Shown here: piece by piece, positions 1 to 47,401 of the stretch
How the letters are laid out: each line of letters begins with the position of its first letter
Numbering within the stretch: position 1 is the stretch's first letter
Assembly: GCA_017457865.1 (NCBI GenBank)
Contig: JAFTGN010000017.1
Location: forward strand, 1 to 47,401
Reading direction: 5' to 3'
DNA from: Lachnospiraceae bacterium
Lineage (GTDB): Bacteria; Bacillota; Clostridia; Lachnospirales; Lachnospiraceae
DNA: 47,401 bases
Translations under genes and position numbers: made by a program
The notes under the pieces: model-generated
What the model was told of the DNA's origin: nothing
The model's input: the letters and a program-made list of their open reading frames with translations, nothing else
Database searches by the model: none

Positions 1-1
1 A

Positions 2-154
2 TTCGATTACACCGGACAATTTGTGATCATCAGCCATGCAGGAACCTATGCACAGCAGTACTGTATGCAGATGGGTGTGTTGTGGGCACAGGGAGCAGGG
101 CTGTCAGAAGACGGCAGTGTGCCGGAAGGTACGTTGCTGCAAGCGCAGCCGTAA
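2..154 (+). CDS. C-terminal fragment of an unidentified protein
   Basis: An open frame enters from the left edge and ends at TAA 152-154, giving about 50 residues. The composition looks protein-like (motif ISHAGTYAQQY followed by a Gly/Ala-rich stretch). The other frames here are Cys/Arg-rich and look like shadows. I do not recognise the family. The start lies outside the window, so neither length nor function can be judged. About 120 bases separate it from cca. Confidence 0.5.
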   Translation, partial: FDYTGQFVIISHAGTYAQQYCMQMGVLWAQGAGLSEDGSVPEGTLLQAQP

Positions 155-274
155 AGGACAGTTGCCGGAAAGCAGACCCAGTGAAATAGAAATCATAGAA
201 AAAGCTGTTGCAAACCTTACTTCGTTGTGAGAAAATGTTTGCAGCAGTTTTTTTGTATGGAGAGGAGTGAATGT

Positions 275-1606
275 ATGAAGATACCTGAGAAGGTACAGTT
301 GGTGATAGAGACGCTGGAGCAGGCCGGGTTTGAGGCGTATGCGGTGGGCGGCTGTGTGAGAGATACCCTGCTTGGCAGGGAGCCGGGTGACTGGGATATT
401 ACCACTTCGGCAGATCCTATGCAGATCAAAGCATTGTTTCCCCGGACAGTGGACACGGGCATCAAGCATGGTACGGTGACGGTGATGCTTGGAAAGGAAG
501 GTTTTGAGGTGACCACCTACCGGATTGACGGCAGTTACTCTGATGGCAGACATCCCGATCAGGTGGTTTTTACCAGTCAGTTGAAAGAAGATTTGCGCAG
601 AAGGGATTTTACCATCAATTCCATGGCGTATAATCCCAAGACAGGTATTGTAGATTTGTTTGGAGGACAGGCAGATTTACAGGCAAGGGTGATCCGCTGT
701 GTAGGGGAGGCAAAAGAGCGGTTTTCAGAAGATGCCCTCCGCATGTTACGGGCAGTGCGGTTTTCTGCCCAGCTGGATTTTGGCATCGAGGAGGAAACGG
801 GAAAAGCCATTGTAGAGTTGGGTGGCAATCTGGAAAAGATCAGTAAGGAGCGGATTCGGACAGAGATGGTGAAACTGCTTGTCAGCCCCCACCCGGAGCG
901 GATCCGCACTGCATGGGAACTGGGCATCACGGCAGTCATCTTACCGGAATTTGACGTGATGATGCAACAGGAACAGCACACCAAATACCATCGGTATGGG
1001 GTGGGGGAACATACCATTCAGGTGATGCTCCACACACCACCGGAAAAGGTGCTGCGTCTGGCGGCATTGTTTCATGATGTGGGAAAACCGGTTGCCCATA
1101 CCACGAATGAAGAAGGGATCGATTCTTTTAAGGGACATGCCCCAATCAGTGCCAAAATGGCACGAAAACGGATGGTGGATTGGAAGTTTGACAATGACAC
1201 CATTGATCAGGTGGTTTTGCTGGTACAGTATCATGATGTGCGGATAGAGCCAGTGAAGAATCATGTCCGCAGACTGCTGTCAAAGATTGGGGTAGAAGCA
1301 TTTCCACTTTTGATGACGTTACAGAGGGCAGATGCAGAGGGTAAGGCAGAAGCCTTTTTGCAGGGAAGTCTGGAACGGATTGCCCAGGTGGAACAGCTGG
1401 CAGCGGAGATACTGGCAGACCAGGAATGTTTTTCTCTGAAACAGCTGGCAGTGGATGGCAAGGTTTTAAAAGAGGCTGGGATGAAGCCGGGCAAAGCGAT
1501 GGGGGAATTGCTGCATCAGATGCTGGATTATGTCATGGAGCACCCGGAGTGCAATGACAAAGAACAGTTATTGACCCTCTTTGCCGGAGCAATCAATCAG
1601 GGATAG
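275..1606 (+). CDS. cca: CCA tRNA nucleotidyltransferase with HD domain
   Basis: This protein adds or repairs the 3' CCA end of tRNAs in the cytoplasm, using CTP and ATP without a nucleic-acid template. Of its 443 residues, the N-terminal nucleotidyltransferase head shows GGCVRD at about 25-30 and the metal-binding DWD at about 39-41, followed by RRRDFTINSMAYN at about 108-120, the class II CCA-adding enzyme signature. A C-terminal HD domain carries LAALFHDVGKP at about 262-272, as in the HD-bearing branch of the family. I chose the ATG at 275 because GAGGAG lies at 262-267. A longer frame reaches 227 but lacks a comparable ribosome binding site. It probably starts a short run with the DUF5662-type gene and xpt. 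Confidence 0.93.
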   Translation: MKIPEKVQLVIETLEQAGFEAYAVGGCVRDTLLGREPGDWDITTSADPMQIKALFPRTVDTGIKHGTVTVMLGKEGFEVTTYRIDGSYSDGRHPDQVVFTSQLKEDLRRRDFTINSMAYNPKTGIVDLFGGQADLQARVIRCVGEAKERFSEDALRMLRAVRFSAQLDFGIEEETGKAIVELGGNLEKISKERIRTEMVKLLVSPHPERIRTAWELGITAVILPEFDVMMQQEQHTKYHRYGVGEHTIQVMLHTPPEKVLRLAALFHDVGKPVAHTTNEEGIDSFKGHAPISAKMARKRMVDWKFDNDTIDQVVLLVQYHDVRIEPVKNHVRRLLSKIGVEAFPLLMTLQRADAEGKAEAFLQGSLERIAQVEQLAAEILADQECFSLKQLAVDGKVLKEAGMKPGKAMGELLHQMLDYVMEHPECNDKEQLLTLFAGAINQG

Positions 1607-1696
1607 TTAGAACAGATCAGGAGTCCGGGCAAAGGCAGTGGCAAGAGTGAAGTGTATGGTTTGAAGGATAGATCATCAGCGAAAAGGAAGAACAGA

Positions 1697-2251
1697 ATGA
1701 AGTGGTGGAAGCATTTACAAACAATCAATCATCATCGGAAACTGGTGCGGCAGCATTGTTTTAAAGTGGGATTGTACCGGCAGGGACTGATGCATGATCT
1801 GTCCAAATATGCGCCGGTAGAGTTTCTGGTAGGGGCAAAGTATTTTCAGGGAGACAAAAGTCCCAATGATGCGGAGCGAAAGGACAAAGGTTACAGCAGT
1901 GCATGGCTCCATCATAAGGGTCGCAACAAACATCATTTTGAATATTGGATCGATTATTCGGCAACGCCTCCGCATGAGATCTGCGGTATGAAAATGCCGG
2001 AAAAATATGTAGTGGAAATGTTCTGTGACCGTGTGGCAGCATGCAAGACCTATCACAAAGGACACTATACGGAAGCAGATGCGTATGAATATTATGCCAA
2101 GGCAAAGGGACATTACGTGATGCATTCGGAGACAGAGGCACTGTTAGAGAAGTTGCTGCTCATGTTAAAAGAGCAGGGGGAAGATGCCACTTTTGCTTAC
2201 ATTCGCACAGAAGTGCTGGGAAAGAAAAAGAAACGAGGGAAAAACATATGA
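1697..2251 (+). CDS. DUF5662-type protein of unknown function
   Basis: This 184-residue soluble protein resembles the DUF5662 family, often found in Clostridia and sometimes mislabelled catalase. His-rich motifs stand out: INHHRKLV near the N-terminus, MHDLSKYAP, and [10 protein letters not shown] in the middle, suggesting a metal-binding helical fold related to HD-type proteins (inference). The ATG at 1697 follows AAGGAAG at 1684-1690 and is preferred over an upstream in-frame start at 1652. The stop overlaps the xpt start by four bases (ATGA), indicating translational coupling. The pairing with purine salvage does not itself reveal the function. Confidence 0.7.
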
Positions 2252-2838
2252 AACTGTTAGAGGAACGTATTCGCAAAGATGGTGTGATCAAAGAAGGCGG
2301 CGTAGTCAAGGTAGACAATTTTCTCAATCACCAGATGGACATCCGCCTGTTCAATGAGATGGGAAAGGAATGGAAGCGGTTGTTTGTAGACAAGCCCATC
2401 AACAAAATTTTGACCATTGAGGCTTCCGGCATCGGCATTGCGGCAATCGCCGCCCAGTATTTTGATGTGCCGGTGGTATTTGCCAAGAAGACCCAGAGTA
2501 TCAATCTGGACGGAGAAGTATACAGCACAAAGATACAGTCCTTTACCCACGGCAGGGTGTATGATGTGATTGTTTCCAAAAAATATATTTCAGCAGAGGA
2601 TCATATTTTGATTATTGATGATTTTCTGGCAAATGGCTGTGCGCTGCTTGGTCTGATTGACCTGGTAGAAGCGGCAGGTGCTACAGTAGAGGGCATCGGC
2701 ATTGCCATTGAAAAGGGATTTCAGCCGGGAGGAGGTCTGATTCGGGAAAAGGGGTATCATCTGGAATCTTTGGCGATTATTGACAGAATTCAGAAAGAGA
2801 CCAATGAATTGATCTTTCGACAGAATTGTACGAAATAA
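2248..2838 (+). CDS. xpt: Xanthine phosphoribosyltransferase
   Basis: This enzyme converts xanthine and PRPP to XMP in purine salvage. The 196-residue length matches the Xpt family. The type I phosphoribosyltransferase signature is present: the PRPP loop [11 protein letters not shown] at about 120-130, and [11 protein letters not shown] at about 59-69 near the pyrophosphate site. The N-terminus ([11 protein letters not shown], then [10 protein letters not shown]) is typical of Xpt rather than of adenine or hypoxanthine enzymes. It overlaps the upstream gene by four bases. No purine riboswitch is visible directly upstream, as expected for an internal operon gene. Confidence 0.95.
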
Positions 2839-2903
2839 ATATAAAATTCACACAAAACAAAGAATACTATGGAAAAATTTATTGAAAAAATGCAAAAAAC
2901 CTC

Positions 2904-2932
2904 TTGATTTTTCTGGATAATACTGCTATAAT
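2904..2932 (+). promoter_or_regulatory. Sigma-A promoter ahead of the fucO pseudogene
   Basis: TTGATT at 2904-2909 and TATAAT at 2927-2932 are separated by exactly 17 bases. The start of transcription would fall near 2939, just before the palindrome at 2952-2974. Confidence 0.7.
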
Positions 2933-2951
2933 AAAACCATCAAATCAAACA

Positions 2952-2974
2952 TTCTTGTATAACATATACAAGAA
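2952..2974. promoter_or_regulatory. Palindromic operator-like site
   Basis: TTCTTGTATA at 2952-2961 and TATACAAGAA at 2965-2974 are perfect inverted 10-mers with a 3-base centre. The site lies about 20 bases after the -10 box, where a bound repressor would block elongation. The TTGTATA half-site resembles those of GntR- or LacI-type repressors; which protein binds is unknown. Confidence 0.55.
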
Positions 2975-3048
2975 CGACAGGGCCGGATTGCAGAGAAAGA
3001 GAAAGCAAATCGGAACTGTTGAAAAGATGTAAGAGAGGGGTGGGTCCA

Positions 3049-3695
3049 ATGGGTAGTGACAGGTTGGTGTTGAATGAAACCTCTTATCATGGTGCCGGTT
3101 GCATCCGTGAAATCGTGACGGAAGTGATATTTACCACGTCATCACAGATGTGGTGAAAGCGGAAGTTCATATGTGTGGATTCTCATGATATTCCTATAGT
3201 GGCAGTGATGGATCCGGATATGATGTTTTCTATACTAAGGGGATTGACCGCATTCTACCGGTATAGATACATTGACACATACCATTGAGGAATAGGTAAC
3301 GGCAGCCGCCTAGGAGATTTCCGATTTGTATCTTCTCTGGAGGGCGATTGGATTTACAGAAACGTCTTTGGGAGAAGCAGTAGAGGAGACACTAGGAGGA
3401 TATGGCGTTAGGACAGCATATTGTCGGCATGAGATTTTCTGACATAGGGCTTGAAATCGTATATTCGATGGCATACACATTTGGATTGTTTACGATGCAC
3501 CTTATGGAGTTGCAAATGTAATCCTCCTTCCGATCGTGATGGAGAGTAAGACGGATGCAGCCGGCGAAACATACAAAGATATTACAAGGCAATGGGCGTA
3601 CAGGGAGCAGAAGATAGAGAATAGGACGGTATCAGATACCGGAACGTAGCACAAGCGTAGAAGAGATTGCTGCACTGTATCGTGCATTGATGTAA
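3049..3695 (+). pseudogene. fucO: Decayed lactaldehyde reductase / iron alcohol dehydrogenase
   Basis: Reading frames in this gene-free stretch give separated pieces of one protein family. From ATG 3049: GSDRLVLNETSYHGAG, matching the FucO N-terminus. Around 3150-3215: KFICVDSHDIP then VMDPDMM, matching the central FucO segment. Around 3260-3340: TLTHTIEE then VTAAA and EISDLYLL. Around 3425-3600: IVYSMA, then YDAPYGVANVILLP and GETYKDI, including the conserved HGVAN-type region. The final piece VEEIAALYRALM ends at TAA 3693-3695. The frame shifts repeatedly, stops interrupt it, and roughly 140 residues are missing after the N-terminus. An active enzyme is therefore impossible. GGGG upstream of 3049 is the remnant ribosome binding site. 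Confidence 0.85.
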
Positions 3696-3832
3696 GATAG
3701 ATGAAAGAGAAATGAAAAACATTCACGTAACAAGCAACACAAACTGCTAACACACTTTTTGTTTTGTCATATAAGTACACTCCTTTCATGTAAAAGAGCA
3801 ACAAAAAACAGTCAACAGGTCGAACAGACCGG

Positions 3833-3881
3833 ATATAGGGAAGATTCACGAGAGAAAATGTGAAATCTTCCCTATATTTTG
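3833..3881 (+). terminator. Hairpin terminator between fucO remnant and fba
   Basis: Perfect 14-base arms at 3833-3846 (ATATAGGGAAGATT) and 3864-3877 are followed by a short T run. It is probably the terminator left from the fucO transcript, and it insulates fba. Confidence 0.6.
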
Positions 3882-3892
3882 TCATTTCTATA

Positions 3893-3921
3893 TTTCCAAT
3901 TTAGGAAAAATCGGTTATAAT
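3893..3921 (+). promoter_or_regulatory. Promoter of fba
   Basis: TTTCCA at 3893-3898 and TATAAT at 3916-3921 have a 17-base spacer. This leaves a leader of about 65 bases before the fba ATG. Confidence 0.6.
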
Positions 3922-3990
3922 GGCAGTAGATTGGATGTGGTGCGCATTCGTGCCGCATTCAGTATTAACATATCAAATGGAGGTATCAAA

Positions 3991-4854
3991 ATGTTAGTTT
4001 CTGCAAAAGAAATGTTAGACAAGGCAAGAGAGGGTCATTATGCAGTGGGCCAGTTCAACATTAACAATCTGGAGTGGACAAAGTCTATTCTGCTGACTGC
4101 TCAGGAGTTACAGTCTCCGGTTATCTTAGGCGTGTCTGAGGGTGCTGGTAAGTATATGACAGGTTTCAAGACTGTTACTGCTATGGTAGATGCTATGGTA
4201 GAGGAGCTGGGCATCACTGTTCCGGTTGCACTGCATTTAGATCACGGTACTTATGAAGGATGCTATAAGTGTATCGAGGCTGGTTTCTCTTCCATCATGT
4301 TTGATGGTTCCCACTATCCGATCGATGAGAACATTGCAAAGACCAAGGAACTGGTACAGGTTTGTGCAGAGAAGGGTCTGTCCTTAGAGGCTGAGGTTGG
4401 TTCTATCGGCGGTGAGGAAGATGGCGTCATCGGTAAGGGTGAGTGCGCAGATCCAAACGAGTGCAAGATGATCGCAGATCTGGGTGTGGATATGCTGGCA
4501 GCAGGTATCGGTAACATCCATGGTAAGTATCCGGAGAACTGGGAAGGCTTAAGCTTCGAGACTCTGGCTGCTGTAAAGGAGAAGGTAGGCGATATGCCTC
4601 TGGTTCTGCATGGCGGTACAGGTATTCCGGCAGATCAGATCAAGAAGGCCATCTCTTTAGGCGTTGCAAAGATTAATGTAAATACAGAGTGCCAGCTGGC
4701 ATTTGCTGCAGCGACCCGTGAGTATGTAGAGGCTGGTAAGGATTTACAGGGCAAGGGCTTTGACCCACGTAAGCTTCTGGCTCCAGGTGCAGAGGCGATC
4801 AAGGCTACTGTAAAGGAAAAGATGGAATTATTCGGATCTATTGGTAAAGCATGA
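3991..4854 (+). CDS. fba: Class II fructose-bisphosphate aldolase
   Basis: This glycolytic enzyme cleaves fructose-1,6-bisphosphate to DHAP and glyceraldehyde-3-phosphate, using zinc. The 287-residue length is normal for the short class II form. Visible family motifs are YAVGQFNINNLEW near the N-terminus, LHLDHGTYEGCYKCI with the metal-ligand His and catalytic Asp, and LHGGTGIP with IKKAISLGVAKINVNTE near the C-terminus. GGAGG at 3979-3983 fixes the ATG at 3991; the upstream in-frame extension has no site. Codon use is strongly biased towards one codon per residue (AAG, GGT, GTA), as expected of a highly expressed gene. It overlaps the sortase gene by four bases. Confidence 0.95.
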   Translation: MLVSAKEMLDKAREGHYAVGQFNINNLEWTKSILLTAQELQSPVILGVSEGAGKYMTGFKTVTAMVDAMVEELGITVPVALHLDHGTYEGCYKCIEAGFSSIMFDGSHYPIDENIAKTKELVQVCAEKGLSLEAEVGSIGGEEDGVIGKGECADPNECKMIADLGVDMLAAGIGNIHGKYPENWEGLSFETLAAVKEKVGDMPLVLHGGTGIPADQIKKAISLGVAKINVNTECQLAFAAATREYVEAGKDLQGKGFDPRKLLAPGAEAIKATVKEKMELFGSIGKA

Positions 4855-5897
4855 GAAACGAACAGGGATCAGAAGGAGGCAAGAGCAAAATCAGACTTGC
4901 CGTACTGATTCTCTCCTGTATGGTATTTGTGTTTGCTGCCTATCAGCTGATACAGATTGCAAGGGGTTATCACACCAGTATGAAAGAATATGATGAGATA
5001 CGGGCAGCAGCCAGAGAGACTGCTGCTCCGGTCTCGGAGCCTATTGCGGAGGAATCTACGGAACCTGTGTCCGATCCATCGGTGGATGATGCATCAGAGA
5101 CATCAGAAGCAGAATCTACAGTAGAACAAACTCTTACCGCAGACGAACTGACACAGATTCTAGAGGATGCGGAGCATGCAGAGGAAGGGAATATTCTGGA
5201 GGAAATAAAACCGGACGAGGCAGGCAGACTGATTCGGGTGGGAACCATCGATTATGGCAGCATTGATTATGGGGCCTATGAGAGTCCTGGCCAGATTTTG
5301 ATTTCCGGCTCTGCACTGGATGTATTGGTGGATGCCAGATATCCTATGGATTTTGGGTATCTGCTCGGGATCAATCCGGAAGTAGTGGGATGGATTCGGG
5401 TGGAAGGTACCAATATCGACTATCCTATGGTACAGAGTACGGACAATGAAAAGTATTTGCGTATGACCATCAGTGGAGAATGGAACAATGCAGGCAGCAT
5501 TTTCGTGGATTATCGTGTAGCACAGCCTTTTGTCAGTGAAAATACGATCATTCATGGACATAACCAGAGAAACAATATGATGTTTCATGAATTGGTAAAC
5601 TATGCGGATGAGAATTATTTCAACGGACATCAGAGAGTTTTGATTGATACACCGGATGGTGCATGCAGTACCTATCAGGTGTTTGCGTTTTATAAGTCTC
5701 CGAAAAAAAGTGCAACATATGACTGTAGTTATGATAGCGTTGCAGAGTATCAAATGTACCTGGATTACATCGAGGAAAACAACTGGTATCACAATGGAAC
5801 ACAGGTGACCACAGATGATCGGATCATCACATTGTCCACCTGTTCCAACGAATGGGATGACACCCGTTATGTGATCCATGCAAAGAAAATCAGTTAA
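4851..5897 (+). CDS. Class B sortase
   Basis: This membrane-anchored transpeptidase would attach surface proteins to peptidoglycan. Its 348 residues begin with a short basic N-terminus and one membrane helix at about 14-37. A long acidic Ser/Glu-rich linker follows (about 55-125), then the sortase domain starting near LLGINPEVVGWI. The catalytic set is present: His237 in IIHGHN, Cys331 in TLSTCS, Arg339 in DTRYV. The start overlaps the fba stop (ATGA) and has only a weak binding site, so translation may depend on coupling to fba. No substrate with a sorting motif is seen nearby. Pairing a sortase with a housekeeping aldolase is unusual. Confidence 0.88.
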   Translation: MRNEQGSEGGKSKIRLAVLILSCMVFVFAAYQLIQIARGYHTSMKEYDEIRAAARETAAPVSEPIAEESTEPVSDPSVDDASETSEAESTVEQTLTADELTQILEDAEHAEEGNILEEIKPDEAGRLIRVGTIDYGSIDYGAYESPGQILISGSALDVLVDARYPMDFGYLLGINPEVVGWIRVEGTNIDYPMVQSTDNEKYLRMTISGEWNNAGSIFVDYRVAQPFVSENTIIHGHNQRNNMMFHELVNYADENYFNGHQRVLIDTPDGACSTYQVFAFYKSPKKSATYDCSYDSVAEYQMYLDYIEENNWYHNGTQVTTDDRIITLSTCSNEWDDTRYVIHAKKIS

Positions 5898-5966
5898 ACC
5901 GTGCCTGGTGATACAAAAAGATTCAAGAGATTCCGAATTTTATTTTGTATTTGGCACGGTTTTTGT
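5896..5966 (+). terminator. Terminator after fba-sortase
   Basis: AAACCGTGCC at 5896-5905 pairs with GGCACGGTTT at 5953-5962, followed by Ts. An inner stem ATACAAAA (5911-5918) with TTTTGTAT (5943-5950) extends it. The stem begins inside the sortase stop codon. Confidence 0.8.
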
Positions 5967-5993
5967 GATTTTTCATGTTTTTGAAAAATGTGC

Positions 5994-6033
5994 TTGCATT
6001 TTTCTTGAAAATAGAGTATCCTATATTAGGATA
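5994..6033 (+). promoter_or_regulatory. glnN promoter with palindrome over the -10 box
   Basis: TTGCAT at 5994-5999 and TATCCT at 6017-6022 have a 17-base spacer. The -10 box is the left half of a perfect palindrome, TATCCTA (6017-6023) and TAGGATA (6027-6033) around TAT. A protein bound there would cover the -10 box and start site, so this is a good candidate operator for nitrogen control. The binding protein is unknown. Confidence 0.5.
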
Positions 6034-6048
6034 ATTCATAAACGCAGA

Positions 6049-6111
6049 ACAAAGGGGTTCTCATAAATGGTATGGTTTTGTTTGACATACTGTTTATGAG
6101 TGCCCCTTTGT
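6049..6111 (+). promoter_or_regulatory. Long hairpin in the glnN leader
   Basis: ACAAAGGGG (6049-6057) pairs with CCCCTTTGT (6103-6111). After a two-base internal loop on each side, CTCATAAA (6060-6067) pairs with TTTATGAG (6093-6100), and TATG/CATA pair further in. No T run follows, so it is not a plain terminator. The rest of the 5898-6201 gap shows no gene. It may be a regulatory leader structure. Confidence 0.55.
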
Positions 6112-6201
6112 GTTATTTATGATATTATGAAGGGTTCCGTGTGACAGGCCGGTTGACAGATTGGTATGTGACACAAATTCATGAATGAAAGGATGAAGCA
6201 T

Positions 6202-8301
6202 ATGAACAATCTAGCAGAAATTTTTGGCGCAGACGTATTTAACGGTGCAACAATGAAAGCAATGGTCGCTCCTGAAGTTTACGAGAAATTTGTACAGCTG
6301 TCAAAGGAAGGTGGCGAGATCACTCGTGAAATCGCAGACCCTATTGCAGCTGCAATGAAGGAGTGGGCGATTGGCAAGGGTGCCACACATTTCACACATG
6401 TGTTCCAGCCATATATTATCAGCATTCATGCAGAAAAACACGATTCTTTCTGTTCTCTGCCAAATGCGGAAGGTAAGGTAGAAGCAGACTTCAGCGGTAA
6501 GGATTTGATGATGGGTGAGCCGGATGCTTCTTCTTTCCCATCTGGTGGTTTGAGACAGACCAGTGCAGCAAGAGGTTATACGGTATGGGATATTACTTCT
6601 CCCGCTTATGTAAAAGAAAAAATATTGTGTATTCCGACTGTATTCTGTTCTTATACAGGTGAGGCGCTGGATACCAAGACTCCATTGCTTCGTTCTATGG
6701 ATGCAGTGAATGAGCAGGGTCTGCGTCTGTTAAAGCTGTTCGGCAATACCACAGCAACCAAGGTAACTTCTTATGTAGGACCGGAGCAGGAGTTCTTCTT
6801 GGTGGATCGTAAGTTATGGGAGCAGAGACCTGACCTGGTATATGCGGGACGTACCCTGTTTGGTACACTTCCACCAAAGGGACAGGAAATGGATGATCAG
6901 TATTTCTCCTCCATTCCTACCAGAATTAAGGCATATTTGAATGATTTGAATGAACAGTTATGGAGACTGGGCATTACTGCAAAGACAGAGCATAAAGAAG
7001 TTGCGCCAGGGCAGTATGAGGTTGCACCAATCTTTTCTATTTCTACAGTTGCATTGGATAGCAACCATGTATTGATGGATGCGTTAAAGAAGACTGCTGC
7101 AAAACATGATCTGGTTTGTCTGCTTCATGAGAAGCCATATGCAGGTGTCAATGGTTCCGGTAAGCACAACAACTGGTCCATTGGTGCAGATGACGGTACT
7201 AACTTCTTTAAACCGGGCAAAGAGCCACATCAGAACAAGTTGTTCCTTCTGGTATTGGCTTGTCTGACAAAGGCAGTGGATCAAAATGCGGTATTGCTCA
7301 GAGCATCTGCTTCCAATGCAGGTAACGACCATAGATTAGGCGCAAATGAGGCACCGCCTGCAATCATTTCCATGTATCTGGGTGACCAGGTAGGAGATGT
7401 GGTAGACCAGATTTTGGAAAATGGTGTGGCAACACATAGTCTGCATACCGGTAAGCTGGATTTGGGTGTCAGCACACTGCCTGTACTGGAGAAAGATCCC
7501 ACAGACCGTAACCGTACTTCTCCATTTGCATTTACCGGTAACAGATTTGAGTTTAGAATGGTTGCTTCCAGCAACAGCATCGGTGATGCAAACACAGTGT
7601 TAAACACTATGATGGCAGATGTATTCTGTGAGGCGTGTGATGCATTAGAAGGGGTAGAAAACTTCGACGCAGCAGTAGACAAATACATTTATGAGACTTT
7701 GACCGCACACCAGAGAGTCATCTTCAATGGCAATGGTTATTCCGAAGAGTGGCCATTAGAAGCTGCAAAGCGTGGTCTGCCCAACAAGAAGTCTGTAGTA
7801 GATGCACTGCCTGCTTATACATATGATGGCACAGTGAAGATGTTTGAGAAGTTCCACGTATTGACCAGATCTGAGTTAGAGGCACGTGAAAACATCTTAG
7901 AAGAGCAGTATTCCGGTATCATCAACATTGAGGCAAAGACCATGGTATACATGGCTTCTAACCTGATTGAGCCGGCTGTCATCAAGTATGTAACCGAGTT
8001 GGCAAGATCCATCTCTACCATTCAGAAAGCTTGCCCGGGTGCAGACACCAGTGTACAGGAAGATGCGCTGGTTAAAATTTCTGCGCTGTTGGCAGAGACG
8101 AAAGCTGCATCTGATGCCATCGATGTGGCAGTGGCATATGCATCTTCTAAGGAAGACTCTAAGAGCATTGCAAGAGCATACAGAGATCAGGTATTCTCTC
8201 AGATGGCAGTATTGCGGAATGCGGTAGATACCTTAGAGGGACTGGTAGCGAAGGAAGCATGGCCAATGCCAACTTACGGAGATCTGCTGTTCTTAGACTA
8301 A
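6202..8301 (+). CDS. glnN: Type III glutamine synthetase
   Basis: This enzyme makes glutamine from glutamate, ammonia and ATP, the entry point for nitrogen assimilation. At 699 residues it matches the large GSIII class rather than the roughly 450-residue GSI. GSIII-type motifs are visible: VGPEQEFFLVDRKLW, then NGSGKHNNWS and NAGNDHRLGANEAPPA in the catalytic core, with a long helical C-terminal region. I chose ATG 6202 because AAAGGA at 6188-6193 is correctly spaced; ATGs at 6181 and 6193 lie before or within that site. It stands alone, with its own promoter, palindrome and structured leader upstream and hairpins downstream. Confidence 0.93.
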   Translation: MNNLAEIFGADVFNGATMKAMVAPEVYEKFVQLSKEGGEITREIADPIAAAMKEWAIGKGATHFTHVFQPYIISIHAEKHDSFCSLPNAEGKVEADFSGKDLMMGEPDASSFPSGGLRQTSAARGYTVWDITSPAYVKEKILCIPTVFCSYTGEALDTKTPLLRSMDAVNEQGLRLLKLFGNTTATKVTSYVGPEQEFFLVDRKLWEQRPDLVYAGRTLFGTLPPKGQEMDDQYFSSIPTRIKAYLNDLNEQLWRLGITAKTEHKEVAPGQYEVAPIFSISTVALDSNHVLMDALKKTAAKHDLVCLLHEKPYAGVNGSGKHNNWSIGADDGTNFFKPGKEPHQNKLFLLVLACLTKAVDQNAVLLRASASNAGNDHRLGANEAPPAIISMYLGDQVGDVVDQILENGVATHSLHTGKLDLGVSTLPVLEKDPTDRNRTSPFAFTGNRFEFRMVASSNSIGDANTVLNTMMADVFCEACDALEGVENFDAAVDKYIYETLTAHQRVIFNGNGYSEEWPLEAAKRGLPNKKSVVDALPAYTYDGTVKMFEKFHVLTRSELEARENILEEQYSGIINIEAKTMVYMASNLIEPAVIKYVTELARSISTIQKACPGADTSVQEDALVKISALLAETKAASDAIDVAVAYASSKEDSKSIARAYRDQVFSQMAVLRNAVDTLEGLVAKEAWPMPTYGDLLFLD

Positions 8302-8373
8302 TGTATTTGGAGAACATGAGTCCAATGAATCCACTCTCATGATATAAAATGATAAGATAGGGTAATAATATAG

Positions 8374-8414
8374 AAGCAGCCGCTGTAAAGAATTTCCTTT
8401 ATGGTGGCTGCTTT
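8374..8414 (+). terminator. Terminator of glnN
   Basis: AAGCAGCC at 8374-8381 pairs with GGCTGCTT at 8406-8413, about 75 bases after the glnN stop. The T run is short. Confidence 0.65.
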
Positions 8415-8474
8415 GGTCTGTAACTGTGGGAGCAACTGAACCGTTACGGGATGTTCATAAATTCCGTCACACAA

Positions 8475-8512
8475 AACGAAAAGCAGTAACCTGACGGTTG
8501 CTGCTTTTCGTT
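8475..8512. terminator. Second hairpin downstream of glnN
   Basis: AACGAAAAGCAG (8475-8486) pairs with CTGCTTTTCGTT (8501-8512), with AACC/GGTT inside and a 4-base loop. It is a very stable hairpin and may be a backup terminator on either strand. The remaining gap 8302-8878 shows no gene: it is AT-rich and ends in the promoter at 8792. Confidence 0.6.
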
Positions 8513-8791
8513 CAAGAAAGGGAGGAGTGCTGATACCTCATGTACCAGCGTATTATGAAAAAATATTAGAAAATAACAAATATTTTGTAGTACGCATATA
8601 TTATATAGTTCTGTCACTGTGTGAATCAGTGACATTTGCTTTATGGTTATAGTATAGATGCCAATCGTGAAGAATGTTTACACAGAATGTAAAAGGTTTT
8701 TGAAAAAAATATGAACAAAATATGAACGAACAATATGGCCTTGGTATATAAAAATGGAAATAAAAATGTAAGGAAAAACAAAAGAAGAGAA

Positions 8792-8820
8792 TAGACAAAA
8801 AAACAGGCAAACGGTATAAT
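8792..8820 (+). promoter_or_regulatory. Promoter of the zinc-ribbon/TPM operon
   Basis: TAGACA at 8792-8797 and TATAAT at 8815-8820 have a 17-base spacer. The -10 box overlaps a possible ATG at 8819, so translation must begin further down, at 8879. Confidence 0.7.
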
Positions 8821-8878
8821 GAATACAGACGACGATGGGATGTCAGAAAGTAAAAAATTGGGAAGGGGGAAATTTCGT

Positions 8879-9958
8879 ATGATCAATTATAAGTGCCCAC
8901 AATGCGGTGCCTATATGATTTATAATCCGGCAAAAAAATGTCTGATCTGTGAATACTGTGGCAAGACAGAGGATATTAAAGTGCTGTCAGCTGAAGAGCA
9001 GGCAGAATTGCTGCAGGAGGCAGAGGCTTCTTCGGAAGTGTGGGAGGAAACGGTCACAGATGAGACCAACGGCGAGCAGGTGATGATGCGGCATTACATT
9101 TGCAAGAACTGTGGTGCAGAGATTATGACAGATGAGAATACAGCTGCTACGATGTGTGGATTTTGTGGGAACCCTACATTGATAGAAGACCGTCTCAGTG
9201 GGGAGACCAGACCGACAAAGGTGATTCCATTTTCGTTTTCCAGGGAGGAAGCCATAGAGAAGTTTCGGGCGTGGACGAAAAAGGGAAAGTTGACACCATC
9301 TGTATTCAGCAGCAGTGCTTCTTTAGATAAGGTGACAGGACTGTATGTGCCATATTGGATTTATGATTTTGATGTGGATGCACAGATGCAGGCCACTGCT
9401 ACCAGAGTGCGCCACCAGCGCAAGGGACAGTATGAATATATTTATACCGATCATTTTGCATTGGATCGTGGGGTAGAGGTTGGATATGAGCGAATTCCAG
9501 CAGATGCATCCAAGAAGATGCCGGATGATGTGATGGATCGGTTAGAGCCGTTTGATTATAAAGAAATGGTAGCGTTTGAAATGCCATATTTATCTGGTTT
9601 TCAGGCAGATAAATATGATTACAAAGGCGAAGAATTGGAATCCAGGGCAGCTGCCAGAGCCAGTTCCTATGCAGAGACAGCCACACGCAATACTATGAAT
9701 GGATATGCCACAGTAAATGTGGTACATAAAAACATCCGTCCGAAGAGGACGAAGATGGAATATACCATGTTTCCGGCATGGATTGTGAATTACACCTATC
9801 AGGGAAAGTCTTATTTTGTAACCATGAACGGGCAGACCGGTAAGATTGTGGGCAAGCGGCCTATCAGTGTGGCACGTGCCATCGGGTGGTTTGCAGGAGT
9901 ATATGCAGGCAGTTTTGCCATTGTACTTTTGATTCTGGCAGCAATGATGATGGGTTAG
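8879..9958 (+). CDS. TFIIB-type zinc-ribbon membrane protein
   Basis: A 359-residue protein with two CxxC zinc ribbons near the N-terminus. The first pairs CPQC at about 6-9 with CEYC; the second pairs CKNC with CGFC. A conserved central region follows (LYVPYWIYDFDVDA, FPAWIVNYTYQGK), then a C-terminal membrane helix of about 20 residues ending MMMG. Firmicute proteins of this type are annotated as TFIIB-type zinc ribbon-containing; their role is not established. The start at ATG 8879 has AAGGGGGAA at a good distance, and the promoter rules out 8819. It is followed without a gap by the TPM-domain gene, a common pairing, so the two may act together at the membrane. Confidence 0.75.
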   Translation: MINYKCPQCGAYMIYNPAKKCLICEYCGKTEDIKVLSAEEQAELLQEAEASSEVWEETVTDETNGEQVMMRHYICKNCGAEIMTDENTAATMCGFCGNPTLIEDRLSGETRPTKVIPFSFSREEAIEKFRAWTKKGKLTPSVFSSSASLDKVTGLYVPYWIYDFDVDAQMQATATRVRHQRKGQYEYIYTDHFALDRGVEVGYERIPADASKKMPDDVMDRLEPFDYKEMVAFEMPYLSGFQADKYDYKGEELESRAAARASSYAETATRNTMNGYATVNVVHKNIRPKRTKMEYTMFPAWIVNYTYQGKSYFVTMNGQTGKIVGKRPISVARAIGWFAGVYAGSFAIVLLILAAMMMG

Positions 9959-10003
9959 ATGATACAAAAGAGTGACAGGATAGATGGGAGGATCGGAACG
10001 GGC

Positions 10004-10891
10004 ATGAAAGTTGGAATGAAATATATCCATGCAAGGCCGATATGGCTTCGGGTTTGCATGATGGCCTTTTGTCTCATGCTGATGGGCAGCGTGTGGATGA
10101 CCACTGCATGGGCAGTGGAAAGTCTGGAGAGTGGCTCAGCCCAGAAGGTATTTGACCAGGCAAGTTTATTTACGGAGTCTCAGGCAGAGGCATTGGAAGA
10201 GCGGGCGGCACAGATTGCAGAGGAAGAGCAGTATGACATTGCCATTGTGACCACCAATTATACCGGTTCTATGGTCACATATGAGTATGCGGAATCTTTT
10301 TATGAAAAGAATGGAATCGGTTATGGAGACAATAAGCAGGGATTTTTGCTGTTGATTGACATGGACAATCGTCAGGTCTATATTGATGAATATAATGCAT
10401 GGGAAGAGAATTTTCAGCTGTCTACCAGAGAGCGGGATGCCATACTGGATGTGATCATGGAATATGCCTATGATGGAGATTTTTATGGTGTAGCAGATTC
10501 TTTTCTGGATGAACTGCCACAATATCTGAACAATGGGATCTCTGGTGATGCAGATTATCAATATGCCATTGAGCATGGAGAACCGGGACAGGAGCGGTCC
10601 CTGACCTTTGGGGAGGCAGTGCAGGAAAGTCTTCCATTGGCTGCTTTGGCTGCACTGGTCATTGCCGGAATTACTTTAATTATATTAGTTGCTGTGCAGA
10701 AGACCGGTGCGAAACCATCTTCCGCAGAGTACCAGAAGGGCGCACTTCGGATATATAGACGCAATGATACCTTTATCAATACCACAGTCACAAAGCATAA
10801 GATTGAAACTTCCAGCAGCAGTGGCGGCGGTGGAGGTGGTGGCAGCAGCCATCATGGAGGCGGTCACAGTGGTGGTGGTAGAAGCTTTTAG
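10004..10891 (+). CDS. TPM-domain secreted/membrane protein
   Basis: This protein of about 295 residues has an N-terminal signal or anchor helix, then a TPM domain (the region around KVFDQASLFTESQAEALEER and QYDIAIVTTNYTG, ending near FLDELPQYL). A second membrane helix follows (ALAALVIAGITLIILVAV), and the tail is almost pure Gly/Ser/His ending GGGHSGGGRSF. TPM domains occur in envelope proteins, including some implicated in photosystem repair in plants; the bacterial role is unclear. ATG 10004 follows GGGAGG at 9986-9991, a slightly long spacing. ATG 9959, directly after the previous stop, is an alternative if translation is coupled. Confidence 0.75.
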   Translation: MKVGMKYIHARPIWLRVCMMAFCLMLMGSVWMTTAWAVESLESGSAQKVFDQASLFTESQAEALEERAAQIAEEEQYDIAIVTTNYTGSMVTYEYAESFYEKNGIGYGDNKQGFLLLIDMDNRQVYIDEYNAWEENFQLSTRERDAILDVIMEYAYDGDFYGVADSFLDELPQYLNNGISGDADYQYAIEHGEPGQERSLTFGEAVQESLPLAALAALVIAGITLIILVAVQKTGAKPSSAEYQKGALRIYRRNDTFINTTVTKHKIETSSSSGGGGGGGSSHHGGGHSGGGRSF

Positions 10892-10943
10892 GAACAATTG
10901 CCACACAAGTGACAGGGGATTACAGGAGCAAATGAAATACCTT

Positions 10944-10972
10944 TTGACCCGGAAGTCAAAGTATGTTATGAT
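10944..10972 (+). promoter_or_regulatory. Promoter of the cyclophilin gene
   Basis: TTGACC at 10944-10949 and TATGAT at 10967-10972 have a 17-base spacer. This leaves a leader of about 100 bases to the ATG. Confidence 0.65.
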
Positions 10973-11078
10973 GAATAAGGTTTGTGTGAGTACAAAGCCA
11001 GATGGACGGAATGTTCAGCTGGCTTTGAAAATGCAATTGAAAACGAAATGAAAGATATAAAAAATGGAGGGTACTACA

Positions 11079-11603
11079 ATGGAACAGAAGAATCCAGTGG
11101 TAACATTTGAAATGGAAAATGGGGATGTATTTCAGGCAGAGTTATATCCGGAGATTGCCCCCAATACAGTAAACAACTTTATCAGCTTGGTAAAGAAGGG
11201 TTTTTATGATGGAGTGATCTTTCACCGTGTCATTGCAGGCTTTATGATTCAGGGCGGTGACCCACAGGGCACAGGTATAGGCGGTCCTGGCTACAGCATC
11301 AAGGGCGAGTTTACACAGAATGGGTTTGATAATCCGCTGAAGCATACACCAGGTGTGTTGTCTATGGCCAGAACCATGATGCCAAACTCCGCAGGCAGTC
11401 AGTTCTTTGTTATGCATAAGAATTCCCCTCATTTAGATGGTGCGTATGCCGCATTTGGTCAGGTGACAGAAGGAATGGATGTGATCAACAAGATTGCCGC
11501 TGTTCGCACAGACTATACGGATAAGCCGGTAGAGCCACAGGTCATGAAGAAAGTGACCGTAGAAACATTTGGCGTGGACTACCCGGAACCAGAGAAGTGC
11601 TGA
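11079..11603 (+). CDS. Cyclophilin-type peptidyl-prolyl isomerase
   Basis: This 174-residue cytoplasmic cyclophilin catalyses cis-trans isomerisation of Xaa-Pro bonds and helps protein folding. No signal peptide is present. Core motifs include VIFHRVIAGFMIQGGDP with the catalytic Arg, SMARTMMPNSAGSQFFV with the Gln-Phe-Phe substrate pocket, and HLDGAYAAFGQV. ATG 11079 has GGAGGG at 11066-11071; the ATG at 11064 lies within that site. The last bases overlap the GTG start of the GNAT gene. Confidence 0.92.
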   Translation: MEQKNPVVTFEMENGDVFQAELYPEIAPNTVNNFISLVKKGFYDGVIFHRVIAGFMIQGGDPQGTGIGGPGYSIKGEFTQNGFDNPLKHTPGVLSMARTMMPNSAGSQFFVMHKNSPHLDGAYAAFGQVTEGMDVINKIAAVRTDYTDKPVEPQVMKKVTVETFGVDYPEPEKC

Positions 11604-12370
11604 TCCGCATAGAAGCAGTACCAGGCGGCTTTGTGACAGTGACAGAGGATGGAGAAGAGGCCAGCCGACTTACACAACAAGATGAAGCAGTCATTGGCAT
11701 CTTGTCGGAAAAAGATGCAGATTCCCCCCAACCGGCCGGGTGCTGGTCGGGGGTTTCTTATTTTATCACCGATCTGGAAGCATTGGAAGATACATTTTAT
11801 CTCAGGGAAGCATATTTTCGGTTTCATGGACTGCCGCTGATCATTGCAAGAGAAGAAGGGTTTTGTTTGCGGGAAATGACCGTGGCAGATGCAGCGGGGA
11901 TATGGAAGCTCCATCAGGATACCCAGATCAGCCGATTTTTGCCCCTTCCTGCCACTTCTGTGGCGGAGTTGGAAGAAAAGATTGCCAGTTATATACAAAC
12001 CATCTACGCCTATTACAGCTGTGGCATCTGGGTGCTGGAAGAGGAAGAAACAGGAGAAATCATCGGCAGAGTGGGTATAGAGCCACAGGAAGCAGTAGAA
12101 GAACATTCAGAAGATAGCAGTGAGAGGCCTGACATAGAGGATCACAGAGCCGGTTTTTATCTGGGCTATATGCTGCGTCAGGATTGGCGTGGACAGCATT
12201 TGATGGAACGGATGTGTCGTCTGGTATTGGCAGATGCACTAGACCGCCTGGAACTGGAACAAGTATATTGCAAAATTGCGCCGGAGAATACAGCATCTCT
12301 GGGGTTGGCACGAAAGCTGGGTTTTGTACATGTGGCAGGGGAACTGTATCGGGTTTCATTGTCAAAGTGA
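11597..12370 (+). CDS. GNAT-family acetyltransferase
   Basis: A 257-residue protein with an unusual N-terminal portion (about 1-90) and a C-terminal GNAT domain of the ribosomal-protein acetyltransferase (RimJ/RimL-like) type. The domain shows FCLREMTVADAAGIWKLHQD, then IGRVGIEP, GFYLGYMLRQDWRGQHLM with the acetyl-CoA loop, and NTASLGLARKLGFVHV. It uses GTG 11597 as start and overlaps the cyclophilin stop by seven bases, so it is probably translated by coupling. The N-terminal part is not recognised. The acyl acceptor cannot be told from sequence. Confidence 0.75.
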   Translation: MLIRIEAVPGGFVTVTEDGEEASRLTQQDEAVIGILSEKDADSPQPAGCWSGVSYFITDLEALEDTFYLREAYFRFHGLPLIIAREEGFCLREMTVADAAGIWKLHQDTQISRFLPLPATSVAELEEKIASYIQTIYAYYSCGIWVLEEEETGEIIGRVGIEPQEAVEEHSEDSSERPDIEDHRAGFYLGYMLRQDWRGQHLMERMCRLVLADALDRLELEQVYCKIAPENTASLGLARKLGFVHVAGELYRVSLSK

Positions 12371-12503
12371 AAAAGGGTTGCTTTTTGAAAGAAAAATTTA
12401 TATAGTATAGGATAGATTGACAAACAGATCGTCATCATTTTTGATATATAAGTTAGCTTCATGATTATCTAATGTTGGTTTAAAATAGAAAGGAACGTGG
12501 AAA

Positions 12504-13400
12504 ATGGAGTCAATACAGTTAAATGCCATGGCAAAGATCAATCTGGGTCTGGATGTACTAAGGAAAAGAGAAGATGGATACCATGAAGTACGTATGATCA
12601 TGCAGACCGTACATATCTATGATAAGATTCAGTTGACGAGGAAAAAAGAACCAGGGATTTTTCTGACTTCCAGTCTGCGTTTTTTGCCTGTCAATGAAGG
12701 GAACCTGGCCTATCGTGCGGCACAGCTTTTGATGGAAGAATTTCAGATCAAAGAAGGATTAGACATCAATCTGCAAAAAAATATACCGGTGGCTGCGGGT
12801 ATGGCAGGGGGAAGTACAGATGCAGCCGCAGTATTGATTGGTGTGAACAAATTGTTTGCGTTGGGTTTATCGGACAGTGAACTGATGACTCGTGGTGTGA
12901 AGCTGGGAGCAGATGTGCCATATTGTGTCATGGGCGGTACCGCTTTGGCAGAAGGCATTGGAGAACAGTTGACCAGATTGCCAGATATGCCGGATTGTTA
13001 CATTTTGGTGGTAAAACCGGCAATCAATGTATCCACCAAGTTTGTCTATGAAAATCTGGGTGTGAATGATCTTCCTTCAGAGGCCCATGCAGATATTGAC
13101 GGACAGTTGCAGGCATTGGAGCAGGGGAATTTGTCGGCACTTTGTGATGCAATGGGGAACATCCTGCAGACTGTGACAGAACCGGCACATCCCATCATTG
13201 GGGAATTAAAGACGGCCATGAAGAAGAACGGTGCATGTAACGCCATGATGAGCGGAAGCGGTCCTACGGTCTTTGGCTTATTTGACCGTGAAGAGATTGC
13301 CAAGGCAGCTTATTGGGAGATGCGAAAAGATCATCCCGAAGCACAGATTCATCTGACCAGACCTTGTGCTGGCACGGAATGGATAGAACAGGAAGCATAG
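12504..13400 (+). CDS. ispE: 4-diphosphocytidyl-2-C-methyl-D-erythritol kinase
   Basis: This GHMP-family kinase phosphorylates CDP-methylerythritol, the fourth step of the non-mevalonate isoprenoid pathway. The 298-residue length is typical. The N-terminus AKINLGLDVLRKREDGYHE is diagnostic of IspE. The ATP-binding loop is PVAAGMAGGSTDAAAV, and the C-terminal GHMP motif is MMSGSGPTVFGLF. AAAGGAACG provides the binding site for ATG 12504. A GntR regulator follows after 27 bases. Confidence 0.95.
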   Translation: MESIQLNAMAKINLGLDVLRKREDGYHEVRMIMQTVHIYDKIQLTRKKEPGIFLTSSLRFLPVNEGNLAYRAAQLLMEEFQIKEGLDINLQKNIPVAAGMAGGSTDAAAVLIGVNKLFALGLSDSELMTRGVKLGADVPYCVMGGTALAEGIGEQLTRLPDMPDCYILVVKPAINVSTKFVYENLGVNDLPSEAHADIDGQLQALEQGNLSALCDAMGNILQTVTEPAHPIIGELKTAMKKNGACNAMMSGSGPTVFGLFDREEIAKAAYWEMRKDHPEAQIHLTRPCAGTEWIEQEA

Positions 13401-13427
13401 ATTTAGAAAAATGGGAGAAGTGAGCCA

Positions 13428-14099
13428 ATGCTGAATAATTTGAAACTCAATATGGAAGAATACTTGCCATTACGTGATGTAGTATTTAAAACATTACGTC
13501 AGGGCATCCTGAAAGGAGAACTTGCACCAGGTGAGCGATTATTGGAAGTGCAGTTGGCAGAACGGCTGGGGGTCAGCCGTACACCGGTGCGGGAAGCAAT
13601 TCACAAGCTTGCCCAGGAGGGACTGGTGGTGCTGATTCCCAGAAAAGGTGCCGAGGTGGCAAGCATTTCAGAAAAATCTCTTCGGGATGTATTGGAAGTA
13701 CGAATGGCGTTAGAAACGTTAGCAGTCCGCCTGGCATGTGAGCGTATGACAGAAGAAGAACTGCTGGAATTGAAACAGCGGATGCAGGCATTTGAAGAGG
13801 CGGTGTCAGCAGATGATCTGTTGGAAATCACAAAGCGGGATGAAGAATTCCACGATACCATTTATGCAGGCACACACAATGAAAAATTGGTGATTATGAT
13901 CAATAACCTGCGGGAGCAGATGTATCGATACCGTATGGAGTACATCAAAGAGCGGGATAAGCGTCAAATGCTGGTACAAGAGCACCAGGAAATTACTGAT
14001 TGTATTTGTAAGAAGCATGCAGAAGAGGCAAAGCAAGCCATTTATCGACATATTGACAATCAGGTGCAGACTGTGGCACAGATCATCAGAGAGCAGTGA
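13428..14099 (+). CDS. GntR-family (FCD/FadR-type) transcriptional regulator
   Basis: This 223-residue DNA-binding protein has an N-terminal winged helix (LAERLGVSRTPVREAIHKLAQEGLVVLIPRKGA) and an all-helical FCD effector domain. The FCD region shows the metal- and ligand-binding pattern DEEFHDTI, then EHQEI and HIDNQV. It lies 27 bases after ispE with GGGAGAAG as binding site, probably in the same transcript. Its target is unknown; the palindrome at 2952-2974 has a GntR-like look, but no link can be drawn from sequence alone. Confidence 0.88.
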   Translation: MLNNLKLNMEEYLPLRDVVFKTLRQGILKGELAPGERLLEVQLAERLGVSRTPVREAIHKLAQEGLVVLIPRKGAEVASISEKSLRDVLEVRMALETLAVRLACERMTEEELLELKQRMQAFEEAVSADDLLEITKRDEEFHDTIYAGTHNEKLVIMINNLREQMYRYRMEYIKERDKRQMLVQEHQEITDCICKKHAEEAKQAIYRHIDNQVQTVAQIIREQ

Positions 14100-14156
14100 C
14101 GGAAGGATGTCCATCAGATGGATATAGGATTTTCCTATTACATAAAAAGATGTAAT

Positions 14157-14212
14157 AAAAACCAGGCGGTTCCTCTCAAGTGAAGAAAGAGAGGAACAAT
14201 GCCTGGTTTTCT
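14157..14212. terminator. Bidirectional terminator between gntR and plsC
   Basis: AAACCAGGC (14159-14167) pairs with GCCTGGTTT (14201-14209), and TTCCTCTC (14170-14177) pairs with GAGAGGAA (14189-14196). A T run follows on the plus strand and T-rich sequence on the minus strand, which fits the convergent genes on either side. Confidence 0.8.
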
Positions 14213-14268
14213 GTTTGATGAAGATAATATGTTGCTGTTTGGCGTTCGTTCTCATCCATGTTTCAGGA

Positions 14269-15015
14269 TCAGGTTTCTTCCGCCAGCATCTTGGTCAACA
14301 TCTCTTCAATGATGTGCTGTACATATGCACCGGATTTCTTGCGCTCTTCTTTGGAAAGTACAGACAGATCAATGGGGTCTCCAAACCATACAGTGACAGT
14401 TTGGGATCTGATCCATGGCATGTGCTTTTCCAGAACATCTGCGGTATGGATCATAGCAACCGGAATCACCGGGCAGCCGGATTTTTCAGCAATCTTCATA
14501 CTACCCTCTTTAAAGGGCAATAGGGGAAGTTCTGTGTCAGACTCTTTGTTTCTGGTGCCTTCCGGGTAAATCCATACGGAAATGCCATTCTTGACTTGTT
14601 CGATGCCGTTTAAAATGGTTTTCAATCCTTCCTTGATGTTCTCTCTATCTAAGAACAAACAGTGGAGGTTTTTCATCCATGCGGAAACAATGGGAACTTT
14701 TTTCATTTCTTTTTTGGCGACAAAACCGCATAGATCCTTCACCAGCGTGTATGCTACAATAATGTCAAAGAAACCACGATGATTGCCAACAAATAGTACA
14801 GCGTGATCAGTGGGAATATGTTCCTCTCCGATGACATTGACATGTACACCGGAGAAAAACAAAGCACCTTTGAAAAAAATTTGGGCAATGACCAGTGACA
14901 GGCGGTTTTTCTTCTCCATATCAAAGTGTCCAACAATCCATACAAACAAGTAGGCAACTAAAGAAAAAATCAGATAAATCACTGCATAAAGCAGTGTAAA
15001 AATCAGGCGAATCAT
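14269..15015 (-). CDS. plsC: 1-acyl-sn-glycerol-3-phosphate acyltransferase
   Basis: This membrane-associated enzyme acylates lysophosphatidic acid to phosphatidic acid in phospholipid synthesis. The 248 residues begin with a hydrophobic helix at about 5-30. The catalytic NHX4D motif is NHRGFFD, and the second acyltransferase motif is YPEGTRN. The start overlaps the malQ stop by four bases (ATGA), so the two are co-translated. Nothing in the motifs suggests loss of function. The family also includes lyso-ornithine acyltransferases, so the exact acceptor is inferred. Confidence 0.9.
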   Translation of the reverse strand: MIRLIFTLLYAVIYLIFSLVAYLFVWIVGHFDMEKKNRLSLVIAQIFFKGALFFSGVHVNVIGEEHIPTDHAVLFVGNHRGFFDIIVAYTLVKDLCGFVAKKEMKKVPIVSAWMKNLHCLFLDRENIKEGLKTILNGIEQVKNGISVWIYPEGTRNKESDTELPLLPFKEGSMKIAEKSGCPVIPVAMIHTADVLEKHMPWIRSQTVTVWFGDPIDLSVLSKEERKKSGAYVQHIIEEMLTKMLAEET

Positions 15016-16610
15016 GGTGTGATAACCTCCAAAGTTTTGGTTGCATTACGTTCTTTTTCTGCCAGCATTTCTGCCCTGATTCGCTCGTTCAAACAAAGGT
15101 TTTCCTCTGGAATTCTGCCATACATGGAAGACAGAGAGCGCAGGTGTTTGGCAAGTCCGGGATTCATATGTTCTCTATGTATCCGGAAACTCCAGTTTCC
15201 GATTCCCACGCCAGGCTTATTCATACGACAGTCACTGCCAAACCCCAGGGCATCCTGAATGGGGAAAATGCAATATTTTGCTACAGAAGACATGGCAGTA
15301 CGAATGAAGTCCATATGGATGGAACTTCCGTCGGTGTTCATGTAACGGCGTACTCTATCCTGCACTGCATGGTCGGACTCAAAATACCAGCCAAGTGTAG
15401 TATTGTTGTCATGGGTGCCAGTATAGCAGATAAAATGATCAGAAGTAAACTGGTGGGGGAGCAGCTCATTGTTATTCAGGTTGGAAAATGCAAATTGCAG
15501 TACCTTCATACCAGGAAAGCCTTCTCCATCTCGAAGCGCTTCTACATCATCTGTAATGGACCCCAGATCCTCTGCCCAGATCGGCAGATTTTCTCCTAAA
15601 TTTGCCTTTAAGGTACGGAATAGATCGTGTCCCGGACCCGGACACCAGTATCCGTTGATGGCAGTAGTATCTCCATGGGGAATGGCATAGTAAGACTCAA
15701 AACCCCGGAAATGGTCGATGCGTAGATAATCCACCATCTTTAGCTGGGCCGCTACACGTCTGGTCCACCAGTCATATCCAGTGGCTTTGTGCTGGTTCCA
15801 GTCATACAATGGGTTGCCCCAAAGCTGCCCGGTGGCAGAGAAATAATCAGGTGGCACACCGGCAACTATCTGTGGATAGCCGTGGGAATCCAATTGAAAC
15901 AGATTGCGGTTTGCCCACACATCTGCACTGTCTAAGGATACGAAAATGGGGATATCTCCTACAATCTGGATTCCATTGGAATGGGCATAGTTTCGCAGAT
16001 CATTCCATTGACGGAAGAAAATATACTGCAAAAAGCTGTAATAGTGGACAGACCAGGAAAGCTTCTCTCTCCACCTTGCCTTGATTGCCTCATCTGGGTC
16101 TCTCAGTTCACTGTCCCAGTCCAGCCAGCTTTTGCCATCATGATAGTCTTTGCCTGCCATAAACAGAGCATAGTCATCCAGCCAATCAGCATTTTCTGTC
16201 ATAAAACGGGCAAAGTCCTCTTTTAAATCCCAACGATCAGAAGACTCAAATACCTCAAATGCCTGTCTATACAGGTCATTTTTAATGGGAATTACAAATC
16301 CATACTCTACCATATCTACATTGAACCAGGGAAGGCGATCAATGGCCTCCTGGGGAAGCAGTCCCATATCCCGCAGCTTATCCGGGCTGATGAGCAGAGG
16401 CTGCCCTGCAAAAGCAGAAAATGCCTGATAAGGAGAATCTCCAAATCCAGTAGGTCCCAGTGGCAGGATTTGCCAGAGTGTCTGACCGGATGCTTTCAAA
16501 AAATTGATGAAATCATATGCATCATATCCAAAATCGCCGATTCCATAACGAGATGGAAGACAGGTAGGATGCATTAGGATGCCTGAATAACGGATGGATA
16601 AATCTGCCAT
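15012..16610 (-). CDS. malQ: 4-alpha-glucanotransferase (amylomaltase)
   Basis: This GH77 enzyme moves alpha-1,4-glucan segments between maltodextrins during glycogen and starch use in the cytoplasm. Its 532 residues include WQILPLGPTGFGDSPYQ near the N-terminus, DYLRIDHFRGFESYY with the nucleophile Asp, WAEDLG with the acid/base Glu, and YTGTHDNNTTLGW with the transition-state Asp. ATG at 16610 has TAGGAGGT four bases upstream; a TTG start at 16625 overlaps that site and is rejected. It is the first gene of a malQ-plsC pair, divergent from folC. Confidence 0.95.
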   Translation of the reverse strand: MADLSIRYSGILMHPTCLPSRYGIGDFGYDAYDFINFLKASGQTLWQILPLGPTGFGDSPYQAFSAFAGQPLLISPDKLRDMGLLPQEAIDRLPWFNVDMVEYGFVIPIKNDLYRQAFEVFESSDRWDLKEDFARFMTENADWLDDYALFMAGKDYHDGKSWLDWDSELRDPDEAIKARWREKLSWSVHYYSFLQYIFFRQWNDLRNYAHSNGIQIVGDIPIFVSLDSADVWANRNLFQLDSHGYPQIVAGVPPDYFSATGQLWGNPLYDWNQHKATGYDWWTRRVAAQLKMVDYLRIDHFRGFESYYAIPHGDTTAINGYWCPGPGHDLFRTLKANLGENLPIWAEDLGSITDDVEALRDGEGFPGMKVLQFAFSNLNNNELLPHQFTSDHFICYTGTHDNNTTLGWYFESDHAVQDRVRRYMNTDGSSIHMDFIRTAMSSVAKYCIFPIQDALGFGSDCRMNKPGVGIGNWSFRIHREHMNPGLAKHLRSLSSMYGRIPEENLCLNERIRAEMLAEKERNATKTLEVITP

Positions 16611-16658
16611 AATACCTCCTATCAAAGTGTGTCTAAAGTTCTGTCTCTTATGTTTATC

Positions 16659-16687
16659 AGTATATCACGTTCTGGACATTCTGAAAA
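16659..16687 (-). promoter_or_regulatory. Promoter of malQ
   Basis: On the minus strand, TTTTCA (16687-16682) and TATACT (16664-16659) are 17 bases apart. The divergent gap 16611-16922 has no gene. It also holds a TTCGCA (16767-16772)/TGCGAA (16791-16796) inverted pair and a TATAAT at 16841-16846 likely serving folC. Confidence 0.45.
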
Positions 16688-16922
16688 GGAAATTTAGCAG
16701 ATTTTTTAAAACAAATGCTTTGTATTTTTTGTCAATAAGTGAAAATACACCTGATATTACTTTGACTTCGCAACTGTAAAGGTACGAAACTGCGAAAAGA
16801 ATCCATATAAAAGCAGATGGATTTTAACAGACAGATATCGTATAATGGTAGTAATATTTTGATCAAATGCCATAAACAGCGGTGCAGATAGGGTACAGTT
16901 GTTTGGGAAAGGATAGAGAACC

Positions 16923-18230
16923 ATGCAGAATCGGGAAGAGGCCAGCAGATATTTAGAGGAAATCGCAGGAAAGGGCATTGTGCTGGGACTAGATGCCATG
17001 AAGGAATTGTTATACAGACTGGGAAATCCTCAAAATCATTTGCAGTTTGTACAGGTGGCAGGAACCAATGGGAAGGGGTCTGTCACCGCATATGTAGCCA
17101 ATATTTTGTCACAGGCAGGGTATCGTACAGGCAGATATACTTCACCAGCAGTATTTACCTCGGAGGAGACGATCCAAGTCAGTGCAGCGGGACAGTTTGT
17201 GCCGGTTTCCTCTGCACAGTACATAGAAGGTGTAGAAGCATTGCAGCAGGTGCTGACACAGATGGCAGAAGAAAAACGCGCGATGCCTACCCAGTTTGAG
17301 TTAGAAACAGCACTTGCATTTTGGGTGTTTGCCCGGACTGGCTGCGAGATTGCAGTCATTGAAACCGGAATGGGGGGAGATATGGACGCCACAAACGTGG
17401 TGGAAACCACGGTTTGCTCTCTTCTGGCGTCCATCAGTCTGGATCATCAGAAATTTTTAGGAGACACTCTGGAGAAAATTGCTTTCCACAAAGCAGGCAT
17501 CATCAAGCCGGGCAGACCGGCAGTGCTTATGGGGCAAAGCAAGGCAGTGGAGGAAACGGTACAGAAATTTTGTGAAAAGCAGGGGAGTCCCTTGATCGTT
17601 ACCAGCCGTGCCAATGTAACGGTGGCAGAGAGCACCATAGAGGAACAGATTTTTACTGTGCCAAAGTGGGGGCAGATTCACATTTTCCTGCCAGGCGTAT
17701 TCCAGATCGACAATGCATTGGTGGCGTTAGAAGCAGCCAGTCAACTGCAGGCGGCAGGGTATCATAGGATTGATTCGGAAGCAGTTCGAAAAGGAATGGC
17801 AGAAACGGTATGGCAGGGTCGGCTGCAAGTGCTGGAGCGGCAGCCGGTGGTACTGCTTGACGGTGCCCATAATCCGGATGCGGCAGAGAAACTGGTGCAG
17901 ACTTTGGAAAAGGATTTTACAAATACCAAGTTTCTATATATAATGGGAGTATTAGCAGATAAAGATTATGCAGGTGTGATTGGATGTCTGGTGAGAAATG
18001 CCTCCGGATTTATTACATTGACACCGAAAAATAATCGGGCATTGCCGGCAGAGCAGCTGGCAGAAGCCATTCATTTGCTGACAGAGCAGCCGGTCACAGT
18101 GGCCGCTTCTATTTCAGAAGGGGTACATCTGGCAAAACAGGCACATAAGACCGGTCAGCCAGTGGTATTTTGCGGTTCTCTTTCTTTTTTGGGAGAAATA
18201 GAACAGCGGTGGCATACAGATGGAACCTGA
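16923..18230 (+). CDS. folC: Bifunctional folylpolyglutamate / dihydrofolate synthase
   Basis: This Mur-ligase-like enzyme adds glutamate to dihydropteroate and to folates, using ATP. At 435 residues its length is normal. The P-loop is VAGTNGKGSVTAY, and the second nucleotide motif is ETGMGGDMDATN. The C-terminal domain carries LLDGAHNPDAAEKL. GGAAAGGA supports ATG 16923. It opens a folate cluster (folC, folE, folP, folBK), all on the plus strand. Confidence 0.93.
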   Translation: MQNREEASRYLEEIAGKGIVLGLDAMKELLYRLGNPQNHLQFVQVAGTNGKGSVTAYVANILSQAGYRTGRYTSPAVFTSEETIQVSAAGQFVPVSSAQYIEGVEALQQVLTQMAEEKRAMPTQFELETALAFWVFARTGCEIAVIETGMGGDMDATNVVETTVCSLLASISLDHQKFLGDTLEKIAFHKAGIIKPGRPAVLMGQSKAVEETVQKFCEKQGSPLIVTSRANVTVAESTIEEQIFTVPKWGQIHIFLPGVFQIDNALVALEAASQLQAAGYHRIDSEAVRKGMAETVWQGRLQVLERQPVVLLDGAHNPDAAEKLVQTLEKDFTNTKFLYIMGVLADKDYAGVIGCLVRNASGFITLTPKNNRALPAEQLAEAIHLLTEQPVTVAASISEGVHLAKQAHKTGQPVVFCGSLSFLGEIEQRWHTDGT

Positions 18231-18266
18231 TAAATGATTACGCAGGAGATATAGAAGGGAAGACAT

Positions 18267-18824
18267 ATGGTAGATAAGCAGAAGGTGGAAGCAGCAGTGA
18301 GACTGCTATTGGAAGGAATTGGGGAAGACCCGGAACGTGCAGGATTGGCAGGTACACCAGACCGGATTGCCCGGATGTGTGAAGAGATTTACGGTGGGCT
18401 GGAGCAGGATGCCGCAGAACCGTTGTCTAAGACTTTTCCAGCAGAGGGAAGTGAACTGGTACTGGAAAAGGACATTACATTTTATTCTATGTGTGAGCAT
18501 CACCTGCTTCCATTTTATGGAAAGGCCCATATTGCTTATGTGCCAAATGGGCATGTGGTGGGTTTAAGCAAGCTGGCGCGTACTGTAGAAGTATATGCCC
18601 GCAGACCTCAGATACAAGAACAGCTGACGGCACAGATTGCAGATGCATTGATGGAGCATTTGGCACCGGCTGGTGCTATGGTGATCATAGAGGCAGAGCA
18701 TATGTGTATGACCATGCGTGGAGTGAAAAAGCCGGGAAGTAAGACTGTGACCTATGCATCCAGAGGGTGTATGGAAACGGAACAGATGCAGGAAAAGATT
18801 TTCCGCATGATTTCTATGGGATAA
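18267..18824 (+). CDS. folE: GTP cyclohydrolase I
   Basis: This enzyme converts GTP to 7,8-dihydroneopterin triphosphate, the first committed step of folate synthesis. The 185-residue type IA form keeps its zinc ligands: Cys-Glu-His-His in [14 protein letters not shown], and the second Cys in [28 protein letters not shown] is a family hallmark. It lies 36 bases after folC and 17 bases before folP, clearly in one operon. Confidence 0.95.
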
Positions 18825-18841
18825 GTGAAAGGATCAAAAAT

Positions 18842-19684
18842 ATGAACATCGGAACAAGGGACTTTGACTTGGCACATCAGGTTTATATGATGGGGATTTT
18901 GAATGTGACACCGGATTCTTTTTCGGACGGTGGCAAGTGGAACAAAATGGATGCGGCACTGCATCATGTAGAGGAGATGATCAGGCAGGGGATGGATATT
19001 CTGGATATTGGGGGAGAATCTACCAGACCGGGGTATACTCTGTTGTCCGATGAAGAAGAAATAGACCGGGTGGTGCCAGTGATTGAAGCGGTCAAGACAC
19101 GGTTTGATGTACCGGTTTCCATTGATACATATAAAGGGGCAGTGGCAGAGGCTGCGGCAGTTGCCGGTGCAGACCTGCTCAATGATATATGGGGCTGTGC
19201 CTATGAAAAGAGAAAATTAGGACAGCCAGAAACAGGAAGCGGTGTGGCAAGGGTGGCAGTGAACTATCAGTTGCCGGTTTGTCTTATGCACAACCGGGCA
19301 GAGGCGGTTTATACGGATTATCTGAAAGAGGTGGCAGCAGATTTATCAGATAGTGTGTCCATCGCACTGTCAGCAGGGGTAAAAAAGGAGCAGATTATCT
19401 TAGATCCAGGTATTGGATTTGCCAAAAGCTATGAGCAGAATTTATTGTTGATGAAGCATTTAGAAACAGTGACGGAACTTGGGTATCCGGTACTTTTGGG
19501 GACTTCCAGAAAATCCATGATTGGACTGGCACTGGATTTGCCGGTGACAGAACGGGAGGAAGGTACCATTGCCACTACTGTGTTAGGAGTGGAAAAGGGC
19601 TGTTCCATTATCCGGGTACATAACGTCCAGGCGAATAGCAGAGCAGCAAAAATGACAAAGAAGATTTTAGAGGCAGGCATGTAA
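18842..19684 (+). CDS. folP: Dihydropteroate synthase
   Basis: This enzyme condenses dihydropterin pyrophosphate with p-aminobenzoate; it is the sulfonamide target. Motifs are in the expected order: GILNVTPDSFSDGG, GGESTRPGY, LLNDIWGC, LDPGIGFAKSYEQN, LGTSRKSMIG and RVHNV. ATG 18842 follows AAAGGATC. A longer frame from 18767 overlaps folE and is rejected. The gene is complete at 280 residues. Confidence 0.95.
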   Translation: MNIGTRDFDLAHQVYMMGILNVTPDSFSDGGKWNKMDAALHHVEEMIRQGMDILDIGGESTRPGYTLLSDEEEIDRVVPVIEAVKTRFDVPVSIDTYKGAVAEAAAVAGADLLNDIWGCAYEKRKLGQPETGSGVARVAVNYQLPVCLMHNRAEAVYTDYLKEVAADLSDSVSIALSAGVKKEQIILDPGIGFAKSYEQNLLLMKHLETVTELGYPVLLGTSRKSMIGLALDLPVTEREEGTIATTVLGVEKGCSIIRVHNVQANSRAAKMTKKILEAGM

Positions 19685-19766
19685 ACGAAGTATTTATATT
19701 GTGCATAAGTATACGTGAGTCGTACATTTGGGGATTGGAAAGGTGAGTTGAGGGTAGGGATTATTT

Positions 19767-20594
19767 ATGGATAAAATACGGATTCACAATTTGAAAGTAT
19801 TTGCCCATCATGGTGTGTATGAGGCAGAAAATCAGCTGGGGCAGATGTTTCTGGTCAATGTAGAGGCAAGCTGCCATACCAGAAAGGCAGGGTGTAGAGA
19901 TGCACTGGAGGATTCTGTCAGCTATGGGGTGATGGCAAGGGAAATCCATGCCTATATGCAGTCCCATACCTGTCAGCTGTTAGAGGCAGTGGCGGAGCAG
20001 CTGGCAGAGATGCTGCTTCTGGCACATCCCATGCTGGAATCCATTACGCTGGAAATCCGAAAACCCTGGGCACCGGTGGGATTGCCTTTGGATTATGTGT
20101 CAGTGGAAATCACAAGAGGCTGGCATACTGCATATATTGCTTTGGGTTCTAATTTAGGAGACAAAGAAGGGTATTTGCAGGCAGGCATCCATCACTTGAA
20201 ACAGTGTTCACAAATTATGGTAGAGCAAGTCTCCTCCTTTTTTGTGACAGAACCATATGGAGGAGTGGAGCAGGATGATTTTTTAAATGGGTGTATAAAA
20301 GTGAGAACACTGTTGTCCCCATTTGAATTGTTGGAAAAGATGCAGGAAGCAGAATATGCGTCCGGCAGAGAACGGCTGATACACTGGGGACCTCGTACAT
20401 TGGATTTGGATTTGTTGTTTTATGATCAGGAAATCATTTCCAGTCCCACTCTTGTGGTGCCTCATCCAGAGATTCCAAAGCGCACATTTGTGTTAGAGCC
20501 ATTGGCAGAGCTGGCACCGTGGTTGAGGCATCCTCAGACTGGTCTGACAGTACAGGAGATGCTTCAGAAGCTGCAAACCGGCCATTTATCTTGA
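19767..20594 (+). CDS. folBK: Fused dihydroneopterin aldolase and HPPK
   Basis: One polypeptide of 275 residues carries two consecutive folate steps. Residues 1 to about 117 form dihydroneopterin aldolase (FAHHGVYEAENQLGQ with the catalytic Glu, IRKPWAP with the Lys). Residues from about 122 form 6-hydroxymethyl-dihydropterin pyrophosphokinase (IALGSNLGDKEGYL, then GPRTLDLDLLFYD with its metal-binding Asp pair, HPEIPKRTFVLEPL). The fusion should channel the intermediate to FolP, encoded just upstream. TAGGGAT is the likely binding site. Confidence 0.93.
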   Translation: MDKIRIHNLKVFAHHGVYEAENQLGQMFLVNVEASCHTRKAGCRDALEDSVSYGVMAREIHAYMQSHTCQLLEAVAEQLAEMLLLAHPMLESITLEIRKPWAPVGLPLDYVSVEITRGWHTAYIALGSNLGDKEGYLQAGIHHLKQCSQIMVEQVSSFFVTEPYGGVEQDDFLNGCIKVRTLLSPFELLEKMQEAEYASGRERLIHWGPRTLDLDLLFYDQEIISSPTLVVPHPEIPKRTFVLEPLAELAPWLRHPQTGLTVQEMLQKLQTGHLS

Positions 20595-20622
20595 TGTGCT
20601 CTAAGGGCGGGGATTGGACCCA

Positions 20623-20652
20623 TTGCTCGTAGGAATAAAATTTCAATATAAT
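20623..20652 (+). promoter_or_regulatory. Promoter of pheA
   Basis: TTGCTC at 20623-20628 and TATAAT at 20647-20652 have an 18-base spacer, giving a start near 20659 and a leader of about 40 bases. Confidence 0.5.
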
Positions 20653-20701
20653 AACAGGCAATTATCTAACTTCAATACAAGAAAAAGGAATAGAATCAAA
20701 C

Positions 20702-21844
20702 ATGAAAGACTTGAGTGTGACGAGAAAAGAACTGGATGTAATCGACAATCAGATGAAAGAACTGTTTCAAAAACGTCTGAAACTGATGGAAGATGTAGTG
20801 GAATATAAAATGGAAGTGGGAAAACCTATTTTTGATGGAGAAAGAGAGCGGCAGAAACTTTCTTCTGTGACAGAAGATGTGGAAGGAGCATTTACAAAAC
20901 AGGCATTGACAGAACTGTTTTGCCAGATGATGGCAATTGGAAGAAAACTTCAATATCAGATTTTGTGTGAAAGCGGAAAGGCAGCAGAATATTCTTTTAC
21001 ATCCATTACAAAATTACAGACCGATCATGTCCAGATTGTCTATCAGGGAGTGGAAGGGGCGTATAGCCATGCCGCATCCCTGCAAGTGTTTGGACAGGAG
21101 GCACAGGTTCGCTCTGTGGCAACCTTTGAAGCAGCGATGGAGGAAGTAGCAGAAGGGCGAGCCGATTATGCAGTGTTGCCCATTGAAAATTCCAGAGCAG
21201 GTGCAGTGGGAGATGTGTATGATTTGTTGATGAAATATGACAATACCATTGTAGCAGAAACTTATTTACGAGTGGAACATTGCCTGTTGGCATTGCCAGG
21301 TACATCTTTTTCAGACATTCGCACCGTATACTCTCATCCACAAGGATTGATGCAGTGTGCCGGATTCATGGAGAAGCATAGGGAGATACAGCAGGTCAGC
21401 CAGAGCAATACAGCAGTCAGTGCCAGAAAAGTAGTGGAAGACGGAGATGCTTCCTGTGGTGCCATTGCAAGTGAACTGGCAGGTAGTTTGTACGGCCTGG
21501 AAGTGTTGGAACGTGGCATCAGCGATGACAAAAACAATACCACCCGTTTTATTATTGTACAAAAAAAGAAAGAATATCTGGCGGATGCACAGAAAATCAG
21601 CATTTGTATTGAAACAGAGCATGTCAGTGGTGCGTTGTATAACCAGCTGTCTCACTTTATCTTCAACGGATTGAATATGACCAAGATTGAGTCCAGGCCC
21701 ATTCCGGATCGGGCGTGGGAATATCGGTTTTACATAGATTTTGAAGGAAATTTGAGCAGGCCAGAGGTGGAAAATGCGCTGTTTGGATTGGAAAAAGAAG
21801 CCAGTCGGCTGAAAATTTTGGGAAATTATTCCACCAGGGAATAG
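20702..21844 (+). CDS. pheA: Bifunctional chorismate mutase / prephenate dehydratase
   Basis: A 380-residue enzyme for two steps towards phenylalanine. Residues 1-90 form the AroQ chorismate mutase helices (ELDVIDNQMKELFQKRLKL, then VGKPIFDGERE). The prephenate dehydratase domain starts at YQGVEGAYSHAA and contains the catalytic TRF motif in NNTTRFIIV. A C-terminal ACT domain keeps the phenylalanine-binding signatures GAL (SGALYNQL) and ESRP (KIESRPIP), so feedback inhibition is likely. AAAAGGAA lies before ATG 20702. Confidence 0.95.
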   Translation: MKDLSVTRKELDVIDNQMKELFQKRLKLMEDVVEYKMEVGKPIFDGERERQKLSSVTEDVEGAFTKQALTELFCQMMAIGRKLQYQILCESGKAAEYSFTSITKLQTDHVQIVYQGVEGAYSHAASLQVFGQEAQVRSVATFEAAMEEVAEGRADYAVLPIENSRAGAVGDVYDLLMKYDNTIVAETYLRVEHCLLALPGTSFSDIRTVYSHPQGLMQCAGFMEKHREIQQVSQSNTAVSARKVVEDGDASCGAIASELAGSLYGLEVLERGISDDKNNTTRFIIVQKKKEYLADAQKISICIETEHVSGALYNQLSHFIFNGLNMTKIESRPIPDRAWEYRFYIDFEGNLSRPEVENALFGLEKEASRLKILGNYSTRE

Positions 21845-21873
21845 ATATCAATAAAAAGTAAGGGGGAAGATGC

Positions 21874-23403
21874 ATGCCGATGAAAAGAATTGCAGTTGTA
21901 GACATTGGTTCAGCGGGAATTCTGATGCAGATTTATGAGATTTCTCCAAAAGGGACCATACAGGTTGTGGATCGGGTACACCAGAATATTATTCTGGGTA
22001 AGGATACATATGTAGACAGAACAGTGCGTTATGAGAGAATCGATGAAATTTGTAAGATATTGCTGGAATATCGCAAGATTGCCGGTACTTATACAGTGGA
22101 AGATATGATTGTAGTAGGAACCAGTGCGTTGCGGGAAGCTGGCAACCGGACATTGGTGTTGGATCAGATTCGCCTGCATACAGGATTTCAGGTACGGATT
22201 TTTAGCAACTTAGAGCAAAGGTACATGTGCTACAAGGCATTGGCCGCAGAGGAAAATGTATTCAATCGACTGATTGAAAACGGTGCGGCAATCGTGGATG
22301 TAAGTGCAGGCAGTGTGCAGATTTCACTGTTTGACAAGAAGATGATTTCCACACAGAATATGAAAATTGGTCCTATGCGGATTCAGGAACTGATCGGGGC
22401 AGTGACAGAGGAAAGTGAACTGAAGAATATCATTGCGGAACTGATCGACCATGATTTACAGGATTATGAGCGGATGTTGTTAAAGGACCGGGAAATTCAA
22501 AATCTGATTGTGGTCAGCACTGCCATGGACCGGGTGGCATGGAAGTATTGTAAGCAGGAACAAAATGCGTTGAGCAAAGAGGAATTTGAGGCAATTTACC
22601 AGAAGTTAAGCCGCATGAGCATCAGCCAGCTGGCAGATGAATTAGAACAGTCCAAGACAGAAGCCACTACGATTATGACCAATTTGTTGGTATATAAGAA
22701 GATGATGGACTGTTTTGGGGCAAAGTCTATGTGGCTGCCAAAAGTCAATTTATGTGATGGCGTGGCGGCAGATTATGCAGACAAAAATGGTATTGTTCGT
22801 TTGAAACATAATTTCGAAGAGGATATTCTTTCTTCCGCGCGGTATTTGAGCAAGCGGTATAAAGGAAATAAAACAGACGCAGCGTTGCTAGAGCAGATTG
22901 CAGGCAGTGTGTTTGATGCATCATCAGCCATTCATGGTTTGGGAAAACGGGAACGACTGTTGTTACAGTTGGCAGCGATCTTACAGGACTGTGGAAGATT
23001 TGTCAGTATCAGTGCTCCAGGGGCATGCTCCTACAATATTATCTGCTCCACAGAGTTGATTGGATTGTCCCCTACCGAACAGAGGATGCTGGCGTATATT
23101 GTGAAATTCAATACCGATCCCATACTGGCATATGAGGAACTGGCAGGTACATTGAGTGAAATCCAGTATTTGATTCTGACCAAGCTGACCGCCATTTTAC
23201 GTCTGAGTACGGCAGTGCTGCCGGTGGTGAGACGCAGAATGAAAAATGTGAAGATAGAAGTGAAGAGGAATCAGATGCTGATTACCGGAGAGGCAAGCGG
23301 AAAGATGACATTGGAACGGGTATTGTTCCAGAGTCAGGCAGATTATTTTGAACAGATTTTCGGCATACGGCCGGTGATTCGTCAGAAAAAAGGAGGGAAT
23401 TAA
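21874..23403 (+). CDS. Ppx/GppA-family protein, possibly non-canonical
   Basis: A 509-residue protein with an ASKHA-type Ppx/GppA fold and a C-terminal HD-like helical region. It directly precedes ppk, suggesting a role in polyphosphate turnover. Family landmarks are AVVDIGSAGILMQIYEI at the N-terminus and VGTSALREAGNR at about 81-92. The second phosphate loop, usually DIGGGS, reads DVSAGS at about 142-147, and the usual DIGSNS reads DIGSAG. The EE pair after the second segment reads EQ. The fold is therefore clear but catalysis is uncertain; it may be a regulatory homologue. AGGGGGAAG supports the start; the ATG at 21880 is an alternative. Confidence 0.75.
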   Translation: MPMKRIAVVDIGSAGILMQIYEISPKGTIQVVDRVHQNIILGKDTYVDRTVRYERIDEICKILLEYRKIAGTYTVEDMIVVGTSALREAGNRTLVLDQIRLHTGFQVRIFSNLEQRYMCYKALAAEENVFNRLIENGAAIVDVSAGSVQISLFDKKMISTQNMKIGPMRIQELIGAVTEESELKNIIAELIDHDLQDYERMLLKDREIQNLIVVSTAMDRVAWKYCKQEQNALSKEEFEAIYQKLSRMSISQLADELEQSKTEATTIMTNLLVYKKMMDCFGAKSMWLPKVNLCDGVAADYADKNGIVRLKHNFEEDILSSARYLSKRYKGNKTDAALLEQIAGSVFDASSAIHGLGKRERLLLQLAAILQDCGRFVSISAPGACSYNIICSTELIGLSPTEQRMLAYIVKFNTDPILAYEELAGTLSEIQYLILTKLTAILRLSTAVLPVVRRRMKNVKIEVKRNQMLITGEASGKMTLERVLFQSQADYFEQIFGIRPVIRQKKGGN

Positions 23404-25542
23404 ATGGCAGAAGAGTTTACCAGAAAGGAATATTTTCGGAATCGGGAACTAAGCTGGATTCAATTTGATGATCGTATTTTAAGTGAGGCCAAAGATACCA
23501 CATTGCCGTTATTGGAACGGATCAAGTTTTTGAGCATCACCGCCTCCAATCTGGATGAGTTTTTTATGGTGCGTGTGGCATCTTTAAAAGACCAGGTCCA
23601 TGCAAACTATAAAAAAGAGGACATTGCCGGGATGCGTCCGGCAGAGCAGCTAGAGCAGATTGGAATGGAACTGCACCGCTTTGTGGCAGACCAATATCAG
23701 ACCTATCAGGATTTACTGCCCTTGTTAGAGGCGGAAGGGCTGTATCTGGTTCCCAGTCATGAGTCACTGAGTACAGCAGACAGTGTTTATGTAGACCAGT
23801 ATTTTATGGATACGGTGTATCCGGTATTGACACCGATGGCAGTGGATTCTTCCAGACCATTTCCGTTGATTCGCAATAAGAGTTTGAACATTGCGGCACT
23901 GATTTTATCCAAGAAAGAAAAGAAAGCAGAGCCAGAGTTTGCGACCGTGCAGGTTCCTTCTGTACTGCCTCGCCTGGTACAGATTCCTACCACAGATGGC
24001 AGCACCCGATTGATTTTATTGGAGGAGATCATTGAGCGAAACATTCAAAAACTGTTTTTGAATTATGATGTGGTTTGTGCCCATCCATACCGGATTGAGC
24101 GCAATTCCGATTTGGGGATTGACGAAGAGGATGCAGAGGATTTGCTAAAGGAAATCCAGCGTTCTTTGAAGCGCAGGCAGTGGGGCGAAGCCATCAAGCT
24201 GGAAATTGACGCAGGTGTGGACAAAAAACTGTTACGTGTTCTGAAGAAGGAATTGGAGATTAAAGATGAGGATGTATATCTGATCAATGGTCCTCTGGAT
24301 CTGACTTTCCTGATGAAGGTGTATGGAGTGGATGGATTTGAAGAGCTGCGTGTGGAAAAGTATATCCCCCAGCCAGTGCCGGAAATTGATCCAGAGTTGA
24401 GTTTATTTGAAAACATCCGCAAAGGTGACATTCTCCTTCACCATCCATACCAGACCTTTGATCCGGTGGTGGATTTTGTACGTCAGGCATCTACCGATCC
24501 CAAGGTGCTTGCCATTAAGCAGACACTGTATCGTGTCAGTGGCAATTCCCCTATTATTGCGGCATTGATCAAAGCGGCAGATAATGGCAAACAGGTCACT
24601 GTACTGGTGGAGTTAAAAGCCCGTTTTGATGAGGAAAATAACATTGGATGGGCGTTGAAACTGGAAAAAGCAGGCTGTCATGTGATTTATGGCCTGAAGG
24701 GGTTGAAGACTCATAGCAAGATTACGCTGGTGGTCAGAAATGAAGAAGACGGCATTCGCAGATATGTGCATCTGGGAACCGGAAATTACAATGATTCCAC
24801 AGCAAAGCTGTATACAGATATGGGACTTCTGACTTGCAGCAATGCCATTGGGGAGGATGCAACTGCGGTATTTAACATGCTGTCTGGTTATTCGGAACCT
24901 CTTGGCTGGAATAAATTGTCTGTGGCACCGTTGTGGCTGCGGAAGCGGTTTTTAAGTTTGATTGAACGGGAGACACGACATGCAAAGGAGGGGCGCAGTG
25001 CTCATATCATTGCGAAAATGAATTCCCTTTGCGATAGAGGTATCATTGCGGCTTTGTATGCGGCATCTGCTGCTGGTGTGAAGATTGAGTTGATTGTTCG
25101 TGGAATCTGCTGTCTGAAAGTGGGGATTCCAGGTGTCAGTGAAAATATTTCGGTTCGTTCTATTGTGGGCAATTTCTTAGAGCATAGCCGGATTTTCTAC
25201 TTCTATAATGATGGAGACAGCGAAATCTATATGGGCAGCGCAGACTGGATGCCTCGAAATCTGGACCGTCGTGTGGAAATATTGTTCCCAGTGGAAAATC
25301 CACAGTTAAAAGAAGAGGTGATGCATATCCTGGAAGTACAATTGGCAGATAACGTAAAGGCCCACCAATTGCAGGCAGATGGTACTTATACGAAACCGGA
25401 CAGAGGAGAGGCAGAGCCTGTGATGAGCCAGAACCAGTTCTGTAAAGAGGCAAAGGCAAAAGGAAAAAAGAATGTGAAATTTCCCATTGATGAACGGCAT
25501 TTTGAACCGATGGAAGCGGTTCCTGTATCAGAACATAGTTAA
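23404..25542 (+). CDS. ppk: Polyphosphate kinase 1
   Basis: This enzyme reversibly makes inorganic polyphosphate from ATP. The 712-residue length is typical of PPK1. The N-terminal domain starts FRNRELSWIQFDDRIL and includes SNLDEFFMVR. Both catalytic phospholipase-D-like histidines are present: THSKITLVV and EHSRIFYF. GSADWMPRNLDRRVE closes the C-terminal domain. The ATG directly follows the ppx-like stop, with GGAGG at 23393-23397, so the two are coupled. Confidence 0.96.
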   Translation: MAEEFTRKEYFRNRELSWIQFDDRILSEAKDTTLPLLERIKFLSITASNLDEFFMVRVASLKDQVHANYKKEDIAGMRPAEQLEQIGMELHRFVADQYQTYQDLLPLLEAEGLYLVPSHESLSTADSVYVDQYFMDTVYPVLTPMAVDSSRPFPLIRNKSLNIAALILSKKEKKAEPEFATVQVPSVLPRLVQIPTTDGSTRLILLEEIIERNIQKLFLNYDVVCAHPYRIERNSDLGIDEEDAEDLLKEIQRSLKRRQWGEAIKLEIDAGVDKKLLRVLKKELEIKDEDVYLINGPLDLTFLMKVYGVDGFEELRVEKYIPQPVPEIDPELSLFENIRKGDILLHHPYQTFDPVVDFVRQASTDPKVLAIKQTLYRVSGNSPIIAALIKAADNGKQVTVLVELKARFDEENNIGWALKLEKAGCHVIYGLKGLKTHSKITLVVRNEEDGIRRYVHLGTGNYNDSTAKLYTDMGLLTCSNAIGEDATAVFNMLSGYSEPLGWNKLSVAPLWLRKRFLSLIERETRHAKEGRSAHIIAKMNSLCDRGIIAALYAASAAGVKIELIVRGICCLKVGIPGVSENISVRSIVGNFLEHSRIFYFYNDGDSEIYMGSADWMPRNLDRRVEILFPVENPQLKEEVMHILEVQLADNVKAHQLQADGTYTKPDRGEAEPVMSQNQFCKEAKAKGKKNVKFPIDERHFEPMEAVPVSEHS

Positions 25543-25592
25543 AGTAAGAAAAACATTCTGCAATAGAAATTTCTTATTATAATTATAAAGCA

Positions 25593-25753
25593 CAAACAAA
25601 GCCACTCAGCAAAACAGAAAGTTCTTTGCTGGGTGGCTTTGTTGCACAAATATAAGAACTGATGCAAAAGGGGAGGGGGGACAAATAATTTGCATCAGGG
25701 GGTCTGCATATTTCCTATTTTAAATAAATTTCAAACGATTTCTCTTTCTTATC
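25593..25753 (-). ncRNA. Candidate small RNA A with C-rich loop
   Basis: On the minus strand a promoter (TTGTTT 25788-25783, 17 bases, TATACT 25765-25760) predicts a start near 25753. The RNA of about 160 nt would begin with ATAAGAA (25752-25746), which pairs with TTCTTAT (25658-25652). Between them lies a hairpin with arms TGATGCAAA (25697-25689) and TTTGCATCA (25668-25660) and a 20-base loop containing CCCCCCTCCCCT. ACCCCC precedes the hairpin. The terminator stem at 25596-25642 ends the unit. No open reading frame of note is present. The C-rich loop could pair with ribosome binding sites, as known for several Firmicute small RNAs. Confidence 0.5.
25596..25642. terminator. Bidirectional terminator after ppk
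   Basis: ACAAAGCCAC-T-CAGCAAA at 25596-25613 pairs with TTTGCTGGGTGGCTTTGT at 25625-25642, with one mismatch. T-rich sequence follows on both strands, so it can end ppk on the plus strand and the small RNA candidate on the minus strand. Confidence 0.8.
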
Positions 25754-25759
25754 ACTACT

Positions 25760-25788
25760 AGTATACAACAAATGAAATCAAAAAACAA
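25760..25788 (-). promoter_or_regulatory. Minus-strand promoter of small RNA A
   Basis: TTGTTT (25788-25783) and TATACT (25765-25760) with a 17-base spacer, on the minus strand inside the ppk to desulfurase gap (25543-25940). The rest of that gap, 25789-25940, is AT-rich and shows no gene. Confidence 0.5.
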
Positions 25789-25940
25789 TATAGATTTGAA
25801 AAAAATCTCGAAAATTATCGAAAAAAAATTCGCAATTATCAAAACAGAAACGAATTGGAATTTTTTCATGATGACACATTTTGGAAAAAATGCCATAGGC
25901 TAAAGTAGGACAACAATGCAGAAAAAGGAGTGTGAATGGC

Positions 25941-27095
25941 ATGATATACATGGATCATGCTGCCACTACTGCACTGCATCCATCGGCATACAAGGCCATG
26001 GAGCCTTATCTGCAGGAGCAGTATGGCAATCCGTCAGGGTCGTATACCCTGTCAGCACAGGCAAAAGAAGCTGTGGAGTGGGCAAGGATGCAGGCTGCCA
26101 GGTTGATTGGAGCCAGACCAGAGGAAATTTATTTTACCTCCGGTGGAACAGAGGCAGATAACTGGGCATTACGTGGCATGTTGTGGCAGACTGCCCCAAA
26201 AGGAAGACATCTGATTACCAGCAGCATTGAACATCCGGCAGTGGGAAATACTTGCCGGTATCTGGAACAAATGGGATATGAAGTCACCTGGTTACAACCG
26301 GATACGGATGGAGTGATTCATCCGGAGCAGGTACGGCAGGCAGTCAGAGGGGATACCGTATTGGTATCCATTATGATGGCAAATAATGAAGTGGGAACCA
26401 TTGAACCCATACGGGAAATCGGCCGGTATCTCCGCAACAAAAACATTCTGTTTCATACAGATGCGGTACAAGCCTGCGGACAGATTCCAGTGGATGTAAA
26501 TGATTTGATGGTGGATTTGCTGTCTGCCAGCGGGCATAAATTTGGAGGCCCGAAAGGGACAGGTTTTCTTTATGTGCGAAAAGAACTGTCCATAGAGCCT
26601 TTGATTTTTGGGGGCGGACAGGAAAGAGGGGGACGTTCCGGTACAGAAAATGTAGCAGGCATTGTAGGGTTGGGGGAAGCGGCCAGGCAAGCGGCTGGTA
26701 CACTGCCATATCGGATGCGCAATGTACAGATGCTGCGCAATTATATGCTGCATCGGCTGGAACGGGAAATTCCCGGATTGCAGTTAAATGGCAGCAGGCG
26801 CAGAAGACTGCCCTGTAATCTGAATATCAGCATCAAAGGGGCAGATAGCAGAGAGATGATCGGGGCAATGGACAAAGCAGGTATTTGTGTGTCTGCCCGT
26901 TCCGCGTGCAGCAGTGGCAAACTGCCCGGTTCTCATGTGTTGACAGCTCTTCTGGTGCCGGAAGAATATCAAAATGGAACATTGCGAATTACTTTAGGCA
27001 GTGAGAATACGAAAGAAGAGGTAGACTATGTGATAAAAACTATATTGGAGTTTTTAAAGAAAAAGAAAATTATTCCAGACAAATATTCCAAATAG
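25941..27095 (+). CDS. Cysteine desulfurase (NifS/IscS family)
   Basis: A PLP enzyme that takes sulfur from cysteine for iron-sulfur clusters or tRNA thiolation. Its 384 residues include MDHAATTALHP at the N-terminus, TSGGTEADNWAL, the PLP lysine in SASGHKFGGPKG, and the persulfide cysteine in SARSACSSGKLPGS. GGAG at 25927-25930 favours ATG 25941 over the GTG at 25932. No iscU, thiI or mnmA lies next to it, so the sulfur acceptor is not indicated. The downstream gene asnS has its own promoter. Confidence 0.9.
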   Translation: MIYMDHAATTALHPSAYKAMEPYLQEQYGNPSGSYTLSAQAKEAVEWARMQAARLIGARPEEIYFTSGGTEADNWALRGMLWQTAPKGRHLITSSIEHPAVGNTCRYLEQMGYEVTWLQPDTDGVIHPEQVRQAVRGDTVLVSIMMANNEVGTIEPIREIGRYLRNKNILFHTDAVQACGQIPVDVNDLMVDLLSASGHKFGGPKGTGFLYVRKELSIEPLIFGGGQERGGRSGTENVAGIVGLGEAARQAAGTLPYRMRNVQMLRNYMLHRLEREIPGLQLNGSRRRRLPCNLNISIKGADSREMIGAMDKAGICVSARSACSSGKLPGSHVLTALLVPEEYQNGTLRITLGSENTKEEVDYVIKTILEFLKKKKIIPDKYSK

Positions 27096-27167
27096 CAAAA
27101 TAGAACAGAATTTTTGTAAAAACGGAGAGGATTTCAAAAGAAAGACGGAGAAAAGTGGGAAAAACGG

Positions 27168-27196
27168 TTGTCAGACTATGGAAAAAAAGTTATACT
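27168..27196 (+). promoter_or_regulatory. Promoter of asnS
   Basis: TTGTCA at 27168-27173 and TATACT at 27191-27196 have a 17-base spacer. The leader is about 120 bases. Confidence 0.7.
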
Positions 27197-27251
27197 GAAT
27201 TTAACAAAAGCGCATACTAGAAAAAGAAGGCATATAAAAGCAATCAAATAG

Positions 27252-27277
27252 CGCAGGTGAAAGGCACCTGCGTTATT
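27252..27277 (+). promoter_or_regulatory. Hairpin in the asnS leader
   Basis: CGCAGGTG (27252-27259) pairs with CACCTGCG (27265-27272) around a 5-base loop, followed by TTATTT. It could act as an attenuator. The leader is too short for a T-box and no T-box core motif is visible. Confidence 0.45.
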
Positions 27278-27324
27278 TCCATTGCGAGAGGAGCTTTGTA
27301 AAAATGGAAATTCTAGGAGGAATT

Positions 27325-28716
27325 ATGGAACTGACAAATATCAAAGAGTTATTTCGGGATACACAGCGTTACGCAGGCCGGAAGGTGACGGTAGGCGGTT
27401 GGATTCGCAGCATTCGGGATTCCAAAACATTTGGATTTATTGTATTGAATGATGGATCTTTTTTCCAGTCGCTGCAAGTGGTATATCACGATACGATGGA
27501 CAACTTTGCAGAGATTAGCAAGTGTAACGTAGGTGCGGCACTGATTGTGACCGGTACACTGGTTTTGACACCGGAAGCAAAGCAACCCTTTGAGATTCAG
27601 GCAGATACGGTAGCAATCGAGGGCGCTTCCGCATCGGATTATCCGCTGCAGAAAAAGCGTCACAGCTTTGAGTATCTGCGTACCATCAGTCATTTAAGAC
27701 CCCGTACCAATACATTCCAGGCAGTGTTTCGTATTCGCTCGTTGACTGCATATGCCATTCACCGTTTCTTCCAGGAGCAGGGATTTGTTTATGTGCATAC
27801 ACCATTGATCACCGGAAGTGACTGTGAAGGGGCTGGAGAGATGTTCCAGGTGACCACCATGAACTTGAATGACATTCCAAAGACGGCAGATGGCAGTGTG
27901 GATTTCAGTCAGGATTTCTTTGGCAAGCCTACCAACCTGACGGTCAGCGGACAGTTGAATGGGGAGACCTTTGCCATGGCATTCCAGAACATTTATACAT
28001 TTGGTCCTACTTTCCGTGCGGAAAATTCCAATACCACCAGACATGCGGCAGAGTTTTGGATGATCGAGCCGGAGATGGCATTTGCTGATCTGAAGGATGA
28101 CATGGAAGTGGCAGAGAAGATGTTGAAATACATCATCTCTTATGTGTTGGAGCAGGCACCGGAAGAGATGGCGTTCCTGAATCAATTTGTAGACAAAGGA
28201 TTGTTAGAAAGACTGGAAGGTGTGTTACACTCTGAGTTTGGTCATGTGACCTATACGGAGGCCGTGGAATTGTTACAGCAGCACAATGACCAGTTTGACT
28301 ATAAAGTATACTGGGGATGTGATTTACAGACCGAACATGAGCGGTATCTGACCGAGCAGATTTTCAAGAGACCGGTGTTTGTCACCGATTATCCAAAGGA
28401 AATCAAGGCATTTTATATGAAGCTGAATCCGGATGGAAAGACGGTAGCTGCCATGGACTGTCTGGTGCCGGGGATTGGAGAGATCATCGGTGGAAGCCAG
28501 AGAGAAGATGATTATGCAGTGCTGGCAGGCAGAATGCAGGAACTGGGGCTGAAGGAGGAGGATTATCAGTTTTATCTGGATCTGCGCAAGTATGGCTCTG
28601 CCCGTCATGCCGGATTTGGTCTGGGCTTTGAGCGCTGTATCATGTATCTGACCGGTATGGGCAACATCCGTGATGTGATTCCATTCCCAAGAACTGTCAA
28701 CAATTGTGAATTATAG
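27325..28716 (+). CDS. asnS: Asparaginyl-tRNA synthetase
   Basis: This class IIb synthetase charges tRNA-Asn with asparagine. Of 463 residues, the N-terminal OB fold shows [19 protein letters not shown]. Motif 2 is [20 protein letters not shown] and motif 3 is [34 protein letters not shown] is typical of AsnRS. ATG 27325 has AGGAGG at 27316-27321; the ATG at 27304 is rejected. A 119-base gap without recognisable features separates it from the exonuclease gene. Confidence 0.97.
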
Positions 28717-28835
28717 TAAGCGTTTAGGAAGGATTCTGCAAGGTGCTGTATCGGAAAAGATCCCATCAGGGGATGGCAGATAACGGTTGGCAGCCCACTG
28801 CGGAACCGCTGTAAGTGAAAAGCAGGGAGGCATAT

Positions 28836-29882
28836 ATGAAGTTTATTCATATTGCAGATGTACACTTAGGAATGGTGCCGGATTCGGGAAAACCCTGGAG
28901 CAAGGATAGGGCGGAAGAAATCTGGAAGACTTTCCGCAAGGTGATGCAAATCTGTAATCGGGAGAAGACAGACTTGTTGTTGGTTGCAGGCGACTTGTTT
29001 CATGGTCAGCCGGGAAAGAAGGATTTAAAAGAAGTAGATTATCTATTCTCCACGCTGGAGCATACCAAAGTGGTGCTGATCGCAGGCAACCACGACTGTA
29101 TCCGAAAAGGCAGTGCCTATGCAGACTTTACGTGGAATGAAAAGGTGGTGTTCCTTTCGGAAGACCACCTGCAAAGTGTTACATTGCCGGAACTGAATAC
29201 CACTGTCACTGGATTCAGCTATCATTCCAGACTAGCAGAAGGTTCCACTTTGGCAGATGTGAAGCCTTCCGGCAACAGCCGGTATGAGATTTTGATTGCC
29301 CACGGCGGAGAAGGTACGTGCTGCCCTATGGACTATACCCGGTTGGGACAGGCTGGTTTTGATTATGTGGCATTGGGACACATTCATAAGCCCAGAATTT
29401 GGGAAGAGTATTCTATGGCATACAGTGGTTCTTTGGAGCCTACAGACTGCAATGACAGGGGAGAACGCGGATATATTTCCGGTACCATTACAGAGGCCGG
29501 AACGGCTTTTTCCCTGATTCCCCTTTCTATGCGGCAATACATCAACATTCGAGGGACTGTGCGTCCCGGCAGCACCGTAGGTTCTGTCAGTGATCGGTTG
29601 AATAAAGCCATGGTCTATTATGGAAAGCAAAATATTTATTCTATTACGCTGAATGGTACATATGATCCGGATGCGCCCTTTGATATCAATGAATTGCGGC
29701 TGGATGGAAATATCAGCCGTGTGGTGGATGAGACAAGACCGGATTTTGATCTGGAAGCACTGCAGGCAGAACACAGTGAAGATGTGATTGGCATGTTTAT
29801 TGCATCACTGAATACAGACCCGTCAGATGTAATCCGGCAAAAGGCCATTGATTATGGCCTGCAGGCTTTGTTAGGAGAGTAG
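28836..29882 (+). CDS. SbcD/YhaO-type DNA repair exonuclease
   Basis: A 348-residue metallophosphatase of the Mre11/SbcD group. The metal-binding motifs occur in order: IADVHLG at about 5-11, VAGDLFHG, AGNHDC, IAHGGEG and ALGHIHKP. It should form a complex with the ATPase encoded 17 bases downstream and process DNA ends or hairpins. B. subtilis has an equivalent pair, YhaO-YhaN. GGGAGG at 28825-28830 fixes ATG 28836. A short C-terminal domain follows the phosphatase core. Confidence 0.88.
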   Translation: MKFIHIADVHLGMVPDSGKPWSKDRAEEIWKTFRKVMQICNREKTDLLLVAGDLFHGQPGKKDLKEVDYLFSTLEHTKVVLIAGNHDCIRKGSAYADFTWNEKVVFLSEDHLQSVTLPELNTTVTGFSYHSRLAEGSTLADVKPSGNSRYEILIAHGGEGTCCPMDYTRLGQAGFDYVALGHIHKPRIWEEYSMAYSGSLEPTDCNDRGERGYISGTITEAGTAFSLIPLSMRQYINIRGTVRPGSTVGSVSDRLNKAMVYYGKQNIYSITLNGTYDPDAPFDINELRLDGNISRVVDETRPDFDLEALQAEHSEDVIGMFIASLNTDPSDVIRQKAIDYGLQALLGE

Positions 29883-29899
29883 CAGGGAGGGCAGATGGT

Positions 29900-31564
29900 T
29901 TGATTATCAAAAGTATAGAACTGACACATTTTGGAAAATTTCATGGAAAAAAAATGGAATTTCGGCCGGGGCTGAATGTGTTTGCTGCACAAAATGAAGC
30001 TGGAAAAACCACCATTCACGCCTTTATCAGAGGCATGTTTTACGGAATTGAGCGGGGCAGGGGCCGGGCCTCTAAAGAGGACCGGTATCTGCACTATGAG
30101 CCCTGGGAAAACGCCGGCGCATATGAAGGAAAGCTGCGGTTTGAAAAGAATGGCGTAACCTATCGCATCGAGCGAAGCTTTTTAAAGACAAACCGGTATT
30201 TGCGATTGTATGATGAGACCAATGGAGTGGAGTTGACACCGGCAGAGGAGCAATTGAATCGTTTGTTAGAAGGGATGACCGAAAGCAGTTTCATCAATAC
30301 CATTAGCATTGAGCAGCTTCGCTCTGCCACAGACAAAGAATTGATTGCAGAGTTGCGGAATTTTGCCATTAATATGGGCAATACCAGAAGTACCAGTATT
30401 GATATGACACGTTCCAAGCATGTGTTACGGAAAAAGAAAAAGGAATTTGAAGGAAAATTGTTGCCAGAGGCAGACAAGGAGTTGTCTGTTGCGGAGCAGA
30501 AATACGAGCAGATTTGTGCCAAAAGCATGGCATTGATGGAAGAACGGGATCGGTTGGAGCGGGAGTTTGGGGCAAAGAACAACCAATTGCAGGAAAATAC
30601 CAGCCAAATGAAGTTACTACGGGCTTCCAGAGAGACGGAATATAAAGATTTGGGTAATCAGCTTCAGGAAAAGTATGAAGAACGGAATGCCTATGCGGAT
30701 AATCGTAAAGGTCTCTGGCTGACAGCCGGAATTGGGTTTGGTGTGCTGGCATTGATTGTACTGATTGGTCTTGTGTGCAGTATGGCATCGGTACAGATTC
30801 CGTTTTTCTCCAGATTCTGGCCGTTTGTGGCACTGTTCGTTCTTCTCATCTGCGTGGTGGGATTGGTCATACAGTCCCAGAGATGGAAGAAAACCCTGAA
30901 AGAGATGGATGGAGAAATCAAACGGATGCAGGCAGATCAGGAAACATTGCAGACCGATACTACAGTGTCTCAGGGAGAATTGTCCTGTGAAAATCTGCTT
31001 CATCAGGTACAGGAAATTTCCGATGCCAGAAACAGGGCAGAGTGGGAACTGGAAACACTGTTAAAAGAGCAGAAAGAACAGGAAGGCAGACTGCAGGAGT
31101 TGTATGAGCAAAGTGAGCAGAATGACAAATATCGTCAGGAAATTGCTGCCATTGATCTGGCACTCCATCAGTTTTCTATTTTGACAGAAAAGATTCATGA
31201 TACATTTGGAGTCCGGCTGAATCAGGCGGCTTCTGATTATTTTGCTCAGATCACAGAAGGGAAATATACCGATTTAAAGATTGATGACAATATGAACATT
31301 TATGTGAACACACCGGATCGTCTCATTCCCATCGAGCAGTGCAGCAGAGGCACGATGGAGCAGATTTATCTGTGTATCCGTCTGGCAGCGTCAGGCATCT
31401 TAAATCCCAAGGAGTCCATGCCAGTGGTGTTGGATGATGTGTTTGCTTACTATGACAATGAACGTCTGGTGGAGACGTTAAAGATTTTAAGACGAATGAA
31501 AAATCAGGTGATCGTGTTTACCTGTCATACAAGGGAAAGCAGCTGGGCGAAGCAGCAAAAATAG
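29900..31564 (+). CDS. SbcC/YhaN-like AAA ATPase with membrane hairpin
   Basis: A 554-residue partner of the upstream exonuclease. The N-terminal ATPase half has a Walker A loop AQNEAGKTT at about 30-38, with Ala at the first position. The C-terminal half has QCSRGTMEQIYLCIRLA as the ABC-type signature and PVVLDDVFAYYDN as Walker B. Between two coiled coils, at about 271-294 and 306-325, sit two hydrophobic helices instead of a Rad50 zinc hook, so the complex is likely membrane-tethered. The start is TTG 29900, with AGGGAGG at 29884-29890; the nearby ATG 29895 runs into a stop. Confidence 0.82.
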   Translation: MIIKSIELTHFGKFHGKKMEFRPGLNVFAAQNEAGKTTIHAFIRGMFYGIERGRGRASKEDRYLHYEPWENAGAYEGKLRFEKNGVTYRIERSFLKTNRYLRLYDETNGVELTPAEEQLNRLLEGMTESSFINTISIEQLRSATDKELIAELRNFAINMGNTRSTSIDMTRSKHVLRKKKKEFEGKLLPEADKELSVAEQKYEQICAKSMALMEERDRLEREFGAKNNQLQENTSQMKLLRASRETEYKDLGNQLQEKYEERNAYADNRKGLWLTAGIGFGVLALIVLIGLVCSMASVQIPFFSRFWPFVALFVLLICVVGLVIQSQRWKKTLKEMDGEIKRMQADQETLQTDTTVSQGELSCENLLHQVQEISDARNRAEWELETLLKEQKEQEGRLQELYEQSEQNDKYRQEIAAIDLALHQFSILTEKIHDTFGVRLNQAASDYFAQITEGKYTDLKIDDNMNIYVNTPDRLIPIEQCSRGTMEQIYLCIRLAASGILNPKESMPVVLDDVFAYYDNERLVETLKILRRMKNQVIVFTCHTRESSWAKQQK

Positions 31565-31587
31565 TAAGACAAAGAATATTTTAGGAC

Positions 31588-31615
31588 TTGCAAAATAAGG
31601 AAATTTCTGTACAAT
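31588..31615 (+). promoter_or_regulatory. Promoter of the ABC-F gene
   Basis: TTGCAA at 31588-31593 and TACAAT at 31610-31615 have a 16-base spacer. An imperfect inverted repeat (31618-31626 with 31638-31646) surrounds the likely start site. Confidence 0.5.
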
Positions 31616-31668
31616 AGAACTGTTGGGTCATGATGGTCCAGCAGTTTTATGGTATAAGGAGAGCAGAA

Positions 31669-33306
31669 ATGATTAGTGCAAATGGAATTACACTGCGTCT
31701 TGGCAAAAAGGCGCTGTTTGAAGATGTAAACATCAAATTCACAGAAGGCAACTGTTATGGTCTGATTGGTGCCAACGGTGCCGGTAAGTCTACTTTCCTG
31801 AAGATTCTTTCCGGAAAGTTGGAACCAACCAACGGTTCCATCGTGATCACACCGGGACAGCGTTTGTCTGTGCTGGAGCAGGATCACTTTAAATATGATG
31901 AGGAAACTGTTCTGGATACTGTTATGATGGGCAATGCCAGACTGTTTGAGATTATGAGAGAAAAGGACGCCATCTATATGAAGGAAGACTTTACAGATGA
32001 AGATGGTATCCGTGCCAGTGAGTTAGAAGCAGAGTTTGCCACCATGAATGGATGGGAGGCAGAGTCGGATGCGGCCAGCCTGTTAAATGGTCTGGGCATT
32101 GAGACGGAACTGCACAGCAAGCGGATGGGAGATCTGACCGGCAGCGAGAAAGTGAAAGTATTGCTGGCCAGAGCCTTGTTTGGCAATCCGGACATTCTGC
32201 TGATGGATGAGCCTACCAACCATTTGGACTTAGCAGCCATTAGCTGGTTAGAAGAGTTTTTGATCAATTTTGAAAATACGGTCATCGTGGTGTCCCATGA
32301 CCGTTATTTCCTGAATAAAGTCTGCACCCACATTGCGGATATCGACTATGGCAAGATTCAGTTGTATTCCGGTAACTATGATTTCTGGTATGAGTCTTCC
32401 CAGCTGATGATCCGTCAGATGAAGGAGCAGAACAGAAAGAAAGAGGAGAAGATCAAGGAGTTACAGGAGTTCATCCAGAGATTCTCTGCCAATGCGTCTA
32501 AGAGCAAGCAGGCAACTGCCAGAAAGCGTGCATTGGAGAAGATTGAGTTAGATGAGATCCGTCCTTCCTCCAGAAAATATCCCTATATTGATTTCCGTCC
32601 GGAACGTGAGATCGGAAATGAAGTCCTGACCGTCAGCGGACTGAGCAAGACCATTGATGGGGTAAAGGTATTGGACAATGTGAGCTTCACCTTAGGCAGA
32701 AATGATAAAGTGGCATTTGTGGGCTCCTATGAGCTGGCTAAGACCACGCTGTTCCAGATTCTGATGGGCGAGATGGAGCCGGATGAAGGTACGTATAAGT
32801 GGGGCATTACCACCAGCCAGACCTATTTCCCAAAGGATAACACCGCAGAATTTGACAGCGATCTGGTCATCTACGACTGGTTGCAGCAGTATTCTCCCGT
32901 GAAGGATATTACCTATGTGCGTGGTTTCTTAGGGCGTATGCTGTTTGCCGGGGAGGACGGTGCCAAGAAGGTTCGTGTCCTGTCCGGAGGAGAGAAGGTA
33001 CGCTGCCAGTTGTCCAAGATGATGGTCAGCGGTGCCAATGTACTGGTATTTGATGAGCCTACCAACCATCTGGATATGGAATCCATCACAGCACTGAATA
33101 ACGGTATGATCAAGTTCCCGGGTGTGATCTTATTCTCCTCCCGCGACCACCAGATTGTAGAAACCACGGCAAACCGTATCATTGAGCTGCTGCCAGGTGG
33201 ATATATTGATAAGATCACCACTTATGACGAATATCTGGCAAGTGATGAGATGGCAATGAAACGTCAGATTTACACTGCCAGCGCAGAGGAAAGCGAAGAC
33301 GACTGA
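31669..33306 (+). CDS. ABC-F family ATPase (YbiT/YkpA-like)
   Basis: A soluble protein of 545 residues with two ABC ATPase domains and no membrane helices. ABC-F proteins act on the ribosome as translation factors or antibiotic-resistance proteins. Domain 1 has Walker A GANGAGKS (34-41), Walker B LLMDEPTNHLD and VSHDRYF, but its signature reads LTGSE. Domain 2 has a good signature LSGGEK and Walker B VFDEPTNHLD, but its Walker A reads GSYELAKTT (352-360) and the switch His is Arg492 in FSSRDHQ. The linker around 240-295 is charged and helical. The pattern suggests unequal ATP sites. AAGGAGAG supports ATG 31669. Confidence 0.85.
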   Translation: MISANGITLRLGKKALFEDVNIKFTEGNCYGLIGANGAGKSTFLKILSGKLEPTNGSIVITPGQRLSVLEQDHFKYDEETVLDTVMMGNARLFEIMREKDAIYMKEDFTDEDGIRASELEAEFATMNGWEAESDAASLLNGLGIETELHSKRMGDLTGSEKVKVLLARALFGNPDILLMDEPTNHLDLAAISWLEEFLINFENTVIVVSHDRYFLNKVCTHIADIDYGKIQLYSGNYDFWYESSQLMIRQMKEQNRKKEEKIKELQEFIQRFSANASKSKQATARKRALEKIELDEIRPSSRKYPYIDFRPEREIGNEVLTVSGLSKTIDGVKVLDNVSFTLGRNDKVAFVGSYELAKTTLFQILMGEMEPDEGTYKWGITTSQTYFPKDNTAEFDSDLVIYDWLQQYSPVKDITYVRGFLGRMLFAGEDGAKKVRVLSGGEKVRCQLSKMMVSGANVLVFDEPTNHLDMESITALNNGMIKFPGVILFSSRDHQIVETTANRIIELLPGGYIDKITTYDEYLASDEMAMKRQIYTASAEESEDD

Positions 33307-33311
33307 GCAGA

Positions 33312-34160
33312 ATGAATACTACAAGATTAAAAGCATTGGCAGTGGTGTGTATGCTCATTGATCATATGGGGGATGTATTATTTCCCCATTTGATCTGGAT
33401 GCGCATCATTGGCAGACTGGCATTTCCCATTTACTGTTTTGTGCTTTCAGAAGGTGCAGTGTATACCAAAAACTGGCTGGCCTATGCCGGCCGGCTGTTG
33501 TTGCTGGCGTTGGTATCAGAGATTCCCTTTGATCTGGCTTTCTTTGGGAATGTATGGTATCCGGGGTATCAGAATGTATTTTGGACCCTTTTGTTTGGAC
33601 TGTGCGCCATTCGCATGGATTTGTTGGGAGACCTGCTGGCTGGCAAAATGAGCACAGGATCACAGATACAGATTCATCCCCTTGAGCAGAGAATTCTGGA
33701 TTGGTGCAACGGGTCCGTGAAGCGTACGGTGTGGACACAGATTGGGCTGGCAGGGGGGCTCTTTCTGATGATGGCAGCAAGCGCATTCTGTCAGACAGAT
33801 TATGGCATTGGTGGTGTATGTTTGGTGTGGCTGTTGTATTGTGCCAGAAAGATAGATCGCAGGTTGGGAAACCATGCAATGGTTCATGCAGAAGAACCAA
33901 TCGGGGAAGATGAGAAACAGGCTGCACCGCAAAAAACAAAGGCTTGGGCATATAGACATCGAAGACTGTTATTACAGATGGGTGGGATTGTAGTGATTGC
34001 ATTTCTGTACGGCAGTTTGGAGCAATGGGCAGCACTTTCTGTGGTTCCGCTCTTGTTCTACAATGGTCAGAGAGGTTACTGTCCCAAATGGTTACAGTGG
34101 GGTTTTTACTGGTTTTATCCACTGCATTTGGTCATATTGGGTTTGATTCGGGTATTGTAA
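33312..34160 (+). CDS. TraX-family membrane protein
   Basis: A 282-residue polytopic membrane protein whose N-terminus (LKALAVVCMLIDHMG, then RIIGRLAFPIYCFVLSEG) is typical of TraX, named after a pilin N-acetylation factor of the F plasmid. Several hydrophobic helices are visible, with a charged cytoplasmic stretch around residues 180-220. In Firmicutes these genes are chromosomal and their acyl acceptor is unknown. It begins five bases after the ABC-F stop. Confidence 0.82.
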   Translation: MNTTRLKALAVVCMLIDHMGDVLFPHLIWMRIIGRLAFPIYCFVLSEGAVYTKNWLAYAGRLLLLALVSEIPFDLAFFGNVWYPGYQNVFWTLLFGLCAIRMDLLGDLLAGKMSTGSQIQIHPLEQRILDWCNGSVKRTVWTQIGLAGGLFLMMAASAFCQTDYGIGGVCLVWLLYCARKIDRRLGNHAMVHAEEPIGEDEKQAAPQKTKAWAYRHRRLLLQMGGIVVIAFLYGSLEQWAALSVVPLLFYNGQRGYCPKWLQWGFYWFYPLHLVILGLIRVL

Positions 34161-34186
34161 GATCAGTAAGCATAAATAGAACCATT

Positions 34187-34228
34187 CCCCCATACAATGA
34201 TTGCAGGATTGCTTTTGTTGCATGGGGG
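34187..34228 (+). promoter_or_regulatory. Hairpin covering the lipoprotein ribosome binding site
   Basis: CCCCCAT (34187-34193) pairs with ATGGGGG (34222-34228). The right arm contains the GGGGG Shine-Dalgarno sequence of the lipoprotein gene, and CTTTTGT follows. It may end the TraX transcript and also restrain translation of the next gene. Confidence 0.5.
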
Positions 34229-34235
34229 CTTTTGT

Positions 34236-34628
34236 ATGAAACAATATTTCTTTGTAGCAATGTTTGTGACTTGCTTTTTTCTGTATGGATGTGCAGCAAG
34301 TGCAGACAAAAAGGTAGAAGACTTAGAGTATACTATTGTAGAGCAGGCAGATGTACCGGAAGAATTGCAAAAAATCATCGAAGAAAAGAAAGAAGCACCC
34401 TTTACCCTGACTTACACAGACAATGAATGTCTGTACATCGTGGCAGGGTATGGAGTGCAAAGCACAGGTGGGTATTCCATAGAAGTACCGGAATTGTATC
34501 TGACCAAGGAAAATATTGTCATTGACACCAATCTGATCGGTCCTACTGAAAAAGCAGTGGCGTTAAAAAGCTATCCTTATGTTGTAGTCATGACAGAGTA
34601 TCGGGAATTGCCGGTGCTGTTTCAGTAA
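34236..34628 (+). CDS. PrcB-domain lipoprotein
   Basis: A 130-residue putative lipoprotein. It starts at ATG 34236 after GGGGG (34224-34228). The signal peptide ends with a lipobox LYGC near residue 19-22. The C-terminal domain resembles the PrcB_C family: FTLTYTDNECLYIVAGYG, then STGGYSIEV and NIVIDTNLIGP. PrcB was first described beside a spirochaete surface protease; here no protease gene is adjacent. It is probably anchored on the outer face of the membrane. Confidence 0.75.
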   Translation: MKQYFFVAMFVTCFFLYGCAASADKKVEDLEYTIVEQADVPEELQKIIEEKKEAPFTLTYTDNECLYIVAGYGVQSTGGYSIEVPELYLTKENIVIDTNLIGPTEKAVALKSYPYVVVMTEYRELPVLFQ

Positions 34629-34675
34629 CACGTGCCATCAAGCAGGACCATGGTATATTGTACAATAAGTACACG

Positions 34676-35605
34676 TTATTCTGTGAAAAATTCATACCAG
34701 TTTCCCGGAAAACCCATTTCTTCCAGAAGCTTTTTCCGGGAAAGGTGTGGAAAATCAGGCAGACTGTCTGTGATGAGCTGTTCCAGATCTTCTGCCAATA
34801 TCCTGAAATCAGAGTGGGGCAATAAATAAAAACAGATTATCAAAAGGGAAAACAGATCATGCTTGCCTTGTACATATTGGTTGCCCTTTTTGGGGATGGA
34901 AAGTTTGTTGTGGACAGGCATATCCGGGATGTCTAAGTCACACTGATGGGCATAAAGCTGCTCGTTGTGGGCGCAGACATTGCGGAATCGATTCAATGCA
35001 TTTAAAAACTGTCCTAACTGCCGCTCGTTGACAAAGTCAAACTTGCGGCTGATTTTGCTTTGTATGGAAAACTGTGTGACCTGATATAATTTTGCAAGAG
35101 TACCCATGGAAAAGGAGTGAATCAGTACCCACAGAGGCACATTGTGGTACTTTTCCTGAGAATGGCGGATATAGCCGTACTCAGAAGGTTTTTCCACATC
35201 ATTGCGGAACCCCCGGATCAGACTATCCACCATGCGGCGGTTTTGCTCATTGTAATTATAATGTTCCGTCTGTAAATAAGCAGCTTGTTCATTGCCGTAT
35301 TTTTCACAGAAACAATGAGAATAGCGTGCCTTCAAATGTCGTTCGATTTGCAGGATGTAATCTAAGAATAACATGCGCAGTTTGGTATCGAAATCATATA
35401 ACCCGATGATTTCGTCAAACGTCACCCCATCATAGTACCGGCCGGTAGAGGGATTGCGGAAAGGGTGCTTGTAACCACCAAAGACGAAGAAATAGCTGGT
35501 TCGCTCTAATGTGCGCAGTGCGGCTTTCCGGTTGGGGATCAAAAGTCCCTTCTGTTCCTCCAGATATTCTAACTGTTCTTCATAATTCAAAAACCGCTTT
35601 GCCAT
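34676..35605 (-). CDS. Abi_2/AbiF-type HEPN abortive-infection protein
   Basis: A 309-residue protein of the AbiD/AbiF (Abi_2) family, associated with phage defence and thought to act as HEPN ribonuclease toxins. The N-terminus has the family pattern SYFFVFGGYKHPFRN and DFDTKLRMLFLDYILQIERHLK. The HEPN catalytic motif is visible as RNVCAH in LNRFRNVCAHNEQLYAH (Rx4H). GGGAG before ATG 35605 supports the start. A 205-bp foldback repeat begins 29 bases upstream, and beyond it lies a minus-strand small RNA candidate (35846-35908), so toxin and RNA form a likely module. No recognisable promoter is left directly before the gene; the insertion may have altered its expression. Confidence 0.85.
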   Translation of the reverse strand: MAKRFLNYEEQLEYLEEQKGLLIPNRKAALRTLERTSYFFVFGGYKHPFRNPSTGRYYDGVTFDEIIGLYDFDTKLRMLFLDYILQIERHLKARYSHCFCEKYGNEQAAYLQTEHYNYNEQNRRMVDSLIRGFRNDVEKPSEYGYIRHSQEKYHNVPLWVLIHSFSMGTLAKLYQVTQFSIQSKISRKFDFVNERQLGQFLNALNRFRNVCAHNEQLYAHQCDLDIPDMPVHNKLSIPKKGNQYVQGKHDLFSLLIICFYLLPHSDFRILAEDLEQLITDSLPDFPHLSRKKLLEEMGFPGNWYEFFTE

Positions 35606-35634
35606 GTGTTGTCTCCCTTTTTATATAAAATAAG

Positions 35635-35839
35635 CAATTGCGAAACTGTGACACCGGATGCTTTTCATCAAAAATTTGATTTGAAAAACACGCTTTCGCT
35701 TCGGTTTCGCGTAACGGTACTAATGTTTTTCTACGCAAATGCTTGAAAAACAAAGTACCGACGCTTCACAAAGTTTTTCAAATAAAAAATTTCTGATGTA
35801 CAAGCAGTTTTTTTGGCTGTTCAAGGAGTTTCGCAATTG
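35635..35839. repeat. 205-bp foldback element, copy 1
   Basis: Ends are perfect 13-base inverted repeats: CAATTGCGAAACT (35635-35647) and AGTTTCGCAATTG (35827-35839). Internal pairing arms: TTTGAAAAAC (35680-35689) with GTTTTTCAAA (35773-35782), GCGT (35709-35712) with ACGC (35761-35764), CGGTACT (35715-35721) with AGTACCG (35754-35760), and GTTTTTC (35725-35731) with GAAAAAC (35745-35751). No coding potential and no clear target duplication. It has the form of a MITE or a structured intergenic repeat. It sits between the Abi gene and its upstream small RNA candidate. Confidence 0.8.
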
Positions 35840-35845
35840 ATAATA

Positions 35846-35908
35846 CAAAAAAGGGTTTCCGCAGAAACCCTCCCGGTCACAGTCCTCACGAGTATCTGTA
35901 ACACTTCT
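35846..35908 (-). ncRNA. Candidate small RNA upstream of the Abi gene
   Basis: A minus-strand unit with a near-consensus promoter predicts a start near 35908. The RNA would contain one hairpin with arms CTGTAAC (35896-35902, plus strand) and GTCACAG (35876-35882), then a terminator hairpin AGGGTTTC/GAAACCCT (35852-35871) with a GC-rich tetraloop, followed by five Us. Length is about 63 nt. It lies upstream of the Abi toxin gene on the same strand, the layout reported for AbiF toxin plus non-coding RNA systems. No reading frame fits inside. Confidence 0.65.
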
Positions 35909-35914
35909 ACATTC

Positions 35915-35943
35915 AGTATAACAGATGAAACAGGATTTGTCAA
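35915..35943 (-). promoter_or_regulatory. Promoter of the Abi-linked small RNA
   Basis: On the minus strand, TTGACA (35943-35938) and TATACT (35920-35915) with a 17-base spacer: a near-perfect sigma-A promoter in a region without a minus-strand reading frame. Confidence 0.75.
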
Positions 35944-35950
35944 AAAACTT

Positions 35951-35979
35951 TGTAACATTTTTGCATTTGGGTTGTCTAA
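35951..35979 (+). promoter_or_regulatory. ECF-type promoter of the sigma factor gene
   Basis: TGTAACA at 35951-35957 and TGTCTAA at 35973-35979 match the AAC / GTC pattern of ECF sigma promoters with normal spacing. It suggests autoregulation. It lies 8 bases from the divergent small RNA promoter. Confidence 0.55.
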
Positions 35980-36032
35980 TTGGTGATGGGATAAAATGAT
36001 GCCAATTTTCTCAGTGAAAGGTGGTAAATGCA

Positions 36033-36527
36033 ATGTATGAAAAAACCGACATTTCCGAAGAAGTGCTATGTGCAGAATATGAGGCGGTGTATCATTATGC
36101 CCGGATGCTTTGTGGGAATGAGGCAGATGCCCAGGACATTACGCAGGAAGCGTTTTTGCATGCAATGAAGGATTCTGGTCAGTTTGCGGGAAAGAGCAGT
36201 CTGTATACGTGGCTTTGTGCCATTGCCAAACATATCTGGCTGAACCAGTGTAAGAAGAGAAAGAAAGAAGTTTTGCCGGAGCAAATGGAGGAAACCTGTG
36301 GAGATGGGGAATTTTCTCTGGAACAGCAGATTGCGGATAAAGACACCGCAATGGAGATTCATCGAGTATTGCATACCTTGCAGGAACCATACAAAGAGGT
36401 GTTTTCCTTGCGGGTCTTTGGAGAGTTATCCTTTGGAGAAATTGCCGGATTGTTTCAAAAGAGTGAGAGTTGGGCCAGGGTCACATACCATCGTGCGAAG
36501 AAAATGATTTGCGAAATGCAAAGATAG
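36033..36527 (+). CDS. ECF RNA polymerase sigma factor
   Basis: A 164-residue sigma-70 family member with only regions 2 and 4. Region 2 shows NEADAQDITQEAFLHAM and YTWLCAIAKHIWLN; region 4 shows PYKEVFSLRVFGELSFGEIAGLF and WARVTYHRAKKMI. It would direct RNA polymerase to stress-type promoters such as the one at 35951-35979. GAAAGGTGG supports ATG 36033 over the GTG at 36021. Foldback copy 2 begins one base after its TAG stop, and the likely anti-sigma gene follows. Confidence 0.92.
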   Translation: MYEKTDISEEVLCAEYEAVYHYARMLCGNEADAQDITQEAFLHAMKDSGQFAGKSSLYTWLCAIAKHIWLNQCKKRKKEVLPEQMEETCGDGEFSLEQQIADKDTAMEIHRVLHTLQEPYKEVFSLRVFGELSFGEIAGLFQKSESWARVTYHRAKKMICEMQR

Positions 36528-36528
36528 A

Positions 36529-36733
36529 CAATTGCGAAACTATGATACCGGACGCCTTTGAACAGAAATTTTATTCAAAAAACACGCTCCCGCTTCGGTT
36601 TCATGTAACGGTACTAATATTTTTTTCGCTTAACGCTCAAAAAATAAAGTACCGGCATTCCACAGAGTTTTTTGAATGAAAAATTTCTGATGTACAGGCT
36701 ATGTTTTGGTCAAATCGAAGAGTGTTGCAATTG
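36529..36733. repeat. 205-bp foldback element, copy 2
   Basis: Same length as copy 1. The left end CAATTGCGAAACT (36529-36541) is identical; the right end AGTGTTGCAATTG (36721-36733) has diverged. Internal arms pair again but with different bases: ATTCAAAAAAC (36573-36583) with GTTTTTTGAAT (36667-36677), ATGT (36603-36606) with GCAT (36655-36658), CGGTACT (36609-36615) with AGTACCG (36648-36654), and ATTTTTT with AAAAAAT (36639-36645). It lies inside the sigma / anti-sigma operon. Confidence 0.8.
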
Positions 36734-36767
36734 TCTAAAACTAAAAGAAATAGAAAGGATGGGTAAT

Positions 36768-37598
36768 ATGAGTAGTTTGAAATGTGACATCGTGAAAGAT
36801 TTATTGCCTCTGTACTGTGATGGAGTGGTAAGTAATGTAACCGAACAGGAGATGAAAGCACATTTGGAGAACTGTCCGGATTGTAGGGCAGAGTATCAGG
36901 CATTGGAGGCAGAGCTTTCTATGAAGTCAGGGAAGGGGATTTCTACAAAAGATCGGTTTGTGACGATGATGAAGCGTCAGAGAAGAAAACAAATTGGGAA
37001 GATGGGAGCGTTGCTGGCAGCTGCTTGTGTCCTGATGGGCGGGGTTTTTTATGTATTGTTACAGGTACCGTTGGTTTCAAAGGGGAGTGAAGAGATTGCA
37101 ATCAGTCGAGTGTATCGCTATGACACAGAGGAAGGGGAAAAGCTGTTTGTATTATGCAGTCTTCCGGTATATGAAAGAGGGGGTTATCGGAATGCAGAGA
37201 TCAAAGTAGAAGATGGCATTGCTGTACTTCTGTTGGAGGGGAAAGCACCGGTTCTGTCGAGACGAATTCAATTGGAAGATCGGGCAGGCGTGATGGATTG
37301 TATTGAGGTGATGGATCTTCCACAGGGAACTTCTGTTTCTTCTGTGCAGTTTCAGGGGGAAATCATCTGGTCAGAGGAGGAAAATGGCAATGAGTTGATA
37401 CCGGATTATGTGTATGCATGGGAAGCAAGTGAACAGTCTCAGGATGTAAAAACAGTATATACTTCTGTGAAAGATCAATATATCGGCATTGGAGATGAGG
37501 ATGGTCATGTGATGTTGTGGAATCTGGATGGAACCCTTTTGTATGACGGGTACCCGGGAACAGATGAGGAGTTTCCTGTATATTACAAGAAGTTGTAA
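36768..37598 (+). CDS. zf-HC2 anti-sigma factor (membrane)
   Basis: A 276-residue protein with an N-terminal zinc-binding anti-sigma domain: CDIVKDLLPLYCDG, then HLENCPDC with the H-x3-C-x2-C pattern. One membrane helix follows at about 80-105 and then an extracytoplasmic domain of about 170 residues that I do not recognise. It should hold the preceding ECF sigma factor at the membrane until a signal arrives. AAAGGA suits ATG 36768; an ATG at 36759 is possible. The 205-bp repeat between the two genes is unusual, since such pairs normally abut. Confidence 0.82.
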   Translation: MSSLKCDIVKDLLPLYCDGVVSNVTEQEMKAHLENCPDCRAEYQALEAELSMKSGKGISTKDRFVTMMKRQRRKQIGKMGALLAAACVLMGGVFYVLLQVPLVSKGSEEIAISRVYRYDTEEGEKLFVLCSLPVYERGGYRNAEIKVEDGIAVLLLEGKAPVLSRRIQLEDRAGVMDCIEVMDLPQGTSVSSVQFQGEIIWSEEENGNELIPDYVYAWEASEQSQDVKTVYTSVKDQYIGIGDEDGHVMLWNLDGTLLYDGYPGTDEEFPVYYKKL

Positions 37599-37605
37599 AA
37601 TCTCA

Positions 37606-37634
37606 TTGCGAAATCCGCATACAAAAAGTATAAT
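37606..37634 (+). promoter_or_regulatory. Promoter of the VirD4-like gene
   Basis: TTGCGA at 37606-37611 and TATAAT at 37629-37634 with a 17-base spacer, giving a leader of about 160 bases before ATG 37804. Confidence 0.6.
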
Positions 37635-37803
37635 AGGTGCAGTCAGGCTTATCGTATTGATGGTCTGTCGGCACCTATTTGTGTGCCAAAGGCAATCTTC
37701 CGGTGATCATGTTCAAAAATGGAAGAATCGTCACCAGAAGATGAAATGGAAAAACAAGAGAATGAGAAAGTTTGGGAAAGAAAGACAGAGATAGGAGTAG
37801 GGT

Positions 37804-39186
37804 ATGAACGTACAGGAGATCGAACAGTTTTTGGGTACAGTGGCACAGTGGGAGAGCAAGGAGCGTCTGATGGAGCGTCTGATGGATATGAGCAGGGTAC
37901 AGCCGGGTATGAACAAAGGCGGGATTCCGCTGGTGTATCATGAAGGCACCGCTTACGTAGACGCAGAGGACAGCCATACCCTGATCATCGGTTCCACCGG
38001 TTCCAAGAAGACCCGACTGGTGGTGATGCCTGCTGTGAAGCTGCTGGCCCAGGCAGGAGAATCTATGATCATTTCTGACCCAAAGGCAGAAGTGTACAAC
38101 CGGACTGCTTTTGAAATGGCAGCTGTGGGGTATCAGATTCGTGTGATCAATTTCCGTAATCCTTCTGTGGGAGACTGCTGGAATCCTCTTGCCATTCCAT
38201 TTGCTTTTTATCAGCAGGGGGATTTGGACCGTGCCTGTGAGTTTGTCAATGACATTGCGGGCAATCTGATTTTGTCAGAGGTATCCAAGGCAGACCCTTT
38301 CTGGGATTATTGTGCATCAGATTTGTTGTTTGGTCTGATCATGCTTTCCTTTAAGCGGACGAAAAATCCAAATGGGGTGTCTATCCGAACCATCTTACAG
38401 TTGCGCCAGAAAATGTTCGATAACAATGGAAATGTGGACAGAAGCCTTCGCTCTGAGGCAAGTATGGATCCGCTGATCTATTCCAGTCTGGTGGGCACAC
38501 TGAATGCACCGGAAAAAACCAGAACTTCTATTTTGGCAGTATTTGACCAGAAGATGCGCTGTTTCATGTATCAGAAGAACCTGACCGAGATGATGGATGC
38601 CAATACCATCTCTCTGGATCACATTGGTGTGGAGAAGACGGCCTTTTATCTGATCATGCCGGATGAAAAGACTACCTATCATCGTCTGGCGGCATTGTTT
38701 ATCAAGCAGAGTTACGAATATCTGATTTATCTGGCACAGGCCACAGGCGTGGGTTCCTTTAAGACCCGTATCAACTATATGTTAGATGAGTTTTCTTCCT
38801 TGCCTACCATTAAGGATTTCCCGACTATGATTTCTGCTGCCCGCAGCCGAAACATTCGGTTTAATCTGGTGGTGCAAAGTCAGAATCAGTTGAAAGCCCG
38901 TTATCATGAGGAAGCAGAAACCATTAAGTCCAACTGCAACAACTGGATTTTCCTGACCAGCCGTGAGCTGGAACTGTTAGAGGAGATCAGCAATCTGTGT
39001 GGAGAGAAAGCAGATGGGAAGCCGCTGTTGTCTGTATCAGCGCTCCAGCATCTGGATAAAAATCAGGGACAGGCACTGTTGCTGTGTGGCAGATTGTTCC
39101 CCTATATCACACAATTAGAAGACATCAATCATTATGATAATGGTGGATTCCAGATCCTGCCATTCAAGGAAAGAACAGAACAATAA
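37804..39186 (+). CDS. Orphan VirD4/TraG-type coupling ATPase
   Basis: A 460-residue ATPase of the type IV coupling protein (VirD4/TraG) family. TLIIGSTGSKKTRLVVMP holds the Walker A loop at 63-70, where the Gly before the invariant Lys is replaced by Lys. IISDPKAEVYN follows, then NYMLDEFSSLPTI as Walker B and NLVVQSQNQL. No N-terminal membrane helices are present, unlike conjugative coupling proteins. No relaxase, VirB4 or pilus genes occur nearby. It has its own promoter and terminator, so it is a single-gene unit and not a conjugation remnant by context. TAGGAG supports the start. Confidence 0.8.
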   Translation: MNVQEIEQFLGTVAQWESKERLMERLMDMSRVQPGMNKGGIPLVYHEGTAYVDAEDSHTLIIGSTGSKKTRLVVMPAVKLLAQAGESMIISDPKAEVYNRTAFEMAAVGYQIRVINFRNPSVGDCWNPLAIPFAFYQQGDLDRACEFVNDIAGNLILSEVSKADPFWDYCASDLLFGLIMLSFKRTKNPNGVSIRTILQLRQKMFDNNGNVDRSLRSEASMDPLIYSSLVGTLNAPEKTRTSILAVFDQKMRCFMYQKNLTEMMDANTISLDHIGVEKTAFYLIMPDEKTTYHRLAALFIKQSYEYLIYLAQATGVGSFKTRINYMLDEFSSLPTIKDFPTMISAARSRNIRFNLVVQSQNQLKARYHEEAETIKSNCNNWIFLTSRELELLEEISNLCGEKADGKPLLSVSALQHLDKNQGQALLLCGRLFPYITQLEDINHYDNGGFQILPFKERTEQ

Positions 39187-39207
39187 AAAACATTTTCGAA
39201 TTCATTC

Positions 39208-39238
39208 AAACCTGCGCATTGCCAATGCGCAGGTTTTT
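39208..39238 (+). terminator. Terminator of the VirD4-like gene
   Basis: AAACCTGCGCATT (39208-39220) pairs perfectly with AATGCGCAGGTTT (39224-39236) around a 3-base loop, followed by Ts. Confidence 0.9.
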
Positions 39239-39271
39239 CGATACTCATTTTGGGCATCAGTCTTTCAGGCA

Positions 39272-39298
39272 ACTTACCCCTTATTTTCAACCACTTAC
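39272..39298 (+). promoter_or_regulatory. Direct repeats, candidate LytTR binding site
   Basis: ACTTAC occurs at 39272-39277 and 39293-39298, offset by 21 bases, i.e. two helical turns on the same face. This is the arrangement LytTR proteins bind. It lies just upstream of the promoter of a LytTR gene. Confidence 0.55.
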
Positions 39299-39309
39299 GT
39301 GCAGCCGCC

Positions 39310-39337
39310 TTTACAAATCAGACCGTACTGGTACAAT
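39310..39337 (+). promoter_or_regulatory. Promoter of the LytTR-DUF3021-ABC operon
   Basis: TTTACA at 39310-39315 and TACAAT at 39332-39337 have a 16-base spacer, 12 bases after the ACTTAC repeats. Confidence 0.6.
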
Positions 39338-39411
39338 AAAGGCATGTAGCTGTGAACGCACGGAACAGCTACACATCCATACAGAATGGGAGGAAGCAGG
39401 CAGGCGTGGAG

Positions 39412-39882
39412 ATGAAAATTAAAGTAGAAACAGTGAGTCCCACACAGGAGGAAGAAATCATTCTTCGGGTGCAGGAACAGCGATTGCAGGGGGCACCGGA
39501 AGAAATTCGTACATTGACACAGCGGATCGCCCAGGCCCTGCGGTCTGAAGCAGAGGAACTGGTCATCTGGAAGGATGAGGCAATGTACCGGATCAAACTG
39601 AAAGACATCTATTATTTTGAGGTAATGGAACGGAGATCCTTTGTATATGGGAAAGAGGATGTCTATGAAACAAAGTTGAAGCTGTATGAATTCGAGGAAA
39701 AGACCAGAGGCACCTCTTTCTTTCGGGCATCCAAGTCTATGGTCTTGAATGCAGACCGGATCGATTATGTGAAACCTTCTCTGTCTGGTAGGTTGGAAGC
39801 AGTACTGTTCAATGGGGAAAAGGTGATGGTATCCCGTCAGTATGCCAGCCAGTTAAAGAAATTGATGGGGTTGCAAAGATAG
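39412..39882 (+). CDS. LytTR DNA-binding regulator
   Basis: A 156-residue regulator consisting mostly of a C-terminal LytTR domain (KDIYYFEVMERRSFVY, FFRASKSMVLNADRIDYVKP, VSRQYASQLKKLMG) with no receiver domain. Such proteins pair with a small membrane protein that restrains them, here DUF3021, encoded 17 bases downstream. The chosen ATG 39412 has only a weak GTGGAG directly upstream; a GTG at 39352 would give a longer form. It likely activates its own operon through the repeats at 39272-39298. Confidence 0.85.
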   Translation: MKIKVETVSPTQEEEIILRVQEQRLQGAPEEIRTLTQRIAQALRSEAEELVIWKDEAMYRIKLKDIYYFEVMERRSFVYGKEDVYETKLKLYEFEEKTRGTSFFRASKSMVLNADRIDYVKPSLSGRLEAVLFNGEKVMVSRQYASQLKKLMGLQR

Positions 39883-39899
39883 GAAAGGGGTGAAATCAA

Positions 39900-40355
39900 A
39901 TGAAAGAATGGATCAAAAGAATTGGAACAGAGTTAGGCATTCTGGCAAGAGATTTTGTGCTGATTTACGGACTGACCATGATGGTCACATGGGCATGGTG
40001 CAGGTTGTTTCGGATGGATGTGGAACTGGGAGTCACATATCTGGGGGATATTTTGCTGTTTTCTTTGGGCGCAGCATTGCCGAGACTGGTCTATCTGTCT
40101 GATCGTGAACTGACAGAAACCCAGTTGCTGATTCGAACCCTGATTCATACAGTTGTGTTGACGGTGGTGCTGTTGACGATGGGACACTATATTGGGATGT
40201 GGCGTACCTGGAGGGAAGGTATACTATTTTTTGGCTGTATTTTGGCAGTGGATGTACTGGTCAGACTGCTTAGCTACGGGGGAGCGGCAGCGGATGCGGC
40301 AGCCATTAACCGGAAATTGAAAGAGCGGAGGGAACAAAATGGAAGCAGCAATTAA
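39900..40355 (+). CDS. DUF3021 membrane protein
   Basis: A 151-residue protein with about four membrane helices (FVLIYGLTMMVTWAW, YLGDILLFSLGAALP, TLIHTVVLTVVLLTMG, ILFFGCILAVDVLVRLL) and a charged cytoplasmic tail. It fits DUF3021, the usual membrane inhibitor partner of stand-alone LytTR regulators. GAAAGGGGTG precedes ATG 39900. The end overlaps the ABC ATPase gene by 17 bases. Confidence 0.82.
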   Translation: MKEWIKRIGTELGILARDFVLIYGLTMMVTWAWCRLFRMDVELGVTYLGDILLFSLGAALPRLVYLSDRELTETQLLIRTLIHTVVLTVVLLTMGHYIGMWRTWREGILFFGCILAVDVLVRLLSYGGAAADAAAINRKLKERREQNGSSN

Positions 40356-41253
40356 CGTATCTCATTTAAAGAAATATTTTCGGGATGTAAAGGCAGTGGA
40401 TGATATTTCTTTTGTGGTACCAAAGGGAGAATTTTTTGGATTTCTGGGGGTAAATGGGGCAGGAAAATCCACTACTATCCATATTTTGTGTACCTTGTTG
40501 AAAGAGACAGCAGGACAAGTGGAAGTCTGTGGATATGATGTGGGAAAGCAAAGCAATGCAGTCAGAAGGAACATTGGTGTAGTGTTCCAGGAAAACACGC
40601 TGGACGGCATGCTCACTGTAAAGGAAAATCTGGAACTGCGTGGTTTCCTGTATGAAAAAGACAGAAGAAAGGTGCAGAGGAATCTGGAGGAGGTGGCGGA
40701 AATTCTGGATATCGGGGAACTGCTTTCCAGACCCTTTCGGAAGCTGTCCGGCGGACAAAAGAGGCGCTGTGAGATTGCGAAGTCTCTGATGAATACCCCG
40801 GAGGTACTGTTTTTGGACGAACCAACCACCGGTCTGGACCCACAGACCAGAAAGCAGGTATGGGAGAGCATAGAGCGGTTACGGGCAGAGCGACAGATGA
40901 CGGTGTTTCTCACCACCCATTATATGGAAGAAGCAGCCATGGCACAGCATCTATGTGTGATGGATGGGGGAAAAATCGTGGCACAGGCATCTCCTTCGGA
41001 ACTGAAAAAGCAGTATGCCACAGATTTGCTGAAACTGTATACAACGGAAATCCAACTACTCCATCAGGAAGCAGAAAGGTTACGGCTTCCCCATCATACA
41101 TTGTCAAATGGAGTGGCATTTCCACTGGTTTCTACAAAGGATGCCATTGCCATCCTGTCTCAAATCCATGCCCCATACGATGGGCTGGAAGTGATACAGG
41201 GAAGTATGGATGATGTGTTTTTGAATGTAACTGGAAAGAAGATGGAGGAATAG
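40339..41253 (+). CDS. DrrA-type ABC exporter ATPase
   Basis: A 304-residue ATP-binding subunit of an ABC-2 exporter. Walker A is GVNGAGKSTT, the signature is LSGGQKRR, Walker B is LFLDEPTTGLD, and the switch His lies in LTTHYMEEA. The C-terminal extension of about 80 residues is typical of drug-export (daunorubicin-type) ATPases. The permease is encoded three bases downstream. The substrate is unknown; control by LytTR suggests a response to envelope stress or antimicrobials (inference). Confidence 0.9.
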   Translation: MEAAINVSHLKKYFRDVKAVDDISFVVPKGEFFGFLGVNGAGKSTTIHILCTLLKETAGQVEVCGYDVGKQSNAVRRNIGVVFQENTLDGMLTVKENLELRGFLYEKDRRKVQRNLEEVAEILDIGELLSRPFRKLSGGQKRRCEIAKSLMNTPEVLFLDEPTTGLDPQTRKQVWESIERLRAERQMTVFLTTHYMEEAAMAQHLCVMDGGKIVAQASPSELKKQYATDLLKLYTTEIQLLHQEAERLRLPHHTLSNGVAFPLVSTKDAIAILSQIHAPYDGLEVIQGSMDDVFLNVTGKKMEE

Positions 41254-41256
41254 GGG

Positions 41257-42147
41257 ATGTTATTTTACCGATTTTTAAAACGCAATATGCTGTTGTATTT
41301 CAGAGACAAAACCAGTGTGTTTTTTTCTTTTCTATCCACCCTGATTGTATTGGCACTGATGATTGGATTCTTGGGAGAGAACAATGTGACCTCCACATTA
41401 AATGCGCTGGGAACAGGGCAGAGCGGTGCACATACGTATGCCTCCTGTCTGGTCATCATCTGGACCATTGCCGGTATCATCGTGGTGAATGCAGTCAGTA
41501 TTTCCATGTCACTGGTGGGCACGATGGTACGGGATGAGGAGGAGGGCAAAATGGCTGCCTTTTTTGTGGCACCGGTGAAACGGTGGGTGTACGTGACCGG
41601 ATATGTGTTGGCGGCAGTGTTGGTGGCGTTTCTCATGTGTGTCCTGACGTTTGTGATTGGAGAAGTCTATATTGCCCTGATCGGAGGGCATGTGGTCACA
41701 CCGGGGGAAGCCGGATGGTCTCTGCTGATCTTGCTGGCAATTATTTTTTCCTCGGCGGCATTCGTGTTTTTGTGTGCAGCTTTTGTCCATACCAACAGTG
41801 CATTTGTGGGATTGACCACGGTCGTCGGAAGTTTGATCGGATTTCTGGCAGCTATATACATTCCTTATGGGGGAATGCCAAAATTCCTGCGATATGTCAT
41901 TCGATTTCTGCCTGTATTTCAGGGGGCTTCTGCGCTTCGGGAAGTACTGATGGAAAGAACCATTGCCTGGTTTGACTGTGCACCGGAAATCAAAAGCGGT
42001 TATGCAGACTATATGGGACTGGTGATTCAGTTTGGAGACCATACTCTGTCATCTATGGAAAAAGTGCTGTATATGCTGGCTGCAGGACTGGGATTGCTTG
42101 TGGTTGCCACTATGGTGTTGTCCCATAAGAAACAGACAGATCGATAA
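41257..42147 (+). CDS. ABC-2 type exporter permease
   Basis: A 296-residue membrane subunit with about six helices and the ABC-2 layout: RDKTSVFFSFLSTLIVLALM near the N-terminus, VRDEEEGKMAAFFVAPVK as the cytoplasmic coupling segment, and PVFQGASALREVLM late in the chain. GGAGG at 41244-41248 serves ATG 41257. It completes the four-gene operon begun by LytTR. Confidence 0.88.
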   Translation: MLFYRFLKRNMLLYFRDKTSVFFSFLSTLIVLALMIGFLGENNVTSTLNALGTGQSGAHTYASCLVIIWTIAGIIVVNAVSISMSLVGTMVRDEEEGKMAAFFVAPVKRWVYVTGYVLAAVLVAFLMCVLTFVIGEVYIALIGGHVVTPGEAGWSLLILLAIIFSSAAFVFLCAAFVHTNSAFVGLTTVVGSLIGFLAAIYIPYGGMPKFLRYVIRFLPVFQGASALREVLMERTIAWFDCAPEIKSGYADYMGLVIQFGDHTLSSMEKVLYMLAAGLGLLVVATMVLSHKKQTDR

Positions 42148-42183
42148 CAAGTGAAATGAAATCAATTCTTTTGTGAGTTGTAT

Positions 42184-42213
42184 TTGACAGGATGCTTTGG
42201 AAAGGGGTATGAT
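42184..42213 (+). promoter_or_regulatory. Promoter of the second ABC exporter
   Basis: TTGACA at 42184-42189 and TATGAT at 42208-42213 with an 18-base spacer, about 40 bases before the ATG. Confidence 0.65.
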
Positions 42214-42250
42214 GAACGGTGGGTTAGAATATGCATAAATGGAGGGGAAC

Positions 42251-44017
42251 ATGGAAAGTATCCGTTATATTCGGGATGTGGTGCATTTGCTCCAGCCCAA
42301 AGAAAAAAGAACATTAATGGGGATTCTTTTTGTGAATCTGGGCCAGGCATTTTGGGAAATGTGCAGCATCAGCATGCTTTTGCCTTATCTGTATATTGTA
42401 TTGGATTGTGACAGTGCCAAACAGCACTCTATTTTAGCCAGGGTATATGACTGGCCCTTTTTAAGGAGTGATATTCGTTTTATTTTATTTTTATCTTTGC
42501 TGATTCTGGTGTTATATGCTATGCGTTCCGGATATCTAATTTTTTCTGTTTGGTTTGTGAATCGTAAGACTGTACGGTTTCGGAAAAATTTTGCGGTGCG
42601 TCTGTACCGGTATTATCTGACCAGACCGTATCCTTTTTATTTTCAGTCCAATCATACCCAGCTGCAGAGAAATATCAATCAGATCAGTTCTACGGTAGTG
42701 GATAAGATTTTGCTGGCAGGTGTGAATCTGATCCGGATGGCAGTGACCGGTATTTGTATTCTGGTGATGTTGGTGTGGATTGATAAAGTATTTACCGGTA
42801 TCATCGTGTTGGTTATGGGGTCTATCTGTTTCTTTTTGTATCAGAAAGTGAAAAGGATGGCACGGGAGACTTCTGCGGAAGGCAATCGGGTTTGGAAACA
42901 GGTACATAGGACAGTGTTGGAATATCTAAAGGGCATTAAGGAAGTGCGGCTGATGCAGTTACAGCCTTCTATTGTACATCAGTATGAGCAGGCACGCACC
43001 AGACTGGAACAAACCATTGTGCGTCTGGATCTGCTAAATGCCATTCCTTCTCAGATTTTGGAAATGTGTGTCATTGTCAGTGTGTTAATGATTGTTATAT
43101 TGAATGCCGTCCGGGGCAGGACCGCCCAGGAGAGCATTGCAGTTATTGGTGTGTTTGCGATGGCAGCAGTGCGGATCAAGCCCATTATCATGGGCGTGTA
43201 TAGCCAGTTTTTGTCTCTTCAGAGCAGTCTGACTTATTTTCAGGATGTAGAGGCAGATTTACAGCAGGCATTTGCGTTAAAAAAGCAGATGAGAACTGGG
43301 GCAGACAGGAAAAGTTTATTGGAAAAAGAGAAGGCGGTGTCCCGTGCACCGGGTGAGATTGCATTTGAACAGGTTTCTTATACTTATCCGGGAACAGACA
43401 AGCGGGTGCTTTCTGATGTGAGTGTAACCATCCATCAGGGGGCACTGGTGGGTATCGGTGGTCCTTCCGGTGGGGGAAAATCCACTTTTTTGGATTTGCT
43501 CCTTGGACTGCTCATACCAGAAGAAGGCAGGATTACAGCGGATGGTGTTTCCATTACAGGCAGAGAAGCAGACTGGTATCCATTGATTGGGTATGTGCCA
43601 CAGGAAATCTATCTGCTGGATGATACCATAGAACGGAATATTGTGTTTGATCCGGAAGAACAGCCTGATGAGAAGCAGCTCAAACAGGCATTGGAACAGG
43701 CAGAACTGCTTTCCTATGTCCATACCCTGCCGGAAGGATTGCAGGCAAGGGTGGGGGATGGAGGAATTGCATTGTCTGGTGGACAAAAGCAGCGTCTGGG
43801 CATTGCCAGAATGCTGTACCGCAACCCGGAAATTATGGTATTTGATGAAGCCACCAGCGCACTGGATTTGGAAACGGAAGCAGAATTGCTTCGTACCATT
43901 CTGCAATGGAAAGGGAAAAAGACCATTTTTATGGTCGCCCACCGGCCCAGTGTATTTCAGGAATGTGATGTGGTATATGAAATACGGGATGGGAAGATTG
44001 GGATTGTAAAAAAATAA
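42251..44017 (+). CDS. ABC exporter, fused membrane and ATPase domains
   Basis: A 588-residue half-transporter. About six membrane helices fill residues 20-310, and the ATPase domain follows: GIGGPSGGGKSTFLDLLLG as Walker A, LSGGQKQRLGIARML as signature, MVFDEATSALD as Walker B, MVAHRP as switch. It should work as a homodimer. GGAGGGG supports ATG 42251; ATG 42239 overlaps that site. No substrate gene is adjacent. A weak hairpin with Ts (44039-44056) may end the transcript. Confidence 0.9.
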   Translation: MESIRYIRDVVHLLQPKEKRTLMGILFVNLGQAFWEMCSISMLLPYLYIVLDCDSAKQHSILARVYDWPFLRSDIRFILFLSLLILVLYAMRSGYLIFSVWFVNRKTVRFRKNFAVRLYRYYLTRPYPFYFQSNHTQLQRNINQISSTVVDKILLAGVNLIRMAVTGICILVMLVWIDKVFTGIIVLVMGSICFFLYQKVKRMARETSAEGNRVWKQVHRTVLEYLKGIKEVRLMQLQPSIVHQYEQARTRLEQTIVRLDLLNAIPSQILEMCVIVSVLMIVILNAVRGRTAQESIAVIGVFAMAAVRIKPIIMGVYSQFLSLQSSLTYFQDVEADLQQAFALKKQMRTGADRKSLLEKEKAVSRAPGEIAFEQVSYTYPGTDKRVLSDVSVTIHQGALVGIGGPSGGGKSTFLDLLLGLLIPEEGRITADGVSITGREADWYPLIGYVPQEIYLLDDTIERNIVFDPEEQPDEKQLKQALEQAELLSYVHTLPEGLQARVGDGGIALSGGQKQRLGIARMLYRNPEIMVFDEATSALDLETEAELLRTILQWKGKKTIFMVAHRPSVFQECDVVYEIRDGKIGIVKK

Positions 44018-44081
44018 AAGCAGAGCTTGTAAAAGCGGACCATTAGAATGGTTTTTGTGGTGGAATATACATCATTATACA

Positions 44082-44109
44082 TTGCTTTTTTCAAAGAATT
44101 GGATATAAT
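44082..44109 (+). promoter_or_regulatory. Promoter of the methyltransferase gene
   Basis: TTGCTT at 44082-44087 and TATAAT at 44104-44109 with a 16-base spacer. Confidence 0.55.
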
Positions 44110-44196
44110 AGGAGAGAGACTTGCCGTACGGGAAATGTACTGGCGGGAAAACATGTAGTTGAGAAACCATGCAGGAAAGTATGATAGAGGGATAGT

Positions 44197-44949
44197 ATGG
44201 ATACATATACCGTATTTGCAGAAGTTTATGACCGGTGTATGGAAGAAATTCCATATGAAGATTGGTGCAGGCAGATCACCAGTCTGTTGTGTCAGGATGG
44301 GATTGTCGATGGTCTGGTGCTGGAACTTGGCTGTGGCACCGGCACCATGACAGAACTGCTTGCCCAGGCAGGCTATGATATGATTGGTGTAGATGCTTCC
44401 GGAGAGATGCTTTCTAAAGCCATAGAGAAGCGAAACAGTTCCGGGCAGGATATTTTGTATTTACAGCAGGATATGCGGGAATTTGAACTGTATGGTACGG
44501 TTCGGGCAGTGGTCAGTGTCTGTGATACGATGAATTATCTGCTGGAGGAGGAAGAATTGTTGCAGGTATTCCGACTGGTGAACAATTATCTGGACCCGAA
44601 GGGATTGTTTTTGTTTGATCTGAAAACAGAACATCACTTTCGGGATGTGGTAGGCACCCAGAGTTTTGTGCAGAATGAGGAAGATGTCTGTATCATTTGG
44701 GAAAACTATTACTATGAAGAAGAACAGGTCAATGAGTATGCGGTGACCATCTTTGCGGCAGAGGAAGATGGGCGGTATGAACGGCAGCAGGAGCTGCATT
44801 ACCAGAAACCATACACCATTGCGCAGATTCAGCGTTTGCTGCAACAGGCAGGCATGGAATTTGTGGCAGCCTATGGAGAGAATGGGGAAGAGGCGTCTGA
44901 GACAGACAGCAGTCGTATTTACATTTTGGCCAGAGAATGTGGAAAGTGA
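44197..44949 (+). CDS. Class I SAM-dependent methyltransferase
   Basis: A 250-residue methyltransferase with the SAM-binding loop VLELGCGTGTMTELL at about 48-62, the acidic GVDASGEML, and a DMREFEL segment. The N-terminus TVFAEVYDRCMEEIPYEDW matches a group often found in Clostridia. The substrate is unknown; small-molecule methylation is most likely. AGAGGGATAG precedes ATG 44197. The partial foldback repeat begins at its stop codon, with hslO beyond. Confidence 0.82.
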   Translation: MDTYTVFAEVYDRCMEEIPYEDWCRQITSLLCQDGIVDGLVLELGCGTGTMTELLAQAGYDMIGVDASGEMLSKAIEKRNSSGQDILYLQQDMREFELYGTVRAVVSVCDTMNYLLEEEELLQVFRLVNNYLDPKGLFLFDLKTEHHFRDVVGTQSFVQNEEDVCIIWENYYYEEEQVNEYAVTIFAAEEDGRYERQQELHYQKPYTIAQIQRLLQQAGMEFVAAYGENGEEASETDSSRIYILARECGK

Positions 44950-45015
44950 GTTTTTCAAACAAAAAGTTCTGATGTACAGGCTGTTTTTTGCTCTGTTCAA
45001 AGAGCTTCACAATTG
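44948..45015. repeat. Partial copy 3 of the foldback element (right part)
   Basis: About 68 bases matching the right third of copies 1 and 2: GTTTTTCAAA, then TTCTGATGTACA (44967-44978; the same 12-mer at 35791 and 36685), ending in CACAATTG at 45008-45015. The left part is absent; the methyltransferase coding sequence occupies that side. CAATTGTCTAAAA continues across the end as in copy 2. Confidence 0.7.
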
Positions 45016-45048
45016 TCTAAAATAGAGAGAATGAAAGGAAAAAGAACA

Positions 45049-45915
45049 ATGTCTGATTATATGATTCGTGCCACAGCGGCAAACAAACAAATTCGTGCTT
45101 TTGCGGCTACCACCAGAGAGATGGTAGAGTATGCCAAGAATGCCCACCAGACCAGTCCGGTGGTGACGGCAGCACTTGGTCGTCTGATGACAGCAGGTGC
45201 CATGATGGGCAGTATGATGAAAGCACCCACTGATCTGCTGACTGTGAAGATTGAGGCAGACGGTCCCATGAAGGGAATGATTGTCACAGCAGATTATGCA
45301 GGGAATGTGAAGGGGTATCCTTTTGTACCGGATGTGATGCTGCCGCCCAATGAAAAGGGAAAGTTAGATGTAGCAGGGGCAGTGGGCATCGGCGTACTTA
45401 GTGTGATTAAGGATCTGGGTTTGAAAGAGCCTTATGTGGGACAGACCATTCTGATCACCAGTGAGATTGCAGAAGATCTGACCTATTATTATGCCACTTC
45501 CGAGCAGACACCTTCCAGTGTGGCTTTGGGTGTATTGATGAACCGGGATAACACCGTCCGTCAGGCAGGTGGTATGATTATCCAGTTGATGCCGGGAACT
45601 TCTGATGAGATCATTGACCAGTTAGAGGCAAAGATCAGTACCATTTCTTCCATCACTTCCATGCTGGATCAGGGCATGAATCCGGAAGCGATCTTAGAGT
45701 ATGTGTTAGGTGATTTTGGGCTGGAGATTTTAGACCGGATGCCGGTACAGTTTCACTGTAATTGCAGCAAAGAACGGGTGACACGTGCCATTGCCAGCAT
45801 TTCCAAAGAAGAACTTGGCCAGATGATAGAAGAAGGAAAGCCGATCGAAGTGAACTGTCAGTTCTGTAACAGCCATTATCTGTTTGATACAGAGGAATTG
45901 AAGGCATTTCTGTAA
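45049..45915 (+). CDS. hslO: Hsp33 redox-regulated chaperonin
   Basis: A 288-residue cytoplasmic holdase that is switched on by oxidation. The C-terminal zinc site is intact: CxC in FHCNCSKERV and CxxC in VNCQFCNSHY. The N-terminal core includes GRLMTAGAMMGSMMK and VKIEADGPMKGMIVTADYAGNVKGY. GAAAGGA fixes ATG 45049; the in-frame start at 45013 lies in the repeat. The leader contains foldback copy 3. Confidence 0.95.
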   Translation: MSDYMIRATAANKQIRAFAATTREMVEYAKNAHQTSPVVTAALGRLMTAGAMMGSMMKAPTDLLTVKIEADGPMKGMIVTADYAGNVKGYPFVPDVMLPPNEKGKLDVAGAVGIGVLSVIKDLGLKEPYVGQTILITSEIAEDLTYYYATSEQTPSSVALGVLMNRDNTVRQAGGMIIQLMPGTSDEIIDQLEAKISTISSITSMLDQGMNPEAILEYVLGDFGLEILDRMPVQFHCNCSKERVTRAIASISKEELGQMIEEGKPIEVNCQFCNSHYLFDTEELKAFL

Positions 45916-45958
45916 TCAATGACAAATGCTGTAAACAGCAGGTAATAAAACGTAATGC

Positions 45959-46019
45959 AACAGGCTCCTTCCTGAGTGACAAGCATTGTGGTTTGCTGTC
46001 ACTTAGGAGGAGCCTGTTT
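45959..46019. terminator. Bidirectional terminator between hslO and csp
   Basis: AACAGGCTCC (45959-45968) pairs with GGAGCCTGTT (46009-46018), continued inward by AGTGACA/TGTCACT. T-rich sequence follows on the plus strand. It suits the convergent hslO and cold-shock genes. Confidence 0.8.
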
Positions 46020-46040
46020 GTGTAGATTAATTTTTTATTT

Positions 46041-46238
46041 TCATATTCTGGTTACATTCACTGCCTGTGGTCCTTTGTTGCCATCTACCACATCATACTC
46101 TACCTTCTGGCCTTCCTCTACAGATCGAAATCCCTCTCCGCTGATGCCTGTGAAGTGCACGAATACCTCACTTCCGTCTTCCTGGCTGATGAAGCCATAC
46201 CCCTTCTGGTTATTGAACCATTTTACGATACCTTGCAT
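46041..46238 (-). CDS. Cold-shock protein, CspA family
   Basis: A 65-residue single-domain RNA chaperone that melts secondary structure and acts in transcription antitermination. RNP1 is KGYGFI and RNP2 is VFVHF, with [15 protein letters not shown] at the start. GGAGG precedes the ATG on the minus strand. The leader of about 90 bases is long for so small a gene, as usual for csp genes. Confidence 0.95.
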
Positions 46239-46331
46239 GGTATTACCTCCAAAAAATACTTTTTCAGGAACACCAAAAGCCTGTGATAGCCCAGTGTGCC
46301 TGAATCAATCTCTGCAAGTGCAGATGTTTTT

Positions 46332-46360
46332 AGAATAACATAGTTGAAACTGAAAGTCAA
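46332..46360 (-). promoter_or_regulatory. Promoter of the cold-shock gene
   Basis: On the minus strand, TTGACT (46360-46355) and TATTCT (46337-46332) with a 17-base spacer. Confidence 0.65.
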
Positions 46361-46595
46361 TTAAAATTAGAAAAATTCTGAAAGAAGTATATATATCGAA
46401 AAAACGTCAGATAAAATAAAAGTCGAAAAATATCGAAAAAATACTTCTTTTTTGTAAAAATGCGAAAAATGCATAGAAGATACAGGAATCAAAAAGTAGA
46501 TTCTGGAAATAATACAGATAGAAGGATGATATAGAGAAATAACAGGGAAACAAAACTCAGAATGTGGGCAAAATGAAAATATCAAAAAAGGGCTG

Positions 46596-46798
46596 AAAAT
46601 GAGATGCAGCGTAATGGGAAAATTACGCTGCACTTCTCCAAAAAGGAGGGGAATATAAGGGGTGTCAACAGCAAGGGGAGAGGGAAGATAAATGCTGTTG
46701 ACATATATCAAATAAAAGACAATAAGCAGTAAAAAGATACATTCTGAAAACAGAATGAAGGAATAATGACACAATCTGCATCATTAAGCCTATTTTAT
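46596..46798 (-). ncRNA. Candidate small RNA B with C-rich loops
   Basis: A minus-strand promoter predicts a start near 46798. The RNA of about 200 nt is a chain of hairpins: TAATGA/TCATTA; CATTCTG/CAGAATG; an 11-bp perfect stem TGTCAACAGCA (46703-46693) with TGCTGTTGACA (46673-46663) and a loop ending CCCTCTCCCCT; a CTCC/GGAG stem; and an 11-bp stem TGCAGCGTAAT (46632-46622) with ATTACGCTGCA (46615-46605) around TTTCCC, followed by ATTTTC as a modest terminator. An overlapping hydrophobic frame on the same strand has no start site and looks spurious. The remaining gap to 47074 holds only the promoters of this RNA and the HPr-like gene. Confidence 0.55.
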
Positions 46799-46804
46799 GT
46801 CTAT

Positions 46805-46833
46805 ATTATAGTTTGTATACAGGAAAATTGCAA
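46805..46833 (-). promoter_or_regulatory. Promoter of small RNA B
   Basis: On the minus strand, TTGCAA (46833-46828) and TATAAT (46810-46805) with a 17-base spacer; divergent from the promoter of the HPr-like gene. Confidence 0.65.
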
Positions 46834-46891
46834 GAAAAAACTTTTACAGATTTTTTGGTAAAAACTGTGGGAAATATAATAGAAATAAGAG

Positions 46892-46920
46892 TTGAAAAAA
46901 AGAGTATTATATGTTATGCT
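46892..46920 (+). promoter_or_regulatory. Promoter of the HPr-like gene
   Basis: TTGAAA at 46892-46897 and TATGCT at 46915-46920 with a 17-base spacer. A second TGTTATGCT occurs near 46983, so a closer promoter is possible. Confidence 0.5.
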
Positions 46921-47074
46921 TAAAACGAAAAAAAAGTACAAGAGTTTTTTGTGCAAAATGATTATTTGCATCAAACGAAATCGTGTTATGCTGTAGAAGC
47001 AGAACAGATAAATCAATGTATTTACCGGAGGATGGTTCTTGGTATTTACAAGGAGAGAAAGGGGGGCAGTGTTG

Positions 47075-47335
47075 GTGGACAAGGTGACAGCTGATTTACA
47101 GATGAAAACAGGCTTAAATTTGCATATGGCTGCAAAGATAGCAGATACTGCGGCTCGGTGCAATGTAAGAGGAACTCTCTGCAAAGAAAACCAGTATTAT
47201 AATGTGGGAAGTGTATTGCAGATGGCATCAAGTGGAATCAATGCACAAGATGAGATTACAGTATGTTGCACCGGTTTGAGAGCGCAGGAAGCGCTGGATA
47301 CAGTTGTAAATATATTGCAAAGTGAAGAAAACTGA
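47075..47335 (+). CDS. HPr-like (Crh-type) protein lacking His15
   Basis: An 86-residue HPr-fold protein. Starting at GTG 47075 (GGGGGG at 47061-47066) puts the protein in exact HPr numbering. The phosphocarrier His15 of the GLHARPA motif is Asn15 (TGLNLHMAAK), and the regulatory Ser46 is kept in YYNVGSVLQM. DEITVCCTG and the C-terminal helix fit HPr. Loss of His15 with retention of Ser46 is the hallmark of Crh, which is phosphorylated by HPr kinase and co-activates CcpA but cannot carry PTS phosphate. Frames from TTG 47039 or TTG 47072 are alternatives. It lies alone, followed by a terminator. Confidence 0.8.
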   Translation: MDKVTADLQMKTGLNLHMAAKIADTAARCNVRGTLCKENQYYNVGSVLQMASSGINAQDEITVCCTGLRAQEALDTVVNILQSEEN

Positions 47336-47352
47336 CTCTGGGGTCAGAACAG

Positions 47353-47387
47353 AACCGCTGTACTAGCAGAATTGGACAGCGGTTTTT
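47353..47387 (+). terminator. Terminator of the HPr-like gene
   Basis: AACCGCTGT (47353-47361) pairs with ACAGCGGTT (47376-47384), followed by Ts. Confidence 0.85.
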
Positions 47388-47401
47388 CCATTGTAAGGAA
47401 A

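What the first reader, a model, noticed from the sequence alone, without database searches (positions are those of the whole stretch)
34676..35943. AbiF-type HEPN toxin gene with an upstream small RNA: a candidate RNA-controlled defence module
The Abi_2 protein keeps the HEPN RNVCAH motif. Upstream on the same strand lies a complete mini-transcription unit: TTGACA-17-TATACT, one internal hairpin, a perfect terminator hairpin with a U run, and no reading frame. From memory, recent work described AbiF-family HEPN toxins restrained by an adjacent non-coding RNA and proposed them as ancestors of Cas13. This locus matches that layout, in a Lachnospiraceae-type genome. That the RNA is an antitoxin is inference.
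Basis: partly seen in the sequence, partly recalled or inferred. Interest (0 to 1): 0.85.

Follow-up and report, generated by a model that had tools for sequence, protein, structure and literature searches.

The report
Toxin gene with structured RNA partner
A gut-type bacterium carries a likely RNA-cutting toxin gene behind a small folded RNA that probably keeps it in check, and solitary copies of that RNA, without the toxin gene, turn up in viruses of bacteria, often beside their tRNA genes, as if used to disarm such toxins.

Summary
The minus-strand gene at 34676-35605 is an Abi_2 (AbiD/AbiF) HEPN-motif protein; a promoter-like site, hairpin and terminator lie upstream at 35842-35943. The RNA is real: the same covarying structure stands upstream of 80 of 80 relatives fetched, out of 436 found, and of 9 of 9 viral relatives at 35-42% identity. 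It is not the known abiF RNA RF03085, and no Rfam 15 family reaches its gathering score. So: a known kind of module, an RNA-restrained toxin, with an RNA family that I found neither in Rfam nor in the papers searched.

Unexpected: 27 viral contigs carry this RNA without an Abi_2 match in the record. In 12 of 27 it lies within 20 nt of a tRNA gene, against 0.13 expected. RF03085 does likewise: 46 of 47 viral records tested lack Abi_2, and six named phages carry it. I infer that phages carry antitoxin RNA as a decoy. Antitoxin and decoy functions are untested here.

The parts
34676..35605 (-). Abi_2 (AbiD/AbiF-type) HEPN-motif protein gene, 309 aa, candidate RNase toxin
34967..34984 (-). codons of the HEPN motif RNVCAH (residues 208-213)
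   Evidence: sequence; R, N, C, A, H invariant in 17 of 17
35842..35914 (-). structured small RNA (covariance model R1 match, 79.9 bits; the window RNA was among the model's 16 rows); transcript inferred to start near 35908 and end near 35848
35876..35902 (-). hairpin 1 of the RNA: 7-pair covarying outer stem and conserved loop
35849..35874 (-). hairpin 2 of the RNA, followed by a U run: terminator-like
35915..35943 (-). promoter-like site TTGACA-17-TATACT, 11 of 12
   Evidence: promoter-like sites at this place in 77 of 79 relatives
35628..35846 (.). MITE-like dispersed repeat (about 205 bp, inverted ends CAATTGCGAAACT) between RNA and gene

Best explanation
This is an RNA-restrained toxin module of the AbiD/AbiF kind. 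Shown: an Abi_2 HEPN-motif protein gene, and upstream on the same strand a two-hairpin RNA with a promoter-like site and a terminator, conserved in structure across the protein's subclade. Inferred: the promoter makes much short RNA; a little transcription runs past the terminator and makes toxin mRNA (in relatives the usual gap of about 22 nt leaves no room for another promoter). The RNA binds the HEPN protein and keeps its RNase site shut; when a phage stops host transcription or destroys RNA, the RNA runs out and the freed enzyme cuts RNA and halts growth. In this genome a dispersed repeat lengthens the spacer to 236 nt, so toxin expression may be weaker or driven otherwise. The RNA probably acts in trans, because solitary copies are kept where no toxin gene follows.
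For: Abi_2 membership and motif; sequence relation to PbAbiF 8VZ6, E 3e-10. RNA upstream in 15 of 15 fetched relatives at 37-100% identity, window included (3 further matches at 37% or more were not fetched), and in 80 of 80 GTDB loci, 57 bits or more; these form 53 clusters at 90% protein identity, 46 without a protein from the model-building loci. Outer stem: 5 of 7 pairs with changes on both sides; covariation score of the 10-pair structure 0.447 against 0.229 shuffled, 0 of 500 as high. Promoter-like site at the RNA start in 77 of 79 against 4.9 in mononucleotide shuffles. The RNA tracks the protein branch: 9 of 9 viral loci at 35-42% identity; at 31% or less one weak match of 21.9 bits in 49 loci, and one of 10.5 bits. 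On a relative: RCd22 neutralises and binds AbiF of C. difficile (PMC12373285, abstract, sections 7, 11, 12).
Against: No expression, toxicity or binding data for this genome. The RNA lacks the RF03085 motif of the experimentally proven antitoxin RCd22, so transfer of function rests on position and protein homology. The inner 3-pair helix of hairpin 1 is weakly supported (83% paired, no double change), and the count of pair types does not beat shuffles (188 of 500). The inserted repeat breaks the tight spacing seen in relatives. HEPN fold not modelled: the structure tool was off. In 3 of 80 relatives the toxin frame stops early (167, 49 and 221 aa) while the RNA stays; decay or assembly error.
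Confidence: 0.8

Rival explanations
1. The RNA is only a cis-acting leader: an attenuator whose terminator keeps the toxin gene silent until a phage factor lets expression through, as proposed for lactococcal AbiD1. It would not bind the toxin.
For: Tight spacing (median 22.5 nt to the start of the protein match) and a terminator hairpin in relatives; the AbiD1 structured leader and early-terminated transcript are described in PMC12373285 (introduction passage).
Against: A cis leader has no use where no toxin gene follows, yet 27 viral contigs and 12 bacterial places carry the RNA alone. Hairpin 1, which is not the terminator, is conserved in pairing. RCd22 works in trans in C. difficile (PMC12373285, section 11).
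Confidence: 0.12
2. Chance mini-transcription unit: promoter and terminator belong to something else and the RNA is unrelated to the toxin.
For: The RNA lies 236 nt from the gene and near a divergent gene at 36021; promoter-like and terminator-like counts in the region hardly exceed shuffles.
Against: 80 of 80 fetched relatives carry the RNA upstream of the gene; the spacing here is explained by an inserted repeat.
Confidence: 0.01
3. On the solitary copies: they are left-over antitoxins from decayed modules, or anti-addiction RNAs of mobile elements, not phage counter-defence.
For: One bacterial place (L146) keeps the RNA beside a 39-residue Abi_2 stump; 3 of 80 toxin frames stop early beside an intact RNA; some bacterial solitary copies lie before zeta-toxin-like, PBECR4 or HTH plus peptidase genes; one (L141) has two mismatches in the outer stem (read by eye); one viral contig has an integrase (L244), others are prophage-like.
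Against: 12 of 27 viral copies lie within 20 nt of a tRNA gene and only 2 of 21 have a promoter-like site at 9 of 12, which looks like re-use rather than decay. The stem keeps pairing in copies without a toxin gene. Named T7-like phages carry the other RNA family.
Confidence: 0.3
4. On the solitary copies: the RNA has a phage function of its own (for example within tRNA arrays), and Abi_2 toxins later took it over as a lock that senses phage interference.
For: Placement directly between tRNA genes; one large phage contig also holds ROOL RNA nearby.
Against: Two RNA families of different layout (this one and RF03085), both found with Abi_2 genes, occur beside phage tRNA genes, which a toxin-related role explains better.
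Confidence: 0.1

Closest known systems
AbiF-RCd22 of Clostridioides difficile phi027 (PMC12373285; abstract, sections 6, 7, 11, 12, part of 13 read)
   Same: Abi_2 protein with the HEPN R-x4-H motif; SigA-type promoter; short RNA ended by a terminator just upstream of the toxin gene; read-through to the toxin.
   Different: RCd22 has two RF03085 motifs; the window RNA has one hairpin of another layout and no RF03085 match. The sections read mention no repeat between RNA and gene.
PbAbiF-AbiFr (PDB 8VZ6; Zilberzwige-Tal et al., not held, seen through citing papers)
   Same: Protein related by sequence over residues 14-223; RNA antitoxin bound one per monomer (review passage, PMC12737573).
   Different: I could not see the AbiFr sequence, so relation of the RNAs is untested.
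Rfam RF03085 abiF RNA
   Same: Small hairpin RNA found with Abi_2 genes; solitary copies in phages and beside tRNA genes.
   Different: Different stem and loop layout. Where I saw it upstream of Abi_2 (G141, 32 bits, below its cut-off; viral L331), the protein is only distantly related to the window's.
Type III toxin-antitoxin ToxIN and the phage escape RNA pseudo-ToxI (PMC3475682, title and start of abstract in a listing only)
   Same: RNA antitoxin for an RNase toxin, and a phage-borne RNA mimic that defeats it.
   Different: ToxN is not an Abi_2 protein (recalled); ToxI is a tandem-repeat pseudoknot (recalled); here the RNA is a single two-hairpin unit.
Cyanophage S-CREM1 abiF sRNA (PMC9964418, passages read)
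   Same: RF03085 RNA in a tRNA-rich lytic phage without an Abi_2 match.
   Different: The passages I read name no specific function and do not mention its place between tRNA-Asn and tRNA-Gly.

Membership tests
Abi_2 / AbiD-AbiF HEPN proteins | PF07751 match over the curated cut-off | tested here: met
   156.1 bits against 25.6
Abi_2 / AbiD-AbiF HEPN proteins | R-N-x-x-x-H type HEPN motif kept in the family | tested here: met
   R208, N209, H213 invariant in 17 of 17
Abi_2 / AbiD-AbiF HEPN proteins | HEPN four-helix dimer fold | not tested
   structure tool off; sequence match to 8VZ6 only
AbiF-type RNA-restrained toxin module | conserved RNA with promoter and terminator just upstream on the same strand | tested here: met
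   80 of 80 fetched loci, promoter-like site in 77 of 79; in the window itself the RNA is 236 nt away
AbiF-type RNA-restrained toxin module | RNA neutralises the toxin by binding it | not testable with these tools
   needs co-expression and co-purification
Rfam RF03085 (abiF RNA) | covariance match at 37 bits or more | tested here: not met
   no match at gathering in the window; at E up to 10 in 451 nt, 8 sub-threshold matches to other families, none RF03085; none in 10 loci at E up to 1 (window's own, 7 others with this RNA, 2 of another branch); none at E up to 0.1 in 7 viral loci with the solitary RNA
Type III toxin-antitoxin (ToxIN, CptIN, TenpIN) | antitoxin of several tandem repeats (recalled) | tested here: not met
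   single RNA unit in the window; two tandem units in one relative, L013 = L057
Phage-borne antitoxin RNA mimic | RNA homologous to the toxin-linked RNA in a virus that lacks the toxin gene | tested here: met
   27 viral contigs, 0 of 27 records with an Abi_2 match; records may be fragments, so absence from the whole virus is not shown
Phage-borne antitoxin RNA mimic | restores phage growth on a host with the toxin | not testable with these tools
   needs phage assay
Type VI CRISPR-Cas13 | CRISPR array with a two-HEPN Cas13 effector | not tested
   no search for an array or for a second HEPN motif was made

The most novel reading that the evidence does not exclude
Phages of several kinds carry solitary AbiD/AbiF antitoxin RNAs as RNA-based counter-defence, often as an extra slot beside or between their tRNA genes so that tRNA-processing enzymes cut the RNA out. 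At least two antitoxin RNA families of different layout (the one found here and RF03085) have been taken up in this way, the latter also in named phages (T7-like Aeromonas phages, Synechococcus phages).
Probability: 0.6. Interest if true: 0.88.

Novelty: new variant of a known kind. Interest (0 to 1): 0.78.

Why it matters
AbiD/AbiF toxins are proposed ancestors of Cas13 (PMC12165695 passage; PMC12737573 passages). A second RNA family of different layout, tied to another Abi_2 branch, gives an independent case for asking how a HEPN protein reads its RNA. If the solitary copies beside phage tRNA genes are decoys, they explain some non-tRNA RNAs in phage tRNA arrays, add an RNA class of anti-defence, and allow a simple test with small plasmids in E. 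coli K-12 and with named phages.

Tried and rejected
RF03085 membership of the window RNA: rejected. One sub-threshold Rfam match, Atu_C8 at 29.4 bits against 50, covers the RNA of L022; I take it for chance. Folding energy as evidence for hairpin 1: rejected, z 0.3. Chance origin of viral matches: a reversed pattern gave 7 stretches, 0 of 7 with a model match, and 1 of 4 free stem pairs in each. BLAST of new-type RNAs against named phages: only two unannotated faecal phage clones cover at least 80% of a query, and both hold Abi_2 beside the RNA; against plasmids no place covers 80%. So I know no named phage with the new RNA alone; the named cases are all RF03085. Thirteen weaker whole-genome places (20-27 bits) were left out of all counts. 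One pattern-B stretch (L245, 11.5 bits) was dropped. One of six tRNA-adjacent RF03085 candidates (L318) did not reach Rfam's score. In L210 and L242 (38 and 40 bits) I see no clear second hairpin.

Ascertainment: viral copies were found by patterns that fix loop and part of the stem, so conservation there is not evidence; only the four free stem pairs of pattern A and the covariance scores are. The 80 loci are the best 80 of 436. In one search gaps run to the start of the protein match, so a few are too long (L080). The '20 lineages' were collapsed by eye; L222 and L227 share RNA and upstream flank with two places of genome G215, so they are probably not independent of those. Of the phages hit I scanned six with Rfam; PT2, PZL-Ah152 and three further records were not scanned.

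Weinberg 2017 and Zilberzwige-Tal 2025 are not held.

Full report
What is there. The minus-strand gene 34676-35605 encodes 309 aa. It is an Abi_2 protein (PF07751, 1.6e-45; PADLOC AbiD, 3.1e-60) and matches one solved structure at E up to 1, 8VZ6, an Abi family protein (E 3.3e-10, residues 14-223); PMC12737573 names 8VZ6 as PbAbiF with its ncRNA (figure legend). The motif RNVCAH (residues 208-213) has R, N, C, A and H invariant in 17 of 17 aligned proteins, window included. Upstream on the same strand are TTGACA-17-TATACT, a hairpin and an 11-pair terminator with a U run; by counts these hardly exceed shuffles (2 promoter-like sites against 1.2, 1 terminator against 0.2). The stretch 34172-35620, the gene and about 500 bp beyond it, is 95% identical in DNA to the rumen relative RUG702 (L047) while the proteins are 99% identical, which suggests purifying selection.

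Is the RNA real? Of 145 related genomes, 32 have a relative of the protein. Of the 18 matches at 37% identity or more I had 15 as loci, the window's own included; all 15 show the hairpin upstream, one (L013) twice. In the alignment of these 16 RNAs (A1) 5 of 7 outer-stem pairs have changes on both sides; the covariation score is 0.447 against 0.229 in shuffles (0 of 500 as high), and slid structures fall to 0.163 or less. Against this, the inner helix has no double change and 83% pairing, and the number of pair types does not beat shuffles (188 of 500). A covariance model (R1) was then used on new loci. A genome scan matched 463 stretches, of which 436 encode relatives; the best 80 were kept. 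R1 finds the RNA upstream of the gene on the same strand in 80 of 80, at 57 bits or more. These 80 proteins form 53 clusters at 90% identity, 46 without a protein from the loci used to build the model. The gap from RNA to protein match is 9-165 nt, median 22.5, and a promoter-like site of 9 of 12 or better stands at the RNA start in 77 of 79 distinct cases, against 4.9 in mononucleotide shuffles.

Which RNA is it? Not RF03085: no Rfam family reaches gathering in the window; at E up to 10 in 451 nt around the RNA there are 8 sub-threshold matches, none RF03085; none in 10 loci at E up to 1 (window's own, 7 others with this RNA, 2 of another branch); none at E up to 0.1 in 7 viral loci with the solitary RNA. 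RF03085 has another layout and in the 145 genomes reaches its score in 3. The new RNA tracks one branch of Abi_2: in viral relatives it is present in 9 of 9 at 35-42% identity; in the 49 at 31% or less there is one weak match of 21.9 bits and one of 10.5. In fetched family and order members at 34% or less, 0 of 15 (best a partial 7.7 bits). I found no paper on it in eight searches of the held library; the key structural paper is not held.

Between RNA and gene lies a repeat (35628-35846) with 40 scored matches in this 2.6-Mb genome (the scoring cap; 160 candidates); as RNA it would fold at -70 kcal/mol, z -7.1. Some other copies show what look like 11-bp target duplications (read by eye). The sister genome G002 has the same RNA and a 99% identical protein, but its insert does not align with the window's and belongs to another repeat, matched 37 times there and 39 times here. 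So two repeat families seem to have landed in the same spacer in two sister species. In most relatives the spacer is short, so toxin made by read-through is likely there and uncertain here.

Solitary copies in bacteria. In 391 genomes of the class, R1 has 20 places above 40 bits. Seven lie beside an Abi_2 match, one beside a 39-residue Abi_2 stump (L146), and 12 have no Abi_2 in the 1.9-4.2 kb fetched. Five of these genomes (G158, G170, G191, G215, G287; 6 places) have no PF07751 match in the whole assembly. Neighbours of solitary copies include a zeta-toxin-like gene (three genomes of one genus by sequence; Pfam on one of them), PBECR4, HTH plus M78 peptidase, DUF3990, and prophage-like stretches (L142, L143).

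Solitary copies in viruses. A pattern that fixes the loop and part of the stem hit 24 stretches of IMG/VR. R1 scores all 24 at 38 bits or more. Six hold Abi_2; for the other 18, a PF07751 search of each whole record finds 0 of 18. The reversed pattern hit 7 stretches, none with an R1 match. At the four stem pairs that the pattern leaves free, 18 of 24 matches pair at all four and 6 at three; the 7 reversed ones pair at one each. A second pattern hit 20 stretches, 10 of them new; 9 of 10 score 40 bits or more, and 0 of 9 records hold Abi_2. That makes 27 solitary contigs; records may be fragments. Among 20 solitary RNAs plus the window's, the stem covaries (0.484 against 0.265, 0 of 500; pairs with double changes 6 against 3.4, reached in 9 of 500; part of the stem is fixed by the patterns). 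I scanned 20 proteins of 13 contigs: 9 contigs gave head, packaging, tail or lysis families (in L223 only weak tail matches), 3 other phage families (an integrase in L244), 1 none.

The tRNA slot. In 12 of 27 solitary contigs the RNA lies within 20 nt of a tRNA gene; random placement on the same loci gives 0.13 (0 of 5000 as high); one per lineage, 5 of 20 against 0.09; the Abi_2-linked viral copies, 0 of 6. In L209/L230 and L218/L224/L225 it fills the space between tRNA-Met and tRNA-Arg; in L218 the encoded CCA of tRNA-Met is followed at once by AGTGATCG, the 5' element that most toxin-linked RNAs have but the window's does not. A promoter-like site at 9 of 12 is found at only 2 of 21 solitary viral RNAs tested. 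This looks like expression by the phage's own array and release by tRNA processing (inference).

The same for the known RNA. An RF03085 motif hit 109 viral stretches, 80 kept; 44 have all six outer pairs, the rest are chance or damaged. Of 47 records submitted (these 44 and three tRNA-adjacent ones), 1 holds Abi_2. Six of 43 solitary ones lie within 20 nt of a tRNA gene, against 0.13 expected; 5 of these 6 reach Rfam's score. Of the named phages hit by BLAST (and PMC9964418) I scanned six, and RF03085 scores above its cut-off in all six: S-CREM1, S-SZBM1, S-SRM01, Aeromonas phages PZL-Ah8 and T7-Ah, and Salicola phage CGphi29. In the three Synechococcus phages it ends 4-5 nt before a tRNA gene. 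In PZL-Ah8 and T7-Ah it lies between the connector and scaffold genes, in PZL-Ah8 shortly after ACTATAGGGA, which resembles a T7-type promoter (the resemblance is recalled). PF07751 is absent from S-CREM1; tblastn with 62 Abi_2 queries finds nothing convincing in PZL-Ah8 (best E 0.02); for the other four only the fetched stretches were checked.

How it most likely works. In C. difficile the RF03085-type RNA RCd22 neutralises AbiF in cis and in trans and binds it (PMC12373285, abstract and sections 7, 11, 12, part of 13). By position and protein homology I infer the same job for the window RNA (0.8). If so, a phage that makes the RNA itself would keep the toxin shut when host RNA supply fails. 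The precedent is the RNA mimicry by which a phage escapes ToxIN (PMC3475682, listing only). I give the decoy reading 0.6. It competes with decay remnants, anti-addiction RNAs of mobile elements, and an unknown phage function.

Novelty. The module is a new variant of a known kind. The solitary phage copies of two AbiD/F-linked RNA families of different layout, concentrated at tRNA genes, are the surprising part. The passages I read of PMC9964418 and of the review PMC12197685 mention the S-CREM1 RNA without a specific function or its tRNA setting.

Noticed in passing
window 35628-35846 and 36529-36733: Two copies of a MITE-like repeat (about 205 bp) with 40 scored matches in this genome (the cap) and 43 in sister genome G002, none in G001.
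   Followed up: partly
L011 712-866: A different repeat (37 matches in G002, 39 in the window's genome) sits in the same RNA-to-toxin spacer in the sister species.
   Followed up: partly
L026 and L036, upstream of Abi_2: Two distant Abi_2 genes share another hairpin-terminator RNA (core CTCCGGTGTCCTTCGGGCCCGGGG), and L035/L037 share a further one: other Abi_2 branches seem to have their own RNA types (by eye).
   Followed up: no
L137, L140, L144: In three genomes of one genus the RNA precedes a 59-aa gene and a zeta-toxin-like gene instead of Abi_2.
   Followed up: partly
L241 191-770: A 163-kb phage contig carries ROOL RNA (RF03087) just before tRNA-Leu, about 600 nt from the solitary RNA.
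   Followed up: no
L013 (= L057) 245-385: Two tandem copies of the RNA before one Abi_2 gene, like the two motifs of RCd22.
   Followed up: no
window 36021-36527 and 37804-39186: The divergent neighbour reads like an ECF sigma factor and a further gene like a VirD4/TraG coupling protein (read by eye, not scanned).
   Followed up: no
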